DNA from: Xanthomonas sp. 3793 | GTDB lineage: Bacteria; Pseudomonadota; Gammaproteobacteria; Xanthomonadales; Xanthomonadaceae | Length of the DNA: 64,000 nt | NCBI RefSeq assembly: GCF_024806835.1 | Contig: NZ_JANTYU010000006.1 | Coordinates: 124,001-188,000 of the forward strand | Direction: 5' to 3' | Shown: one piece after another, positions 1 through 64,000 of the stretch | How positions within the stretch are numbered: position 1 is the stretch's first letter | Layout: each line of letters opens with the position of its first letter | The notes under the pieces: model-generated | The model's database searches: none | Seen by the model: the letters and a program-made list of their open reading frames with translations, nothing else | What the model was told of the DNA's origin: nothing | Program-made: the position numbers and the translations under genes

Positions 1-624
1 GCGCACCGTTACGACCCGGCCCTGCTCACCGCGTTGATCGACCTGCCGCCGCTGGATGTGGACAAGCTGCAGGCCGAAGGCGACCAGCACCCCACGCTGG
101 ACGCGCTGCAGGCGGTACTCAACCGCGGCACCCTGGGTACTGCGCGCTACCAGTTGCGTTTCGATCCGGCGACCGAAAACTCGGCTGCGACGCTGGTTGC
201 CATCCGCCGGCACATGGGCGAGGAATTCACCCAGGTGTTGCCGATGGGCGCGTTCGAAAGCGGCGAGCTGCGTCCGCTGCGCGAGGTCTCGCTGGCACTG
301 AACGACCTGATCCGCGAAGGCGCGCAGATCGTACGTGGCAACAAGACCAACCCGATCACCAGCTTCGCGCAGGCGCACGCCTGGTTGCTGGAAGAGGCCA
401 AGCGCGGCCGTCAGGTGCAGCGCTTCAAGGGCCTGGGCGAAATGAACGCCGAGCAGCTGTGGGAGACCACGGTCAACCCGGACACGCGCCGGCTGCTGCA
501 GGTCCGTATCGAGGACGCCGTGGCCGCCGACCAGATCTTCAGCACCTTGATGGGCGATGTGGTGGAGCCCCGTCGCGATTTCATCGAGGACAATGCGCTG
601 AAGGTGTCCAACCTGGATATCTGA
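1..624 (+). CDS. gyrB: DNA gyrase subunit B, C-terminal part (5' end outside window)
   Basis: ATPase subunit of DNA gyrase, which introduces negative supercoils. The frame is open from base 1, so the gene is cut by the left window edge and only about 207 C-terminal residues are present. The segment carries the diagnostic [16 protein letters not shown] stretch that ends the Toprim region, then the family's typical tail ([34 protein letters not shown]) and the stop at 622-624. Family knowledge places this part at the gyrase/topoisomerase IV core that contacts GyrA. In xanthomonads gyrB lies just after dnaA-dnaN-recF, so the window probably begins close to the replication origin. That last point is inference from known gene order. 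Confidence 0.97.
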
Positions 625-639
625 GCCGCCTGTGTCGCA

Positions 640-667
640 CCGGCGCAACGCAACGGCGTTGTGCCGG
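640..667 (+). terminator. Stem-loop after gyrB, possible weak terminator
   Basis: An 11-bp stem (640-650 with 657-667, one G-U pair) with a 6-nt loop lies 16 nt after the gyrB stop. It has no T-tract, and it ends 25 nt before the next start codon. It may therefore attenuate rather than end transcription. Confidence 0.35.
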
Positions 668-691
668 CGACCCGGTGTTCGCAGGACGACG

Positions 692-1528
692 ATGAGCACA
701 GACCTTCCGCCCTCCCCGGCACCGCGTGGTGCTGCCGGCCGCCCCCCGCTGCCGCCCGTGTTGCTCGGTTTTTCCATCGACGTCCTGATCGCCGTCGGCC
801 TGTTGCTGAGCCTGAGCGTGGCCGGTTTTGCGATCTGGGGGGCGATACGGGGTATCGGATATGCGCAGACCGCCAAGGCGCAGGGCCTGACGCCCTCCGC
901 TGCCGAGGTGATGGCCGCGATCGGCCAACCCGGGGTGATGGTGCAATTGCTCACTGCCCTGGTCAGCACTGCCACACCAGCAGTGGTTCTGTATTTCTGG
1001 CGTCGCCGCGCCACGTCCGCCGAGCAGGCAGACTCGCGCGCCGCCACGCGCCGTGCGTCCACCTGGGGATGGACTGCCCTGATCGCCGCGGCGGTCTTTG
1101 TGCTCAGCAACCTGGTCAGCGTGGCGGCCTCGGCACTGGGTATCAAACCGGTGCCGACCAACCTGCCGTTGATGGAAGAAGCCATCCAGCAGTGGCCGTT
1201 GGCCCTGACGCTGTTCGCGGTGGTGATCGCCCCGGCCTACGAGGAACTGTTGTTCCGGCGCGTGTTGTTCGGTCGCCTGCTGGCTGCCGGCCGCCCGTGG
1301 CTGGGAATCGTCCTGAGCGGCGCGCTGTTTGCATTGGTGCATGAAGTGCCCGGCATCAGCGGCAATGGCCCGGCCGCCATCGCCCAGCTCTGGCTGGTCT
1401 ACGGCAGCATGGGCGCGGCCTTTGCCTGGCTGTACTGGCGCACCGGCACGCTGTGGGCGCCGATCGCCGCGCACGGTATCAACAACGCCACTGCCCTGGC
1501 CGCACTGTACTTTTTCGGGATCGGATAA
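692..1528 (+). CDS. CPBP family intramembrane glutamic endopeptidase
   Basis: Predicted polytopic inner-membrane protease of the CPBP (Abi/CAAX-like) family, 278 aa. The three signature motifs are visible: EELLFRR at residues 184-190 (EExxxR), FALVH about 30 residues later (FxxxH), and HGINNA near the C-terminus (HxxxN). The start at 692 is preceded by GGACGACG and gives a short Pro-rich cytosolic N-terminus before the first hydrophobic segment at about residue 23. An in-frame ATG at 632 would put extra sequence inside the gyrB hairpin and looks less likely. It runs in the same direction as gyrB, 67 nt behind it. Bacterial members cleave small membrane proteins or act in bacteriocin immunity; the substrate here is unknown. 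Confidence 0.85.
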   Translation: MSTDLPPSPAPRGAAGRPPLPPVLLGFSIDVLIAVGLLLSLSVAGFAIWGAIRGIGYAQTAKAQGLTPSAAEVMAAIGQPGVMVQLLTALVSTATPAVVLYFWRRRATSAEQADSRAATRRASTWGWTALIAAAVFVLSNLVSVAASALGIKPVPTNLPLMEEAIQQWPLALTLFAVVIAPAYEELLFRRVLFGRLLAAGRPWLGIVLSGALFALVHEVPGISGNGPAAIAQLWLVYGSMGAAFAWLYWRTGTLWAPIAAHGINNATALAALYFFGIG

Positions 1529-1731
1529 GCCGGCTCAGCGCCACGGGGTATCCCGCCAGGCCATCGCGGTCGGTGTTTTTGATCCATGCGTACCCAGCGC
1601 ATACGGCGATGCAGGGCGCACCATGGGGTTTACCTGAGCGCCGATCGCCGCGTTTTGCTGGCCGATCCAGGCCGCTTGACGAAAAGTTAAGACGAGCCTG
1701 CCAAAATGGTCGCCTGATTCAGGGGGATCGA

Positions 1732-2538
1732 ATGAAAGCCAGGCTGTTGATCGTCGTTGCCGTCCTCGCGTTGACGGCATGTGCCACCACCACCTCGCCG
1801 ACCGGCCGCCGTCAGGTGGTGGGTGGAGTGTCGCAGGAGCAGCTCGACCAGTTGGGCGCGCAGTCGTTCGCGCAGACCAAGGCCAAGGAAAAAGTCAGCA
1901 CCGACGGCAGGCAGAACGCCTACGTACAGTGCGTGGTCAATGCATTGGTGGCGCAATTGCCGCCGCAGTGGCGCCAGACCCAATGGGAAACCGCGTTGTT
2001 CGTCGATGACGAAGCCAATGCGTTCGCCCTGCCCGGCGGCAAGGTCGGGGTCAACACCGGCATCTTCACCGTGGCCAAGACGCAGGACCAGCTGGCCGCC
2101 GTGCTGGGGCACGAAATCGGGCACGTCATTTCGCGCCACCACGAAGAACGCATCACCCGCCAGCTCGGCGCCCAGACCGGCCTTGGCATCATCGGCGCCC
2201 TCGCTGGCGCGGCCTACGGCGATGGCGCAGCCAGCGCGGTGAATCAGGTCGGCGGCATGACTGCGCAGACCGTGTTCCTGCTGCCCGGCTCGCGCACCCA
2301 GGAGAGCGAAGCCGACGTGGTGGGGCAGCGCCTGATGGCCCAGGCCGGTTTCGACCCGGCCCAGGCAGTCACGCTATGGCAGAACATGATGGCTGCCAGC
2401 GGCAATCGCCAGCCGCAATGGCTTTCCACCCACCCCGACCCGACCAACCGGATCCGCGAGCTGCAGGCCGACGTCAACCAGCTCGAACCGGTGTACCAGC
2501 AGGCTCGCCAGGCTGGACGCGCCCCAAAGTGCGGTTAG
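1732..2538 (+). CDS. M48 family zinc metalloprotease, lipoprotein
   Basis: Predicted 268-aa envelope metallopeptidase of the M48 family (LoiP/YggG-like). The N-terminus MKARLLIVVAVLALTAC is a lipoprotein signal with lipobox LTAC and Cys17. The zinc motif HEIGH lies at residues 127-131 and is followed about 60 residues later by ESEAD, whose first Glu is the expected third ligand. Members degrade misfolded outer-membrane proteins. The start at 1732 has an AGGGGG Shine-Dalgarno 5 nt upstream; the open frame runs further upstream, but only this start gives a signal peptide. The 203-nt gap to the CPBP gene suggests its own promoter. Confidence 0.9.
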   Translation: MKARLLIVVAVLALTACATTTSPTGRRQVVGGVSQEQLDQLGAQSFAQTKAKEKVSTDGRQNAYVQCVVNALVAQLPPQWRQTQWETALFVDDEANAFALPGGKVGVNTGIFTVAKTQDQLAAVLGHEIGHVISRHHEERITRQLGAQTGLGIIGALAGAAYGDGAASAVNQVGGMTAQTVFLLPGSRTQESEADVVGQRLMAQAGFDPAQAVTLWQNMMAASGNRQPQWLSTHPDPTNRIRELQADVNQLEPVYQQARQAGRAPKCG

Positions 2539-2817
2539 ACCTGATAGACGTGACGCTGCAACCGGTGCCGGCGCGCGCCCGTCCGGTTGCCTGCTACGGC
2601 AGGCGCACAGTGACATGCAGCCCGCACCGCCCGCTCACTTCTGATGCCTTACCGTTAGCCGCCCTAAGCAACCGCCCCACGTCCCGATTGCCGCACCACA
2701 ACATGGAAACCGTTTTCGGGAACTGAGACTTTCTGCTAAGTTTGCCGGCTCAGATTTTTCGTACAGCGTCCATTCCGCTTTTCGTACCGCCCAACGGCGG
2801 CTCGTCCGAGGTGAAAC

Positions 2818-4014
2818 ATGAAACTGCTCAACCGCAAGCAAGCCCTGTTGTCCCTGTTCATCGCAGCGTCCCTGGGCGGGGCGGTGGTCACCGATGCGGT
2901 CGCGCAGTCGGACCGTTCCTCCGAGCGTGCCGCGCGTAAGTCCAAGGGCAGCGGCAAGGCCGAAGAGCTGTACCCGCAGTCGACCCGGCAGGCACCGACG
3001 ATCAAGCCGTCGTCCAAGTTGAGCAGCAAACTGCAGAAGCTGATCGAAACTTTCAACAAGGGCGAAGACTACGCCGCCGTGCGCAGCCAGGCCGACGAAA
3101 TCCTGGCCAACAGTGCCGCCAACGAAGCCGACAAGGCGCTCGCCGCCCAGTTGGCCGCGCAGGCCGCCTACAACCTGGACGACACCGCCAGCGCCAAGAA
3201 GTACCTGCAGCAGGCCATTGGCCTGAATGCGCTGGACAACAACGGCCAGTTCCAGTCGATGCTGATGCTGGCCCAGCTGCAGATGCAGGACGACCAGCAG
3301 GCAGAAGGCCTGGCCACGCTGGACAAGTATCTGGACGAGAGCAAGTCGCAGCGTCCGGAAGACCTGATCCTCAAGGGCCAGGCGCTATACCAGGCCGAGC
3401 GCTACAAGGAAGCGATCCCGGTCCTGAAGCAGGCCATCGCCGCTTCGCCCGAGCCGAAGGACACCTGGAACCAGTTGCTGATGGCGTCCTACGCCGAAGC
3501 CGGCCAGACCGGTGAAGCCGTGGCCGCTGCAGAGGCGCTGGCCGCCAAGACGCCCAACGACAAGAAGGCCCAACTCAATCTGGCCAGCATGTACATGCAG
3601 GCCGATCAGATGGACAAGGCCGCTGGCGTGATGGACAAGCTGCGCGCTGCCGGGCAGTTGACCGAAGAAAAGGAATACAAGCAGTTGTATTCCATCTACG
3701 CCAACACCGAGAACAAGGAAAAGGACGTCATCGCGGTCATCAATGAAGGTATGCAAAAAGGCATCCTCAAGCCTGATTATCAGACATACCTTGCGCTGGC
3801 CCAGTCCTACTACTACAGCGAGGACGTGCCCAAGGCGATCGAGAACTGGCAGAAAGCCGCACCGCTTTCCAAGGACGGCGAGACCTATCTGAATCTGGCC
3901 AAGGTGCTGCATTCGGAAGGTCGCATCCCGGAGGCCAAGCAGGCCGCGCAGCAGGCGATCGCCAAGGGCGTCAAAAAACCCGAAGACGCCAAGAAGATCA
4001 TCAACCTGAAGTAA
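2818..4014 (+). CDS. Periplasmic tetratricopeptide-repeat protein upstream of tonB
   Basis: 398-aa protein with an N-terminal signal peptide ending near AVVTDAVAQ, then a Lys/Ser-rich linker and helical repeats with TPR character (for example LILKGQALYQAERYKEAIPVLKQAI and YLNLAKVLHSEGRIPEAKQAAQQAI). The start at 2818 follows CCGAGGTG. It lies 152 nt before tonB on the same strand, an arrangement I recall from Xanthomonas. A role in envelope protein complexes, perhaps with the TonB system, is inference from position. No catalytic motif is visible. The C-terminus is Lys-rich (KGVKKPEDAKKIINLK). Confidence 0.8.
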   Translation: MKLLNRKQALLSLFIAASLGGAVVTDAVAQSDRSSERAARKSKGSGKAEELYPQSTRQAPTIKPSSKLSSKLQKLIETFNKGEDYAAVRSQADEILANSAANEADKALAAQLAAQAAYNLDDTASAKKYLQQAIGLNALDNNGQFQSMLMLAQLQMQDDQQAEGLATLDKYLDESKSQRPEDLILKGQALYQAERYKEAIPVLKQAIAASPEPKDTWNQLLMASYAEAGQTGEAVAAAEALAAKTPNDKKAQLNLASMYMQADQMDKAAGVMDKLRAAGQLTEEKEYKQLYSIYANTENKEKDVIAVINEGMQKGILKPDYQTYLALAQSYYYSEDVPKAIENWQKAAPLSKDGETYLNLAKVLHSEGRIPEAKQAAQQAIAKGVKKPEDAKKIINLK

Positions 4015-4166
4015 AAAAGAAAATAAACCCCCGAAATCCCTGTGTTTTTAGTGGTTACAGGACTCGGGATTGGTATAAGCTTGGGAGTTCCTGCGGTGTC
4101 AAAGCCGTCCGAAAACCTGGGGATCATCACAGTGATCCGGGCCCCCACTGAAAGAGCCATTGGCGC

Positions 4167-4838
4167 ATGACGGAACAACTCGTTATCCACAGGCATGACT
4201 ATGATGCCGGGAACCAGGGTCTGAGCTGGGCCCGCATTATCGGTATTGCTTTTGTAATTGCCCTGCACCTCACTGCACTGATGATGTTGCTGATCCCTGC
4301 AGTGGCGCCGAAGGCTCCGGCAGAGAAGGAGCGCACCACCATGGTTACCCTGGTGGATGCACCGCCTCCTCCCCCGCCGCCGCCGCCGCCGCCGCCGCCG
4401 GAAGACAAGCCGCCACCGCCGGTCAAGAATCTGTCGCCGCCGAAGCCGTCACCGGTTCCGCCGCCGCCGGAAGCACCGGTCGTCGATGTTCCCGAACCGC
4501 GTCCGAGCGATATCGTCACGCCGCCGAGCCCTCCGTCTCCGCCGCAACCGCCGAGTGACATCGGCGCCAGTGTCGATATCTCGTCCAAGAACATGAACCC
4601 GCCGAAGTACCCGCCAGCAGCATTCCGTGCCGGCGTCCAGGGCGAGGTCATCCTGATCGTGGATGTGGATGCCAGCGGCAACGTGACCAACGTGTCGGTC
4701 GAAAAGTCCAGCCGCAACCGCGACCTTGACCGTGCCGCGATGGACGCAGCACGCAAGTGGAAGTTCAACGCCTCCACCGTCAACGGGCAGAAAGCCGCCG
4801 GACGCGTCCGCGTCCCGGTCAACTTTGCTCTGAACTGA
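4167..4838 (+). CDS. tonB: Energy transducer TonB
   Basis: 223-aa TonB, which passes proton-motive-force energy from ExbB/ExbD to outer-membrane TonB-dependent receptors. There is one N-terminal membrane anchor (about residues 21-43), then an uninterrupted run of 13 prolines (residues 66-78) within a Pro-rich periplasmic spacer. A TonB C-terminal domain follows from about residue 145, with YPPAAFRAGVQGEVIL and AARKWKFNAS. The proline run is encoded largely by CCG triplets at 4366-4401, a trinucleotide microsatellite. It is the first gene of tonB-exbB-exbD-exbD. Xanthomonads carry very many TonB-dependent receptors, and this locus is their main energiser. Confidence 0.97.
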   Translation: MTEQLVIHRHDYDAGNQGLSWARIIGIAFVIALHLTALMMLLIPAVAPKAPAEKERTTMVTLVDAPPPPPPPPPPPPPEDKPPPPVKNLSPPKPSPVPPPPEAPVVDVPEPRPSDIVTPPSPPSPPQPPSDIGASVDISSKNMNPPKYPPAAFRAGVQGEVILIVDVDASGNVTNVSVEKSSRNRDLDRAAMDAARKWKFNASTVNGQKAAGRVRVPVNFALN

Positions 4839-4844
4839 TCCCAC

Positions 4845-4864
4845 GGGCCGGCCACGGCCGGCCC
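4845..4864 (+). other. GC-rich stem-loop between tonB and exbB
   Basis: A perfect 8-bp stem (GGGCCGGC with GCCGGCCC) closed by CACG lies 7 nt after the tonB stop. There is no T-run. It is a candidate mRNA processing or stabilising element that sets the tonB to exbB ratio; the function is inferred. Confidence 0.4.
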
Positions 4865-4923
4865 AGGATCCTGTCTTCCTTTCGCTCCACCCTTCATCAC
4901 CACACACAACAAAGGTAAGCGTC

Positions 4924-5685
4924 ATGCTGCAGGAATTCTTTATCGCCGCCGCTGCAGGGGGCTCCAATCCGTCGGCCGCTCTGTCGCAGATGGGCTTCGA
5001 GCACTTGATCACCGAAATGACCTCCAGCCCCGGCGACTTCGCCGTGTCCTGGGTCGTCCTGATCACCCTGATCGCCATGTCCGCCGCCTCCTGGTACTGG
5101 ACTGTCATCAACATCTTCCGCGCCACCCGTCTGAAGAGCGCGGCTGACCGCGTTACCACCGCGTTCTGGGATGCCCCGAATGCACAGGACGCCATCCGCG
5201 CCATGGAAGAGCAGCCGGCTTCCGAGCCGTTCTCCAAGATCGCGCTGGACGCAGCCCAGGCTGCCGCTCACCACCAGCGTGCCGAAGGCAACACCGGTGG
5301 TCTGGGCGAGAGCCTGAGCCGTTCGGAGTTCGTCGACCGCGCCCTGCGTCAGGCCGTGACCCGCGAAAGCACCAAGCTGCAGTCGGGCATGACCCTGCTG
5401 GCCACCGTGGGTGCGACCGCGCCGTTCGTCGGTCTGCTCGGTACCGTGTGGGGCATCTACGGCGCGCTGATCAAGATCGGTGCAACCGGTTCGGCCTCCA
5501 TCGACGCCGTTGCCGGCCCGGTGGGTGAAGCGCTGATCATGACCGCGATCGGTCTGTTCGTCGCTATCCCGGCCGTGTTCGCGTTCAACTTCTTCTCCAA
5601 GGTCAACAGCTCGGTGATCGCCAAGTTCGACACCTTTGCCCACGACCTGCACGACTTCTTCGCCACCGGTTCGCGCGTTCGCTAA
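4924..5685 (+). CDS. exbB: Biopolymer transport protein ExbB (MotA/TolQ/ExbB proton channel)
   Basis: 253-aa inner-membrane subunit that forms the proton-conducting motor with ExbD and activates TonB. Three hydrophobic segments are visible: near residue 40-60 (FAVSWVVLITLIAMSAASWYW), near 160-185 (LLATVGATAPFVGLLGTVWGI) and near 200-225 (GEALIMTAIGLFVAIPAVFAFNFF). The middle segment with GATAPFVGLLGTVWGI is the family signature. AAAGG precedes the ATG. The 85-nt gap after tonB contains a hairpin. Its length matches the family. Confidence 0.97.
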   Translation: MLQEFFIAAAAGGSNPSAALSQMGFEHLITEMTSSPGDFAVSWVVLITLIAMSAASWYWTVINIFRATRLKSAADRVTTAFWDAPNAQDAIRAMEEQPASEPFSKIALDAAQAAAHHQRAEGNTGGLGESLSRSEFVDRALRQAVTRESTKLQSGMTLLATVGATAPFVGLLGTVWGIYGALIKIGATGSASIDAVAGPVGEALIMTAIGLFVAIPAVFAFNFFSKVNSSVIAKFDTFAHDLHDFFATGSRVR

Positions 5686-5731
5686 TCCGGTTGTAAAGAA
5701 CGCCTTCGCAACGATTTAGACGGAGCCCGTT

Positions 5732-6154
<423 letters not shown>

Positions 6155-6157
6155 GCC

Positions 6158-6571
6158 ATGGCATTTAGTACTGGTGGAAGCCGTGGGCCGATGGCCGACA
6201 TCAACGTCACGCCCCTCGTGGACGTGATGCTGGTGCTGCTGATCATCTTCATCGTGACCGCGCCGATCATGACCTACCCGATCGCCGTGGATCTGCCGCA
6301 GCGGGTGCTCAACCCGCCACCGCAGACGACTGAGCCGCCGCCGCCGATCGAATTGCGGATCGACGCCAGCAACCAGGTGTTCTGGAACAACAGCCCGACA
6401 CCGGTTGATCAGTTGCAGCAGAAGATGGAAGAAGTGGTCCAGGCCGATCCGACCAATCAGCCGGAACTGCGCATCGATGCAAACCAGGATGCGGAGTACG
6501 AAGTGATGGCGAAGGTGCTGGCCGCTGCGAAGAACTCGCAGATGAAGAAAATCGGCTTCATGCAGCAGTAA
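6158..6571 (+). CDS. exbD2: Biopolymer transport protein ExbD (second copy)
   Basis: 137-aa ExbD paralogue starting only 3 nt after the exbD1 stop, with its AAGGGGC ribosome-binding site inside the end of exbD1, so the two are very likely translationally coupled. The membrane helix and Asp22 are kept ([18 protein letters not shown]). The periplasmic region has a Pro-rich insert ([12 protein letters not shown]) absent from exbD1. Published work on X. campestris reports that the second exbD is dispensable for iron uptake but needed for some plant responses and pectin-related traits; assigning this copy to that gene is by synteny from memory. Confidence 0.93.
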
Positions 6572-6614
6572 ACGCATCTGCAATACCGCAACACAACAGT
6601 CATGACGCGACTGC

Positions 6615-6643
6615 AACGCCACCGGAAACGGTGGCGTTTTTTT
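6615..6643 (+). terminator. Rho-independent terminator of the tonB-exbB-exbD-exbD operon
   Basis: A perfect 10-bp stem (6615-6624 with 6629-6638) with a GAAA loop is followed by a T-tract to 6643. It sits 43 nt after the exbD2 stop and separates exbD2 from the third exbD copy. Confidence 0.92.
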
Positions 6644-7238
6644 ATGTCCGCGAGCCGCGTGCTCGCCGCCAGGAGCTGCAATCTCACCCACGCGATTGCA
6701 TGCCAAAGCAGATGGATTATTCGCCTTGGAAACGCGCGGTAACCAGAATCTGCAGCCGTGCCTCGTTACGGAAGATGGGTGCTTGCAGAGAATAGAATAT
6801 CGAGGCCACTTTCTCTTGCCGAGATAATCCTTGCTTAATCCACGCCATTTTTCGACTGGTTTGGATACACGGCGCCTACCGCTACTGCGGGAAAGGCGAT
6901 ACATCTGCGGACACAGGTCTGGCGTTGCGCATAGCCGGACGACCGCCGGCTCGACAGCGACGTCGAATGGGTTCGGATCACAGAGCAATACGCTTGGGCG
7001 ATTGACTAGACATCAGTTCGCACTACACCGACGTTGCATGCGTCGGCGTCACCGGCCAGCACGTCTGTTCCGTCGGTCACGCGTTTAGGTTGGCACCCGA
7101 TTCATTGCACAGATGCGCCGTCGCCAGGTTCAAGGTACTCAAGCCCCGGCGCCTACTTCATTGCCTCTTCCACCGCGTTCCGCCAGGTGTATGCTCGGCC
7201 ATGCAGTACCCACGATCACAACAGCACCGGAGGCAGTC
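6644..7238. other. Non-coding stretch between exbD2 and the third exbD
   Basis: About 600 bp with no credible gene: open frames here lack coding character and good ribosome-binding sites. Because a terminator precedes it, this stretch should hold the promoter of the third exbD, but I cannot point to convincing -35/-10 boxes. Confidence 0.6.
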
Positions 7239-7646
7239 ATGGCTTTCAGTACGGCAGGGAATCGGGGACCACTGGCGGAGATCAATGTCACGCCGTTGGT
7301 GGATGTCATGTTGGTGTTGTTGATCATCTTTATCGTTACTGCACCGATGGTGACGCGCACGATGACGCTGGATCTGCCGCACCCCACCAACCAGCCGTCC
7401 GTGCAGCTGGAGCCGCCCGAACCGATCGCCTTGCGGCTGGATGCCGACGGCCAGGTGTTCTGGAATGCCAGCCCGGTGAGCTTGCAGGACCTGCAGCCGC
7501 GTTTGATCGAACAGATGCGCCAGAGCTCAGGCAATCAGCCCGAGTTGCGCATCTCCGCCAGCCAGGAAGCCGAATATGCCGTCCTGGCCAAGGTGCTGGC
7601 AGCAGCCAAGAACGCGCAGGTAGAGCACATAGCCTTCGTGCAATAG
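7239..7646 (+). CDS. Third ExbD paralogue, separately transcribed
   Basis: 135-aa ExbD-family protein. The N-terminus [20 protein letters not shown] and helix ([16 protein letters not shown], Asp22) are nearly the same as in exbD2. The periplasmic half ([28 protein letters not shown]) is also closest to exbD2, pointing to duplication of that copy. The start at 7239 follows CCGGAGGCAGTC, a strong ribosome-binding site. It stands alone behind a terminator and about 600 bp of non-coding DNA, so its expression is uncoupled from exbB. All expected residues are intact, so it should be functional. Its partner (the local ExbB/TonB or another set) is unknown. Confidence 0.92.
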
Positions 7647-8184
7647 CCGGCGCAAGATAGCGCTTGGCGCAGGCGCCCAACTGGCTCACGCAGCGTAGCT
7701 CGATGCGCTGCGCGAGCCGCTTTGCGATGGATGCGCAAGCACCTACCCACCGCTCGTCTCTCTGCACGCCTGCTTGGCGCATCGTTGAGAGGGTTACGAG
7801 ATATCGGCCGCACGCGGTGTGGGTTGGTCCCCGCTCGCCGCCGGGATGCGTCCATCACCTGGCGTGATGCCAGCCGGCGTTCTTCGATGCACTGGCCCGT
7901 CTGTGGCCAATCGTCAATGCGACGTGGCGAGCGAAGCCCGCAGTTCGGGAGCGGTCACAGATCTGGTGAGCAGCCGCCAGGCCGGCGCTGCTACCCGATG
8001 CATCATGGACCCTTCAGTGCATTCCGGTTCTGAGCTCGCCATCCGCACGCATCTGACGACTGCTTGCTGCGCTCTGGACGCCTTGGAAGGCGCGCGCGCT
8101 GCCGCGCATTGTCTACCGCCACCACTGAGCGCGCCGCGCCACGTTGGCAAACCAGCTACCGACGACGAAAAACCGCGCAGTTGC
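7647..8184. other. Non-coding stretch between exbD paralogue and pdxJ
   Basis: Tail-to-tail intergenic region of about 540 bp. Open frames exist in several registers, but none has a ribosome-binding site plus a recognisable protein. No clear terminator hairpin was found. Confidence 0.5.
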
Positions 8185-8952
8185 CTACGTCGACGTCTCA
8201 ACGCCACGTAGCAGCTGCACATAGGCGCGCACGGTTGCGTCCAGGCCCGCGTACAAGGCCTCGCTGATCAGCGCGTGGCCGATCGACACCTCCAGCACGC
8301 CGGGCACTGTGGCGAGAAAATCGCCAAGGTTGGCTTGCGACAGATCGTGTCCCGCATTGATTCCCAGCCCGGCAGCGGTGGCACGCCGCGCGGCGTCGGC
8401 AAACAGGGGCAGTTCGGCCTGAGGCTGCCCGCGTGCGTAGGCGTGCGCATACGGGCCGGTGTACAACTCGATACGGTCCGCACCCAGCGCAGCGGCGTGG
8501 GCAAGACGTGGATTGCCGGCATCCACAAACAGGCTGACCCGGCTGCCCAGTGCCTTGAACGCAGCGATCAATTCGTCCAGCTGGGTGGTGTCCTGCGCAA
8601 AATCGAAGCCGTGGTCGGAGGTCAGTTGCCCATCGGTGTCGGGTACCAGGGTGACCTGCTCCGGGCGTGTGGCGCGGCAGAGCTCCAGCAGCCCCGGATA
8701 GCCGGTGCGCGGCGGTGCGAATGGATTGCCTTCGATATTGAACTCGACACCGTGGTCGCGCGTGAGCGCGCTCAGCGCCAGCACGTCGTCGGCGCGGATA
8801 TGCCGCTGGTCCGGCCGCGGGTGCACGGTGATGCCGTGCGCGCCGGCGGCGATGCAGGTGCGTGCCGCCTGCACCACGTCCGGGTCGTGTCCACCGCGCG
8901 AATTGCGCACAACCGCGATCTTGTTGACGTTGACGCTGAGCTGGGTGGTCAC
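8185..8952 (-). CDS. pdxJ: Pyridoxine 5'-phosphate synthase
   Basis: Final step of the DXP-dependent vitamin B6 pathway: condenses 1-deoxy-D-xylulose 5-phosphate with 3-amino-2-oxopropyl phosphate to pyridoxine 5'-phosphate in the cytosol. From the GTG at 8952 the protein has 255 residues and begins (M)[20 protein letters not shown], as in homologues. HPRPDQRHI gives His44 and Arg46, and [10 protein letters not shown] gives Glu70, matching catalytic positions of the family. A second GTG at 8964 overlaps the stop of the upstream small gene (TAGTG) and would add four residues; either start implies tight coupling to that gene. The C-terminal [14 protein letters not shown] is also characteristic. 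Confidence 0.95.
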
Positions 8953-8963
8953 GACATCGTTCA

Positions 8964-9233
8964 CTAGGCTTGCGGCTCGCCGTCGCGGGTCGCTGCCAGC
9001 GCGGCGGCCTTGCGGGCCTCGGCAATCTCGCGCAGCCGGCGCAGTTCGGCCGGGTCGATCATGCTGCTGGTATCGCGCTGGGTATCGTCCATACGCGCGG
9101 CGAACCAGCCACGGGTCCACAACAGCAGCAGCACCAACGCCACCAACAGCGACACCACCAGCAACCACACGTGCGGCGTGCTGAAGGCCAGCACCAGCGC
9201 ACCCAGTGCCATGAGCAGAAACAGCCAGTGCAT
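8964..9233 (-). CDS. Small inner-membrane protein of unknown function, upstream of pdxJ
   Basis: 89-aa protein starting [17 protein letters not shown] with two hydrophobic segments (about residues 2-16 and 20-38) and then a charged, Ala/Arg-rich C-terminus ([20 protein letters not shown]) likely to form a cytosolic helix. The ATG at 9233 has a strong GGGGGAG ribosome-binding site 6 nt away; a TTG 15 nt further upstream lacks one. Its stop overlaps or nearly abuts the pdxJ start, so the two form an operon. I do not recognise a named family. Confidence 0.7.
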
Positions 9234-9306
9234 GACGAGCTCCCCCAATGAGTGGCGGCAGTGTAGCGCCGCGCCCGCTCCGGTTCCACGTGGGACCGGG
9301 GGCGGC

Positions 9307-10767
9307 TCAGAGCAACGGCGACAGCAGCCGTGCGAAGGCCTCGGGCAGGCGCGAGCGCCAGAGCGGACGGTGACGCACGAAGCGCACTTCCTGCGCCTGC
9401 TGCATGTCGGTGTCGATCATCCCGGCCAGCTCGGCGGCCACCGCCTGGTCGCGGAACAGCATCGATAGCTCGAAGTTCAGCCGGAAGCTGCGGCTGTCGA
9501 AATTGGCGCTACCGACAATGCAGACCTCGTCGTCGGCCAGCAGCGCCTTGGTATGCAGCATGCGCGGGCCGTATTCGTAGATGCGCACGCCGGCTTCGAG
9601 CAGTTCATCGAAGTACGAGCGCGCGGCATAGGTCACCAGGCGCGAGTCACTGACGCGCGGAACCAACAGGCGCACGTCCAGGCCGCCCAGCGCAGCCGAG
9701 GTCAACGCCATGCGCGCGGCCTCGCCCGGAACGAAGTACGGGGTGACCAGCCAGACCCGGTGCTTGGCCTCGTGGATGGCGGCCACCATCAGGCGGTGGA
9801 TGGCTTCCCAGGAGGAGTCCGGGCCGGACACCAGTACCTGTGCGTCCACCGTGCCCTGTGCACGCGTGGGCACGTCCTCCGGCCAGAGCTTCTGGCCGTG
9901 GAAGGCGGCGCGTTCCTGCCGGGTGGCATACAGCCAGTCTTCCAGGAAGACCAGCTGCAGGCTGCGCACCACGTGGCCTTGCAGGCGCACATGCAGGTCG
10001 CGATACGCATCGCTGCGCACCCGCTCGTTCTCTTCGTCGGTGACGTTGATACCGCCGGTGAAGCCGATCCTGCCGTCGACCACGACCACCTTGCGGTGGG
10101 TACGCAGGTTCAGCCACGGTCGCTTGAACGGCTTGAGGAACTGCGACGGATGGAACCAGGCGGTCTCCACGCCCGCCTCGCGCAGCGTGCGCAGGGCGCG
10201 CCGGGTCATTGCCGACGAGCCGATCGCATCCATCAACAAACGCACCTTCACCCCGGCACGGGCGCGTTCCATCAGCGCATCGCAGATCGCGGTGCCGCTG
10301 TGGTCGGGCTGGAAGATGTAGTACTCCACATGGATGTGGTCACGCGCGCTGCGGATCGCCTCGATGATGGCGGCATACGTCGCCGCGCCATCCACCAGCC
10401 AGTGCACTTCGGTGGCGCTGCTCGGCGCCAGGCCGGTAGTGGACTGGGCGATCTTGGCCAGCTCGGTGCAATCGGCATCCGGCGGGCAGACGCTGCTGTA
10501 GCTCTCCATGCCCGAACGCGAGCGCCCGCGTCGCAGCCGTTGCCGTTTCACTTTCTGCGGGCCGAGCCAGTAGTAGATCAGCAGGCCCAGGTACGGCAGC
10601 GCGGCCAGCGACAGCACCCAGCTCAGCGTGGCCACCGGCTCGCGCTTTTGCAGCACGATCCAGCTGGCGATCCACAGCAGGTAGAGCACGTAGGCGGCAA
10701 GAAGGAGCGCTTCGAGATGGGGAATGTCGGCCAGCCAATCCCACGCGCCCTGAGCAAGTGCGAGCAT
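9307..10767 (-). CDS. cls: Cardiolipin synthase, phospholipase D superfamily
   Basis: 486-aa membrane enzyme that makes cardiolipin from phosphatidylglycerol by phosphatidyl transfer. There are two N-terminal membrane helices (about residues 17-70), then two HKD motifs: HRKVVVVDGRIGFTGG with His224, and HTKALLADDEVCIVGSANFD with His405. Length and layout match bacterial ClsA. X. campestris is reported to have a Cls-family enzyme that also makes phosphatidylethanolamine; whether this copy is that enzyme cannot be told from sequence alone. It is divergent from the radical SAM gene, sharing a 139-bp gap. Confidence 0.93.
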   Translation of the reverse strand: MLALAQGAWDWLADIPHLEALLLAAYVLYLLWIASWIVLQKREPVATLSWVLSLAALPYLGLLIYYWLGPQKVKRQRLRRGRSRSGMESYSSVCPPDADCTELAKIAQSTTGLAPSSATEVHWLVDGAATYAAIIEAIRSARDHIHVEYYIFQPDHSGTAICDALMERARAGVKVRLLMDAIGSSAMTRRALRTLREAGVETAWFHPSQFLKPFKRPWLNLRTHRKVVVVDGRIGFTGGINVTDEENERVRSDAYRDLHVRLQGHVVRSLQLVFLEDWLYATRQERAAFHGQKLWPEDVPTRAQGTVDAQVLVSGPDSSWEAIHRLMVAAIHEAKHRVWLVTPYFVPGEAARMALTSAALGGLDVRLLVPRVSDSRLVTYAARSYFDELLEAGVRIYEYGPRMLHTKALLADDEVCIVGSANFDSRSFRLNFELSMLFRDQAVAAELAGMIDTDMQQAQEVRFVRHRPLWRSRLPEAFARLLSPLL

Positions 10768-10906
10768 GGGCGGATTCTACGGCGCCCACGCCGTGCTGCG
10801 ATGACCGTGGCGCCAATGCCGTGGTACCTGGGTAGCGGCCTGAAAGCTTCATCCGGTCGAACGCCCCGTCGCGGCGGATGAGACCTGCCGGCCGTACGAT
10901 GCGCCG

Positions 10907-12001
10907 ATGGCAAGCGCAATCAAGGGCCGGGGTGCGACCGGTTATTTGCCCGGACGGTTCGAGGTCACCACCGAGCATGCGGTGGACGATGGCTGGCACG
11001 TGGACGACAGCGAGGAGTTCGCTGCGGGCGTGCTGCGCACGCAGGTCACCGAGGAGACCGCGCGCAGCATCATCAGCCGCAACCAGTCGCCGGATATCGG
11101 CTTCTCGCAGTCGGTCAACCCTTATCGCGGCTGCGAGCATGGCTGTAGTTACTGCTTTGCGCGACCCTCGCATGCCTATCTCAATCTGTCGCCCGGTCTG
11201 GATTTCGAGACCAAGCTGTTCGCCAAGACCAATGCACCGCAACTGCTGCGGCGCGAATTGGCGCGGCCGAGCTATGTGCCCAGCCCGATCGCGCTGGGCA
11301 TCAACACCGATGCGTATCAGCCGATCGAGCGCAAGCACGCACTGACGCGGCAGTTGATCGAGGTGCTGTGGGAAACGCGGCACCCGTTCACGCTGATCAC
11401 CAAGAATGCGTTGGTGACGCGCGATCTGGATCTGCTTGCACCGCTGGCGCGTGAGAACCTGGTCAACGTGTATTTTTCGGTGACCACGCTGGACTCGCAG
11501 GTGTCGGCCAAGCTGGAGCCGCGTGCTGCCGCACCGCATGCGCGTCTGCGTGCGATGCGCACCCTGCACGAGGCCGGCGTGCCGGTAGGCGTGATGGCCG
11601 CGCCGGTGATCCCGTGGATCAACGACCACGAACTGGAAGCGATTCTGCAGGCTGCCGCCGACGCGGGCGCGAGCAGCGCCGGCTACGTGCTGTTGCGACT
11701 GCCGCACGAAGTGGCGCCGTTGTTCCGCGACTGGCTGCAGACCCATCACCCGCAGCGCGCTGCGCATGTGATGAGCACCATCCAGCAGCTGCGCGGCGGC
11801 AAGGACTACGACAGCACCTTCGGCACCCGCCTGCGTGGGCAAGGCGTCTATGCCGACCTGCTGGCGCGCCGCTTCGCGCTGGCGCATCGCCGCGCAGGGT
11901 TCGAAACGCGCACGATGCCGGCACTGGACTGCAGCGCCTTCCGCCGCCCGGCCGCCCCGGCCAGACCGGTGCCCGACTCGCCGCAGGGGCAGTTGTTTTA
12001 G
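10907..12001 (+). CDS. PA0069-family radical SAM protein
   Basis: 364-aa protein resembling the spore photoproduct lyase-like radical SAM proteins found in many Gram-negatives. The cluster motif CEHGCSYC gives Cys76, Cys80 and Cys83, which bind the 4Fe-4S cluster used to cleave S-adenosylmethionine. The preceding SVNPYRGCEHG and the N-terminal GRGATGYLPGRFE are typical of the family. The start at 10907 is the first ATG. The substrate is unknown; DNA repair has been suggested by homology only. Its stop is followed within 5 nt by an inverted-repeat unit (see repeat at 12006). Confidence 0.9.
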   Translation: MASAIKGRGATGYLPGRFEVTTEHAVDDGWHVDDSEEFAAGVLRTQVTEETARSIISRNQSPDIGFSQSVNPYRGCEHGCSYCFARPSHAYLNLSPGLDFETKLFAKTNAPQLLRRELARPSYVPSPIALGINTDAYQPIERKHALTRQLIEVLWETRHPFTLITKNALVTRDLDLLAPLARENLVNVYFSVTTLDSQVSAKLEPRAAAPHARLRAMRTLHEAGVPVGVMAAPVIPWINDHELEAILQAAADAGASSAGYVLLRLPHEVAPLFRDWLQTHHPQRAAHVMSTIQQLRGGKDYDSTFGTRLRGQGVYADLLARRFALAHRRAGFETRTMPALDCSAFRRPAAPARPVPDSPQGQLF

Positions 12002-12005
12002 TTGC

Positions 12006-12028
12006 GGGGATTGGGGAGTCGGGATTGG
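12006..12028 (+). repeat. Short G-rich repeat unit, inverted partner at 12234-12262
   Basis: 23-nt unit beginning GGGGATTGGGGAGTCGGG, directly after the radical SAM stop. The reverse complement of 12234-12262 matches it at 20 of 23 positions. The same motif core (GACTCGGGATTGG) occurs at 4064-4076, upstream of tonB. Confidence 0.7.
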
Positions 12029-12233
12029 TAACGGCAATGGCGTTGCGACCGATCAGTCCGATTCCCGCCATGCGCTGCCGATGGTGCCGGGACCGATCCA
12101 GCGGATTGCCAAACGTTGCTGTCGCTCCTCACGGTAATGCGTGTCACTCCAGACGGCTGTTCCGGCAGTGGCAATCAGCTGTAAACATGAAAGCCGCCAG
12201 AACACAGCAACGCAGCGCCGCCGTTGCCCTTGC

Positions 12234-12262
12234 GATTCCCCAATCCCGATTCCCTATTCCCC
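12234..12262 (-). repeat. Inverted copy of the G-rich repeat at the oxygenase 3' end
   Basis: 29-nt unit whose reverse complement begins GGGGAATAGGGAATCGGG. It covers the last codons and stop of the oxygenase gene on the minus strand. With 12006-12028 it brackets the roughly 250-bp gap between two converging genes, so each gene ends in the same motif read in its own direction. Confidence 0.7.
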
Positions 12263-12955
12263 GCCGTACAACGCCTGCGCCGATTGGAACAGGATCCAGC
12301 TGGTGGCGATGAACTTGTCGCCGCCGACCGGACGGTTGCCGCGGTGGGTGTGGGTGAACGCGGTCGGTGCGATCAGCAGGCTGCCGGTGCGCGGGCGGGC
12401 CTTGCGTTGCTGGAACAGGAACTCGGTTTCGCCCTGTTGGAACTCGTCGTTGAGATACAGCGTCCACAGCAGGTGCCGATGCAGCGTGTCGGCGCTGGCA
12501 TCGCGTGGATACAGCTCGCAATGCCAATACGGGTAGCCGCCCTGGTCGGCGGTGTACCACTGCAGGTTGATCGCGCCCGGACGCAGGCAGGTGCGCGCCA
12601 GATCGCCCAGCGCCTGGTCGCTCATCTGCGCGATATCCTCCGCCACCAGCCGATGCGGTGTGCCGTCGGCGGTGGTGACCTGCAGCATCAACGGCGAGAT
12701 CAACGCCTGCGGATACTGCCGCAGATAGGTCAGCACGCCTTCGAACACCGCTTGTTGCAGGCGGCTTTCCACCTCGGCCCACTCGGCCATACCGCTGATG
12801 CGCAGATCGCGGCTGTGTTTGAGTTCGGGAAACACGCCGCCACCGATGCGGCCCGGATGCAGCTGCCGACTGTCGCGCATGCGCTGCACGATTGCCGCGC
12901 AATCGGCGGCCGAGACGGCGTTGTCGGTGATCTGGATGAAGTCGGGTTGGCTCAT
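12254..12955 (-). CDS. 2-oxoglutarate/Fe(II)-dependent oxygenase
   Basis: 233-aa protein of the double-stranded beta-helix oxygenase superfamily (prolyl 4-hydroxylase-like). The iron facial triad can be read as His145 and Glu147 in HCELYPRD plus the distal His204 in FTHTHRGN, with a following Arg for 2-oxoglutarate. The intervening WTLYLNDEFQQGETEFLFQQ matches the usual core. An acidic second ligand of Glu rather than Asp is a variation worth noting. The start at 12955 (MSQPDFIQ) was chosen because upstream sequence lacks similarity to the family. It converges on the radical SAM gene; the substrate is unknown. Confidence 0.85.
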   Translation of the reverse strand: MSQPDFIQITDNAVSAADCAAIVQRMRDSRQLHPGRIGGGVFPELKHSRDLRISGMAEWAEVESRLQQAVFEGVLTYLRQYPQALISPLMLQVTTADGTPHRLVAEDIAQMSDQALGDLARTCLRPGAINLQWYTADQGGYPYWHCELYPRDASADTLHRHLLWTLYLNDEFQQGETEFLFQQRKARPRTGSLLIAPTAFTHTHRGNRPVGGDKFIATSWILFQSAQALYGGE

Positions 12956-13188
12956 GCGCACGACCATAGCAATCTGCAGCGCGGCCTGCACAGCCTGCCG
13001 TGCAGGGCGCAGCAACGCACGGTGCAGGCAATCGATGCGCGTGCTAGAGGCGCGGTTTCGACCGCAAGGCGTGCGTCCTCGACGCGCTCGCCGTTATGCA
13101 GTGCGTGTTTGCTCGATCGCGTCGGCATGGCGGTGATGGATGCCGTGATTGGATCGCAGCGCCAGTGGCCTGGCAACAGCCCCTAAAG

Positions 13189-13214
13189 AAAAACCCCGCC
13201 GAAGCGGGGTTTTT
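13189..13214 (-). terminator. Rho-independent terminator of the FadL-family gene
   Basis: An 11-bp stem (13189-13199 with 13204-13214) with CGAA loop ends in T-runs on both strands. On the minus strand it lies 26 nt after the porin stop codon. It may also work bidirectionally. Confidence 0.9.
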
Positions 13215-13239
13215 CATCGTACAACGCCGATTGCGACGA

Positions 13240-14580
13240 TCAGAACTTGTAGTTGATCGAAGCGGCCAGCACGTCGCCCTTCACCTTGTAGCTACCTGCC
13301 AGGCGGTCGCCGGTGGCGCTGCGGGTATCGCTGGTCGGGTCGCTGGTGAACAGGTGGGTGTAACCGAAGTTGTATTCGGCCTGCTGCGACGGACGCCAGC
13401 TCAGACCCAGCGAGACCCACTTGCGGCTGGCATCGGGCACGCGCACGTCGCGGTGCTCGGCGGTGGTCGGGGTCTGGTCGTACGCCAGGCCGCCACGCAG
13501 GGTCAGCGTGTCGCTCATGCGGTAGTCGGCACCGATCGAGGCGAAGGTGGTGTCGCGGTAGGAGAAGTCCAGCACGCTGTCGGGCTGATTGGACGCGAAG
13601 TCCACGGTCACCTGGTCGAACTTGCTCCAGGCGGTGCGGGTGACGTCGGCCATGATCGACCACTGCTCGTTCACGTTGTGGGTGAAGCTGGCGGTGGCGC
13701 TGGCAGGCAGCTTGACGGTGGCGCGGCCCTTGGTGTTGACGAAGGTGCCCGGTGCGGCAGAGGCCAGCACGGCAGCGGCGTTAGGCGGGGTGGTGAAGTC
13801 GGCGGTGCCGTCGGTGATCTTGTGCTCCACTTCCGAGCGGTAGCTGAAGCCGATATGGGTGTTCTCGTCGATGCTGAACAAGCCACCGAGGGTGAAGCCC
13901 ACTTCGGTGCTGTCGCCCTTGATGCGCGAGTAGCCGTCGGCGCTGCCCGGTGCAAAGCCCGGCACGCGGCGTGCGGCCAGGATGCTGCCGAAGTCCACCG
14001 CGTTGGCCAGGTCGATGTCCAGACGCTCGGCGAACACCGAGGCGCCGAAGGACACGTACGGGTTCACGTCGTAGGAGAAGGCAACGTTGAAGTCGATCGC
14101 CTGCAGCTCGGTCTTGGTGCCGTGGTAGCGGCCGGCCCAGTCACGGTCGTATTCGGTCTTGAAGCCGAACGGCACGGTGAGCGAGGTGCCCAGGTGCATG
14201 TTGTTGTTCTCGCCGAACGGCACATGGAAATACATCGCCGGGACCGGCGCGATCATGCCGGCATCGCCGCCGTTGCCGCCGGAGACCGGGGCGCCGTTGG
14301 CATAGTTGGCGGTGTCGGGATCGAACTTGGCCGAGAAGCTGATGGCGCTGACGTCGGCCTGGAACAGGCGGCCGTCCAGCTGGCGCATGCCGGCCGGGTT
14401 GTTGGCGATGATCGAGGCGTCGTCCGGGGCGCTGCCCGAACCTGCGAATGCGCGGCCGAGGCCCTTGGCGCTGTTTTCCTTCAGCTGGAATGCGGCGCCG
14501 TGTGCCTGGCCAACGGCCAGAACGCCAGCGATACCAACGGCCAGCAGGGTGGCGCGGCTGAGAGTGGAAGCGGTAGACAT
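13240..14580 (-). CDS. FadL/OmpP1/TodX family outer-membrane transport protein
   Basis: 446-aa outer-membrane beta-barrel of the FadL family, which moves long-chain fatty acids or other hydrophobic compounds across the outer membrane. The signal peptide ends near GVLAVGQAHG|AAFQLKENSAKGLGRAFAG, and the mature N-terminus contains the NNPAGM motif typical of the family. The protein ends in aromatic KF (AASINYKF), as expected for Bam-dependent barrels. The ATG at 14580 has GGAGAG 8 nt upstream; a frame extending 30 nt further lacks support. A C9/G9 tract lies about 90 bp upstream (14667-14675). The ligand cannot be predicted from sequence. Confidence 0.92.
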   Translation of the reverse strand: MSTASTLSRATLLAVGIAGVLAVGQAHGAAFQLKENSAKGLGRAFAGSGSAPDDASIIANNPAGMRQLDGRLFQADVSAISFSAKFDPDTANYANGAPVSGGNGGDAGMIAPVPAMYFHVPFGENNNMHLGTSLTVPFGFKTEYDRDWAGRYHGTKTELQAIDFNVAFSYDVNPYVSFGASVFAERLDIDLANAVDFGSILAARRVPGFAPGSADGYSRIKGDSTEVGFTLGGLFSIDENTHIGFSYRSEVEHKITDGTADFTTPPNAAAVLASAAPGTFVNTKGRATVKLPASATASFTHNVNEQWSIMADVTRTAWSKFDQVTVDFASNQPDSVLDFSYRDTTFASIGADYRMSDTLTLRGGLAYDQTPTTAEHRDVRVPDASRKWVSLGLSWRPSQQAEYNFGYTHLFTSDPTSDTRSATGDRLAGSYKVKGDVLAASINYKF

Positions 14581-14798
14581 GAGTTGTAGCTCTCCGGATA
14601 AAGACTGCAATGGTCGGTTCAGCGCCCGCGCCCAGCACCAATCCAGTGCCTGGAGCGCGCCGGAGACCCCCCCCCGACATACGACGCCGTACGCAGTATA
14701 CCCACCACGATTAACCGAACAATAACGACCTTGGTCCTGAACACGCGGCTGGGTTGGGTCTGGGTTCAGGCCCGTGGACCGGCTATTGTGCGACTCCG

Positions 14799-15491
14799 AT
14801 GTTCGTCTCCCTCCCCTCCCGCAAGAAACCCACCCCGCGCTGGGCGGTGCCGCTGTTGTTCGCCACGGTGTGGCTGGCCTATCTGTGGTCGATCAGCCGA
14901 CCGGGCGAAGCGCGCAATACGCTGTGGCTGGACTGGGGCGCGCTGTCCAGCGGCGTGTCCAACCTGGGCGACTGGTGGGCGACGTTGCGCGACGGCAGCG
15001 TGCTGCGGTTGTTCACGGCGCTGTTCCTGCATGCCGATTGGTCGCACCTGCTCGGCAACCTGGTGTTCCTGCTGATCTTCGGGTTGCCGGCCGAGCGCAT
15101 CCTGGGGCCGTGGCGCTTGCTGTTGCTGTTCCTGGTCGGCGGCGCGGCCTCCAACCTGGCGGCGATCTTTGCGATCGGCACGCCGGACCGGGTGATCATC
15201 GGCGCCTCCGGCGCGGTATCGGCCTTGATCGGTACCTACCTGGCATTGTTTCCCGGCGCCAAGCTGGGGGTGGTGCTGCCGCTGGGGCTGTTCCTGGAAT
15301 TCATCCGCGTGCCGGCGCCGCTGCTGATCGGTGCCTGGGCCCTGCTGCAGGTGGTGTTCGCCTACATCGGCCCGGCCTTCGGCATGGTGGCGTGGTCGGC
15401 GCACATCGCCGGGTTCCTGTTCGGCATCGTCTACGGGTTGTATGTGCGCGCGGCCATCGCGCGACGCTTGCGCAAGCGCCACGGGTTTTAG
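14799..15491 (+). CDS. Rhomboid family intramembrane serine protease
   Basis: 230-aa polytopic inner-membrane protease. The catalytic dyad is visible as Ser137 in IIGASGAVSAL and His202 in WSAHIAGFLFG. The HADWSHLLGNLVFL segment corresponds to the conserved HxxxN element of helix 2. There are six or so hydrophobic segments, as in GlpG-type enzymes. The start at 14799 gives a short basic N-terminus (MFVSLPSRKKPTPRW). It is divergently placed to the FadL gene. Substrates of bacterial rhomboids are mostly unknown. Confidence 0.93.
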   Translation: MFVSLPSRKKPTPRWAVPLLFATVWLAYLWSISRPGEARNTLWLDWGALSSGVSNLGDWWATLRDGSVLRLFTALFLHADWSHLLGNLVFLLIFGLPAERILGPWRLLLLFLVGGAASNLAAIFAIGTPDRVIIGASGAVSALIGTYLALFPGAKLGVVLPLGLFLEFIRVPAPLLIGAWALLQVVFAYIGPAFGMVAWSAHIAGFLFGIVYGLYVRAAIARRLRKRHGF

Positions 15492-15577
15492 CGCGTGGCA
15501 AGCGCCACAGCGCGGAGGCATGCACCTGCCGGCGCGCTGCGCTGCGTCCATGGCAATGGCGCGCCTATAATCGGCGC

Positions 15578-15895
15578 ATGTCCAAGCCCCTGTACAAAGT
15601 CACCTTTCTCAATCACGGCAAGGTGTACGAGCTCTACGCGCACGAAGTGACCGGCAGCCATCTGTGGGGCTTCAACCAGATCGGCGAGTTGGTGTTCGAC
15701 GTGCACGACGGCCTGGTGGTGGACCCCACCGAAGAACGCCTGCGCGAGGAGTTCGGCAATACCAGGACCCTGCATCTGCCGATGCAAAGCATCGTGCGTA
15801 TCGAAGAAGTGGAAAAGAAGGGCCAGTCGGTGATCCGCGATGCGACCACCGGCGACAAGGTGGTGACCTTTCCGGTGCCGACCAAGCCGCGTTGA
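15578..15895 (+). CDS. DUF1820 family protein
   Basis: 105-aa cytosolic protein (MSKPLYKVTFLNHGKVYELY...) of the DUF1820 family found in many gammaproteobacteria. The central GFVEV-like region of the family appears here as LWGFNQIGELVFD. Function is unknown. Its TGA stop overlaps the ATG of the dehydrogenase gene (TGATG), so the two are translationally coupled. It lies 86 nt behind the rhomboid gene and may belong to the same transcript. Confidence 0.85.
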   Translation: MSKPLYKVTFLNHGKVYELYAHEVTGSHLWGFNQIGELVFDVHDGLVVDPTEERLREEFGNTRTLHLPMQSIVRIEEVEKKGQSVIRDATTGDKVVTFPVPTKPR

Positions 15896-16881
15896 TGCGT
15901 ATCCTGGTGCCCGACGATTACCAGGGCGCGGTGCGCCACCTGCCCTGTCTGCAGCGACTGGAGGGGCACGATGTGCAGGTGCTCGGCGCGTTGGCCACCG
16001 ATCCCAACGAATGGGCCGAGCGCCTGGTCGAAGCCGAGGCGCTGGTGCTGATCCGCGAGCGCACCCGCGTGGATGCGACGCTGTTGCGGCGGTTGCCGCG
16101 GCTGAAGCTGATCAGCCAGACCGGACGCGTGGGCACGCATGTGGATGTGGCCGCCTGCACCGAGTTCGGCGTGGCGGTGGCCGAGGGCGTTGGCTCGCCG
16201 GTGGCGCCGGCCGAGCTGACCTGGGCGCTGATCCTGTCGGCCAGTCGCCGCCTGAGCGAGTATCAGCGCGCCCTGCACCAGGGCCGCTGGCAGGCGACCG
16301 GCGACCCCGACCTGGGCCGATCGCTGCATGGCCGCACGCTGGGTGTCTGGAGTTATGGGCGCATCGGCCAACGCGTGGCCGGGTACGGGTGCGCGTTCGG
16401 CATGCAGGTGCTGGTGTGGGGCGGCGAAGCGTCGTGCGCGCAGGCCGCGCGCGATGGGTACGCAATTGCGGGCAGTCGCCAGGAGCTGTTCGAGCGCAGC
16501 GATGTGCTGTCGCTGCATCGCCGGCTGACTGCGCAGACGCGCCACCAGGTGACTGCGCAGGATCTGGGCCGCATGCGCACCGACGCCTTGCTGGTCAACA
16601 CCAGTCGCGCCGAATTACTCGCACCCGGCGCATTGCTGGCCGCGCTGGATGCCGGCCGGCCCGGGCAGGCGGCGGTGGATGTATTCGAGCGCGAGCCGGT
16701 GCTGGACCCGCGCGACCCGCTGCTGCAGCACCCGCGCCTGCTGGCCACACCGCACCTGGGTTATGTGGAGCGCGACAGCTACGCGCTGTATTTCGAAGCC
16801 GCCTTCGACAACGTGCTGGCGTTCGCCGCCGGCACGCCGCGCAATCTGGTCAATCCGGAAGTGCTGGCGATGACGCGCTAG
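15895..16881 (+). CDS. D-2-hydroxyacid dehydrogenase family protein
   Basis: 328-aa NAD(P)-dependent oxidoreductase of the D-isomer 2-hydroxyacid dehydrogenase family. The nucleotide-binding loop is LGVWSYGRIGQRVAGYG, a variant of the usual GxGxxG. The catalytic region includes NTSRAELL, a Glu in VFEREPV and the C-terminal His in TPHLGYVERDSY. The start overlaps the DUF1820 stop (TGATG). Substrate is unknown; phosphoglycerate or glyoxylate-type acids are possible. Confidence 0.9.
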   Translation: MRILVPDDYQGAVRHLPCLQRLEGHDVQVLGALATDPNEWAERLVEAEALVLIRERTRVDATLLRRLPRLKLISQTGRVGTHVDVAACTEFGVAVAEGVGSPVAPAELTWALILSASRRLSEYQRALHQGRWQATGDPDLGRSLHGRTLGVWSYGRIGQRVAGYGCAFGMQVLVWGGEASCAQAARDGYAIAGSRQELFERSDVLSLHRRLTAQTRHQVTAQDLGRMRTDALLVNTSRAELLAPGALLAALDAGRPGQAAVDVFEREPVLDPRDPLLQHPRLLATPHLGYVERDSYALYFEAAFDNVLAFAAGTPRNLVNPEVLAMTR

Positions 16882-17432
16882 CGCGTTTGCGCGGTGAGTC
16901 CCAGCATGCATGCGCGAAGAACCAGACACACGGATGCCGTCAGCGACGCGCACGGGAATGCGTGGACGGGTTTGCAAGCGCGCCGGAGTTTCAGGGCGTC
17001 TGCCGAACGCTGCATGCCCAAGACAACGCACGCAATCGGCCAATCCTCAAGCAGCGATGATGGCGCGATCAACGCATGTCTGAGCAAGCGATTGAACGCT
17101 GCAAACGCGCGCCTGCTCACGCATACGCATCCGGCGTAGCGTGCGAAGGCATTCCATCCGCAATGGCGATGACGCCTCTGACAACCGCATCATGCACACC
17201 GCTGGTGCTCTCCCTCACGTATACGACGACGGACTTCCCCCACACCACGCGTAATAGGCGTGCAGTCGCCAGCGCAGGCAGCGTCAAACGCGATGACCGC
17301 AGCACGCATTGCCTGTCTTGCGACGCATCGGCAGAGTCTGCGCGGACACGCTGCGCACATGGGCGCACACGCTGCGGATGGCACGCGGGCGATCCGCATC
17401 CGGCCGATCGCACGCGCATCTGCGGGCGGCGC
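16882..17432. other. Non-coding stretch between dehydrogenase and S41 protease
   Basis: About 550 bp between two converging genes. No gene, tRNA or clear terminator hairpin was recognised; short open frames here have no similarity or ribosome-binding sites. Confidence 0.5.
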
Positions 17433-18962
17433 TTACCTGCTCGGTTCGACCGGTGCCGATTTGTCTGCAGGCGCGGCTGGCTTGGCCGGTTCGGCAGGGG
17501 TCTGCTTGTCCGCAGGCGCGGCCGGCTTGGCTGGGTCCGTTGGCTTGGCCTTGTCGGTCGCCGCCGGGCGCGCTGCTGTCGGCTTGGGCTCGGCGGCTGC
17601 CTTGGTGGCCGCCTTGGCCTTCTGTGCGGCCTGGGCTTTTGCCTTGAGCGCGGTTTGCGCCTTGGCGGCTGAGCCGGGCTGCTTGAGTTCGGACAGGGCT
17701 GCGGCGATCGGGCCATCGCCCGGCAGCACGTCGCCGGCGCTGTAGCCCTCCTCGCCTTCGTCGTCGCCACGCAGGTGGCCCGGCAAGGTGGCTTCGCTGT
17801 AGTCGGTCAGGCTGGCCGGCACGTCGGCGTCGCCCGGCTGCGGTTCGGGCGCGAGTTGCACCTCAGGCACGATGCCGCTGGCCTGGATCGACTTGCCGCT
17901 GGGCGTGTAATAGCGCGCGGTGGTGAGCTTGACCGAGTCGCCGTTATCCAGCGGCAACACGGTCTGCACCGAGCCCTTGCCGAAGGTGCGGCTGCCGATG
18001 ATGCGCGCGCGCTGGTTGTCGCGCAGCGCGCCGGCCAGTACTTCCGAAGCGCTGGCCGAGCCGGCGTCCACCAGCACCACCACCGGTGCGCCGCCGAGCA
18101 GGTCGCCCGGGGTGGCATCGAACTTGGCGTCGCTGATCGAGATGCGCCCGCGGGTGCTGACGATGTTGCCCTTGTCCAGCAGGTCGTCGGCCACCTGCAC
18201 CGCCGACGTCAGCAGCCCGCCCGGGTTGCTGCGCAGGTCCAGCACCAGGCCGCGCAACTTGCCGCCGGCCTGCAGCTGCTTGAGGTTCTTCTGGAAGTCG
18301 GCGCCGGTGTCGGCCTGGAAGGTGCTGATGCGGATGTAGCCATAGCCCGGCTCCAGCAACTTGCTGCGCACGCTGGCCACCCGGATGGTCTGGCGCTGCA
18401 GGGTCACATCGAAGGGCTTGGGCGCCTTGTCGCGCACGATGGTCAAGGTGACCTTGCTGCCGGATTCCCCGCGCAGCGGTTCCATCGCCTTGCTGGCATC
18501 GATCGGCTTGCCGTCGATGGCCACGATCACATCGCCTGCGCGAATGCCGGCGCGCGCCGCCGGCGTGTCGTCGATCGGCGCGATCACCTTGAGCGTGTTG
18601 TCCTGTTGCTGCAGCAGCTCCACGCCGATGCCGTCGTAGGCGCCGGTGGCCTGTTCGTCGAAGGCTTCGGCATCTTCCTTGTCGAAATAGGTGCTGTGCG
18701 GGTCCAGGTCCGAGAGCAGGCCGCGCACGGCCGCGTGCATCAGTTTCTTGTCTTCGACCGGGTCGACGTAGGCCTGCTTGACTGCGTTGTACACCGCCAC
18801 GAAGCGGCGGATTTCGTCCAGCGGTACCTTGGAGACGGCGGCTTCGTTGGCTTCCGGATCGTCCGCAGTGGCCTGGGCGGCGGCGGGACTGGCTTTCTGC
18901 GCCCAACCGGGTGAGGCGAACAACGCCAGCGACAGGGCAACGGACAGAACGGCTACGCGCAT
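17433..18962 (-). CDS. ctpA: S41 family C-terminal processing peptidase
   Basis: 509-aa periplasmic serine protease. The signal peptide (MRVAVLSVALSLALFASPGWA) is followed by an N-terminal helical part, a PDZ domain (GIGVELLQQQDNTLKVIAPIDDTPAARAGI) and the S41 catalytic domain. Ser304 lies in GSASASE and Lys329 in SRTFGKGSVQ; the 25-residue spacing matches the Ser/Lys dyad of the family. A long Ala/Lys/Pro-rich tail of about 100 residues after residue 405 is unusual in length and probably unstructured. Family members process envelope proteins and murein hydrolases. It follows the EnvC-like gene on the same strand, a recurrent neighbourhood in proteobacteria. The start at 18962 gives the signal peptide directly and has GGAG upstream. 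Confidence 0.93.
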   Translation of the reverse strand: MRVAVLSVALSLALFASPGWAQKASPAAAQATADDPEANEAAVSKVPLDEIRRFVAVYNAVKQAYVDPVEDKKLMHAAVRGLLSDLDPHSTYFDKEDAEAFDEQATGAYDGIGVELLQQQDNTLKVIAPIDDTPAARAGIRAGDVIVAIDGKPIDASKAMEPLRGESGSKVTLTIVRDKAPKPFDVTLQRQTIRVASVRSKLLEPGYGYIRISTFQADTGADFQKNLKQLQAGGKLRGLVLDLRSNPGGLLTSAVQVADDLLDKGNIVSTRGRISISDAKFDATPGDLLGGAPVVVLVDAGSASASEVLAGALRDNQRARIIGSRTFGKGSVQTVLPLDNGDSVKLTTARYYTPSGKSIQASGIVPEVQLAPEPQPGDADVPASLTDYSEATLPGHLRGDDEGEEGYSAGDVLPGDGPIAAALSELKQPGSAAKAQTALKAKAQAAQKAKAATKAAAEPKPTAARPAATDKAKPTDPAKPAAPADKQTPAEPAKPAAPADKSAPVEPSR

Positions 18963-19462
18963 GAAGCACTCCGGCAAAGAGACAAGACGCCCCGCACGAC
19001 GGAGCTGACCGGATTATGCGCGAAGCAGCGGTAAATCCGCGTTGAATTGCACGCCGGCTGCAGAGGCAGGTCGGTGGCGGCCAGCTGGCAGCCGACTTGA
19101 AAGGTGAACATGCGGCGCCCTGGCGCCGGCAGGCATCTGCCATTGGCGTGTGGCCAGCGCCATGGCGTCTGACTCCGCATCCGCGCGTCAGCGACCGACC
19201 GCGGTGTACGCACGCTCCGCGATGTCTGCGAACACCATGGCGCTGCCGGATCACCGGGATCGGTCGGCCTGTCGCAGCGGCCAGACAGGCCGCATCCGCG
19301 CAATACCGCTGCCACGCACTGGCCGGCAAAGCCTGGTCGATGCAATGACCAGGCGCTGGGCCAGAACCAATCCACGCTGATCAACCACTTCGGCAACGCT
19401 CTGCAGCACGTTTGCGCTCGGTGCGATGCGCAGCGTCTGCACGTGCGCACCACACGCCACCG
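18963..19462. other. Non-coding stretch between envC-like and ctpA genes
   Basis: 500 bp between two minus-strand genes. No gene was recognised. Its length suggests ctpA has its own promoter instead of reading through from the EnvC-like gene. Confidence 0.5.
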
Positions 19463-20707
19463 TCAACGCCGCTGCAACCAGCTCGATGGGTCGACGGGCT
19501 GCCCATTGCGCCGCAACTCGAAGTACAGCGCCGGCACGCCCTGCCCGCCCGAGCTGCCGACCTTGGCCACTGCCTCGCCGCGTTTGATCGCCGCGCCGGC
19601 ATCGCGCAGCAAGGTGTCGTTGTGCGCGTACAGGCTCATGTAGCCGTTGCCGTGGTCCACGATCAGGATCATGCCGTAGCCGGTCATCCAGTCGGAGAAC
19701 ACCACCGTGCCGTCGGCCACCGCAGTGACCGTGCTGCCCTTGGGCGCGCCGATCAAGACGCCCTTGCTGGTGTGGCCATCGGGCAAGGTGGCATTGAAGC
19801 GTGCCAGCAGATTGCCCGACACCGGCCAGCTGAGCCCACCGACCTTGGGTGCAGGTGCGCTGGCGATGACCTTGGGCGGGGTTTTGCCGGGGCGCTCCGG
19901 GCGATCGGTCTTGCCGCGTTTGGCCTGCGCCGCGGCCTCGGCGGCGGCGCGCTTTGCGGCCGCGCGGCGTTCGGCTTCGGCCTTGGCCGCGGCCGCACGC
20001 AGATTGGCGAGCAGTTGCTCCAGCGACTTGGCATCCTGGCCCAGCGCCTTTTCGCGCTCGGCGCGTTGTTTGTAGCGATCGTCCAGCTGCGCCACGGTGG
20101 CCGCCTGCTGCGAACGGTCCTTCTGCAAGGTGGCGGCCTGCGCCTTCTGCTGCGCGCGCGCGGCATCCAGCGCCTGGCGCCGGGTGGCGATGTCCTGTTC
20201 CACCTTGGCCAGGGCATCCAGTTGCGTGGTCAGCGCATGGATCCGCTGCGCGCGTGCGTTCTGCACATAGCGGTGATCGGCGAGCATGCGGTTGGCATCG
20301 CCGACCGTGTCCTGCGACAGCAACACCTTCAACGGTGCGTTGCGGCCCACCTGGTCGGCGGCGCGCAGCAATGCGGCCAGCTGCGTGCGCTGGTTCTGCA
20401 GGCCGCGCTGCAATTGCGCACGGTCCTGCTGGAGCGTGGACAGATGGTGTTCCTGTGCGCGCATCGCCGCTTCGGTTTCGCTCAGGGCACGCGCGGTCTT
20501 GGCGACCTTTTCGTCGGCCTGGCGCAGTTGCTGGGCCGCGGTGCCGCGCTTGCCTTCCAGCTCGCGCCGGTCGGCGCTGATGGTCTTGAGCTCATCGCGC
20601 AGCTGCTGCAGCTTGCGCTCGGTCTCGCGCTGGTTCTGCGCGCCCGCGCCGACGCTGCCGAGCAGCATGCAGGCCAGCACGCTCGCAGCCAGCCACCTGC
20701 GTCCCAC
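19463..20707 (-). CDS. envC: EnvC-like murein hydrolase activator (degenerate M23 domain)
   Basis: About 414-aa periplasmic protein with signal peptide (GRRWLAASVLACMLLGSVGAGA), a long coiled coil (about residues 30-260) and a C-terminal LytM/M23 domain. The catalytic metal ligands look lost: the usual HxxxD element reads HTSKGVLIG, and the HLHFE element reads ALYFELRRNG. This is the pattern of EnvC/NlpD proteins, which activate amidases at the division site instead of cutting murein. The GTG at 20707 was chosen because it starts the signal peptide and leaves a divergent promoter gap; an ATG at 20860 would overlap the start of the neighbouring plus-strand gene. Confidence 0.85.
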   Translation of the reverse strand: MGRRWLAASVLACMLLGSVGAGAQNQRETERKLQQLRDELKTISADRRELEGKRGTAAQQLRQADEKVAKTARALSETEAAMRAQEHHLSTLQQDRAQLQRGLQNQRTQLAALLRAADQVGRNAPLKVLLSQDTVGDANRMLADHRYVQNARAQRIHALTTQLDALAKVEQDIATRRQALDAARAQQKAQAATLQKDRSQQAATVAQLDDRYKQRAEREKALGQDAKSLEQLLANLRAAAAKAEAERRAAAKRAAAEAAAQAKRGKTDRPERPGKTPPKVIASAPAPKVGGLSWPVSGNLLARFNATLPDGHTSKGVLIGAPKGSTVTAVADGTVVFSDWMTGYGMILIVDHGNGYMSLYAHNDTLLRDAGAAIKRGEAVAKVGSSGGQGVPALYFELRRNGQPVDPSSWLQRR

Positions 20708-20858
20708 GCCGGTGGCGGAGACGAGCGGCGGACGCGACAGCGGTGCGGGCGAAGGGGCCAACGAACGATCCAGTGACTTCAGGCAGGTGCGCGATTGTAG
20801 CCAAGCATGGTGTGATCGCCGCCACGCCCAAGACAGCCGCCACCGCGCGAGGTTCAGC

Positions 20859-21515
20859 ATGAAGCCCCAGTCTCTCCTCCTGGCATTGTCCCTGGCCTGC
20901 TCGACCGCCTGGGCCGATGATGACATCAGCAAGGTCAACGGCCGCATCAGCGCCGAGGCCGGCAAGACCTACGGCGGCCTGGAAACGGTCAACGGCTCCA
21001 TCGAGATCGGCGCCGGTGCGCAGACCAAGGATGTGGAAACGGTCAACGGTGGCATCAAGATCGGCGATGGCGCCCGCACCGGCGATGTGTCCACGGTCAA
21101 CGGCGCGATTTCCCTGGGCCAGAAGGTCATCGTGTCCGGTGGGCTGGAAACGGTCAACGGCAGCGTGCTGGTGGAGCGCGGCAGCCAGGTCAGCGGCGGC
21201 GTGGAAACGGTCAACGGCAGTATCGGGCTGGTCGGAACCGACCTCGGCAAGGGCATCGAGACGGTCAATGGCGACATCACCGTTGGGGTGGGCTCGCATG
21301 TGCGCGGCGGCATCGAGGTGACCAAGCCGAACTTCGGCTTTTCCTTCAAGCCCTCGCGCAAACCCCGCGTGGTGATCGGCCCCAAGGCAGTGGTCGATGG
21401 CCCGCTCCACTTCGAGCGTGAGGTGGATCTGTATGTGCATCGCACCGCCAAGGTCGGCGCGGTCACCGGTGCCACCGCACGTAGCTTCGATTCGGACGTG
21501 GCACCCAAGGACTGA
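20859..21515 (+). CDS. Secreted beta-solenoid-like protein with ETVNG repeats
   Basis: 218-aa protein with a signal peptide (MKPQSLLLALSLACSTAWA) followed by seven imperfect repeats of 18-19 residues, each starting with (E/S)TVNG or a variant and containing alternating hydrophobic residues and glycines (for example ETVNGSIEIGAGAQTKDV). Such spacing suggests a right-handed beta-helix or bactofilin-like solenoid. The DNA repeats a near-identical GAAACGGTCAACGG word. A C-terminal segment (about residues 150-218) is non-repetitive and basic. I recognise no named family; periplasmic or surface location is inferred from the signal peptide. It is divergent from the EnvC-like gene. Confidence 0.8.
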   Translation: MKPQSLLLALSLACSTAWADDDISKVNGRISAEAGKTYGGLETVNGSIEIGAGAQTKDVETVNGGIKIGDGARTGDVSTVNGAISLGQKVIVSGGLETVNGSVLVERGSQVSGGVETVNGSIGLVGTDLGKGIETVNGDITVGVGSHVRGGIEVTKPNFGFSFKPSRKPRVVIGPKAVVDGPLHFEREVDLYVHRTAKVGAVTGATARSFDSDVAPKD

Positions 21516-21570
21516 CGCGCTCACCACACGCACGTTCTAAGATCGGAACTCCGTCGCACGAGGAGTTCCG

Positions 21571-23397
21571 ATGCCCCGCAAGATCCTGTTGTGCCTGGCC
21601 GCGACCCTGGCCCTGGCCGGTTGCAAACGCGAATCGGCCGACACGCCGTCCGCACCGGCCGAGCAGACGCCGGCCGATGCCACGCCCAGCGCACCGGTCA
21701 GCCGGCACGCGTTCTCGCCCGAGCTGACCGGCGGCGACTTTGCCGAACTGGTCAAGACGCTGGCCTCGGACGACTTCGAAGGACGCGGACCGGGCACGCC
21801 TGGCGAAGAAAAGACCGTGACCTATATCCGCGACCAGATGCAGCGCATCGGGCTGCAGCCGGGCAATGGCGACAGCTGGTTCCAGGACGTGCCGATGGTG
21901 GAAACCACCGCCGATGCGGCCACCGCGCCCAGCCTGCGCAGCGGCGAGCAGACCCGCACCCTCGCCTTCGGCACCGACATCGTGGTGGGCACGCGCACCG
22001 GCCAGGCCGAGGTCAAGCTGGACAACAGCGAGCTGGTCTTCGTGGGCTATGGCGTGGATGCGCCCGAGCAGCAGTGGAACGATTACGCCGGCCAGGACTG
22101 GAAAGGCAAGACGGTGGTGATGTTCGTCAACGACCCCGGCTTCCATACCAACGATGCCAAGTTGTTCGACGGCAAGCGCATGACCTACTACGGGCGCTGG
22201 ACCTACAAGTTCGAAGAGGCCGCGCGCAAGGGCGCAGCGGCAGCATTGATCGTGCACGACACACTCGGCGCCAGCTACGGCTGGGATGTGGTCAAGAACT
22301 CCTGGTCCGGCCCGCAATACGATCTGCCGGCCAAGGACGACCCCGATCCGCGCCTGCCGGTGCAGGGCTGGATCAGCGCCGACACCGCCAAGCAGCTGTT
22401 CGCCAATGCCGGGCTGGATCTGGCCCAGGCCTACAAGGACGCCAGCAAGCGCGGCTTCAAGCCGGTGCCGTTGAAGGCCAGCTGGTCGGTGGACCTGAAG
22501 AGCAGCATTGCCGAGAAGACCTCGCGCAACGTGGTCGGCGTGCTGCCAGGCAGCAGCCATGCCGACGAGGCGGTGCTGTACATGGCGCACTGGGATCACC
22601 TGGGCAAGCATCCGGGCGAGAGTGGCGACAACATCTACAACGGCGCGGTGGACAACGCCACCGGCGTGGCCGGCATCCTCGAAATCGCCGATGCGTTCGC
22701 GCATCAGGACCCCAAGCCGGCCCGCTCGGTGGTGTTCGTGGCGGTGACGCTGGAAGAATCCGGCCTGCTCGGCTCCAAGTATTACGTGGCCAACCCGAGC
22801 TTTCCGCTGGACAAGATCGCGGCGGTGATCAACCTGGATGCGATGTCGGTGGCCGGGCGCGCACGCGATGTGACCGTGGTGGGCATGGGCAGTTCGGAGC
22901 TGGAAGACATCCTCAAGCCGATCGCCGCGATGCAGGGCCGTACCCTGCATGCCGAAGCCACGCCGCAGAGCGGCTCGTATTTCCGCTCGGATCATTTCAA
23001 CTTCGCCAAGGCCGGTGTGCCGGCGCTGTATGCCGATGGCGGCGAAGACCTGCGCGAGGGCGGTACTGCTGCCGGGCGTGCGGCAGCCGAGGACTACGGG
23101 CGCCATCGCTACCACGCCCCCGGCGATGAGTACGATGCGGCCACATGGAAACTCGACGGCACCATCGAAGACCTGCAGGCGGTGTACGGCGTGGGCAAGG
23201 AAGTCGCCGCCGGCGACCGCTGGCCGAACTGGTACCCCGGCAACCCGTTCAAGGCTGCACGCGACCGTATGCTGGCCGGCAAGCCGGGCACCGGCGCGGC
23301 GGCAGCGCAGCCGGGCGCAGCCGAGAACGCTCCGAACAATGCCAAGCCGAACAAGGCCAAGGATGCGGACGCAAACAACGCCGCGCCTGCGCGGTGA
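21571..23397 (+). CDS. M28 family zinc peptidase, lipoprotein
   Basis: 608-aa envelope aminopeptidase of family M28. MPRKILLCLAATLALAGC is a lipoprotein signal with Cys18. A protease-associated domain (AARKGAAAALIVHDTLGASYGW) sits before or within the catalytic part. Metal and catalytic residues are visible in AHWDHLG, YNGAVDNATGVAG, LEESGLLGSKYY, NLDAMS and SDHFNFAKAGVPA. The C-terminal 45 residues are Ala/Asn/Lys-rich low complexity. AGGAG precedes the ATG by 6 nt. It lies 55 nt after the ETVNG gene on the same strand, so the two may be co-transcribed. A role in peptide scavenging is inferred. Confidence 0.92.
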   Translation: MPRKILLCLAATLALAGCKRESADTPSAPAEQTPADATPSAPVSRHAFSPELTGGDFAELVKTLASDDFEGRGPGTPGEEKTVTYIRDQMQRIGLQPGNGDSWFQDVPMVETTADAATAPSLRSGEQTRTLAFGTDIVVGTRTGQAEVKLDNSELVFVGYGVDAPEQQWNDYAGQDWKGKTVVMFVNDPGFHTNDAKLFDGKRMTYYGRWTYKFEEAARKGAAAALIVHDTLGASYGWDVVKNSWSGPQYDLPAKDDPDPRLPVQGWISADTAKQLFANAGLDLAQAYKDASKRGFKPVPLKASWSVDLKSSIAEKTSRNVVGVLPGSSHADEAVLYMAHWDHLGKHPGESGDNIYNGAVDNATGVAGILEIADAFAHQDPKPARSVVFVAVTLEESGLLGSKYYVANPSFPLDKIAAVINLDAMSVAGRARDVTVVGMGSSELEDILKPIAAMQGRTLHAEATPQSGSYFRSDHFNFAKAGVPALYADGGEDLREGGTAAGRAAAEDYGRHRYHAPGDEYDAATWKLDGTIEDLQAVYGVGKEVAAGDRWPNWYPGNPFKAARDRMLAGKPGTGAAAAQPGAAENAPNNAKPNKAKDADANNAAPAR

Positions 23398-23477
23398 GGC
23401 GCTTGCCGCTGCGGCGGCGGGCAATGCAGATCGCGCCGCTGTGCGAGCGGTCGCAGCCTAGGCGACTGCCTGCATGA

Positions 23478-23510
23478 CAAAGGGCCTCCGATTGGAGGCC
23501 CTTTGCTTTT
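23478..23510 (+). terminator. Rho-independent terminator of the M28 peptidase gene
   Basis: A perfect 12-bp stem (23478-23489 with 23494-23505), GATT loop and CTTTT tail, 80 nt after the peptidase stop. Confidence 0.9.
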
Positions 23511-23666
23511 CATCCATGCTTCAGGCGGAACGGTAGCGGGCTGGCTGAAACACTCGCGGCATCGCCGGGATCCAGATCAGGGTCGGTACGGGCCGCAACC
23601 GCTGTTCGGCGCGCCGCTCAACCAGCGCGTTGCCCTAGCCGCCCGAAGACGCGCGCCCTCAGGCAC

Positions 23667-24110
23667 TCAATCGTTGTCGACACTGACCACGTGCCCATCG
23701 TCGGGATCCACGTGCAGCTCGACCTTTTGCCCGTTGCGCTTTGCATCGGCCTTCCACAGGCCATCCTTGAACTTGAGATCGTGCACGTCCGCGTAACCGC
23801 CGGTGGACAATGCCGCACGGACGTCGGCTTCGCTCAGCCGCGAGGTGGTCTGGTCGCCATAGACGCGGCCAGTCACCGGATCGATGTGGACATCCACATC
23901 CTTGCCATCGCCGCTGCGGGCATCGGCGGTCCACACGCCGTGCTCGAACTTGACGTCGTGCACCTTGGTGTAGCCCTTGGCGGTCAACATGCTGGTCACC
24001 TCATTGGAGGTGAGGGCCTTGGCCGGCTTGGCGGCGTCCTGCGCGAACGCGCCCTGCGAAACAAGCGTCAATGCGCCGATCAGCGCGGTGGTCATCATGC
24101 GACGTGCCAT
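23667..24110 (-). CDS. PepSY domain-containing periplasmic protein
   Basis: 147-aa protein with a signal peptide (MARRMMTTALIGALTLVSQGAFA) and two PepSY-like repeats: LTSNEVTSMLTAKGYTKVHD with following VDVHIDPVTGRVYG, and LSEADVRAALSTGGYADVHD with following VELHVDPDDGHVVS. PepSY domains are linked to protease inhibition or sensing in the envelope. The ATG at 24110 has AGGAG 8 nt upstream, better than an ATG 30 nt further away. It faces the M28 peptidase gene; a functional link is speculation. Confidence 0.87.
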   Translation of the reverse strand: MARRMMTTALIGALTLVSQGAFAQDAAKPAKALTSNEVTSMLTAKGYTKVHDVKFEHGVWTADARSGDGKDVDVHIDPVTGRVYGDQTTSRLSEADVRAALSTGGYADVHDLKFKDGLWKADAKRNGQKVELHVDPDDGHVVSVDND

Positions 24111-24291
24111 GGGTAGGCTCCTGCTGTGAAGTGCCGCCATGCTGGCTGCCTCGGGATCGTAGCCGGGTGAAAACAGGGACGATTCGGTCAGGGAAATTCA
24201 GTTAACTGAAACGTGGTGTCGCCCTTCATCGCTTCTGCACTGCGGATTTACATTTCAATTCCAGCAAGTCGGCACTGCCCGCAGCCCAACG

Positions 24292-24314
24292 AAAAAGCCG
24301 CCTTGCGGCGGCTT
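24292..24314 (-). terminator. Rho-independent terminator of the first GH5 gene
   Basis: A perfect 8-bp stem (24295-24302 with 24307-24314), TTGC/GCAA loop, then a T-run on the minus strand. It lies 20 nt after the stop of the cellulase at 24334. Confidence 0.9.
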
Positions 24315-24333
24315 GTCATCTCGTGGCGCATGT

Positions 24334-25440
24334 TCAGCGCTTGGTGCGTGCCGTGGAGGCAGGTAGACGTGCGGCGGTGGTGCCGGGTGCATGGGTTGCG
24401 CGTGCGGCCTGCGGCGAGAGGATGGTCATCTGCGGTTTGTCGGTGCCGTCCTTGTTCGGATGCACGTTGTAGGCGTAGGACAGGTTCCACCACGAACCGG
24501 CCGCCCACCACGTCCAACCCAACCACACGTCTGCATTGCTCTCCATGTAGCCGAGCATGCCCTGCAGCGCTTCGTTGCAGACCTGATTATTGGCGGTACC
24601 GAACTCGGCCAGAAAACCGCGCTTGCCATTGGTGCGCAGCCATTCGGTGAAATTGCGCAAACGCTCGGCGCCAACAGTGGAACTGACGCAGACGCTGCTG
24701 GTGCCGCTGGAATCGGCGTCCAGGTATTGATGCACTTCGAACGCGTAACGGTTGAGCGGGTCGTAGATGGACGCCAGCGCAACGGCGTTGGAATAGCCAT
24801 CGCTGGTGGGCGAGTACCAGCTGTGCGCCCCGGTCCACGAGGCGCCCGGTACCAGGATCAGATTATTGGCACCGGTTCTGCGAATTGCATCGATGGCGGC
24901 TTGCGCGGCACCAGCCCATTGGCTGGAGGAAATATTATTGGGTTCGTTCATCAACCCGAAGATCACCGCATTATCGCCATTGAATGCCAATGCGAGACGG
25001 CGCCACAGGTCGCTAAAGGTGGCCACCGGCACTTCCGGCCCGCCAATCTTGTAACCGTAGTACTTGGCGTAATTGTGGATATCGATCACCAGATACATGC
25101 CTGCAGCCTTGGCACGCGCCACTGCCTGCTGCACCAGCGCCAGCTGCGCCGGATCCAGCTCGCCGCGCGCGCTGGGCTGCAGACGTTCCCACAAAATGGG
25201 CAAGCGGATCGTATTCATTCCGACCCCGGCGAAATACGTGTAATCGCTGGCCGAGGCGTACATGTAATCCTTGTTGAGCACGCCGGGTTTTTTGGAGGAT
25301 GCGAATTCTGCACCGGATAAATTGACGCCGGCGTAAGTCAGCGCGCGTGTTTGCGCATGCGCCGACGACAATCCGGCCAGCAACATGAAACACAGGGCGC
25401 ACAGGGAAAGATGGCGTAGTGAGAAGGACGGACGTGACAT
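24334..25440 (-). CDS. Secreted GH5 endoglucanase (copy A)
   Basis: 368-aa glycoside hydrolase family 5 cellulase that cuts internal beta-1,4 bonds in cellulose; secreted, probably by the type II system. The signal peptide ends at LAGLSSAHAQ. Catalytic residues are Glu166 in FGLMNEPNN (acid/base) and Glu279 in FLAEFGTANN (nucleophile). IRLPILWERLQP and VIDIHNYAKYYG are typical GH5 segments. After the barrel there is only a short Pro/Ala/Arg-rich tail and no carbohydrate-binding module. CAGGAG precedes the ATG. It is one of three tandem paralogues; copy A has its own terminator and about 500 bp upstream, so it is probably transcribed alone. Confidence 0.95.
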   Translation of the reverse strand: MSRPSFSLRHLSLCALCFMLLAGLSSAHAQTRALTYAGVNLSGAEFASSKKPGVLNKDYMYASASDYTYFAGVGMNTIRLPILWERLQPSARGELDPAQLALVQQAVARAKAAGMYLVIDIHNYAKYYGYKIGGPEVPVATFSDLWRRLALAFNGDNAVIFGLMNEPNNISSSQWAGAAQAAIDAIRRTGANNLILVPGASWTGAHSWYSPTSDGYSNAVALASIYDPLNRYAFEVHQYLDADSSGTSSVCVSSTVGAERLRNFTEWLRTNGKRGFLAEFGTANNQVCNEALQGMLGYMESNADVWLGWTWWAAGSWWNLSYAYNVHPNKDGTDKPQMTILSPQAARATHAPGTTAARLPASTARTKR

Positions 25441-25937
25441 GAAGCAACTCCTGACGGGGAAGATGCGTCGCCGCCCCGATGGCGTGCGATCGGCGCAAGT
25501 TGCGCTGCATCTGTGTGTTGCAATGCATCACGTGTGCCAAAGCGCGGTATCCCAGCGATTTAGCCGAAAAGTGCGAACCAATGCGCACTTAATAAGGAAG
25601 CGCGCGTTTATGCGTGCATACCGGTTATCAATAAACTGTTGGGTTTACCGGATACGTACCGGTATGTGCCGAGATACCGGCGTTATTGAGCGATGCGTCA
25701 TTTGCGTGGCGCCATCGCAGTGGCGCAGCCATGACGCATCGCAATCAATGCGGTGCCGTCGCTGGGAGGGCACCGCTGAACAGGGCAATTCACCTAGTGG
25801 CGATGCGCCTGCAAGACGCTGCGGCCTGCGGCCGGAACCGGCGTGTAGCACCTCTACACGCCGGTTCCCGAGTGCCGGCAACGGCCTGGCAGCCTCTCAC
25901 CAGGTTTTCCTGATCGCTCCAGGCGAGCTTGGGTGAA
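25441..25937. promoter_or_regulatory. Upstream region of GH5 copy A with repeated TACCGG words and inverted repeat
   Basis: 497-bp non-coding stretch. An inverted repeat AAGTGCG-N8-CGCACTT lies at 25569-25590. Four TACCGG words fall within 62 bp (25619, 25646, 25657, 25675), two of them extended into CATACCGGT and ACCGGTATG that face each other. Because transcription of copy A starts toward lower coordinates, these sites sit 130-240 bp upstream of its ATG and could be operators. I see no credible gene here. Regulatory function is inference. Confidence 0.4.
25834..25868 (-). other. Perfect 15-bp stem-loop 3' of GH5 copy B
   Basis: Stem 25834-25848 pairs with 25854-25868 without mismatch around a 5-nt loop. 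It lies 70 nt beyond the stop of copy B and has no T-tract on either side, so it may protect the transcript end or act in factor-dependent termination. Confidence 0.55.
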
Positions 25938-26987
25938 TCAGCGCGCGATGCGACGCGCATGCGCGCTCAGGATGGGAAGCTGCGGTTTGTCGCGTCCGTT
26001 GCCATCCGGCTGCAGCGTGAACGGGTAATCGGCGCGCCACCATGCGCCAGCGGCCCAGACGCTGGAGCCCAACCAGACATCGCGGTTGGTTTCCAGATAA
26101 CGCAGCATGCCGTCCAGCGCGAGCATGCAGGTGCGATTGCTGGATGACCCAAACTCGCCCAAGAATCCGCGCTTGCGCTGGCTGCGCAGCCAACCGGTGA
26201 AACTGCGCAGGCGCTCCGCACCGATGGTAGCGCTCACGCAACTGGCGCTGGTGCCGCTGGAATCGGTATCCAGATACTGGTGTACCTCGATGGCGTAACG
26301 GTTGAGCGGGTCGCGAATACTGGCCAGCGCAACTGCGTTGGATTGCCCGGCGATGGTGGAATACCAACTGTGCGCTCCGGACCACAGCGCGCCAGGCACC
26401 AGGATCAGGTTGTTGGCGCCGGTGGCGCGGATGCCGTCGATCGCTGCCTGTGCGGCGGCAGCCCAGTTCTGCGGCGCAATGTCGTAGGGCTCGTTCATCA
26501 GCCCGAAGATCACCGCGTCATCGTTCTTGAACGCCACGGCCAACCGCCGCCACAGGTCGGTGAAGGTGGCGATCGGCACGCGCTGGGCACCGATCTTCTG
26601 CCCGTAATACTTGGCGTAATTGTGGATATCCACGATCAATACCATGTGCGCTGCCTTGGCATTGGCCACGGCCTGTCGAATCAGCGCGAGCTGTGCGGGG
26701 TCCAGCGCGCCCTGGTTCTTGGGTTGTAGTCGCTCCCACAACACGGGCAGGCGCACCACATTCATGCCGGTGTCGGCGAAGTGCTGGTATTCGCCCGGAG
26801 TTGGATAGCGATAGTCGACATTGACGATGCCGGGACGTCTTGCCGAGGCGATTTCGGCACCGGAGAGATTGATGCCTGCATAACGCAGTGCACCGCTTTG
26901 CGCCTGCGCGCGTGGAAGCGCGGCCAGCAATAGCGCGGCCAGCGCACAGCACAGCAGCTGGCGCGGCCAGGTGGGGGAGAGGGACAT
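25938..26987 (-). CDS. Secreted GH5 endoglucanase (copy B)
   Basis: 349-aa paralogue of copy A. The signal peptide is MSLSPTWPRQLLCCALAALL and onward to RAQAQ. Catalytic glutamates are in FGLMNEPYD and FLGEFGSSSN. The substrate-side aromatic cluster near the end reads SSVWAAGAWWRADYPF, where copies A and C have GWTWWAAGSWW or GWTWWAAGAWW; losing the first Trp pair could alter substrate grip. The start at 26987 has AGGAG upstream; a longer frame lacks a signal-peptide fit. It lies in line with copies A and C but is separated by long gaps. Confidence 0.94.
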   Translation of the reverse strand: MSLSPTWPRQLLCCALAALLLAALPRAQAQSGALRYAGINLSGAEIASARRPGIVNVDYRYPTPGEYQHFADTGMNVVRLPVLWERLQPKNQGALDPAQLALIRQAVANAKAAHMVLIVDIHNYAKYYGQKIGAQRVPIATFTDLWRRLAVAFKNDDAVIFGLMNEPYDIAPQNWAAAAQAAIDGIRATGANNLILVPGALWSGAHSWYSTIAGQSNAVALASIRDPLNRYAIEVHQYLDTDSSGTSASCVSATIGAERLRSFTGWLRSQRKRGFLGEFGSSSNRTCMLALDGMLRYLETNRDVWLGSSVWAAGAWWRADYPFTLQPDGNGRDKPQLPILSAHARRIAR

Positions 26988-27453
26988 GGGGGAACTCCTG
27001 AAGCATCTACGGGGGGGAGATGCGTTGCATCGCAGTTGCTCGCAAGCACAACGCATCGATCACCAGCCTATGCGCATCTGCGGCGCGCAACTACGGATGC
27101 GAGGTATCACTGCATCAAGCTGTGCAGTGCTTCGCAGTTGCGAGCTGTTTTCTCGATGCATCGCGCGCGTCGCGAGAATGCCTTGAATCCGCAGCGCTGC
27201 TGCAACTTCGCAATGGTATTGGTCGCATCAATGCATCGGCGTTGATGCGATGACAGGAGCTGCGCCAACGACCGCATGCAGCTACACGCATGACACGTTC
27301 CTGCACGGATGCGCCTAGCACTGCAACCACGGCGCACGCAGTGGGGTGAGCGTGCGTTGCGGGTGTAGCGCGCGATGCACTGCAATGATCGTGTTCGATC
27401 GCGGTGCGTCCATCTTCAAGAGTCAGCGCCCCCGGTGACAACGACAGCTGCAT

Positions 27454-27533
27454 CCACCGAAGCCAGACGTGCAGCATCGATGCACCGAGACCCCCACCGA
27501 AGCCAGACGTGCATCATCGATGCACCGAGACCC
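27454..27533 (+). repeat. Tandem 40-bp repeat, two units
   Basis: Units 27454-27493 and 27494-27533 begin CCACCGAAGCCAGACGTGCA and differ at a single base (CAGCATC against CATCATC). A further fragment of the word CATCGATGCACCGAGA lies inside each unit. It is a recent duplication in the B-C spacer. Confidence 0.9.
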
Positions 27534-27629
27534 CCATCGCGCCGACCTTCGTCCACCGCCTGGATGCCATCGATCTGCTGCTGCGCCGCCCAACAACCAG
27601 TGCCAGCCGTGGACACTCCAACGCGGCGC

Positions 27630-27664
27630 AAAAAAAAGCGGGCGACCTGCACAGCATCGCCCGC
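27630..27664 (-). terminator. Rho-independent terminator of GH5 copy C
   Basis: An 8-bp stem (27638-27645 with 27657-27664) with an 11-nt loop is followed on the minus strand by eight T residues (27630-27637). It lies 25 nt after the copy C stop. Confidence 0.88.
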
Positions 27665-27688
27665 GTCCTGCCGCTTGGACCGCTGCCC

Positions 27689-28765
27689 TCAGTGCTTGCC
27701 GGCGCGGCGTGCGTACTTGCTCAGAATCCTGATCTGCGGCTTGTCGCTGCCGTCCTTGCCCGGTTGTACGGTGAAGAAGTAATCCGGCTTCCACCAGGCG
27801 CCCGCAGCCCACCAGGTCCAGCCCAGCCACACGTCGCTGTTGTTTTCCATGTAGGTCAGCATGCCTTCCAGCGCCTTGTCGCAGACCGGGTTGTTGGCGG
27901 TGCCGAACTCGCCCAGAAAGCCTTTCTGCTTGTTTTCGCGCAGCCAGTCGGTAAAGCCGCGCAGCTTTTCTTCGCCGACGCTGTCGCTGGTGCACTGCGG
28001 CTTGGTGCCGCTGTAGTCGTTGTCCAGGTACTGGTGCGCTTCGAAGGCCAGGTTGTTGCCGGGGTCCTTGAGGATGGCCAGCGCCTTGGCGTTGGAGCCG
28101 CCATAACTATTGCTGCGCCAACTGTGCGCGCCGGTGTACGCCGTGCCCGGCACCAGGATCAGATTGCGGGCGCCGGTCTTGCGGATCGCGTTGATCGCGC
28201 CTTGCGCGGCTCCGGCCCACTCGGTTGCGGAGATGCCGTTGGGCTCGTTCATCAGCCCGAAGATCACGGCCTTGTCGTCCTTGAATTCCAGCGCGAGCCG
28301 GCGCCACAGGTCGGCCAATGCGGCAGCGGACACCTCGTCGGTGCCAAGGCGCTTGCCGTTGTATTTGGCATAGTTGTGCAGATCCAGGATCAGGAACTGC
28401 TTGTTCGCCTTGGCCGCTTCGAGCGACTTCTTGATCAGCCCGAGCTGCGCGGTATCCAGCTCGCCGTTGAGTTCGGGTTGCAGGCGCTCCCACAGGAACG
28501 GCAGGCGGATCGTATTCATGCCCTTGCCGGCGAAATAGGCGAAATCCGACGCGGCCGGATAGGTGTAGTCCTTGAACAAGGTGCCGGGCTTCTTGCGCGA
28601 GTTGAACTCGGCGCCGGATAGATTGACGCCGACATATTTCAGGCCGGCGGACTGCTTCTTCGGACCATCGGGCTCTTTGGCGTGCGCCAACGGCATCGCA
28701 GCCAGCAAGGTCAGTGCGAGTGCGACGCGACGCAGACTCGGGAATTTCGGGGGAGCGCGGAACAT
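27689..28765 (-). CDS. Secreted GH5 endoglucanase (copy C)
   Basis: 358-aa GH5 cellulase, third and most Lys-rich member of the array. The signal peptide (MFRAPPKFPSLRRVALALTL and onward to PLAHA) is followed by KEPDGPKKQSAG and the GH5 barrel. Catalytic glutamates are in FGLMNEPNG and FLGEFGTANN. The WTWWAAGAWWKPDYFF segment is intact. The ATG at 28765 has GGAGG 6 nt upstream, which decides against an in-frame ATG 18 nt further up and a longer frame beyond. The C-terminus is short and basic with no binding module. Related tandem cellulases are described in X. citri and X. campestris. Confidence 0.95.
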   Translation of the reverse strand: MFRAPPKFPSLRRVALALTLLAAMPLAHAKEPDGPKKQSAGLKYVGVNLSGAEFNSRKKPGTLFKDYTYPAASDFAYFAGKGMNTIRLPFLWERLQPELNGELDTAQLGLIKKSLEAAKANKQFLILDLHNYAKYNGKRLGTDEVSAAALADLWRRLALEFKDDKAVIFGLMNEPNGISATEWAGAAQGAINAIRKTGARNLILVPGTAYTGAHSWRSNSYGGSNAKALAILKDPGNNLAFEAHQYLDNDYSGTKPQCTSDSVGEEKLRGFTDWLRENKQKGFLGEFGTANNPVCDKALEGMLTYMENNSDVWLGWTWWAAGAWWKPDYFFTVQPGKDGSDKPQIRILSKYARRAGKH

Positions 28766-29073
28766 GGAAGCCTCCTTCGGCATCGACGTGGTGGCCGCAG
28801 GGGGAGGGCACGGCCAGGTGGGATGGTGCAGGGCGACAGGTGACCCGACGAGACTAGAAGCTCGCGCGTTAGCGTGCCATTCACGCGTGCAACACCGATT
28901 TGATCGCGCAAAAACACCTGCACGGCGCATGCTGTGCCAACGGTAGCGTTCGCAAGAGGACAGGTAAGACGCACTGTCGCACGAGCGCGACGCGTCGCTG
29001 TCTTAAGCTACCAGGCCTGTTTTCCCGTCGTTCGCACCTCGTGCGCACGGCCCAATGCCCCCCGGAGTCTCCC
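28766..29073. other. Divergent intergenic region, GH5 copy C and alcohol dehydrogenase
   Basis: 308 bp that must hold promoters for two divergent genes. I found no clear operator or sigma-70 boxes and no gene. Confidence 0.5.
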
Positions 29074-30132
29074 ATGAGCCAAGCCCATGCCTTTGCCGCC
29101 CAAGCCGCCGACCAGCCGCTTGCCCCGTTCGTGTTCGAACGCCGCGCGCCCGGTCCCGACGATGTCCAGATCGAAATCGCCTACTGCGGCGTGTGTCACT
29201 CGGACCTGCATACCGCCCGCAACGAATGGCATAACACACGGTATCCGTCCGTGCCGGGCCACGAGATCGTCGGCCGTGTGACTGCCGTCGGTGACGCCGT
29301 CACCGGCTTCAAGGTTGGCGACCTGGCCGGCGTCGGCTGCATGGTCGACAGCTGCCGCAGCTGCGCCTCCTGTCAGGAAGGCGAGGAGCAGTACTGCGAA
29401 GCCGGCTTCACCGGCACCTATAACGGGCCGATGTTCGGCGGCGGCGAGAACACCTACGGCGGTTACTCCGACCATATCGTGGTCGACCAGAAGTACGTGC
29501 TACGCATCTCCCACACCGACAATCTGGCCGCCGTGGCGCCGCTGCTGTGCGCCGGCATCACCACCTACTCGCCGCTGGCGCACTGGAAGGTGGGCCCGGG
29601 GCAGAAGGTGGGCGTGGTCGGCCTGGGCGGCCTGGGCCATATGGGCGTGAAGATCGCCAAGGCGATGGGCGCCACCGTGGTGCTGTTCACCACCTCCGAG
29701 AGCAAGCGCGCCGATGCAATGCGCCTGGGCGCCAGCGAGGTGGTGATCTCCAAGGACGAGGCGCAGATGGCGGCGCAGTACAACACCCTGGATTTCATCC
29801 TCAACACCGTGGCCGCCCCGCACAACCTGGACCCGTTCCTCAACGCGCTCAAGCGCGACGGCGCGATGGTGCTGGTGGGCGTGCCCGAGGAGTCGCACCC
29901 GTCGCCGGCAGTGTTCAACCTGGTGATGAAGCGCCGCACCCTGGCCGGCTCGCTGATCGGCGGCATCCGCCAGACCCAGGAAATGCTGGACTTCTGCGCC
30001 AAGCACAACATTGTCTCGGACATCGAAACCATCCGCGCCGACGAAATCAACGCCGCCTACGAGCGCATGCTCAAGAGCGACGTGAAGTACCGCTTCGTGA
30101 TCGACATGGCGACGCTGGATAAGGCGGCCTAA
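29074..30132 (+). CDS. Zinc-dependent NAD(P) alcohol dehydrogenase (YahK/cinnamyl alcohol type)
   Basis: 352-aa medium-chain dehydrogenase that reduces aldehydes or oxidises alcohols in the cytosol. Catalytic zinc ligands are in CGVCHSDLHTARNEW and GHEIVG; four structural-zinc cysteines are in GCMVDSCRSCASCQEGEEQYC. The coenzyme loop is VGLGGLGHMGVKIAKAMG. CCGGAG precedes the ATG at 29074. The protein is closest in pattern to E. coli YahK and bacterial cinnamyl alcohol dehydrogenase-like enzymes, which often favour NADPH. It lies next to the cellulases; a role in handling plant-derived aldehydes is speculative. Confidence 0.94.
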   Translation: MSQAHAFAAQAADQPLAPFVFERRAPGPDDVQIEIAYCGVCHSDLHTARNEWHNTRYPSVPGHEIVGRVTAVGDAVTGFKVGDLAGVGCMVDSCRSCASCQEGEEQYCEAGFTGTYNGPMFGGGENTYGGYSDHIVVDQKYVLRISHTDNLAAVAPLLCAGITTYSPLAHWKVGPGQKVGVVGLGGLGHMGVKIAKAMGATVVLFTTSESKRADAMRLGASEVVISKDEAQMAAQYNTLDFILNTVAAPHNLDPFLNALKRDGAMVLVGVPEESHPSPAVFNLVMKRRTLAGSLIGGIRQTQEMLDFCAKHNIVSDIETIRADEINAAYERMLKSDVKYRFVIDMATLDKAA

Positions 30133-30155
30133 GTCGCGATAGCAGCAGGGTGTGA

Positions 30156-30192
30156 TGCCACTGCTTGCGTCCGTCGGACGCAGGCGGTGGCA
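30156..30192 (+). terminator. Long stem-loop after the alcohol dehydrogenase
   Basis: A 17-bp stem (30156-30172 with 30176-30192), including two G-U pairs, closes on a 3-nt loop 24 nt after the stop. There is no strong T-run, but the position between convergent genes suggests termination. Confidence 0.55.
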
Positions 30193-30238
30193 TATGAACA
30201 TAGCGCCGCTTTAAGGATGGGCTACACGTTAAATCTAC

Positions 30239-30811
30239 TCATATGGCCTGCTGCAGCGATGCCAAGTATTGGCCTAGCGTGAGCCCACTTTTTTCTACTT
30301 CGGCAGTGAGATAGACAATCGTTCCATCAAGTTCTGAAGCCGTTTTTAAGGGCCTCTTATTTTTATCAGTGGTCAGTACGAAGGCTCCAAATGAGCGGGC
30401 GGCCAGAGATGCATCAGCTTGATTGGCACACAGTCCGCTCTTACGTGGTTTTTTGCCAACCAACTGGGATTTGATCTCAGGTGACGCATAAAATGCGCGA
30501 TCTGTAGCAGACTGAAACGTTCCCTGGCCAAATCCCCCATAAACCTGGACCGTTGAAGGTACGCCATCAATTCCATGGGTTTGAAAGCCGAATACCGAAG
30601 TTGTCTTTATGGACGACCTATCGATACTAGATTTGATGTAAGCCTTGAGCGTTTGCTTTTTTTCGCCGTCTGGGATTGCCTCAAGTTCGATTGCCACCTC
30701 TCGGGTTAGGTATGGCGCATACGTGTCAGGGGGGAGCTCACGTAGGAGATCTATCGCTTTCTCATGAAGGTAGTTCCACGCGCAGCTGTCGATGTAAACA
30801 GCATTGGTCAT
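30239..30811 (-). CDS. PIN-like domain protein, possible ribonuclease
   Basis: 190-aa protein beginning MTNAVYIDSCAWNYLHEKAI, with an early Asp (residue 8) typical of the first acidic residue of PIN nucleases, a Glu in TREVAIELEAI, and a later NQADASLAARSFGAFVLTTD segment resembling the second acidic cluster. Assignment to the PIN superfamily is by this pattern and is not certain. No antitoxin-like gene adjoins it, so it may not be a toxin-antitoxin pair. Codon usage is clearly more AT-rich than the neighbours, suggesting transfer. AAAGG lies about 10 nt before the ATG. It is in line with the small secreted gene and glt genes, 80 nt further down. Confidence 0.65.
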   Translation of the reverse strand: MTNAVYIDSCAWNYLHEKAIDLLRELPPDTYAPYLTREVAIELEAIPDGEKKQTLKAYIKSSIDRSSIKTTSVFGFQTHGIDGVPSTVQVYGGFGQGTFQSATDRAFYASPEIKSQLVGKKPRKSGLCANQADASLAARSFGAFVLTTDKNKRPLKTASELDGTIVYLTAEVEKSGLTLGQYLASLQQAI

Positions 30812-30891
30812 GTCATGAGCCTTTCATGGGGGCATTGGCACCTGCAGCATTCGAGCTGTGCAAGCCTATTGAATAGCGTTACTGACTTAGC

Positions 30892-31245
30892 CTACGAAGT
30901 TCGAATGCTCAGCACGCCAAGGACACATTTTCCTCGAACAAGCGCATAACCCCAGGCGAATGGCTTCCCACTTGCAGGCCAAAGCTGCTCATAAGCCACG
31001 AAGTAATCGCCGGAGCGGTACTGCTTCTTGAGCCACAGCCAATCTTTGTTGCCATAAGCAAACGGCACCTGAGGCGCCTTCGTACTTGTTGCCGCGTACT
31101 TGAGACCAATCTCTTCCATCTGCACGATGGAAAGAGGCAGGCCATCAAGACGCAGATTGTCCGACTCCTGGCATGTTGTGGTCTGCGCCGCAGCCACGCT
31201 ACCGGCAGTAAAGATCAGCAGACCGGTAACGAGTGACCTGAGCAT
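30892..31245 (-). CDS. Small secreted protein of unknown function, directly behind gltD
   Basis: About 117-aa protein with a signal peptide (MLRSLVTGLLIFTAGSVAAA) and a mature part with two cysteines (TTTCQESDNLRLDG, VRGKCVLGVLS) that could form a disulfide. Segments such as WLWLKKQYRSGDYFVAYEQLW are aromatic-rich. The gltD stop lies only a few bases upstream; the AAGGG after it fits as a ribosome-binding site for the ATG at 31245, although an ATG at 31254 is also in frame. It therefore looks co-transcribed with gltD despite lower GC. No family was recognised. Confidence 0.7.
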   Translation of the reverse strand: MLRSLVTGLLIFTAGSVAAAQTTTCQESDNLRLDGLPLSIVQMEEIGLKYAATSTKAPQVPFAYGNKDWLWLKKQYRSGDYFVAYEQLWPASGKPFAWGYALVRGKCVLGVLSIRTS

Positions 31246-31257
31246 GCCTAGCATCCC

Positions 31258-37342
<6,085 letters not shown>

Positions 37343-37510
37343 GTCTGCCTCTTTGCGATCTGGGAGAGCGGCGACGACGTTGCAGCGCTCGATCCGTGGA
37401 GCGTTTCGAAGAGGTCACCGGATGATCGACTAGACCACAGTTGATGCGGTGCCGCAATACACCGTTACAGCTGCAACGAGACCCGCTGCAATCCCTTGTG
37501 CCAGCAGGCT

Positions 37511-37536
37511 TGGCGCCTGTCCAACGACAGGCGCCA
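37511..37536 (-). terminator. Stem-loop after the I78-type lipoprotein gene
   Basis: A perfect 10-bp stem, GGCGCCTGTC with GACAGGCGCC (37512-37521 and 37526-37535), CAAC loop, 9 nt beyond the stop at 37545. No T-tract. Confidence 0.55.
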
Positions 37537-37544
37537 GCGCAGGA

Positions 37545-37925
37545 TCAGCCGCAGCGCACCGCGGTGATGACGTTCTTGGCATCCACTTCCAGATTGAGCC
37601 GTTCGCCGTTGAATTCCATCGTCACCATCTGGCCGGGCTTGAGCACGCGTACCGACTTGGCGCCGGCATCGCTGCGAGCCTGCTCGCCGACTGCATCGGT
37701 GATGGGCTGGCCAACCAGCGACTGCACCTGGGTGGCATCGCAGCTGCCGATTGGCGGCGCTTCCGGGGCTGCATCCGGCACCGGCGCGGACGCTTGCTCG
37801 GCCGCCTGTTGTGCGTTGGCCGCAACGGCTTCCTGTTCATCGGGTTGCGGTTTGTTGCAGGCAGTCAATGCAGTCAGCACGACCAAGGTGCAAGCCAGGC
37901 GGGCAATAGGCAGGACAGCGCGCAT
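37545..37925 (-). CDS. I78 family peptidase-inhibitor-like lipoprotein
   Basis: 126-aa lipoprotein (lipobox LTAC, Cys23) with an Ala/Pro/Glu-rich linker and a C-terminal I78-like domain. CDATQVQSLVGQPITDAV starts it, VRVLKPGQMVTMEFNGERLNLE follows, and NVITAVRCG ends it; two cysteines bracket the domain. The family is named for inhibitors of serine proteases, but most bacterial members are untested. The start at 37925 gives the lipoprotein signal and has GGAG 6 nt upstream. It is divergent from the topoisomerase gene. A second, more divergent paralogue lies at 40747. Confidence 0.85.
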   Translation of the reverse strand: MRAVLPIARLACTLVVLTALTACNKPQPDEQEAVAANAQQAAEQASAPVPDAAPEAPPIGSCDATQVQSLVGQPITDAVGEQARSDAGAKSVRVLKPGQMVTMEFNGERLNLEVDAKNVITAVRCG

Positions 37926-38071
37926 CGATGACTCCAGCAAAGGGGGATGCCCAAGCATAAGCACAAAGTTGCGCTGCGGGCATCGCTTGCCCACACGGCG
38001 TTGTCGTTGCGTTGACGCGGCCTAGCGCTGCGCGGCCCAACAATCGGCGCCAGTCCTTCGATCCGTGCGCA

Positions 38072-39280
38072 ATGAAAGCCAAACGTGTTCTTCGCAATGC
38101 CGCAACCACGGCCAGCACCGCCGGCAAGCTTGCCGCCGCCGCCACCGGTGCGGTGGTCGCCACGGCCGCCGCCACCGTGGCCGCCGTCGCTCAGGCCAAG
38201 GCCACTGCGCGCGCGGCCGGGCTCACCTACGTCAACGATCAGCAGCCCGGCATCAGCCGCCGCAAGGCCGGCAAGAGCTTCAGCTACCGCAGTGCGGACG
38301 GGCAGCGTGTCGCCGATGCGGACACCTTGCAGCGTATCCGCTCGCTGGCCATTCCACCGGCCTATACCGAGGTATGGATCTGCGCCAAACCCAATGGCCA
38401 TCTGCAGGCCACCGGGCGCGACGCGCGGCGGCGCAAGCAGTACCGCTACCACGCCGATTGGGCGCAGGTGCGTGGCGAAGGCAAGTTCGAACGGGTGATC
38501 GCCTTCGGCCAGGCGCTGCCCAAGTTGCGCCGCCGACTGCGCCGCGATCTGGTGTTGCCGGGATTTCCGCGCGAGAAGGTCCTGGCGATCGTGGTGGCGT
38601 TGTTGGCCGACACGCTGGTGCGCGTGGGCAATGCCGAATATGCGCGCAGCAACCGCTCCTATGGGCTGACCACCTTGCGCAACCGGCATATGGAGTTCTT
38701 GAAAGGTGGACGCGCGCGGCTCAAATTCCGCGGCAAGAGCGGCCAGGATCACGACATCGAAGTGGACGACAAGCAGCTGGTCAAACTGATCCGGCAATGT
38801 CAGCAATTGCCGGGGCAATCGCTGTTTCAGTACCGCGACGACGATGGCCAGCTGCAACCGGTGGATTCGGGCGAGGTCAACGATTACCTGCGCGAGGCGA
38901 TGGGCGAGGACTTCACCGCCAAGGACTTCCGCACCTGGGGCGGCACGCTGGCGGCGCTGCAACGCCTGGCACGGCTGCCGCTGCCCGAACGCATGAGCGA
39001 ACGTGCGTTGACGCAGGTGCAGAACGATGTCATCCGCGAAGTGGCCGATGCGCTGGGCAACACGCCATCGGTGTGCCGCAAGGCCTACATCGACCCCTGC
39101 GTATTCGAAGGCTGGCGCGCCGGCCACTTGCAGGCGATGGCCACCGGGGTGCGTGGCGAGCGGCAGTGGGAGGCGGCCACGCTGCGCTTTTTGACCGACT
39201 CGCGCAGCAAGCAACGCAAGGCCAGCAGCACAGCCCGCAAGGCGGCCGGGCCGCGCCTGCGCCGTGCGACATCGGCCTGA
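38072..39280 (+). CDS. DNA topoisomerase IB (poxvirus type)
   Basis: 402-aa type IB enzyme that nicks one DNA strand through a 3'-phosphotyrosine and relaxes supercoils. Catalytic Tyr339 is in SVCRKAYIDPCVFEGW. Other active-site segments are VRVGNAEYARSNRSYGLTTL and KFRGKSGQDHDIE. The N-terminal 40 residues (AATTASTAGKLAAAATGAVV and on) are an unusual Ala-rich hydrophobic-like stretch absent from the viral enzyme. The start at 38072 follows no strong ribosome-binding site; a start 60 nt upstream is possible. Its stop lies 2 nt from the stop of the converging methyltransferase gene. Confidence 0.94.
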   Translation: MKAKRVLRNAATTASTAGKLAAAATGAVVATAAATVAAVAQAKATARAAGLTYVNDQQPGISRRKAGKSFSYRSADGQRVADADTLQRIRSLAIPPAYTEVWICAKPNGHLQATGRDARRRKQYRYHADWAQVRGEGKFERVIAFGQALPKLRRRLRRDLVLPGFPREKVLAIVVALLADTLVRVGNAEYARSNRSYGLTTLRNRHMEFLKGGRARLKFRGKSGQDHDIEVDDKQLVKLIRQCQQLPGQSLFQYRDDDGQLQPVDSGEVNDYLREAMGEDFTAKDFRTWGGTLAALQRLARLPLPERMSERALTQVQNDVIREVADALGNTPSVCRKAYIDPCVFEGWRAGHLQAMATGVRGERQWEAATLRFLTDSRSKQRKASSTARKAAGPRLRRATSA

Positions 39281-39282
39281 GG

Positions 39283-39861
39283 CTATCGCCGACAGGCGCG
39301 ATGCTGGATGCGGTAGGTCGTCGCAGGCGGCACGTTACGGTAGGTGCGCCCGATCCTGACGGCCTCCAGATCGAGCGCGTCGAGGATCTGTGCCGGAACC
39401 GAGCACTTGAATCCGTAGGTAAACAAATACAGCCGGCCGCCGGGCTTCAACTGCAGGAAGGCGCCACGCAGGATCGCAGCCACCTGATGCGCCGGCATGT
39501 TCAACAAGCCAAGGCCGCAAACCACGGCATCGACGCAGGCGCCATCGATGTGGGGTACCGACTCGAGATCGGCAACATCCATCTGCAGCAAGCGTGCGTG
39601 TGGAAAGCGCTGCCTGAGCAACGCGGAGAAGGTGGCGTTGTACTCGAGCAGAATGAGGTTCTTTTCCCGCACGCCCTTGTCGATCATCGCCTGGGTGAAC
39701 ACACCGGTACCCGGCCCGAGTTCGAGAACACGGCCAGTACGTTCGGACAGCTCGGAAGTGATGATGGCGGCGAGTGCGCGTCCGGAGGGAAGTATCGCGG
39801 CAACGGAGCAGGGTGCGGTGAGCCATTCGCGAAAAAACGACGTCATATACGAACGAGCCAT
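39283..39861 (-). CDS. Class I SAM-dependent methyltransferase, possibly phospholipid N-methyltransferase-like
   Basis: 192-aa cytosolic methyltransferase. The SAM-binding motif is VLELGPGTGVFTQAM, and a second conserved block reads DAVVCGLGLLNMP. The N-terminus (FFREWLTAPCSVAAILPSGRAL) resembles PmtA-type phosphatidylethanolamine N-methyltransferases and related rRNA-type enzymes. X. campestris is known for an unusual PmtA; whether this gene is that enzyme is uncertain. GAGG lies 5 nt before the ATG. It converges on topoisomerase IB with only 2 nt between stops, so both share one termination zone. Confidence 0.82.
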   Translation of the reverse strand: MARSYMTSFFREWLTAPCSVAAILPSGRALAAIITSELSERTGRVLELGPGTGVFTQAMIDKGVREKNLILLEYNATFSALLRQRFPHARLLQMDVADLESVPHIDGACVDAVVCGLGLLNMPAHQVAAILRGAFLQLKPGGRLYLFTYGFKCSVPAQILDALDLEAVRIGRTYRNVPPATTYRIQHRACRR

Positions 39862-40746
39862 CTATCCTCACAACATTGAAAGAGTTCGTTCAAGCTGTAT
39901 CTGCGCACATCGATGCAAATGCGCGATCGTGCGAAAAACAAGGCTAAAGCAAGACGATGTCCGCAGTCTGTCCTGACTACGAATCAGCCACGAGAGTTCA
40001 GGTTCTTATCAGCATTGGCGCCTTGGCATGACCACGTTGGTACTGCACTGATGGCGCCATTGAAGACAAGGTGTCTGGGCGATCGTCGCTGCAGGCGATG
40101 GCCCAATAAAGCGCGCCGCGCTTGCACGAACGCCTGCATCGCACAGGCGGCGACAGGCAAAGTTCGCATTGGGCGCAGCGCGTCAATCTTGCAGGCGCTG
40201 CGCACCGATAGCGGCGGCAGTGGCGCACCGTCGCATGCACTGCGCACGCCGGAAAACCGGCAGATCGTGCTTGGTGTGTGCAGGCACGAGCGCAGCCAGG
40301 CGATCTGCACGCACTGCCCAATTGACGCGTGCCATTGCACGATGGTCTGGCGTCGTCATCCGGCGTGTGGTGTTGACGATGGGAAACAGGCCGGGCGACA
40401 TCAGCCGCTACGACCGGCAGCGCGATGTCGCGCTGAGCGCTGATTCCTGAGGGCGTGCCATGGCGCTGACCAAGGCGGTTGCCTGCATCCAGCCGCTGTC
40501 GTCGAACGTGTCGCTGATCCACTCAAGCGTCATCAGCACTGTGGCAACGATGAGCAACATGCTGCCGCCTGCATCGGCCGCTGGGATCAACGCCAGCGTC
40601 GTCAGGCCTTGGGAAAGCGCTCAGCGATGGGGCTGGTCGGTCTGCCAGCGTGCGGTCTGGGCATGGTTCCGCGGTCGCAGGCAACGTGACACCTGCGCAC
40701 TACGTCGCCGCCCGAGGTACGGCGACGCCGATACCGACAGCGACTC
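39862..40746. other. Long non-coding stretch
   Basis: About 885 bp with no recognisable gene. Short open frames on both strands lack ribosome-binding sites and similarity. An 8-bp stem (40703-40710 with 40720-40727) lies just beyond the 3' end of the second I78-like gene and may help end its transcript. Confidence 0.5.
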
Positions 40747-41091
40747 TCAGCCGCAATACACCGCAGTGATGTTGTTGTGCGGGCCGGTTTCGATGCTCAG
40801 GTGATCGCCACCGCTCTCGCTGGCGCCCTGGGCCGGGTCGGCCAGGCCGCTGGCGGTGGTGCCGCCGGTGGCGCGTTCGCCGCGCCGCACGCTGACCTGC
40901 AGGCTGTCGCTATCGACGCGTGCACGCTCCACCGTCTGCGCCGCTGCGGCCAGACCCACGATGCCGCGGACCTTTTCGATATGGCACTGGCCGGTGATCG
41001 CGCCATCGATGGGCTGTACCTGTGCCACCTGGTTGGAGGCACAGGCCGAGAGCAACAGGACGGCAGCGAGCGGGGCGAGGGTACGGATCAT
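40747..41091 (-). CDS. Divergent I78-like lipoprotein
   Basis: 114-aa lipoprotein (MIRTLAPLAAVLLLSAC, Cys17) whose mature part keeps the I78 layout: a first cysteine in GQCHIEKVRGIVG, an arginine-rich middle (VSVRRGERATG) and the closing HLSIETGPHNNITAVYCG. Between them a Gly/Ser/Ala-rich insertion replaces the usual core. It is clearly related to the 37545 gene through the ending ITAVxCG. The start at 41091 has GGAG upstream and is the one that gives the lipoprotein signal. Inhibitor activity is unproven. Confidence 0.75.
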   Translation of the reverse strand: MIRTLAPLAAVLLLSACASNQVAQVQPIDGAITGQCHIEKVRGIVGLAAAAQTVERARVDSDSLQVSVRRGERATGGTTASGLADPAQGASESGGDHLSIETGPHNNITAVYCG

Positions 41092-41444
41092 CGGAGATCT
41101 CCAGCGGAAGAATGGCGCAAGCGTGAAGAATCCGTTGTTGGCGCGGCATGAAGGCTGCCCGCCGGGGCGCACGGCAACGCCGAGCTGTTCGCGCTGGATT
41201 GGTGGCCGGGAGCGACCAGCATCTGGATCACCGGGCGAACGTCCCCGGCAGCGCTCCCGTCCCGAGCGCGCGCGTAGCGGTGCGCGGCCACTGTTTCAGT
41301 GGCGCGTGCCGAGATCATGCGGCATCGATTATCTCAATTTCTGGACGACTGCACTCCAAATGTCCCGGCTAGTCGATCAATCGGCGCGTCTCTACGCTTT
41401 GCATCACCGGAGCAGCTTGCTCCACCACCGCAAAGAGATCTGTC
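41092..41444. other. Divergent intergenic region, I78-like gene and pirin gene
   Basis: About 350 bp with no gene recognised; it must contain promoters in both directions. No clear operator was seen. Confidence 0.5.
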
Positions 41445-42326
41445 ATGAACGCACAACTGGCCCCCGTCTATGCCGATCAGCTGCAGCGCGCGCCAAGCGT
41501 GCAGGTCCCACCGCGCCCAGTGGTGTTTCGCACCCGCGGCACCACCCGCGGACCGATCACCCGGCTGATGAGCCCGGGCGATCTGGGCCAGCTGGTCAAG
41601 CCGTTCGTGTTCCTGGACCTGTTCACCGTCAAACCGTCCGCGGGAGCGGCACCGATGGGCATGCATCCGCATTCGGGCATTGCCACGCTCACCTACCTGA
41701 TGGAGGGCGAGGTCGGCTATGAGGACAGCACCGGCCAGCAGGGCACGCTGCCCACCGGCGGGGTGGAATGGATGCGTGCCGGCAATGGCGTCTGGCACGA
41801 CGGCGTGCCGGTGGGCCAGGCGTCGGCCAAGGGCTTCCAGCTGTGGGTCGCACTGCCGGCGGCCGAGGAAAATGCGCCGGCGCAGAGCCTGTACCTGTCG
41901 CCGGAGGATGTGCCGGTGGCCGGCCCGGTGCGCGTGCTGCTGGGTCGCTACGGCACGCTGGAAAGCAGGATCCCGGCACCGGCCGACATGACCTACCTGA
42001 GCGTGCAGTTGCGCGACGGCGAGACCTGGCGCTACGTGCCGCCGGCCGGCCACAGCGTGGCCTGGATCGCGGTGCACGGCGGCCAGCTGGAAGCGGCTGA
42101 AAGCATCGGCGCCGGCCAGATGGCGGTGTTCAAGGATGCCGAGCAGGCCATCGAGGTGGTGTCGGTGGGCGCGACATCGTTCGTGCTCGGCTCGGCGGTC
42201 AAGCATCCCCACGAGCTGGTGATGGGCCACTACTCGGTGCACACCAGCGCGGCGGCACTGGCCCAGGGCGAGGCGGAGATCCGCCGCATCGGCGAGCAGT
42301 TGCGCGCCAGGGGCCGCCTGGCCTGA
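41445..42326 (+). CDS. Pirin family protein
   Basis: 293-aa bicupin protein. The N-terminal cupin carries the metal-binding HPHSGIATLTYLMEGEVGYEDS, with two histidines and a downstream Glu, and the His of GVWHDG. Bacterial pirins vary from quercetin dioxygenases to regulators of metabolic enzymes. AGAG lies 8-9 nt before the ATG. It precedes an azoreductase gene on the same strand after 233 nt; pirins and quinone/azo reductases often sit together in redox stress loci, which is an inference from gene order elsewhere. Confidence 0.92.
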   Translation: MNAQLAPVYADQLQRAPSVQVPPRPVVFRTRGTTRGPITRLMSPGDLGQLVKPFVFLDLFTVKPSAGAAPMGMHPHSGIATLTYLMEGEVGYEDSTGQQGTLPTGGVEWMRAGNGVWHDGVPVGQASAKGFQLWVALPAAEENAPAQSLYLSPEDVPVAGPVRVLLGRYGTLESRIPAPADMTYLSVQLRDGETWRYVPPAGHSVAWIAVHGGQLEAAESIGAGQMAVFKDAEQAIEVVSVGATSFVLGSAVKHPHELVMGHYSVHTSAAALAQGEAEIRRIGEQLRARGRLA

Positions 42327-42559
42327 TGCAACCGCCGCGGGCAGCGGATGCAGGGCGGCGGCGTGGCCGGCTCACGGTACATGCGTTGCCCAGCAAACCA
42401 GCGCACTGCCGATGTTGCTGAGAGCCGTGCGCTTTTAGAAAAGCGCGCCCTGCGCGCGTCAGAGCTTCAACCACGTCCATCACCACCGTGTCGATGCGTG
42501 GGCGCTACCGCCACGCATCGTCGAACCCTCACACCCCCTACGTTTCCAAAGGCATTCCA

Positions 42560-43174
42560 ATGAAACTGCTCCATCTCGATTCCAGCATCCTCGGCGCTTA
42601 CTCGGTCAGCCGTCAGCTGTCGGCGGCCACGGTTGCCAGGTTGCAGTCCGGCAACCGCGATATCGCAGTGACCTACCGCGATCTGGCCGCCACGCCGCTG
42701 GCGCACCTCTCCGGCGCGCACCTGGCGGCCCAGCAGAATCCCACCGGCGACCAGAGCCCGGAACTGGCAGCCGAACTGGCCACCAGTGCAGCCGTGCTGC
42801 AGGAATTTCTGGAGGCCGACACTGTGGTGATCGGTGTGGCGCTTTACAACTTCACCATCCCGACTCAGCTCAAGGCATGGATCGATCGTGTGCTGGTGGC
42901 CGGCAGGACCTTCCGCTACAACGCGCAAGGCCTGCCCGAAGGGCTGGCCGGCAACAAGCGGGTGATTCTGCTGGTGGCGCGTGGCGGCTTCTATGGCGCC
43001 GGCTCGCCGATGGCATCGCTTGAACATGCAGAGACCTACATGCGCACCGCGCTGGGCTTTGTCGGCGTGCACGCCCCCGAGGTCATCGTGGCCGAAGGCC
43101 TGGCCACTGGCGCAGACGCCCGCCAGGCGGGGATTGCCAGCGCCCAGCAGCAGATCGAAGGGCTTGCAGCCTGA
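42560..43174 (+). CDS. azoR: FMN-dependent NADH-azoreductase
   Basis: 204-aa flavodoxin-fold enzyme that reduces quinones and azo compounds with NADH. The N-terminus MKLLHLDSSILGAYSVSRQLS is the FMN phosphate-binding loop; VVIGVALYNFTIPTQLKAWID and VARGGFYG are the other family signatures. AAAGG lies 9 nt upstream of the ATG. The neighbouring LysR regulator is encoded on the opposite strand and faces it tail to tail. Confidence 0.94.
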   Translation: MKLLHLDSSILGAYSVSRQLSAATVARLQSGNRDIAVTYRDLAATPLAHLSGAHLAAQQNPTGDQSPELAAELATSAAVLQEFLEADTVVIGVALYNFTIPTQLKAWIDRVLVAGRTFRYNAQGLPEGLAGNKRVILLVARGGFYGAGSPMASLEHAETYMRTALGFVGVHAPEVIVAEGLATGADARQAGIASAQQQIEGLAA

Positions 43175-43182
43175 GTGATGCA

Positions 43183-43214
43183 GCACGCGATGCCCGTCCA
43201 GGGGCATCGCGTGC
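43183..43214 (+). terminator. Strong stem-loop after azoR
   Basis: A perfect 13-bp stem (43183-43195 with 43202-43214) with a 6-nt loop, 8 nt after the azoR stop. It lacks a T-run, but its position between converging genes suggests it marks the transcript end. Confidence 0.6.
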
Positions 43215-43426
43215 GCTGGCGATCATGTCATCCGTTTGCACGGTGCCGATGGTTCAAACGTGCCGACCCTGCATCGAGCGGACAACGTGCCGCTCGATGC
43301 AACGCGTTGCCCGCGCGGCAGGGCGTCAACCGCTTTCAAGCAAGGTCGGCGCGATGTTGTGCGCGCCAGGTGCGCAGACTGGATCGAATCAAGGCGTTGA
43401 AACCGCCGCACTCCGCAGCGCCACGA

Positions 43427-44374
43427 TCACCGCACGCCCGGCATGGCGGCGCTGTTGGCCAAGCCAGCCACCTTTTTGCATTCAGCCGCATTCAATCGCG
43501 TCGCCACGGCCTGGATAAACGCCGACACCGCACGCGGCAGATGGTGCCGGCTCGGATACAGCGCGTACAGGCTCTGGCCCTTGCGTTGAAAATCCGGCAA
43601 CACCACGGCCAGGCGACCTTCGTGGATATCGGGCCAGGTGAGCGCCTGCGGCAACAATGCGATGCCGAGCCCGGCCACCGCCGCAAGCCGCAGCGCGCGC
43701 GCAGTAGTGGCGGCCATGCGCGCCTGCACCTGGACGTCTTCGGCAAGCCCGGACGGGCCGACCAGCGTCCAGGTGGCGTACCCGCTCGGATGCGGGAAAC
43801 TGAGGCAGTCGTGCTGCGGCAATTCGTCCAGCCGCAGCGGCCTGCCGCGTGCCTGCAGGTAGCCGGGGCTGGCCACCAGCACATCGTTGGTGTCGGCCAG
43901 GATCTGGCGGCCGACATAGCCCAGGTCCGTCACCACACCGCCGCGGAAGGCCACATCGATGCGCTCGGCGATCAGGTCGGCCTTGCCATCGCTGAGCACG
44001 AATTCCAGGCGCACGCGCGGATGCGCGGCGAGAAACTCGCCCACCCATTCGACGCGGAAAAAATCCAGGAAATCCGCAGGCGCCGCCACCCGCACCAGAC
44101 CGGCGGCTTCATCGCCACCGGCCACCAGGCTCTGCCCGGCCGAGGTCAGCCCGTCCACCGCATCGGCGCAACGCTCGTAAAAGGCTTGGCCGGCGTCGGT
44201 GAGGGTGAGCTTGCGAGTGGAGCGTTGCATCAGGCGTGTGTCCAGCTGCGCTTCCAGCTGCTGCACGCGCCGGCTCACGCTGTTGGGCGCGGTGCCTAGC
44301 CGGCGTGCGGCCTCGGCAAAGCTGCCGCTGCGCACCACCTGCACGTATAGCGCGATGTCATTGAGATCGATCAC
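43427..44374 (-). CDS. LysR family transcriptional regulator
   Basis: 315-aa regulator with an N-terminal helix-turn-helix (FAEAARRLGTAPNSVSRRVQQLEAQL, about residues 18-45) and a periplasmic-binding-fold effector domain. It starts with GTG at 44374, with AAGG 7 nt upstream. Members related to DsdC/AaeR-type LysR proteins usually control a neighbouring divergent operon, but here the gene next to its 5' end is non-coding repeat DNA. The nearest candidate target is azoR, which converges on it. Confidence 0.92.
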   Translation of the reverse strand: MIDLNDIALYVQVVRSGSFAEAARRLGTAPNSVSRRVQQLEAQLDTRLMQRSTRKLTLTDAGQAFYERCADAVDGLTSAGQSLVAGGDEAAGLVRVAAPADFLDFFRVEWVGEFLAAHPRVRLEFVLSDGKADLIAERIDVAFRGGVVTDLGYVGRQILADTNDVLVASPGYLQARGRPLRLDELPQHDCLSFPHPSGYATWTLVGPSGLAEDVQVQARMAATTARALRLAAVAGLGIALLPQALTWPDIHEGRLAVVLPDFQRKGQSLYALYPSRHHLPRAVSAFIQAVATRLNAAECKKVAGLANSAAMPGVR

Positions 44375-44540
44375 CAGCGGCCTTGGCGCGTGTAAACGCG
44401 GAGTCTAAGCGTGGCGCCTGCGCGTCGTCGATCATTGTGCTGTGGAGGGCTGTATGCGGTAACTCGGCCACTCAGAAGTGGCGAAACAGCGCGGAGGGGT
44501 CAGGCGCAGAGCATGGACGCTGCGGTTTGGCTGCAGGGCC

Positions 44541-44640
44541 CTTGCCCGCCCACCATCGCGGGACACGCCGTGAATCCGTCCATGGAGGCTCTTACGCGGC
44601 ATCCATGCCGCGTAAGGTCCCGCGACGGTGGGCGGGCAAG
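44541..44640 (-). repeat. Palindromic element, unit 1 (nested inverted repeats)
   Basis: Outer arms 44541-44564 and 44617-44640 (24 nt) are complementary at 23 of 24 positions. Inside lies a perfect 12-bp hairpin, CTTACGCGGCAT with ATGCCGCGTAAG (44591-44602 and 44605-44616), and the block AGCCTCCATGGACGG (on the minus strand). Read on the minus strand it has the same order of conserved words as unit 2. I recall similar words (GGCATGGATGCC, CGGCGTGTCCCGCGA) in other xanthomonad intergenic DNA. Confidence 0.85.
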
Positions 44641-44780
44641 GACCGGTGGAGAGGGTCGGTATGCAGGGTGCAAGCAATGCATGACGTGCCCCACTGAATG
44701 ACGACGCATCCGATCAGTGTGCCAATGCAAGCCGAGCAACGGACAAGCTTTTTAAGAGAGCAACCGAATACCTCTCTGGT

Positions 44781-44883
44781 GCGGTGTCCTCGCCGCTTGC
44801 GGGACCGTGTGGCGGCATGGATGCCGCCACCGAACCTACAGGGACGTACTTGCGGCGTGTCCCGCGAGCGGCGAGGGCACCGC
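44781..44883 (+). repeat. Palindromic element, unit 2 (nested inverted repeats)
   Basis: Outer arms 44781-44805 and 44859-44883 (25 nt) match at 23 of 25 positions, both differences being G-U compatible in RNA. An inner perfect 10-bp hairpin, GTGGCGGCAT with ATGCCGCCAC, spans 44809-44830. Shared core words with unit 1: GCGGGAC, GGCGGCATGGATGCC, then CCT-CA-GGACG, and CGGCGTGTCCCGCGA. The arm sequences outside this core differ from unit 1, yet each arm pairs with its own partner. Confidence 0.85.
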
Positions 44884-45071
44884 GCGCTCGACCGACTGAG
44901 CAGTTGACGCTGCACCAAAACGACACCAAGCCGCACCTCTCGCCGGCTCAGCGGTGATGACCGCTGCGATGGGTTGGTTGCAGCTGAGCGAAGCTACGGC
45001 TTGGCGACAGCGCCTTGCCCGCTCCGAAGCCTGTTTACCAGACGACGAGACGGTGGAGACGGCCTGCACGC

Positions 45072-45293
45072 TCACTGCGCACGCGTCAGCCCATGGTGGT
45101 GCAGCAACTGCCGCAAGCGACGCTGCACGCGTTGCAGATCGGCTTCGGCCGCCTCATCCAGGATGCCTTTGGCCAAGGCATCGAATTGCGGCCAGAACTG
45201 GCTGGGGTCACGTACCCGTTGCGGCCACACCGACAACATCCTGCCCAGGTCGGAAAGCTGGTGATTGGTGTGGGTGCGTGTGCGCATGCTCAT
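45072..45293 (-). CDS. Small protein of unknown function, overlapping the ndvB-like gene
   Basis: 73-aa protein starting MSMRTRTHTNHQLSDLGRML. The ATG at 45293 overlaps the TGA of the glucan synthase (ATGA), and the last codons of that gene supply a GGAGAGGCGAC ribosome-binding site, so coupling is likely. The sequence is helical and charged (DALAKGILDEAAEADLQRVQ, RRLRQLLHHHG) with no signal peptide or membrane segment. I recognise no family. A cytosolic partner or regulator of the synthase is speculation from position. It is easy to miss because the same frame runs open far into ndvB. Confidence 0.6.
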   Translation of the reverse strand: MSMRTRTHTNHQLSDLGRMLSVWPQRVRDPSQFWPQFDALAKGILDEAAEADLQRVQRRLRQLLHHHGLTRAQ

Positions 45294-48200
45294 GTCGCCT
45301 CTCCCGGCCAGTCCAGGGCGACAGCGTGGACCTCGCCGTCGTCGACCAGGGTGAAAGCAAGCTCGGCTTGCGTCACTCCGTCGATTTCCAGCCGTGGCTG
45401 GACCCCCGGGCGCTGGGTGACGTCGACGACGTAGGTGCTGCTGCCGAAGCGATAACGCAGCTGATAGCCCGGCCAGCCGGCCGGGATGCACGGCACGATA
45501 TGCATGCGGGTGCCATGCCGTTGCAGACCAAGCAGCGATTCGGTCAGCAGCCGGTACATCCAGCCGGCCGCGCCGGTGTACCAACTCCAGCCGCCGCGGC
45601 CGGCGTGCGGCGCCACTGCGTAGACATCGGCCGCCAGCACATAGGGTTCGGCCTTGTAACGCTGCGCGGCGTCGGCATCCAGGGCGTGGTGGATCGGGTT
45701 GATCATCCCGGCCAGTTGCCAGGCGCGCGCGCTGTCGCCGAGATGGGCGAAGGCCATCGCCGCCCACACCGCCGCATGCGTGTACTGGCCGCCGTTCTCG
45801 CGCACGCCGGGCACGTAGCCCCGGATATAGCCCGGGTCGTGGCCGGTACGATCGAACGGCGGCATCAGCAGTTTGACGATGCCCGCATCGGCATCGACCA
45901 GGTGCTGGTACATGGCCTGCATCGCCTGCGCGCTGCGCGCCGGATCCATCGCTCCGGACAGCACCGACCAGCTCTGCGACAACGAATCGATGCGGCATTC
46001 GTCGGAACTGTGCGAGCCCAGCACGGTGCCGTCGTCGAACCAGGCGCGCCGGTACCACTGCCCATCCCAGGCGTGTTGTTCCAGCGCTACGCGCAAGGCC
46101 TGCGCATGGGTGTGGCAGCTGGCGGCGAAGACCGCATCGTCGCGTTGCGTGGCCACGGCCGAAAAGCGCAGCAGGGTGTCGTAGAGGAAGAAGCCCAGCC
46201 AGACGCTTTCGCCCTTGCCGTCCTTGCCGACCCGGTTCATGCCGTCGTTCCAGTCGCCGCTGCCGATCAGCGGCAGGCCGCGCTCGCCCAGTCGCGTCAT
46301 GCCGCGCTGCAGGGCGAGCACACCATGTGCGTACAGCGACTGCACGTTGCCGGTGAGCTGCGGCAGGTCGTAATACGATTCCTCGTCGGGCTTGAGCGCG
46401 CGCCCGTCGATGAAGCCGACAGGCTCGTCGAGCACGCTGGCGTCGGCGGTGGTGTCCAGATAGCGGCATAGCGCCTGCGGCAACCACAGGAAGTCGTCCG
46501 AGCACTGCGTGCGTACGCCGCGATCTTGTGGCGGGTGCCACCAATGCTGCACATCGCCCTGCACGAATTGATGCGCGGCGCTGCGCAACAGATGGGCGCG
46601 GCTGAGCGCCGGTTGCGCGTGCACCATCGCCATGCTGTCCTGCAATTGATCGCGGAAGCCGAACGCGCCACCGGACTGGTAATAGCCGCTGCGCGCCAGG
46701 AAGCGGCAGGCGATGGTCTGGTAGAGCAGCCAGCCATTGGCCAGCAGATCCACGGCAGGGTCGGGCGTGCGCACCTGCACGCTGCCGAGCACCTGTTCCC
46801 AGTGCCTGCGCACGTCCAGCAATGCGGCCTGCGCGGTGGCCACGCCGCGGCTGCTGCGCGCCAGTTCCAGCGCAGCGTCGCGGTTGCTGGCCGCACCCAG
46901 CCGGAACACCGTCTCAAAGCTCTGTTCGGCCGCCAGCGTCAGCGGGATCTGGATCGCCGCGCATGGGTCCAGGCCGGCACCCACGCGCCCGGACAACCGC
47001 TGCCGGGCGAGCGCGGCCGGTGCGGCCAGGCTGCCGTTGCGGCCGATGAACTCGCTGCGGTCGGCGGTGATGCTGCGGCTGGGCGCATCGGCATCGAAGA
47101 ACGCCACGCGCCCGTCGAACTCGGTGTTGTACGGGTTGCGTGCGGTCAGCACGCTGCTGCCCAGGTCGACCTCGCTGACCACATGCAGCTGCGAGCGCGT
47201 GCGGATGTCACCTAGCACCCATTCCACATAGCCGGTCACGCTGAGACGGCGTGGGCGCCCGGACAGGTTCTTCAACCGCAGATGGCTGAACTTGATCGGC
47301 CGTTGCGCATCCACGAACACCCACAACTCGCTGCCGATGCCGTGTTCGGTATGGCTGTAGACGCTGTAGCCGAAGCCATGGCGCACCGTGTAGCGGCCGC
47401 TGCCGCGGCACGGCAGCGCCATGGGCGACCACACTTGCCCGGTGTCTTCGTCGCGCAGATAGAACGCTTCGCCGGAGGTATCGCCGACCGGATCGTTATG
47501 CCATGGCGTCAGCCGGAACTCGTGCGCGTTCTCGGCCCAGCTGTAGCCGGCGCTGCTGTCGCTGACCACGCTGCCGAACTGGGCGTTGGCCAGCACGTTG
47601 CACCACGGTGCCGGCGTGGGCATGCCCTCGTCCAGGGTGATGCGGTACTCGCGGCCGTCGGCGGCGAACGCGCCCAGGCCATTGTCGAACAGCACCGCTT
47701 CGTCGGATGCGGCCTGCAGGGTGCGGTCCAGATAGGCGGCGTGGGTGCTGGCCAACGCGTCGGCGCTGTCCAGCTGCTGGATCGGCTCCAGCAGCGGCGG
47801 CTGCGCGCGTGCGCTGGGGTGGCGCTGCAGTTGCGCGTCCAGCGTGCCGTTGGCATCGCACAGGATCGCGCGCGCCACGGTCTGCAGCAGCACGCGGTCT
47901 TCCTGCGAAATGTGTTCGATGGCGCGCACGAAGATGCCGCCGGGACGGTCGAGGACATTGGCTTCGGGATCGGCGGCGATCAGGCCCAGGATGGCGTCCT
48001 GCAACTGTTGGCGATAGCCGGCCTGGCTTTCGTTCCAGATCACCAGATCCGCGCGCAGGCCCTTCAGGCGCCAGTACGCGTGTGCCTGCACCAGCTGGCG
48101 CGCCAGGTCGAGATTGTCCGGGTCGGTGATGCGCAACAGCACGATCGGCAGATCGCCGGAGATGGCATGACTCCACAGCGCCGACTGGCCACGATGGTTG

Positions 48201-51200
48201 TGCAGCAGTACTTCGTTATCGGCGCGCAATTGCGGGTCGACGAACAGCACGCGCGCGGCCAGCCGCTCGTAGAGCATCGCATCTTCCAGCGAGGCGTCGA
48301 TCTGCCGGCGCGTGACCTGGCTCTGGGTCAGCGCCAGGTCGAACACCCGATCGGCCAGACGGCGGTCGCGGTATTTGTCGATCAGCGCGGTGCAGGCCTC
48401 GCGTTGGGTCCCGACGCCATAGACCATGTCCACCTGCGCCTGCTGGTCGGGCGCCAGCGAAATACGGCAGCGGATCGCCACGATCGGGTCCAGCACCGAG
48501 CCGGCCGCGCCGGACAGGTTGGCGTGCGCGTGCAAGGCAAGCGGATTGCGGGTGCTGCGCCCGCGCCCGACGAAGGCGGCGCGATCGGTCTCGTAGGAAA
48601 TCGTCGCCACGTCGGCATCGTGCACGGCCACCAGATGCAGCATCCACGGCTGCGCCTCGTCATGCCCGCGCGGGCGCCGTGTACAGAGCAATGCCTGCTT
48701 GTCGGCCAGGATCTCGGTCTGCACGAACAGGTTGCTGAAGGCCGGATGCGCCTCGTCGGCCTGCGCCGGCGCCAGCACCACTTCGGCATAGGTGGTGATT
48801 TCGATCACGCGCGTCTGCCGCGAACGGTTGCGGATGCGCAGCCGGCGCATCTCCACGTCGTCCTCGGCGGAAATGGCGATTTCCAGATGGCTGTCGTAGC
48901 GCTGGTGGCTGCCCTTGAACTCGGCTTTCGCGTCGGAAAAAATCGCCTCGTAGCGCTCCACCGGCACGCAGGTGGGTTGATGCGCGGCCGACCACACCGC
49001 GCCGCTGTCCACATCGCGCAGATAGCAGAAGGTGCCCCAGTGGTCGCGGGTGCCGTCCTCGCGCCAGCGGGTCACCGCCATGTCGCGCGCGCGGCTGTAG
49101 CCACCGCCGGCCGAGGTCAGCATGCCGTGGTAACGCCCGTTGGAGAGCAGTTGCAACGCCGGCTGGGCCAGATCGGGGTCGCGATGGATGCGCAGGGCCA
49201 TGCCCGCCTCGGTGGGAACCGGGCGCTCTGCGGCCTGGGCCAATCCCTTGACGTAGACGCCGGCACGCGGCGCGCGCTCCTGCAACAGCAGCAGCGTGGC
49301 CTGGAATTGCGGATCGGCGACAAAGCGCTGTTGCATCGGCGCATCGCGCAACACGTGGTCCAGTGCCAGCAGCGCCATGCCCTGATGGTGCGACATGAAC
49401 GAGCGGACCACGGCGTGTTGTTCGCCACGCGGCACCCGCGACGGGGTGTAGTCGATCGCCTCGTACAGCCCGAAGCGGCCGCCGAATCCCAGCGCCTGCA
49501 ATTGCTGCAGATTGCGGCACGCCGCATCCGGGTCGACCATCAAGGCCATCGCGCTGGCATACGGGGCGATCACCAGATCCTGGCCCAGGCCGCGCTTGAG
49601 TCCGAGCCCGGGCACACCGAACGCGCGGTATTGATAATTGCGCCGCGTATCGACCGTGTTGTAGCCCGATTCGGACACGCCCCAGGGCACATCGCGCGCG
49701 GCGCCGTAGCGGATCTGCGCCTGCACCGCGCCGCGCATCGAGCGGTTCAGCAGCGTCTGCGGATAGCTGGGCATCACCAGGTCGGGCATCAGGTATTCGA
49801 ACATCGAGCCGCTCCACGACAGCAGCGTCGGCTCGGCGCCGGTATCGGTCAGGGTGCGCCCGAGCGCGAACCAGCTGTCCTGCGGCAGCTTGCCCTGGGC
49901 GATGGCCACGAAGATCCCCAGGCGCGCCTCGGAGGCCAGCAGATCGTAATGGCCGCTGTCCAGGCGACGGTCGTCGACGTTGTAGCCGATCGACAACAAC
50001 TGCGGGGCACGGTTGTAGAGAAAGTCGTAATCCATCTGCGCCAACTGCCCGGCGCGATGCGCCAGCCGGTGCAGTTCCTGCACACGGTTGGCGGCCCAGC
50101 TCTGCACGTTCGGTGCGCAGTCGCTGGCGGCCAGTTGCCGCAGCGTGGCGACCATGGCACCCGTCGTCCCTGCTGCGTGCGGATCGGTGTCGGCCAGTGC
50201 CGGTGCGCAGTGACTCAACTCGGCCAGGGCGGCCTTGCAACTGGCCACCAGCCGCTGCGGCCACGGTTCTTCGTCGTCGCCGCTGACCGGCATCAGCGCC
50301 AGGATCCGCTGGCTTTGCGCCAACAGCAGGCGCAGCGCCTTGTCGGCCTGGGGCGGGCTTGGCGCGGGCTGGCTGCAAAGGCCCTGTACGCCCTGCGACA
50401 TCGTATCCAGCGCATCCAGCGCATCGGTGGTGACGTTGCGTGCCCTGGCGTGCGATGCCAGCACGCTCAAGGTGTCGGCCAGGCCGTCGAACACCGCCAT
50501 CGAGACCGCCGGCGCCTCCACCAGCGCCAGCAACCCTTGCCGCAGCGTCAGCAGATGACCGGCCAGATTGCCGCTGTCGACGGTGGAGACATAACGCGGC
50601 AGCAGCGGCGCCAGCGTTTCGGTGTCGTACCAGTTGTAGAAATGGCCGCGGTGGCGCGGCAGCGATTCCAGGGTGGTCAGCGTATCGGCCACGCGGCTCA
50701 TGACGCCGGCCACCGTCAGGTAGCCCAGATCGTAGGCGGCCAGGTTGGCCAGCAGGCCCAGCCCGATGTTGGTCGGCGAGGTGCGGTTGGCCACCACCGT
50801 GACCGGATATTCCTGCACGTTGTCCGGCGGCAGCCAATGATGCTGCGCGGTGCAATGGGTTTCGAAGAACGCCCAGGTGCGCCGCGACAATCCGCCGAGG
50901 AAAGCGCGCTGCTCCTGCGACAATTGCGCCACCGGGGCGGCGGGCTGCCCGCCCAGCCAGGCCATCAGCCAGGGCGCGCCCATCCACGCCACGCCAAGCG
51001 GCAGTGCCACCCACAGCGCCACCGGCGACCACCACGCAACCGCTGCAACCACCAGCGCCGCGGCGCAGGCGGCGCCGGCCATCAGGCGATGTTCGGCATT
51101 GCCGCTGCGCGCGCTGCGTTCCACTTCGCTGGAGGGCGCCCACTGCAACAGATGGCGATGGGTGATGGCCATCCGCACCAGCGTGCGGGCGATGGCCGCC

Positions 51201-53959
51201 AGTTGCAGCCCGGCCTCGAACGGCAGGCAGGCCAGCACCACGCCGGTGCGCAACAGGTACTGACGCAGCCCCACGCCGACCTGGCGCGCGTGATGGCGCA
51301 ACCCCAGACCTTCGGGCGGGTGCGCCAGCGCATAGAGCGCCGAGCACAGCCCCGGCAGCAGCCACAGCACCAGCAGCCAGGCTGTCCAGCGCAGCGGCGT
51401 GGGCGAGCACAGCCAGCCGATCAGCAGCAGGCCGAAGGCGGCCGGCGCCACCAGGCTGCGGCGCAGGTTGTCCAGCAGCTTGCCGCGCGATAGCCACGAC
51501 AACCGGTTGCGCGCGCGCTTGCCGCCGCGATCGGGCACCCACGGCAGCAGCCACGGCAACAGCTGCCAGTCGCCGCGTACCCAGCGCGCGCGGCGCTTGG
51601 CATCGGTGGCGTAGCGTTGCGGATGGCGCTCGTACAGGCGCACGTCGCTGAGCAACCCGGCGCGGACATAGCAGCCTTCCAGCAAGTCGTGGCTGAGCAC
51701 GCGGTTGTCGGGGAAGCGCCCGGCCAGCACCTGCTCGAAGGTCGCCACAGCATAGATGCCCTTGCCGATGAACGAGCCTTCGCCGAACAGGTCCTGATAC
51801 ACGTCCGACACCACCCGCGTGTACGGATCGATGCCCGGTTCGATCCCGAACATGCGCGCAAAGCGCGATTCGCCACCCTCGCTCATGCCGGTGCCCAGGC
51901 CGGGCTGCAGGATGCCGTAGCCGGCTTCCACGTACTGCCCGGACGCATCCAGGCGCGGCATGTTCAACGGATGCGACATCGCCCCGACCAGGGCACGTGC
52001 CGCATCCCTGGGCAGATGGGTATCGCTGTCCAGCGTGATCACATAGCGCACCCCCACCAGGACGGCGACATCGCCCTGCACCTGCAGGAAGTCGCTGGCG
52101 GCCTGCAGCGGCGCATCCTCGGCGCACAGCAGGCGGTTGAGCGCTTCGAGCTTGCCGCGCTTGCGCTCGGCGCCCATCCAGCAGCCTTCGCCCGCATTCC
52201 ACTGGCGGGCGCGGTGCAGCAGGAAGAACCGATCGCCGTGCGCGTCGGCATAGGCCGCGTTGAGCCGGTCGATGTGCTGCGCCGCATGCGCCACCAGCGC
52301 CATGTCCGCCGGCAACAGCGCCTGCGCCGCATCGAGAAAATCGGTGAGCAGCGCGAAGTACAGCTGCGCGTCGCGGTTGGCCAGGTAATGCACCTCCAGC
52401 GCACCGACCAGCTCGTCGATGGCATCGGTACCGGCCAGCATGCTCGGCATCACCACCAGCGTGCGGCAATCGGGCGTGATGCCGGCACGCAGGTCCATGC
52501 GCGGCAACGGGCGCGGGCGTACCCACAGCGTCGCCACCCAGTTGACCAGGGCAATGCCCAACTCGCTGGCCGCCAGCAGCGCGATGCCGGCAGTGATCCA
52601 CCACAGCGCCGGCGGCAATGCGCCGGCCCACTGCAGCAACACGCCGGTCCACAGCGCCGCGATCGTTGCGATCGGCAACAGGTACGTCGGCAGCGCGACG
52701 CGACGCACGCGCAGACGCGGTGGCGTCGGCGTGCCGGGCGTGGCCGGATCGCCCAGCGCGGCACGCAACAGCGGCAACCCCGCATCCACCAGGTAGTAAC
52801 CCACGTGTGCGGCCACCGGTTCGGCCGCCTGCGCTTGTGCGGCCAATCGCAGCACGGTGTCGGCCACCGTGGGTTCGTCGCACTTCATGCGGTGGGCCAG
52901 ATGTTCCACCACGTGCCGGTACGTATCGCGGGTCTGGAAATCCATGCGCGCGTACACGACGGCCGGATCCTTGCGCAGGATCTGCTCGACCACGCTCATG
53001 GTTTCGACAAACTCGCGCCAATCCATCTCGTCCAGAAAGCGCAGGCTGCCGATGCTGTTGCCGATCGATACCTGGTCGGCCGCCTGGCGCTGGCTTTCGG
53101 CATGCACCATTCCCTCGACGCTGTGGCCTTCGCTCGCCAGCCACTGTTCCACCCAGGCGCTGGCCATCGACAGCACCGGGCCGCGGCCCTGGATACCGCG
53201 CGTCAGTTCGGCGACGAACGCGCCACTGGCCGGCGGCTGCGAGCGCGCCATGTCGGCCACCACTCCCACCACGTCCTTGGGCTGCGCGGCGGCCGTGGCG
53301 TTCAGCATAGCGGCCCAATGCGCAGCCAGAGCCGTGTCGCGCCCGTCGTGCATGATGCCGTCGGCAACGCGGCGCAGGTTGTCGATCAACGCCAGCCGCA
53401 ACACGATCGGAATGGCCCACAGTTCGCCGAGCTTGAGCGGTGCCACCTGTTGGTAGGCCGCGATGAAACGGCTCAGCGTGATCGCATCCACGCGCCCATC
53501 GCCATGCGCCACGACCTGCAACCCCAACTCGTAGACCCGCGGCAGACCGATGGAGTTCGGCGTACGCAGGCGCGGCAACTGGCGGCTGTAACCAGGTGGA
53601 AGATGCTGGCGCGCCAGGCGGATCTGCTCTTGGACCAGATAATCGTTATCCAGCAGCCATTCGCCGGCAGGGTGCAGGCGCACGCCAGCGGCCGCCATCT
53701 CGTTCAGGCGCGATGCCGCGCTTTCGAGCGCGCGTTGATTGGACTTCAGCCCCGACAACAACAGCTCGCGTGCCGGGCCGGTGTAGAGCGTGTGCGTCGT
53801 TGCCAGCGCGCGCGCCAGCATTTCCATCTGCTCGTCGCCGAGCAATGCAGCGCCGGGCACGGCCGCATCCCGAGCCGGGTGCGCCTGCAGCGATGGTGCT
53901 GGTTGGGTAATCGATTGCCACCAGAGAGAGAACGCAGACGCTTTCCGCTTTGGCGGCAT
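45290..53959 (-). CDS. ndvB: Cyclic beta-1,2-glucan synthase (NdvB/ChvB-like)
   Basis: 2889-aa inner-membrane multidomain enzyme that builds, elongates, trims and cyclises periplasmic beta-1,2-glucan from UDP-glucose. In order: N-terminal helical region; membrane segments near residues 430-480; GT84 glycosyltransferase with DxD in TLDSDTHLPRDAA (about residue 640); further membrane segments near 830-890 and 970-1010; glycoamylase-like part (FYNWYDTETLAPLLPRYVS); then two carbohydrate-binding GH94-type regions and a phosphorylase-like catalytic part with GSGDWNDGMNRVG (about residue 2565). Length is close to A. tumefaciens ChvB. In X. campestris this glucan has been linked to suppression of plant defence. 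The ATG at 53959 has only a moderate AGGCA upstream. Confidence 0.95.
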   Translation of the reverse strand: MPPKRKASAFSLWWQSITQPAPSLQAHPARDAAVPGAALLGDEQMEMLARALATTHTLYTGPARELLLSGLKSNQRALESAASRLNEMAAAGVRLHPAGEWLLDNDYLVQEQIRLARQHLPPGYSRQLPRLRTPNSIGLPRVYELGLQVVAHGDGRVDAITLSRFIAAYQQVAPLKLGELWAIPIVLRLALIDNLRRVADGIMHDGRDTALAAHWAAMLNATAAAQPKDVVGVVADMARSQPPASGAFVAELTRGIQGRGPVLSMASAWVEQWLASEGHSVEGMVHAESQRQAADQVSIGNSIGSLRFLDEMDWREFVETMSVVEQILRKDPAVVYARMDFQTRDTYRHVVEHLAHRMKCDEPTVADTVLRLAAQAQAAEPVAAHVGYYLVDAGLPLLRAALGDPATPGTPTPPRLRVRRVALPTYLLPIATIAALWTGVLLQWAGALPPALWWITAGIALLAASELGIALVNWVATLWVRPRPLPRMDLRAGITPDCRTLVVMPSMLAGTDAIDELVGALEVHYLANRDAQLYFALLTDFLDAAQALLPADMALVAHAAQHIDRLNAAYADAHGDRFFLLHRARQWNAGEGCWMGAERKRGKLEALNRLLCAEDAPLQAASDFLQVQGDVAVLVGVRYVITLDSDTHLPRDAARALVGAMSHPLNMPRLDASGQYVEAGYGILQPGLGTGMSEGGESRFARMFGIEPGIDPYTRVVSDVYQDLFGEGSFIGKGIYAVATFEQVLAGRFPDNRVLSHDLLEGCYVRAGLLSDVRLYERHPQRYATDAKRRARWVRGDWQLLPWLLPWVPDRGGKRARNRLSWLSRGKLLDNLRRSLVAPAAFGLLLIGWLCSPTPLRWTAWLLVLWLLPGLCSALYALAHPPEGLGLRHHARQVGVGLRQYLLRTGVVLACLPFEAGLQLAAIARTLVRMAITHRHLLQWAPSSEVERSARSGNAEHRLMAGAACAAALVVAAVAWWSPVALWVALPLGVAWMGAPWLMAWLGGQPAAPVAQLSQEQRAFLGGLSRRTWAFFETHCTAQHHWLPPDNVQEYPVTVVANRTSPTNIGLGLLANLAAYDLGYLTVAGVMSRVADTLTTLESLPRHRGHFYNWYDTETLAPLLPRYVSTVDSGNLAGHLLTLRQGLLALVEAPAVSMAVFDGLADTLSVLASHARARNVTTDALDALDTMSQGVQGLCSQPAPSPPQADKALRLLLAQSQRILALMPVSGDDEEPWPQRLVASCKAALAELSHCAPALADTDPHAAGTTGAMVATLRQLAASDCAPNVQSWAANRVQELHRLAHRAGQLAQMDYDFLYNRAPQLLSIGYNVDDRRLDSGHYDLLASEARLGIFVAIAQGKLPQDSWFALGRTLTDTGAEPTLLSWSGSMFEYLMPDLVMPSYPQTLLNRSMRGAVQAQIRYGAARDVPWGVSESGYNTVDTRRNYQYRAFGVPGLGLKRGLGQDLVIAPYASAMALMVDPDAACRNLQQLQALGFGGRFGLYEAIDYTPSRVPRGEQHAVVRSFMSHHQGMALLALDHVLRDAPMQQRFVADPQFQATLLLLQERAPRAGVYVKGLAQAAERPVPTEAGMALRIHRDPDLAQPALQLLSNGRYHGMLTSAGGGYSRARDMAVTRWREDGTRDHWGTFCYLRDVDSGAVWSAAHQPTCVPVERYEAIFSDAKAEFKGSHQRYDSHLEIAISAEDDVEMRRLRIRNRSRQTRVIEITTYAEVVLAPAQADEAHPAFSNLFVQTEILADKQALLCTRRPRGHDEAQPWMLHLVAVHDADVATISYETDRAAFVGRGRSTRNPLALHAHANLSGAAGSVLDPIVAIRCRISLAPDQQAQVDMVYGVGTQREACTALIDKYRDRRLADRVFDLALTQSQVTRRQIDASLEDAMLYERLAARVLFVDPQLRADNEVLLHNHRGQSALWSHAISGDLPIVLLRITDPDNLDLARQLVQAHAYWRLKGLRADLVIWNESQAGYRQQLQDAILGLIAADPEANVLDRPGGIFVRAIEHISQEDRVLLQTVARAILCDANGTLDAQLQRHPSARAQPPLLEPIQQLDSADALASTHAAYLDRTLQAASDEAVLFDNGLGAFAADGREYRITLDEGMPTPAPWCNVLANAQFGSVVSDSSAGYSWAENAHEFRLTPWHNDPVGDTSGEAFYLRDEDTGQVWSPMALPCRGSGRYTVRHGFGYSVYSHTEHGIGSELWVFVDAQRPIKFSHLRLKNLSGRPRRLSVTGYVEWVLGDIRTRSQLHVVSEVDLGSSVLTARNPYNTEFDGRVAFFDADAPSRSITADRSEFIGRNGSLAAPAALARQRLSGRVGAGLDPCAAIQIPLTLAAEQSFETVFRLGAASNRDAALELARSSRGVATAQAALLDVRRHWEQVLGSVQVRTPDPAVDLLANGWLLYQTIACRFLARSGYYQSGGAFGFRDQLQDSMAMVHAQPALSRAHLLRSAAHQFVQGDVQHWWHPPQDRGVRTQCSDDFLWLPQALCRYLDTTADASVLDEPVGFIDGRALKPDEESYYDLPQLTGNVQSLYAHGVLALQRGMTRLGERGLPLIGSGDWNDGMNRVGKDGKGESVWLGFFLYDTLLRFSAVATQRDDAVFAASCHTHAQALRVALEQHAWDGQWYRRAWFDDGTVLGSHSSDECRIDSLSQSWSVLSGAMDPARSAQAMQAMYQHLVDADAGIVKLLMPPFDRTGHDPGYIRGYVPGVRENGGQYTHAAVWAAMAFAHLGDSARAWQLAGMINPIHHALDADAAQRYKAEPYVLAADVYAVAPHAGRGGWSWYTGAAGWMYRLLTESLLGLQRHGTRMHIVPCIPAGWPGYQLRYRFGSSTYVVDVTQRPGVQPRLEIDGVTQAELAFTLVDDGEVHAVALDWPGEAT

Positions 53960-54378
53960 GGAGACATTGCCTGTGCAGCATCAGTGCCGCTAGAACCACG
54001 ATCATGCGCGCTCGCGCCACGGCGCATGTGAAGGCAGCATTCCGCGATGCTGCAGGCGATGCATGCATGACGCGCGATGCCATGGCATATCGGCTGTCGA
54101 TGGTTGCGCATGCGACGCCTGGCATCGTGCGAATGCGCACGTACAGCATGCGATCAAGCCGACACGACAGTCCTGTGGGCGTGTGCCTGTGCATGCAACG
54201 CAGGGCACGGCACTGCAGCCACACTGCATCGCAGCCGCCCCCGGCACGATTCGCTTGCTGCGCCGTGCATTCTGCAATCCGTGCAAGCACACGCCGCCAA
54301 TGCGGCACGCTGCACGGCTGTCGGTGTCATCGTGCAGGCGTGCGGCATCGTCCTTTCTGCAGTCACAAGGCCTCATCC
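53960..54378. other. Divergent intergenic region, ndvB-like gene and acylase gene
   Basis: About 420 bp rich in GCATGC and TGCACGC-type words. No gene was recognised. It should contain both promoters, but none is clear by eye. Confidence 0.5.
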
Positions 54379-56790
54379 ATGCTCCACACAACACACCGGT
54401 GGGCGTTGTGCCTGCTGCTGAGCAGCCTGAGCCTGCAGGGCAATGCCGCACCAGCGTCGTCGCCATCGCCATCGTCCATGGCAGTGGCCGGGCTGGAGCA
54501 GCCGGCGCAGATCCGCGTCGATCGTTGGGGCGTGGCGCACATCTACGCGCGCACCGATGGCGACGCGTTCTTCGTGCAGGGATTCAATGTCGCGCGCGAC
54601 CGCCTGTTCCAGCTCGATCTGCTGCGACGTAAAGGGCTTGGCCATCTGGCCGAGGCGTTCGGGCCGGCCTACCTCGCCCAGGATCGCGCCTCGCGGCTGT
54701 TTCTGTATCGCGGCGACATGCACGCCGAATGGGCCAGTTACGGCCCCGACGCACAGCGCGACGTGGGCCGATTCGTTGCCGGCATCAATGCCTATATCGC
54801 TTGGCTGGATGCGCATCCACAGGCGCTGCCTTACGAATTCCGCACCTTCGGCTATCGTCCGCAGACGTGGTCGGCCGAGGATATGTTGCGCATCCGCAGC
54901 ACCGGCTTGAGTCGCAACGTCAAAAGCGAGGTCGCACGCGCCAAGGTCGCCTGCAAGGCCTCGCTGCGCATCGACGCGATCCGCCTGAAGCTGCAGCCGG
55001 CCTGGACCACCCACGTGCCCGAAGGATTGGACCCCTGCCTTCCGGACGCGGTATTGAAGGTCTACGAACTGGCCACGCAGAGCCCCAGGCTGAGCGCCGA
55101 TACCCAGCCGCGCAGCGCCATCGCCGACCGCGCGTCGCTGCGCCCGGAAGAAGAAGCTGCGGCAGAAGGCAGCAACAACTGGGTGATCGCCCCGCACAAG
55201 TCGGCCACCGGTCATGCGGTGCTGGCAGATGATCCACATCGGGCCTATACCGTGCCCAGCCTGCGCTACTTCGTGCATCTGAGCAGTCCGGGGCTGGACA
55301 TCATCGGTGCCGGCGAGCCCACCTCGCCGGGGATCGCGATCGGCCACAACCGTACCAGCGCCTTCGGCCTGACCATCTTCAACATCGACCAGGAAGATCT
55401 CTACGTCTACCGTCTGAATCCGGCCGATCACGCGTCCTATTGGTATCAAGGCCATTGGGAGCCGATGCGTACGCAGCGCGAATCCATTGCCGTGCGCGAT
55501 GGCAAACCGGTGCCGGTGGAGCTGCAATTCACCCGGCATGGGCCGGTGGTCTATGTCGATGCGGACAAGCACATCGCCTACGCCATTGCCTCGGTCTGGA
55601 GTCAACCCGGCACGGCGCCCTATTTGGGGTCGCTGCGGTATCTGCGCAGCGCATCGTTCGAGCAGTTCAAGGGCGCGCTCGCACACTGGGGCGCGCCGTC
55701 GGTCAATCAGGTCTATGCCGACGTGCACGGCACCATCGGTTGGGCGACGGCCGGCACGGCCCCGCGCCGCGCGCACTCCGATGGGCTGCTGCCGGTTCCC
55801 GGCGATGGACGCTACGAGTGGAGCGGCTTCTGGCACAGCGATGTGCTGCCGTCATCGAAGAATCCCGCTTCCGGTTTCATCACCACCTCCAACGAGATGA
55901 ATCTGCCGGACGGCGATCCATCCCTGGCACGCAAGATCGGCTTCGAATGGGCCAACGACGCGCGGCACGCCCGCATCACCCAGGTGCTCTCGCAGCTGCC
56001 CAAGGTGACCTTGCAGGATTCGCAGCAGTTGCAGAACGACCAGGTGTCGTTGCCGGCGCAGCGGCTGGTGGCGCTGATCCAGCCGCTGCACGCACAGGAC
56101 CCGGCGACCAACGCGGCGTTGGCACTGCTGCGGCCGTGGAACGGCGAAGTCAGCGCAACCTCTGCCGCTGCCGCGCTGGAGGAAGTGTGGTTCAGCAGCG
56201 ACCTCGGCGCGGCCTACAAGGCCATGGTGATGGGCCCGGCGGAGGCAGCCACGTTCGGCATGCCCGACGCCGCGGTACTGCTGGAGGCGCTGGAGCATCC
56301 GGGCGCTGCGTTCGGGCCCGACCCTGTCGCGGCTCGCAACCGGTTGCTGCTGGAGTCGCTGCGCAGCGCCTATCAATCGCTGGTCGACAGGCAGGGCCCC
56401 GATCCGGCGCAATGGCAGTGGGGCAAGCTGCACACCAACACCGTCACCCATGCGATGAGCGCAGCGCTCGGCGCCGAACGCGCGCGGCTGGATGTCGGCC
56501 CGTTCGCCAAGGGCGGCAGCCCGTACACGCCCAATCAATCCAGTTACGATCCCAGCGACTTCCGCCAGACCATCGGCCCGTCCGCACGTCTGATCATCGA
56601 CCTGGGCGATTGGGATAATTCGCGCGCCATGAATTACCCCGGCCAATCCGGCGACCCGGCCAGCCCGCATTACCGCGACCTGGCGCCGCTGTGGCTGCAG
56701 GGCAGCTACTTCCCGCTGCTGTACACGCGCGCTGCGGTGGATGCGGCAACCGAGCAGATTGTCGACCTGCTGCCTGCCGCAGCGCGTTAG
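54379..56790 (+). CDS. Penicillin acylase family protein (N-terminal nucleophile hydrolase)
   Basis: 803-aa periplasmic precursor that should cut itself into alpha and beta chains. The signal peptide is MLHTTHRWALCLLLSSLSLQ onward to GNAA. The beta-chain nucleophile is Ser265 in AAAEGSNNWVIAPHKSATG, with TGHAVLADDPH after it. The alpha part has the family's RDRLFQLDLLRRKGLGHLAEAFG. Homologues include penicillin, glutaryl-cephalosporin and acyl-homoserine lactone acylases; the SNNW motif does not decide between them. The start at 54379 gives the signal peptide. AHL-type quorum quenching is possible but unproven. Confidence 0.92.
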   Translation: MLHTTHRWALCLLLSSLSLQGNAAPASSPSPSSMAVAGLEQPAQIRVDRWGVAHIYARTDGDAFFVQGFNVARDRLFQLDLLRRKGLGHLAEAFGPAYLAQDRASRLFLYRGDMHAEWASYGPDAQRDVGRFVAGINAYIAWLDAHPQALPYEFRTFGYRPQTWSAEDMLRIRSTGLSRNVKSEVARAKVACKASLRIDAIRLKLQPAWTTHVPEGLDPCLPDAVLKVYELATQSPRLSADTQPRSAIADRASLRPEEEAAAEGSNNWVIAPHKSATGHAVLADDPHRAYTVPSLRYFVHLSSPGLDIIGAGEPTSPGIAIGHNRTSAFGLTIFNIDQEDLYVYRLNPADHASYWYQGHWEPMRTQRESIAVRDGKPVPVELQFTRHGPVVYVDADKHIAYAIASVWSQPGTAPYLGSLRYLRSASFEQFKGALAHWGAPSVNQVYADVHGTIGWATAGTAPRRAHSDGLLPVPGDGRYEWSGFWHSDVLPSSKNPASGFITTSNEMNLPDGDPSLARKIGFEWANDARHARITQVLSQLPKVTLQDSQQLQNDQVSLPAQRLVALIQPLHAQDPATNAALALLRPWNGEVSATSAAAALEEVWFSSDLGAAYKAMVMGPAEAATFGMPDAAVLLEALEHPGAAFGPDPVAARNRLLLESLRSAYQSLVDRQGPDPAQWQWGKLHTNTVTHAMSAALGAERARLDVGPFAKGGSPYTPNQSSYDPSDFRQTIGPSARLIIDLGDWDNSRAMNYPGQSGDPASPHYRDLAPLWLQGSYFPLLYTRAAVDAATEQIVDLLPAAAR

Positions 56791-57330
56791 TCATGCCGTC
56801 TGTGCGTAACGGGACGACCGGAGCCAGCTGCACGGGCGTTGACAGGCGAGTGCGATGCCTACAGGCGAACCCCGCGCATCCGTCCAGGCGACTGGGTACC
56901 GAATCACTGAGCTGTCGTCGTTCCATCCGGCAGCCGGGGGGCGCATGCCGGGGTAGCGCGTCGCGCCGACACGGGCCGATAGCCCCAGACCGCAGGTTGG
57001 CTAGCTCGCCATGTGCGGATGCAGCGGATCAGGCGATGGAAGCCCCTGACGTCGCTGCCTGCGATGGCCGGATGGATCTTCCTGCGCCGGCAGGTGCGCT
57101 GCTTTAGCGAAGATACAGCGCGGCGTGCATGGCTGGCGTCGCTGTGGCAGTGAGGATCACTCGGTCGCCGCCATCTTCGGCAGCGGGTAGACTGGGTCGG
57201 TCGCCACGAGGAGCATGGAATGGGCCGGTGCCAGTCGTTGCATCCAGGTACCGATAGACCGCCGACGGTACAGCGCGCCCCGGGCATCTGCGCCGTCGCC
57301 TGCCAACGGCCCTGATCGTCGCCACGCGTC
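56791..57330. other. Non-coding stretch before the polysaccharide genes
   Basis: 540 bp without a recognisable gene. It probably holds the promoter of the five-gene polysaccharide block that follows. Confidence 0.5.
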
Positions 57331-58473
57331 GTGCATATCATCCTGGCTACCGAGTCGATTCGACACCCGCTTACCGGGGTCGGACGTTATACGCAGGAAC
57401 TGGCGGTGCACCTGGCTGCACTGCCGCAGATCGAATCGTTGCAGTACCTGCATGGGCGACGCCTGCTCCAACAGCGACCGAGTCCCGGACCGGCCTCGAC
57501 CGTTGCGTCGTGGATGCGTGATCGTTTCTCGCGGATCGAAGCGGCGACGGACGTCTATCGACGCCTCGGTAATCTGGCCAAAGCGCGTGCCCTTCGCGGC
57601 CAGGAGCCGGCGCTGTTGCATGGCTGCAATTACTACCTCCCTTCGTATGGCGGTCCCAGCGTTGCGACCTTCCACGACATTTCGATCTACCGCTGGCCCG
57701 AATGCCACCGCGCCGACCGGGTGCGCTACATGCGCAAGGAGTTGGCACTGGCGGTGCAACGCGCGCAATTGATCGTAACTGTCTCGGAATTCTCGCGGCA
57801 GGAGATCGCTGCGCACTTTGCCTTGCCGCTGGAGCGTATCCGTGCGATCCCGCTGGCAGCAGATCCGGCGTTTCGGTCGCATCCCCCGGCCGAGCTAGCC
57901 GCACCGCTGCAGGCGCTGAGCCTGCAGGCCGATGGGTATTGTCTGTGCGTGAGTACCATCGAACCACGCAAGAATATCGACATGCTGCTGACGGCGTACG
58001 CGGCCATGCCCGCCGCCTGGCGTGCGCGCTACCCGTTGGTGATCGCAGGCCACAGCGGCTGGTCCAGCGAGGCGTTGCATGCGCGCATGCGTAATGCCGA
58101 ACAGGCCGGTTGGCTACGCTATCTCGGCTACGTCCCACAGGACTGTCTGCCGGCGCTGATGGCAGGTGCCCGTCTGTTCGTGTTTCCCTCGCTGTACGAA
58201 GGGTTTGGCCTGCCGGTGCTGGAGGCCATGGCCAGCGGTACGCCCGTGCTTTGCTCATCGGCGTCGGCATTGCCGGAGGTGGCGGCCGATGCAGCGATGC
58301 TGTTCGATCCTGCCGATCCCGGCGCATTGGCCCTGGCGTTGGCAAGGGGCATGGACGATGCGGCCTGGCGTGACGCCGCGCGACGGGCGGGGCTGCAGCG
58401 CGCAGCCCAGTTCAGCTGGCAGCGTTGCGCGGCGGCGACGGCCGATGCATACCGTGACGTGTTGGCCGCTTGA
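57331..58473 (+). CDS. GT4 family glycosyltransferase (first of cluster)
   Basis: 380-aa cytosolic GT-B fold glycosyltransferase. The N-terminal acceptor side starts MHIILATESIRHPLTGVGRY; the donor-binding C-terminal domain contains LCVSTIEPRKNIDMLLTAY and FPSLYEGFGLPVLEAMASGTPV, where the EGFGLPVLE Glu pair is the family's EX7E motif. It starts with GTG at 57331; no better in-frame start has a ribosome-binding site. Its TGA overlaps the TTG of the next gene. It resembles mannosyl- or rhamnosyl-transferases of O-antigen clusters. Confidence 0.9.
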   Translation: MHIILATESIRHPLTGVGRYTQELAVHLAALPQIESLQYLHGRRLLQQRPSPGPASTVASWMRDRFSRIEAATDVYRRLGNLAKARALRGQEPALLHGCNYYLPSYGGPSVATFHDISIYRWPECHRADRVRYMRKELALAVQRAQLIVTVSEFSRQEIAAHFALPLERIRAIPLAADPAFRSHPPAELAAPLQALSLQADGYCLCVSTIEPRKNIDMLLTAYAAMPAAWRARYPLVIAGHSGWSSEALHARMRNAEQAGWLRYLGYVPQDCLPALMAGARLFVFPSLYEGFGLPVLEAMASGTPVLCSSASALPEVAADAAMLFDPADPGALALALARGMDDAAWRDAARRAGLQRAAQFSWQRCAAATADAYRDVLAA

Positions 58474-59642
58474 GCCTTGCATCTTTCCCGCTACGGGTGC
58501 TGCACGTCTACAAGACCAGCTTGCCGGAGACCATGGGCGGAACCGAACAAGTGGTGCGCACGCTCGCTACGCAGTCGCATCGGTACGCTGTGGACAGCGA
58601 GGTGGTGACACTGTGCGCCGATGGACGCCTGGCGGGCATCAGCATGCAGGGACCCTACACGCTGCACCGCTTTCGACGCGACTTCGAATTGGCATCGATG
58701 CCGGTGTCGCTGCGCTTGCTGCGCCAGTTCGCGCGCCTGGCCCGCGGCTTCGACCTGATCCATTATCATTTCCCGTGGCCGTTCATGGATGTGCTGCACC
58801 TGGCGAGTGCCGTTCGAACGCCTTCGGTGCTGACGTATCACTCCGACATCGTGCGGCAACGACGGTTGCTGCGCCTGTATCGGCCGCTGCAGCAGCGGTT
58901 CCTCGACCGCGTCGACCATATCGTTGCGACATCGCCGAATTACCGCGCCACCAGCCCGGTTCTGGCCGATTTTCAGGCCAAGCTGAGCGTGATACCGATC
59001 GGACTGGACCAATCCAGCCACCATACTCCGGACGCCGAACGTGCGCAGACCTGGCGCATGCGCCTGGGCCCGCGATTCCTGTTGTTCGTCGGCGTGTTGC
59101 GCTACTACAAGGGTCTGCAATACCTGCTGCAGGCCCTGCGCGAGACACAGATCCCGGTGGCCATCGTTGGAGACGGACCGGAAGGCGCGCGCTTGCGCCA
59201 GCAGGCGCGGCAGCTCGGCCTGGCCCACGTCCACTTTCTGGGCGTGCTGGACGATGCCGACAAGCATGCCTTGCTGTCGCTGTGCGAAGGGCTGGTATTT
59301 CCATCGCATCTGCGCTCGGAGGCGTTCGGCATCACCTTGCTGGAGGCGGCGATGCATGCCAAACCGATGATTTCCTGTGAAATCGGCACCGGGACCAGTT
59401 TTGTGAACGTGGCGGGACAGACCGGCCTGGTGGTGGCGCCTGCAGATCCGGTGGCCTTACGCGATGCAATGCGTTATCTATGGAACCATCCGCAGGTGGC
59501 CAACGCATTGGGGCAGGAGGCGTTGAGCCGTTATCGGCAGTACTTCACCGGCGCGGCGATGGTGCGTTCCTATGCCACGCTTTATCGCCAGGTGCACGGT
59601 GCCGCGAGCGGAGCTGCCACTCTTGGAGGAAACCAGGGATGA
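58470..59642 (+). CDS. GT4 family glycosyltransferase (second of cluster)
   Basis: 390-aa GT-B glycosyltransferase similar to WbaZ/WbpZ-type O-antigen enzymes. Visible are LRVLHVYKTSLPETMGGTEQ, YHSDIVRQRRLLRLYRPLQ, LFVGVLRYYKGLQYLLQAL and FPSHLRSEAFGITLLEAAM (EX7E). The TTG at 58470 overlaps the previous stop (TTGA), giving (M)SLASFPLRVLHVYK; a GTG at 58497 would cut the conserved first strand. It is the second gene of the cluster, translationally coupled to the first. Sugar specificity cannot be read from sequence. Confidence 0.9.
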   Translation: MSLASFPLRVLHVYKTSLPETMGGTEQVVRTLATQSHRYAVDSEVVTLCADGRLAGISMQGPYTLHRFRRDFELASMPVSLRLLRQFARLARGFDLIHYHFPWPFMDVLHLASAVRTPSVLTYHSDIVRQRRLLRLYRPLQQRFLDRVDHIVATSPNYRATSPVLADFQAKLSVIPIGLDQSSHHTPDAERAQTWRMRLGPRFLLFVGVLRYYKGLQYLLQALRETQIPVAIVGDGPEGARLRQQARQLGLAHVHFLGVLDDADKHALLSLCEGLVFPSHLRSEAFGITLLEAAMHAKPMISCEIGTGTSFVNVAGQTGLVVAPADPVALRDAMRYLWNHPQVANALGQEALSRYRQYFTGAAMVRSYATLYRQVHGAASGAATLGGNQG

Positions 59643-59708
59643 AGGGAGAGGGATGCTGATCCATCCACGCGTAGGCTCGACTGTCCATCGCCAGGCTGCG
59701 GTCACTGG

Positions 59709-61118
59709 ATGAGCTCGCTCGATCCACTGCTGCCGCGCGCCGCCGTTGTGCCCAGGCGATCTGGCGATCTGCTTGGGTCAGTTGCCGGTCTGGCGAAAAT
59801 CGCCGACATGGGTGTGGTGGTCGGCACCGGGTTGTTTGCCTATGCCATGCGAGTCGGTCAACCGGCATTGCCGCAGGCACCCCGCTATACGTACGCGCTG
59901 CTCGCTGCCGCGGCGCTGACGCTGCTGGTGTTCGGGCGCCTGTCGCTCTATCGCCAGGGGCCTCAGCTGGCGCCGACGATGGTAGCGGGGCGCGTGTTGA
60001 CGGGGTGGGCGATCGTGCTGAGCGTGTTGATGTCGATCAGCTTTCTGAGCGCAACCGGCGCGGCGTTCTCGCGTCTGTGGTTCCTTTACTGGGCTGGATG
60101 CGGCGGTATCGGTCTGCTAGGCGTGCGACAAGCCATGAAGGGTGCACTTGCCTGGTTGTATCGCCACAACATCGGGCGGCGGCGTATCGCCCTGCTCGGT
60201 CCGCCCGAGCGCACCGCCGAGCTGGTGACGAGGATCCAGCAGCAGCCGTGCTCCGGGATCGAATTGCTCCAGGTACCGTCCGACCTCGCGCTCGGCAGCA
60301 TGGCTGGATTGTCGTGCTGGCTGGAAGCCCGGCATGTCCGAGACGTGTGGGTCACATGGCCGATGCGCGAAGAGGCGCGGCTTCGCCAAAGCATCGCCCA
60401 ACTGGATGCGTGCTGCGTGGATGCACGCTGGATTCCGGATCTGTCCGCAGTTCGTCCGGGTCAGTCGTGCCTGGAAGACGTAATTGGCTTGCCGATGATG
60501 TCACTGTCGGTACGCCCGCTGACGGGCATGTCGCGCATGCTGAAGGAGGCGATGGACCGTGTGTTGGCCACCGCGATCGTGGTGATCAGCGCCCCGCTCA
60601 TGCTGGCTCTGGCCGCGGGCGTCAAGCTCTCCGGCCCCGGGCCGGTGCTGTTCCGGCAAATGCGTCATGGATGGGACGGGCGCCCGTTCCAGTTATGGAA
60701 GTTCCGCAGCATGCAGGTGCACGATGCGGCAATCGCAGCGCCGCAAACCAGGCGGGGAGACCCTCGGGTCACCCGCTTCGGGGCGTTTCTGCGGCGCACC
60801 AGCCTGGACGAATTGCCGCAGTTCCTCAATGTTCTTCAAGGGCACATGGCCATTGTTGGCCCGCGTCCGCACGCGGTCGCTCACAACGCGCAATACCAGC
60901 AATTGGTGCCGAACTATCTGCAACGTCAGCGGGTCAAGCCGGGCATCACCGGCTGGGCGCAGGTCAACGGCCTACGCGGCGAGACCGATACCGTGGAGAA
61001 AATGCACCAACGCGTCCAGCACGATCTTTCCTACATCCAGCATTGGTCGCTCTGGCTGGATCTGAGCATCATCGCGCAGACCTGCGTGATCGTGCTGTTT
61101 GACCGCGACGCCTATTGA
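59709..61118 (+). CDS. Undecaprenyl-phosphate sugar phosphotransferase (GumD/WcaJ-like)
   Basis: 469-aa polyprenyl-phosphate hexose-1-phosphate transferase that starts polysaccharide repeat units on the inner membrane. There are four N-terminal membrane segments (within residues 25-150), a soluble middle part, then a re-entrant helix (VLATAIVVISAPLMLALAAG) and the catalytic domain with WKFRSM, RRTSLDELPQFLNVLQGHM, VGPRPHAV and PGITGWAQVNGLRG. These are the conserved blocks of the WbaP/GumD family. The ATG lies 66 nt after the second glycosyltransferase. It is a paralogue of xanthan GumD rather than GumD itself, since no gum genes are present. Confidence 0.92.
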   Translation: MSSLDPLLPRAAVVPRRSGDLLGSVAGLAKIADMGVVVGTGLFAYAMRVGQPALPQAPRYTYALLAAAALTLLVFGRLSLYRQGPQLAPTMVAGRVLTGWAIVLSVLMSISFLSATGAAFSRLWFLYWAGCGGIGLLGVRQAMKGALAWLYRHNIGRRRIALLGPPERTAELVTRIQQQPCSGIELLQVPSDLALGSMAGLSCWLEARHVRDVWVTWPMREEARLRQSIAQLDACCVDARWIPDLSAVRPGQSCLEDVIGLPMMSLSVRPLTGMSRMLKEAMDRVLATAIVVISAPLMLALAAGVKLSGPGPVLFRQMRHGWDGRPFQLWKFRSMQVHDAAIAAPQTRRGDPRVTRFGAFLRRTSLDELPQFLNVLQGHMAIVGPRPHAVAHNAQYQQLVPNYLQRQRVKPGITGWAQVNGLRGETDTVEKMHQRVQHDLSYIQHWSLWLDLSIIAQTCVIVLFDRDAY

Positions 61119-61136
61119 ACCCGGATCGGGAGTCCC

Positions 61137-62255
61137 ATGCACATCACCTATGTTCTCGGCACCCGCCCGGAAATCATCAAACTGGCCTCGCTGATCGCTG
61201 CCAGTCTGCGCGATGGGCTGCATTTTTCGATTGTCCATACCAATCAGCATTACGACGAAGCGATGGACCGGGTGTTCTTCGACGAGCTGGGCCTGCCTCC
61301 GGCCGATTACAATCTCGGCGTAGGCTCCGCGCCGCATGGCGTGCAGATCGGACGGATGCTGTGCGGAATCGAGCCGGTGCTGGCGAAGCTGCAGCCGGAT
61401 GTCGTGGTGGTGCAAGGCGACACCAATAGCGCCTTGGCTGGCGCCATGGCTGCCAACAAACTGGAGATCGCCGTTGCCCACGTCGAGGCCGGGCTGCGCA
61501 GTCGCGATCGCAGCATGCCCGAGGAAGTCAATCGCGTTCTGATCGACCACTTGTCCGATTACCTGTTCTGCCCAACCGCACTGCAGGCGCAGATCCTGCA
61601 CGACGAAGGTCTGACCGGTGCACGCATCCGCATCACCGGTAACACCGTCGCCGATGCGACGCTGGCGCACGCCCAGACCGCACTGCGACGGTCGACGATC
61701 CTGCAACGCCTGGGGCTACCTGAAGGCGGCTATCACCTGCTCACCTGCCACCGCCGGTCCAATACCGAAGACCCCGCGCATTTTGCTGCCCTGATGCAGG
61801 CAGTCACCTCGATCTCCGAGGCCGAAGGCCTGCCGTTGGTGTTTCCGATGCACCCGCGCCTGGACGCGCTGGGAAGCGCTGCGGCCCAGCGGCATCGGGC
61901 GTTGCGCGCGATTGGGCCGGTCGGTTATCTGGATATGCTGGCACTCCAGCAGGGCGCGGCCCTGATCATGACCGATAGCGGCGGTATCCAGGAGGAGGCC
62001 TGCATCCTGCAGCGCAAATGTCTGGTGCTGCGCACCAATACCGAGCGGCCGGAAACCTTGCAGATCGGTGGGGCGGAACTCCCCCACGGCCTGGACGAAG
62101 TTGCGCTGCGCTCCGCCGCCGATCGTCTGCTGGGACGCTCGGTAACATGGCGCAACCCGTTCGGCGATGGACATGCGTTTCGCTGCATCCTCGATACGCT
62201 GTTGGCGCGGGACGAACGGGCCTACGCGCCGCGTCAACGCCTGCAGCACGCGTGA
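61137..62255 (+). CDS. wecB: UDP-N-acetylglucosamine 2-epimerase (non-hydrolysing)
   Basis: 372-aa cytosolic enzyme converting UDP-GlcNAc to UDP-ManNAc. Family blocks are visible: ITYVLGTRPEIIKLASL at the start, QGDTNSALAGAMAANKLEIAVAHVEAGLRS, LLTCHRRSNTEDP and MTDSGGIQEEA. The arrangement of His and Glu residues fits non-hydrolysing epimerases. GGGAG precedes the ATG by 4-5 nt. It suggests a ManNAc-containing or ManNAc-derived glycan, although no WecC dehydrogenase is present here. Confidence 0.95.
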   Translation: MHITYVLGTRPEIIKLASLIAASLRDGLHFSIVHTNQHYDEAMDRVFFDELGLPPADYNLGVGSAPHGVQIGRMLCGIEPVLAKLQPDVVVVQGDTNSALAGAMAANKLEIAVAHVEAGLRSRDRSMPEEVNRVLIDHLSDYLFCPTALQAQILHDEGLTGARIRITGNTVADATLAHAQTALRRSTILQRLGLPEGGYHLLTCHRRSNTEDPAHFAALMQAVTSISEAEGLPLVFPMHPRLDALGSAAAQRHRALRAIGPVGYLDMLALQQGAALIMTDSGGIQEEACILQRKCLVLRTNTERPETLQIGGAELPHGLDEVALRSAADRLLGRSVTWRNPFGDGHAFRCILDTLLARDERAYAPRQRLQHA

Positions 62256-62268
62256 GCATGTCGCGTCG

Positions 62269-62943
62269 ATGGCACTGACTGCGCAAGCCGATTACAACGA
62301 CGCCAATTCGCTCAGTGCGCGACTGCGTGCACGGCGCTTGCGCGTGTTCCTGGAGATGGTACGCGCCTGCCATCGGCGCCAAGGTTATTGCCGGGTGATC
62401 GACGTCGGCGGCACGCTCGCCTACTGGGCGCACGTGCCGGATGCCTTCTTCGCCGAACACGCCTGCGAAGTGACCGTGGTCAATCTCGACGACTCCGCGC
62501 AGCCGACCGCGCGCCCGTCTCTGCGTGCGCAGCAGGGCGACGGCTGTGCGTTGGCGTTCGCCGACAACGCCTTTGACATCGCTCACTCCAATTCGGTGAT
62601 CGAGCACGTGGGCGATGCCGCGCGCACGCGCGCATTTGCAGACGAAATCCGTCGCGTGGCCCCGCAGTACTATGTGCAGACGCCCAATTACTGGTTTCCG
62701 GTCGAGCCGCATTATCTGGCGCCCGGCGTTCAATTCCTGCCACGCGCCTGGCAGGCAGAGTTGTTGTACCGGGTTCCCCTGGGCCGCATCGATCGACCGC
62801 AGACGCGGGCGCAGGCGCGTTGTTTCGTGGACGATATCCGCCTGCTGCGCAGGCACGACATGGCGCGCCTGTTCCCGGACGCTGCGCTGGTCGCCGAGCG
62901 CTGGTACGGCCTCAATAAGTCCTGGATTGCGGTGCGTCGCTGA
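62269..62943 (+). CDS. Class I methyltransferase of the polysaccharide cluster
   Basis: 224-aa protein with a SAM-binding DVGGTLAYWAHV segment, an acidic motif-2-like VVNLDD and a motif-4-like FDIAHSNSVIEHVGD. HxxPNYWFPVEPHYL blocks are typical of methyltransferase-11/23-type proteins in polysaccharide clusters (seen here as QTPNYWFPVEPHYLAPG). The ATG at 62269 is 13 nt after the wecB stop. Its 3' end overlaps the 3' end of the converging ligase-like gene by 32 nt. It may methylate a sugar or cap the chain. Confidence 0.85.
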   Translation: MALTAQADYNDANSLSARLRARRLRVFLEMVRACHRRQGYCRVIDVGGTLAYWAHVPDAFFAEHACEVTVVNLDDSAQPTARPSLRAQQGDGCALAFADNAFDIAHSNSVIEHVGDAARTRAFADEIRRVAPQYYVQTPNYWFPVEPHYLAPGVQFLPRAWQAELLYRVPLGRIDRPQTRAQARCFVDDIRLLRRHDMARLFPDAALVAERWYGLNKSWIAVRR

Positions 62944-64000
62944 GCACGCTGTGGCGGGCGTACAGCAGGGCGAGGGCCAACGCCGCATGCAGGGAAAAGG
63001 GATAGAACAACAGATAGAAATCGAACACGTTCAAGCCGGCCAGGAACAACAACCAGATCAGCGCCCAGCCGCGTTCGGCGGGATTGCGTAGCAGCGGTGC
63101 CCAGAGCGCCCACAGCAGGCACAGACATGCCAGCAATCCGCATAGGCCGGTTTCCGACAGCACCGCCAGCAGACCGTTGTGCGCATGCAGTTCGCCACGA
63201 TCGAAGCGGCCACCGGTGTAATCGGGTACCAGAAACTGGAACACGCCAGCACCGAGCCCGAACCAGGGATGGCTGCGCCATGCCTCGAACGCGCCGGACC
63301 ACAGATAGGTGCGTCCCAGCGTGAGCGCGGTCAGCGTATTTTCGTGCACCGCACTGGTCATCTCCGCGTAGCGTTGGCGCAGGACGAAGGCGGCAACGGC
63401 CAGCAGGCCGAGCGAGGCGATCCAGGCCGTGCGTCGGACGGGGCGTGGCCCGCCGCGGCGCGACCACGCCCACCAGGCGATCAACGCGGCCACCGGCAAC
63501 AACGGGTTGCGCACCTCACTCAATGCCAGCGCGGCGACGGCAGCCATCACTGCCGCAGCCAGCACCTTGCGACCGACCTCGTTGCGCTGGTACAGCTGGA
63601 TCGTCAGCAACGCCACGATGACGGAGGTTGCCGCCAGCAGTGCCGGATGGTCGTACATGCCTGATACCCGCGGCAGGTACTTGAAGCTGTCCTGTGCATG
63701 GAAGGCCAGCGACCACTCCAGCGCTGGCGGCCACTGCAGCCGCACGGCCATGCCCAGCGCCAGATTGATCCATACCGCAATCAACGCAGCCAGTGTTGCC
63801 GCGCGTGGCCAGCGTGGCGAAGCCACCGCCAGATTGAGCAATGCCCATAGCCACAGCAAGGCGGTGGCGTAACGCACGGCATACTTGAATGCCAATGCCG
63901 GGTGGTCCGATGCCAGGACCGACGCTGCCAGCGCGGCCATGCACAGCAGGATCGACAGCAGTGGCCAGCGCAGGCATGCGGGAACGCCATGCCGCCACAG
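62912..64000 (-). CDS. O-antigen ligase/polymerase (Wzy/WaaL-like), partial, cut by the right window edge
   Basis: Frame open from the right edge, so the 5' end lies outside; at least 362 residues are present. Multiple hydrophobic segments surround a large hydrophilic loop with NTLTALTLGRTYLWSGAFEAWRS and HPWFGLGAGVFQFLVPD, the usual pattern of the Wzy_C/O-antigen ligase family, including an Arg and His-rich loop (HAHNGLLAVLSETG). It converges on the methyltransferase gene with a 32-nt tail overlap. It may polymerise or ligate the glycan made by the neighbouring genes. Confidence 0.88.
   Translation of the reverse strand: MWRHGVPACLRWPLLSILLCMAALAASVLASDHPALAFKYAVRYATALLWLWALLNLAVASPRWPRAATLAALIAVWINLALGMAVRLQWPPALEWSLAFHAQDSFKYLPRVSGMYDHPALLAATSVIVALLTIQLYQRNEVGRKVLAAAVMAAVAALALSEVRNPLLPVAALIAWWAWSRRGGPRPVRRTAWIASLGLLAVAAFVLRQRYAEMTSAVHENTLTALTLGRTYLWSGAFEAWRSHPWFGLGAGVFQFLVPDYTGGRFDRGELHAHNGLLAVLSETGLCGLLACLCLLWALWAPLLRNPAERGWALIWLLFLAGLNVFDFYLLFYPFSLHAALALALLYARHSVLSDAPQSRTY

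What the first reader, a model, noticed from the sequence alone, without database searches (positions are those of the whole stretch)
44541..44883. Two ~100-bp palindromic elements with a conserved core and covarying outer arms
Units at 44541-44640 (minus) and 44781-44883 (plus) share core words GCGGGAC, GGCATGGATGCC and CGGCGTGTCCCGCGA in the same order, but their 24-25 nt outer arms have different sequence. In each unit the left arm pairs with the right arm of the same unit (23/24 and 23/25). Arms that change yet stay paired indicate selection on folding, either as structured RNA, or as DNA cruciform. The inner 10-12 bp hairpin also differs between units while staying perfectly paired. They sit head-to-head in a gene-free 700-bp gap. 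I recall similar words elsewhere in xanthomonad genomes, so this may be a family with many copies and no assigned job.
Basis: partly seen in the sequence, partly recalled or inferred. Interest (0 to 1): 0.75.

Follow-up and report, generated by a model that had tools for sequence, protein, structure and literature searches.

The report
Dispersed paired hairpins with CsrA-type loops
The two palindromes are copies of a widespread family of folded repeats in gammaproteobacteria, related to repeat and RNA families known from elsewhere, and their two conserved loops look like docking sites for the regulatory RNA-binding protein CsrA/RsmA.

Summary
Units A (44538-44644, minus) and B (44778-44885, plus) share a two-hairpin core and carry different 27-bp arms, each paired with its own partner. 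This genome holds at least 108 units; relatives occur across Gammaproteobacteria. Over 41 copies, 40 from outside the genus, 39 of 43 pairs change on both sides and 95.2% of cells are paired.

Two findings change the picture. (1) Both hairpins end in a C-ANGGAN-G hexaloop; the two N vary, A/GGA and the closing C-G hardly do, and the GGAs lie 23 nt apart: the published dual-site CsrA/RsmA motif. (2) The family is not orphan: the printed Yersinia YPAL/RU-2 repeat has the same core, and Rfam TwoAYGGAY (RF01731, proposed in 2014 to bind CsrA) shares a locus with it, although the window copies do not match RF01731.

In this genome the units form head-to-head A/B doublets (54 of 55 neighbours opposite and heterotypic), never between divergent genes (0 of 51); the orthologous site holds 0-4 units. 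Best reading: MITE/REPIN-like doublets whose transcripts present CsrA-binding hairpins. CsrA binding is inferred, not measured. Against it: Rfam Ysr224 lies on the opposite strand, and one near-complete carrier lacks detectable CsrA.

The parts
44538..44644 (-). unit A (107 nt, read on the minus strand)
   Evidence: R1 hit G000:C6:168538-168644, 123.6 bits; fold z -10.05
44617..44643 (-). unit A outer stem, 5' arm
   Evidence: structure
44538..44564 (-). unit A outer stem, 3' arm
   Evidence: structure
44591..44616 (-). unit A hairpin 1
44601..44606 (-). unit A hexaloop 1 AUGGAU (CsrA-type ANGGAN)
   Evidence: sequence; loop statistics
44567..44589 (-). unit A hairpin 2
44578..44583 (-). unit A hexaloop 2 AUGGAC (CsrA-type ANGGAN)
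   Evidence: sequence; loop statistics
44645..44777 (.). 133-nt spacer between the divergent heads; the 20-30 nt next to each unit are conserved among copies
44778..44885 (+). unit B (108 nt)
   Evidence: R1 hit G000:C6:168778-168885, 110.6 bits; fold z -8.25
44779..44805 (+). unit B outer stem, 5' arm
44859..44885 (+). unit B outer stem, 3' arm
44806..44832 (+). unit B hairpin 1
44817..44822 (+). unit B hexaloop 1 AUGGAU
   Evidence: sequence
44834..44856 (+). unit B hairpin 2 (one mismatch at 44834)
44840..44845 (+). unit B hexaloop 2 AGGGAC
   Evidence: sequence
44511..44537 (-). conserved 3' flank of unit A (20-30 nt)
   Evidence: flank conservation over 46 A copies
44886..44905 (+). weakly conserved 3' flank of unit B
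   Evidence: flank conservation over 38 B copies

Best explanation
The pair is one copy of a dispersed, non-coding, MITE/REPIN-like element: two different 107-nt units (A and B) head to head. SHOWN: each unit is a long stem of free sequence that carries two small hairpins with C-ANGGAN-G hexaloops at fixed spacing; the family is multi-copy and spread over Gammaproteobacteria; the core is that of YPAL/RU-2. INFERRED: when a neighbouring gene is transcribed through the doublet, the unit lying in sense folds, its long stem protects and presents the two GGA hexaloops, and one CsrA/RsmA dimer docks on both; with about a hundred copies this tags or stabilises many mRNA 3' ends and titrates CsrA. The doublet orientation gives either reading direction one sense unit. 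The A/B difference keeps the two inverted units from pairing with each other. The mobilising enzyme is unknown.
For: Loops: in 57 non-echo rows of 62 from other genomes ANGGAN in 49 (hairpin 1) and 56 (hairpin 2), closing C-G 57 of 57 in both, GGA-GGA distance 23 in 51 of 54 measured. Position 2 of loop 1 is T in 24 of 25 training copies, yet T 29, G 21, A 1, C 1 in the 52 six-nt loops outside, while A, G, G and A stay (51, 51, 51, 52 of 52). R2 set: both loops C-ANGGAN-G in 31 of 33. Literature: RsmE contacts A and GGA of an ANGGAN hexaloop, N variable; one dimer bridges sites 10-63 nt apart, best above 18 (PMC7652899 section 4). TwoAYGGAY was proposed to bind CsrA (PMC4333381 passages). Covariation. 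CsrA gene in G000 and in 33 of 33 R2-positive genomes of 398; no unit found in the 20 listed class members without CsrA (p 0.0017, kinship not controlled). Position: 26 convergent, 25 codirectional, 0 divergent of 51 clusters with both neighbours v 9 of 42 other gaps divergent. Copy-number change and unit-free sites. No U-run after units, so not intrinsic terminators.
Against: No binding or expression data. Rfam Ysr224, from Yersinia, matches loci of this family on the opposite (UCC) strand. In the class sample 4 of 45 carriers show no CsrA; three are 67-88% complete, but G314 is 98% complete, and the association there is not significant (p 0.35). Single copies show no sense bias: 5 sense, 4 antisense of 9. 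The full SELEX word RUACARGGAUGU occurs in 6 of 57 outside rows and 0 of 108 own units. Hairpin 1 is very stable, and SELEX ligands mostly had short stems. Many own copies have altered loops (ANGGAN 91 and 85 of 108).
Confidence: 0.6

Rival explanations
1. Purely mobile DNA: a REPIN/MITE-type doublet whose hairpins are the single-stranded ends recognised by a transposase; the loops are its recognition sites and any RNA role is accidental.
For: Strict A/B opposite pairs, 54 of 55 neighbours, and arrays with recurring 53 and 26 nt linkers; 0-4 units at the orthologous site, three sites without units; YPAL was reported with target duplications and filled/empty sites (PMC2229807 passage).
Against: No linked transposase: the three Y1 transposase genes found in this genome lie at least 40 kb from any listed unit; other transposase types were not searched. 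It does not predict ANGGAN with exactly the two N free, nor carriers only among CsrA hosts. It does not exclude the RNA role: both can hold.
Confidence: 0.25
2. mRNA 3'-end stabiliser or attenuator: a long stem that blocks exonucleases or Rho, independent of CsrA, as proposed for REPs and YPAL.
For: Avoids divergent regions, so every cluster with two called neighbours follows at least one gene; very stable folds; YPAL reported as expressed with upstream genes and perhaps affecting transcript stability (PMC2229807 passage).
Against: A plain stem would not need two loops nearly invariant over the class while the stem itself is free.
Confidence: 0.1
3. The arm covariation is a mutational artefact: template switching in quasipalindromes corrects one arm from the other without selection.
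For: Known mechanism (recalled, no call); would act on such long arms.
Against: G-U cells exceed A-C cells about 5 to 7 fold on the GGA strand, which a strand-symmetric process does not give; inner helices also covary. Distinct-variant counts are weak, so a contribution is possible.
Confidence: 0.05

Closest known systems
YPAL / RU-2 (Yersinia palindromic sequences)
   Same: The printed 168-nt RU-2 (PMC2759123 Table 1b) has the same core order, hexaloops AAGGAT and ATGGAT, C-G closed, GGA-GGA 24; its 61-nt core aligns to window units A and B at z 7.1 and 7.6 over shuffles and to 41 of 41 A5 copies at z 6.5-13.5; it is 78-91% identical over 76-116 nt to L324-L326, which R2 also finds. Dispersed, intergenic, many copies.
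   Different: About 167 or 130 bp; no A/B head-to-head doublets in the passages I saw; other arms. RU-2 itself was not scored with R2. The original paper (De Gregorio 2006) was not seen.
TwoAYGGAY RNA (Rfam RF01731, clan CL00106)
   Same: Long variable stem with two ANGGAN-type hairpins; several copies per genome in many of the 17 positive genomes; the five opposite-strand pairs within 200 bp that I saw are all divergent. L173 matches both RF01731 (55 bits, cut-off 43) and R1 (65 bits).
   Different: Window copies give no RF01731 match even at E 10; none over cut-off in 15 named carrier loci; hairpin 2 and what follows it differ.
Ysr224 (Rfam RF02770)
   Different: Modelled on the opposite strand, in all the matches compared, with another fold.
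REP/BIME/REPIN elements and RAYTs
   Same: Dispersed inverted doublets, regular arrays, heterodimers, mostly outside genes.
   Different: REPs are 20-40 nt with GTAG/CGTC tags (PMC3733652, PMC2817692 passages); these are 107 nt, untagged, without a linked Y1 transposase.
CsrB/RsmXYZ-type sponges and RsmU
   Same: GGA motifs in loops, bound by CsrA/RsmA (PMC7652899, PMC7694677 passages).
   Different: Single loci with several sites; here many loci with two sites each, binding not shown.

Membership tests
TwoAYGGAY RNA (RF01731) | reaches the family's gathering score | tested here: not met
   no match in the window at gathering; none round the units at E up to 10
TwoAYGGAY RNA (RF01731) | two hairpins with AYGGAY terminal loops | tested here: inconclusive
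   unit A: AUGGAU and AUGGAC fit; unit B: AUGGAU fits, AGGGAC does not
TwoAYGGAY RNA (RF01731) | long, sequence-variable outer stem | tested here: met
   27 of 27 outer pairs change on both sides
YPAL/RU-2 | shared conserved core | tested here: met
   printed RU-2 has the same core and loops; R2 finds L324-L326, which are 78-91% identical to RU-2
YPAL/RU-2 | 167 or 130 bp length | tested here: not met
   107-108 nt units in doublets
YPAL/RU-2 | target-site duplication | not tested
   ends of the doublet not resolved to the base
dual-site CsrA-binding RNA | ANGGAN hexaloops closed by a pair | tested here: met
   both window units
dual-site CsrA-binding RNA | sites 10-63 nt apart, best above 18 | tested here: met
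   23 nt in 51 of the 54 outside rows with a distance
dual-site CsrA-binding RNA | host encodes CsrA | tested here: met
   G000 E 1.3e-25; but no CsrA found in 4 of 45 carriers of the class sample
dual-site CsrA-binding RNA | measured binding | not testable with these tools
   needs EMSA or RIP
REP element with RAYT | 20-40 nt with GTAG-type head, RAYT flanked by copies | tested here: not met
   unit length and ends; the three Y1 genes found are not flanked
intrinsic terminator | U-run after the stem | tested here: not met
   0 sites in the gap; longest T run in the 15 nt after the unit is 2 or less in 108 of 108 own units and in 39 of 41 A5 copies

The most novel reading that the evidence does not exclude
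A global RNA-binding regulator has a transposon-like ligand: one pan-gammaproteobacterial element family (YPAL, TwoAYGGAY and the xanthomonad A/B doublets being branches of it) spreads CsrA-dimer docking modules to the 3' sides of about a hundred genes per genome, forming a distributed CsrA sponge and rewiring the CsrA regulon as it moves.
Probability: 0.4. Interest if true: 0.85.

Novelty: new variant of a known kind. Interest (0 to 1): 0.62.

Why it matters
If true, a xanthomonad palindrome family, an Rfam RNA of unknown function, a Yersinia MITE and a Yersinia sRNA entry are one family with one ligand, and CsrA/RsmA has a mobile, genome-wide binding platform that the Rfam models tried here do not see in the window. 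For Xanthomonas, where RsmU is the RsmA-sequestering sRNA named in the paper whose passages I saw (PMC7694677), it would bear on how RsmA is titrated. It is directly testable with one EMSA and with existing RIP/RNA-seq data.

Tried and rejected
Rfam at gathering on the window: nothing; the best weak hits to microRNA families are chance fits to a long hairpin. Intrinsic terminator: rejected. Classical REP/RAYT: rejected for length, ends and lack of a flanked Y1 transposase. Terminal repeats of a dead transposon: two subfamilies with covarying arms and conserved cores argue against simple decay, though altered copies exist. Integron attC was considered because its arms vary yet pair (recalled); not tested, put aside because here the conserved part is the apex. 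Sense-orientation bias relative to genes: none found. Plasmid carriage: no match to unit B among 72,556 plasmid records; the unit of L324 matches, over half its length, 5 of 5,426 E. coli genomes, 4 of the 5 places on plasmids. Co-occurrence with CsrA in the first class sample: not significant. Passages of PMC9788540 and PMC7694677 describe CsrA/RsmA sRNAs but no such repeat. Passages of PMC5193452, PMC11661157, PMC7657543 and PMC2267715 added nothing on a ligand.

Full report
What is there. Each folds into a 27-bp outer stem, a stable hairpin 1 and a small hairpin 2, far beyond shuffles (z -8.25 and -10.05). They lie in a 697-bp gap between a LysR-type gene (43427-44374, minus; Pfam LysR_substrate and HTH_1) and the minus-strand ORF 45072-45293, which follows a 2,856-aa GH94-domain protein (45290-53860, minus). 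Genes on both sides run leftward, so unit A is the one in sense.

A family in the genome. A covariance model from 25 own copies (A2, R1) gives 137 matches at E <= 0.01 with 150 candidates scored. Leaving out 29 entries that are opposite-strand echoes of the same palindrome, 108 units remain, in 53 clusters: 27 doublets, 16 singles, 10 longer arrays. By arms they sort into 56 A and 52 B, three of them with a small margin. Of 55 neighbouring pairs, 54 join one A and one B in opposite orientation (40 divergent, 14 convergent), and one is A+A+. Divergent gaps cluster at 53 (11 exactly, 17 of 40 at 38-53), around 130-150 and around 200; convergent gaps are 26 or 27 in 11 of 14. The dispersed element is therefore a head-to-head heterodimer that can be repeated in tandem, like a BIME. 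Conservation also reaches 20-30 nt beyond the units on both sides, least at the 3' side of B.

Where it sits. A home-made codon-usage gene caller put 26 clusters between convergent genes, 25 between codirectional genes and none between divergent genes; two clusters lie at contig ends; no cluster overlapped a called gene by more than 25 nt. Other gaps of 150 bp or more in the same loci: 9 of 42 divergent; p 0.0005. Single units in codirectional gaps: 5 sense, 4 antisense, so no strand preference. At the locus orthologous to the window I searched nine loci, the own included: two units in the own copy and in L295, two and a weak third in L296, four in L297, three in L298 and in L299, none in L300-L302. 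In L300, L301 and L302 the matched flanks lie about 174, 38 and 34 bp apart, where the window has about 520-650 bp. Units have thus been gained or lost there; which of the two is not shown.

How wide. 31 of 31 genomes of the genus sampled, own included, with 2 to 126 matches each (126 being the number scored); 32 of 121 in the order, 45 of 274 in the class with R1, 33 of 398 in the phylum with R2, every one in the class. Outside the genus these are lower bounds, since only 9-32 candidates per genome were scored. Rfam at gathering names no unit in 15 of these loci.

Covariation. On 41 gap-free copies, 40 of them from outside the genus (A5), 39 of 43 pairs change on both sides and 95.2% of 1,763 cells are paired (shuffles 57.1%, slid partners 35.4-44.0%). 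0 of 500 shuffles reach four of the five measures; 17 of 500 reach the number of further pair types. All 27 outer pairs covary at 98.4% paired, while the closing C-G of both hairpins and G56-C78 never change; one pair that I drew in hairpin 1 (31-52) is unpaired in 36 of 41. These copies were found with a model of nearly this structure, so cells paired is inflated somewhat, but that model came from two arm types only. G-U cells exceed A-C cells 49 to 9 (A3, 57 rows), 313 to 47 (A4, 108 rows; swollen by pairs shared through descent) and 74 to 15 (A6, 33 rows) on the GGA strand. Counting distinct variants within subfamilies the excess is modest (51 v 37, p 0.17; 35 v 19, p 0.04 in copies of 90 bits or more).

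The loops. Both hairpins end in C-ANGGAN-G. In 57 rows from other genomes (two from a genus member) the two N positions take all four letters in both loops, while A, GGA and the closing pair are nearly or fully fixed (ANGGAN in 49 of 57 for loop 1, five of the misses being alignments with another loop length; 56 of 57 for loop 2). The GGA-GGA distance is 23 in 51 of 54. The CsrA review PMC7652899 (section 4 read) states that RsmE contacts the A and GGA of an ANGGAN hexaloop, that N is variable, that SELEX gave RUACARGGAUGU with mostly six-base loops, and that one dimer bridges sites 10-63 nt apart, best above 18. The full SELEX word occurs in 6 of 57 outside rows and in 0 of 108 own units. For TwoAYGGAY the same reading was proposed in 2014 (PMC4333381 passages).

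Kin. (a) Rfam RF01731 does not match the window, but L173 is matched by both RF01731 (55 bits) and R1 (65 bits, E 1.4e-14); R1 also matches L168 at 38.7 bits. RF01731 has matches in 17 of 274 class genomes, and the five opposite-strand pairs within 200 bp that I saw are all divergent. (b) The RU-2/YPAL sequence printed in PMC2759123 contains the core with hexaloops AAGGAT and ATGGAT, 24 nt apart. Its 61-nt core aligns to units A and B at z 7.1 and 7.6 over letter shuffles, and RU-2 is 78-91% identical over 76-116 nt to L324-L326, which R2 finds. Papers report YPAL as intergenic, with target duplications of 3-26 bp, targets with dyad symmetry, filled and empty sites, and expression with upstream genes (PMC2229807 passage), with 37-144 copies in ten Yersinia species tabulated and 2 in Y. 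ruckeri (PMC2847712 passage). (c) Ysr224 (RF02770), a Yersinia pseudotuberculosis sRNA (PMC9029176 passage), matches L324-L326 above cut-off on the strand opposite to the GGA loops. If the strand is right this shows that such loci are transcribed, and it is the main difficulty for the CsrA reading. I found no paper that holds YPAL together with CsrA or TwoAYGGAY. In the listings that I saw (15 of 123, 15 of 147, 3 of 3 and 15 of 141 papers) no title or abstract start describes the xanthomonad repeat; the library lacks most subscription journals, and I did not see the original YPAL paper.

CsrA co-occurrence. In the first class sample 41 of 45 carriers and 194 of 229 others have CsrA (p 0.35; 35 of 36 v 177 of 200 among near-complete genomes, p 0.14). 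The four without it are G128 (75% complete), G188 (88%), G219 (67%) and G314 (98%); a relaxed search found nothing over the cut-off. In the second sample 33 of 33 carriers have it, and none of the 20 listed class members without CsrA is among the carriers (p 0.0017); kinship is not controlled and further CsrA-negative genomes were not listed.

Mechanism, step by step. Shown: the architecture, its conservation, the covariation, the dispersal and the positional bias. Inferred from published CsrA biochemistry: one dimer on two loops. Inferred: read-through transcription from neighbouring genes presents the sense unit; the long stem acts as clamp and shield; many copies add up to a sink. Unknown: how the doublets move; the only transposase family that I searched (Y1) has no member near a unit.

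Verdict. A real, widespread element, a new xanthomonad branch and arrangement of a kind known in pieces; the likely ligand is CsrA/RsmA. My odds: kinship with YPAL about 0.95, CsrA binding about 0.65, distributed-sponge role about 0.4.

Noticed in passing
45072-45293 (minus): 73-aa ORF overlapping the end of the GH94 gene, no Pfam match; its coding score is low.
   Followed up: partly
45290-53860 (minus): 2,856-aa protein with two GH94 supersandwich stretches, a GH94 catalytic domain and a glucoamylase domain, as in cyclic beta-glucan synthases (the last recalled).
   Followed up: partly
L333:1018-2258: Six same-strand units in tandem at about 227-bp period in one genome (G593), unlike the head-to-head doublets.
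   Followed up: no
L324-L326: Rfam Ysr224 is modelled on the strand opposite to the conserved GGA loops; the family may be mis-stranded or both strands may be expressed.
   Followed up: partly
L344:4001-4087: A partly matching unit on an E. coli wastewater plasmid, between a small hypothetical ORF next to an ISKpn26 fragment and an alcohol dehydrogenase gene: possible horizontal carriage.
   Followed up: partly
L064, L065, L066: Three Y1-type transposase genes in this genome, none next to a listed unit.
   Followed up: partly
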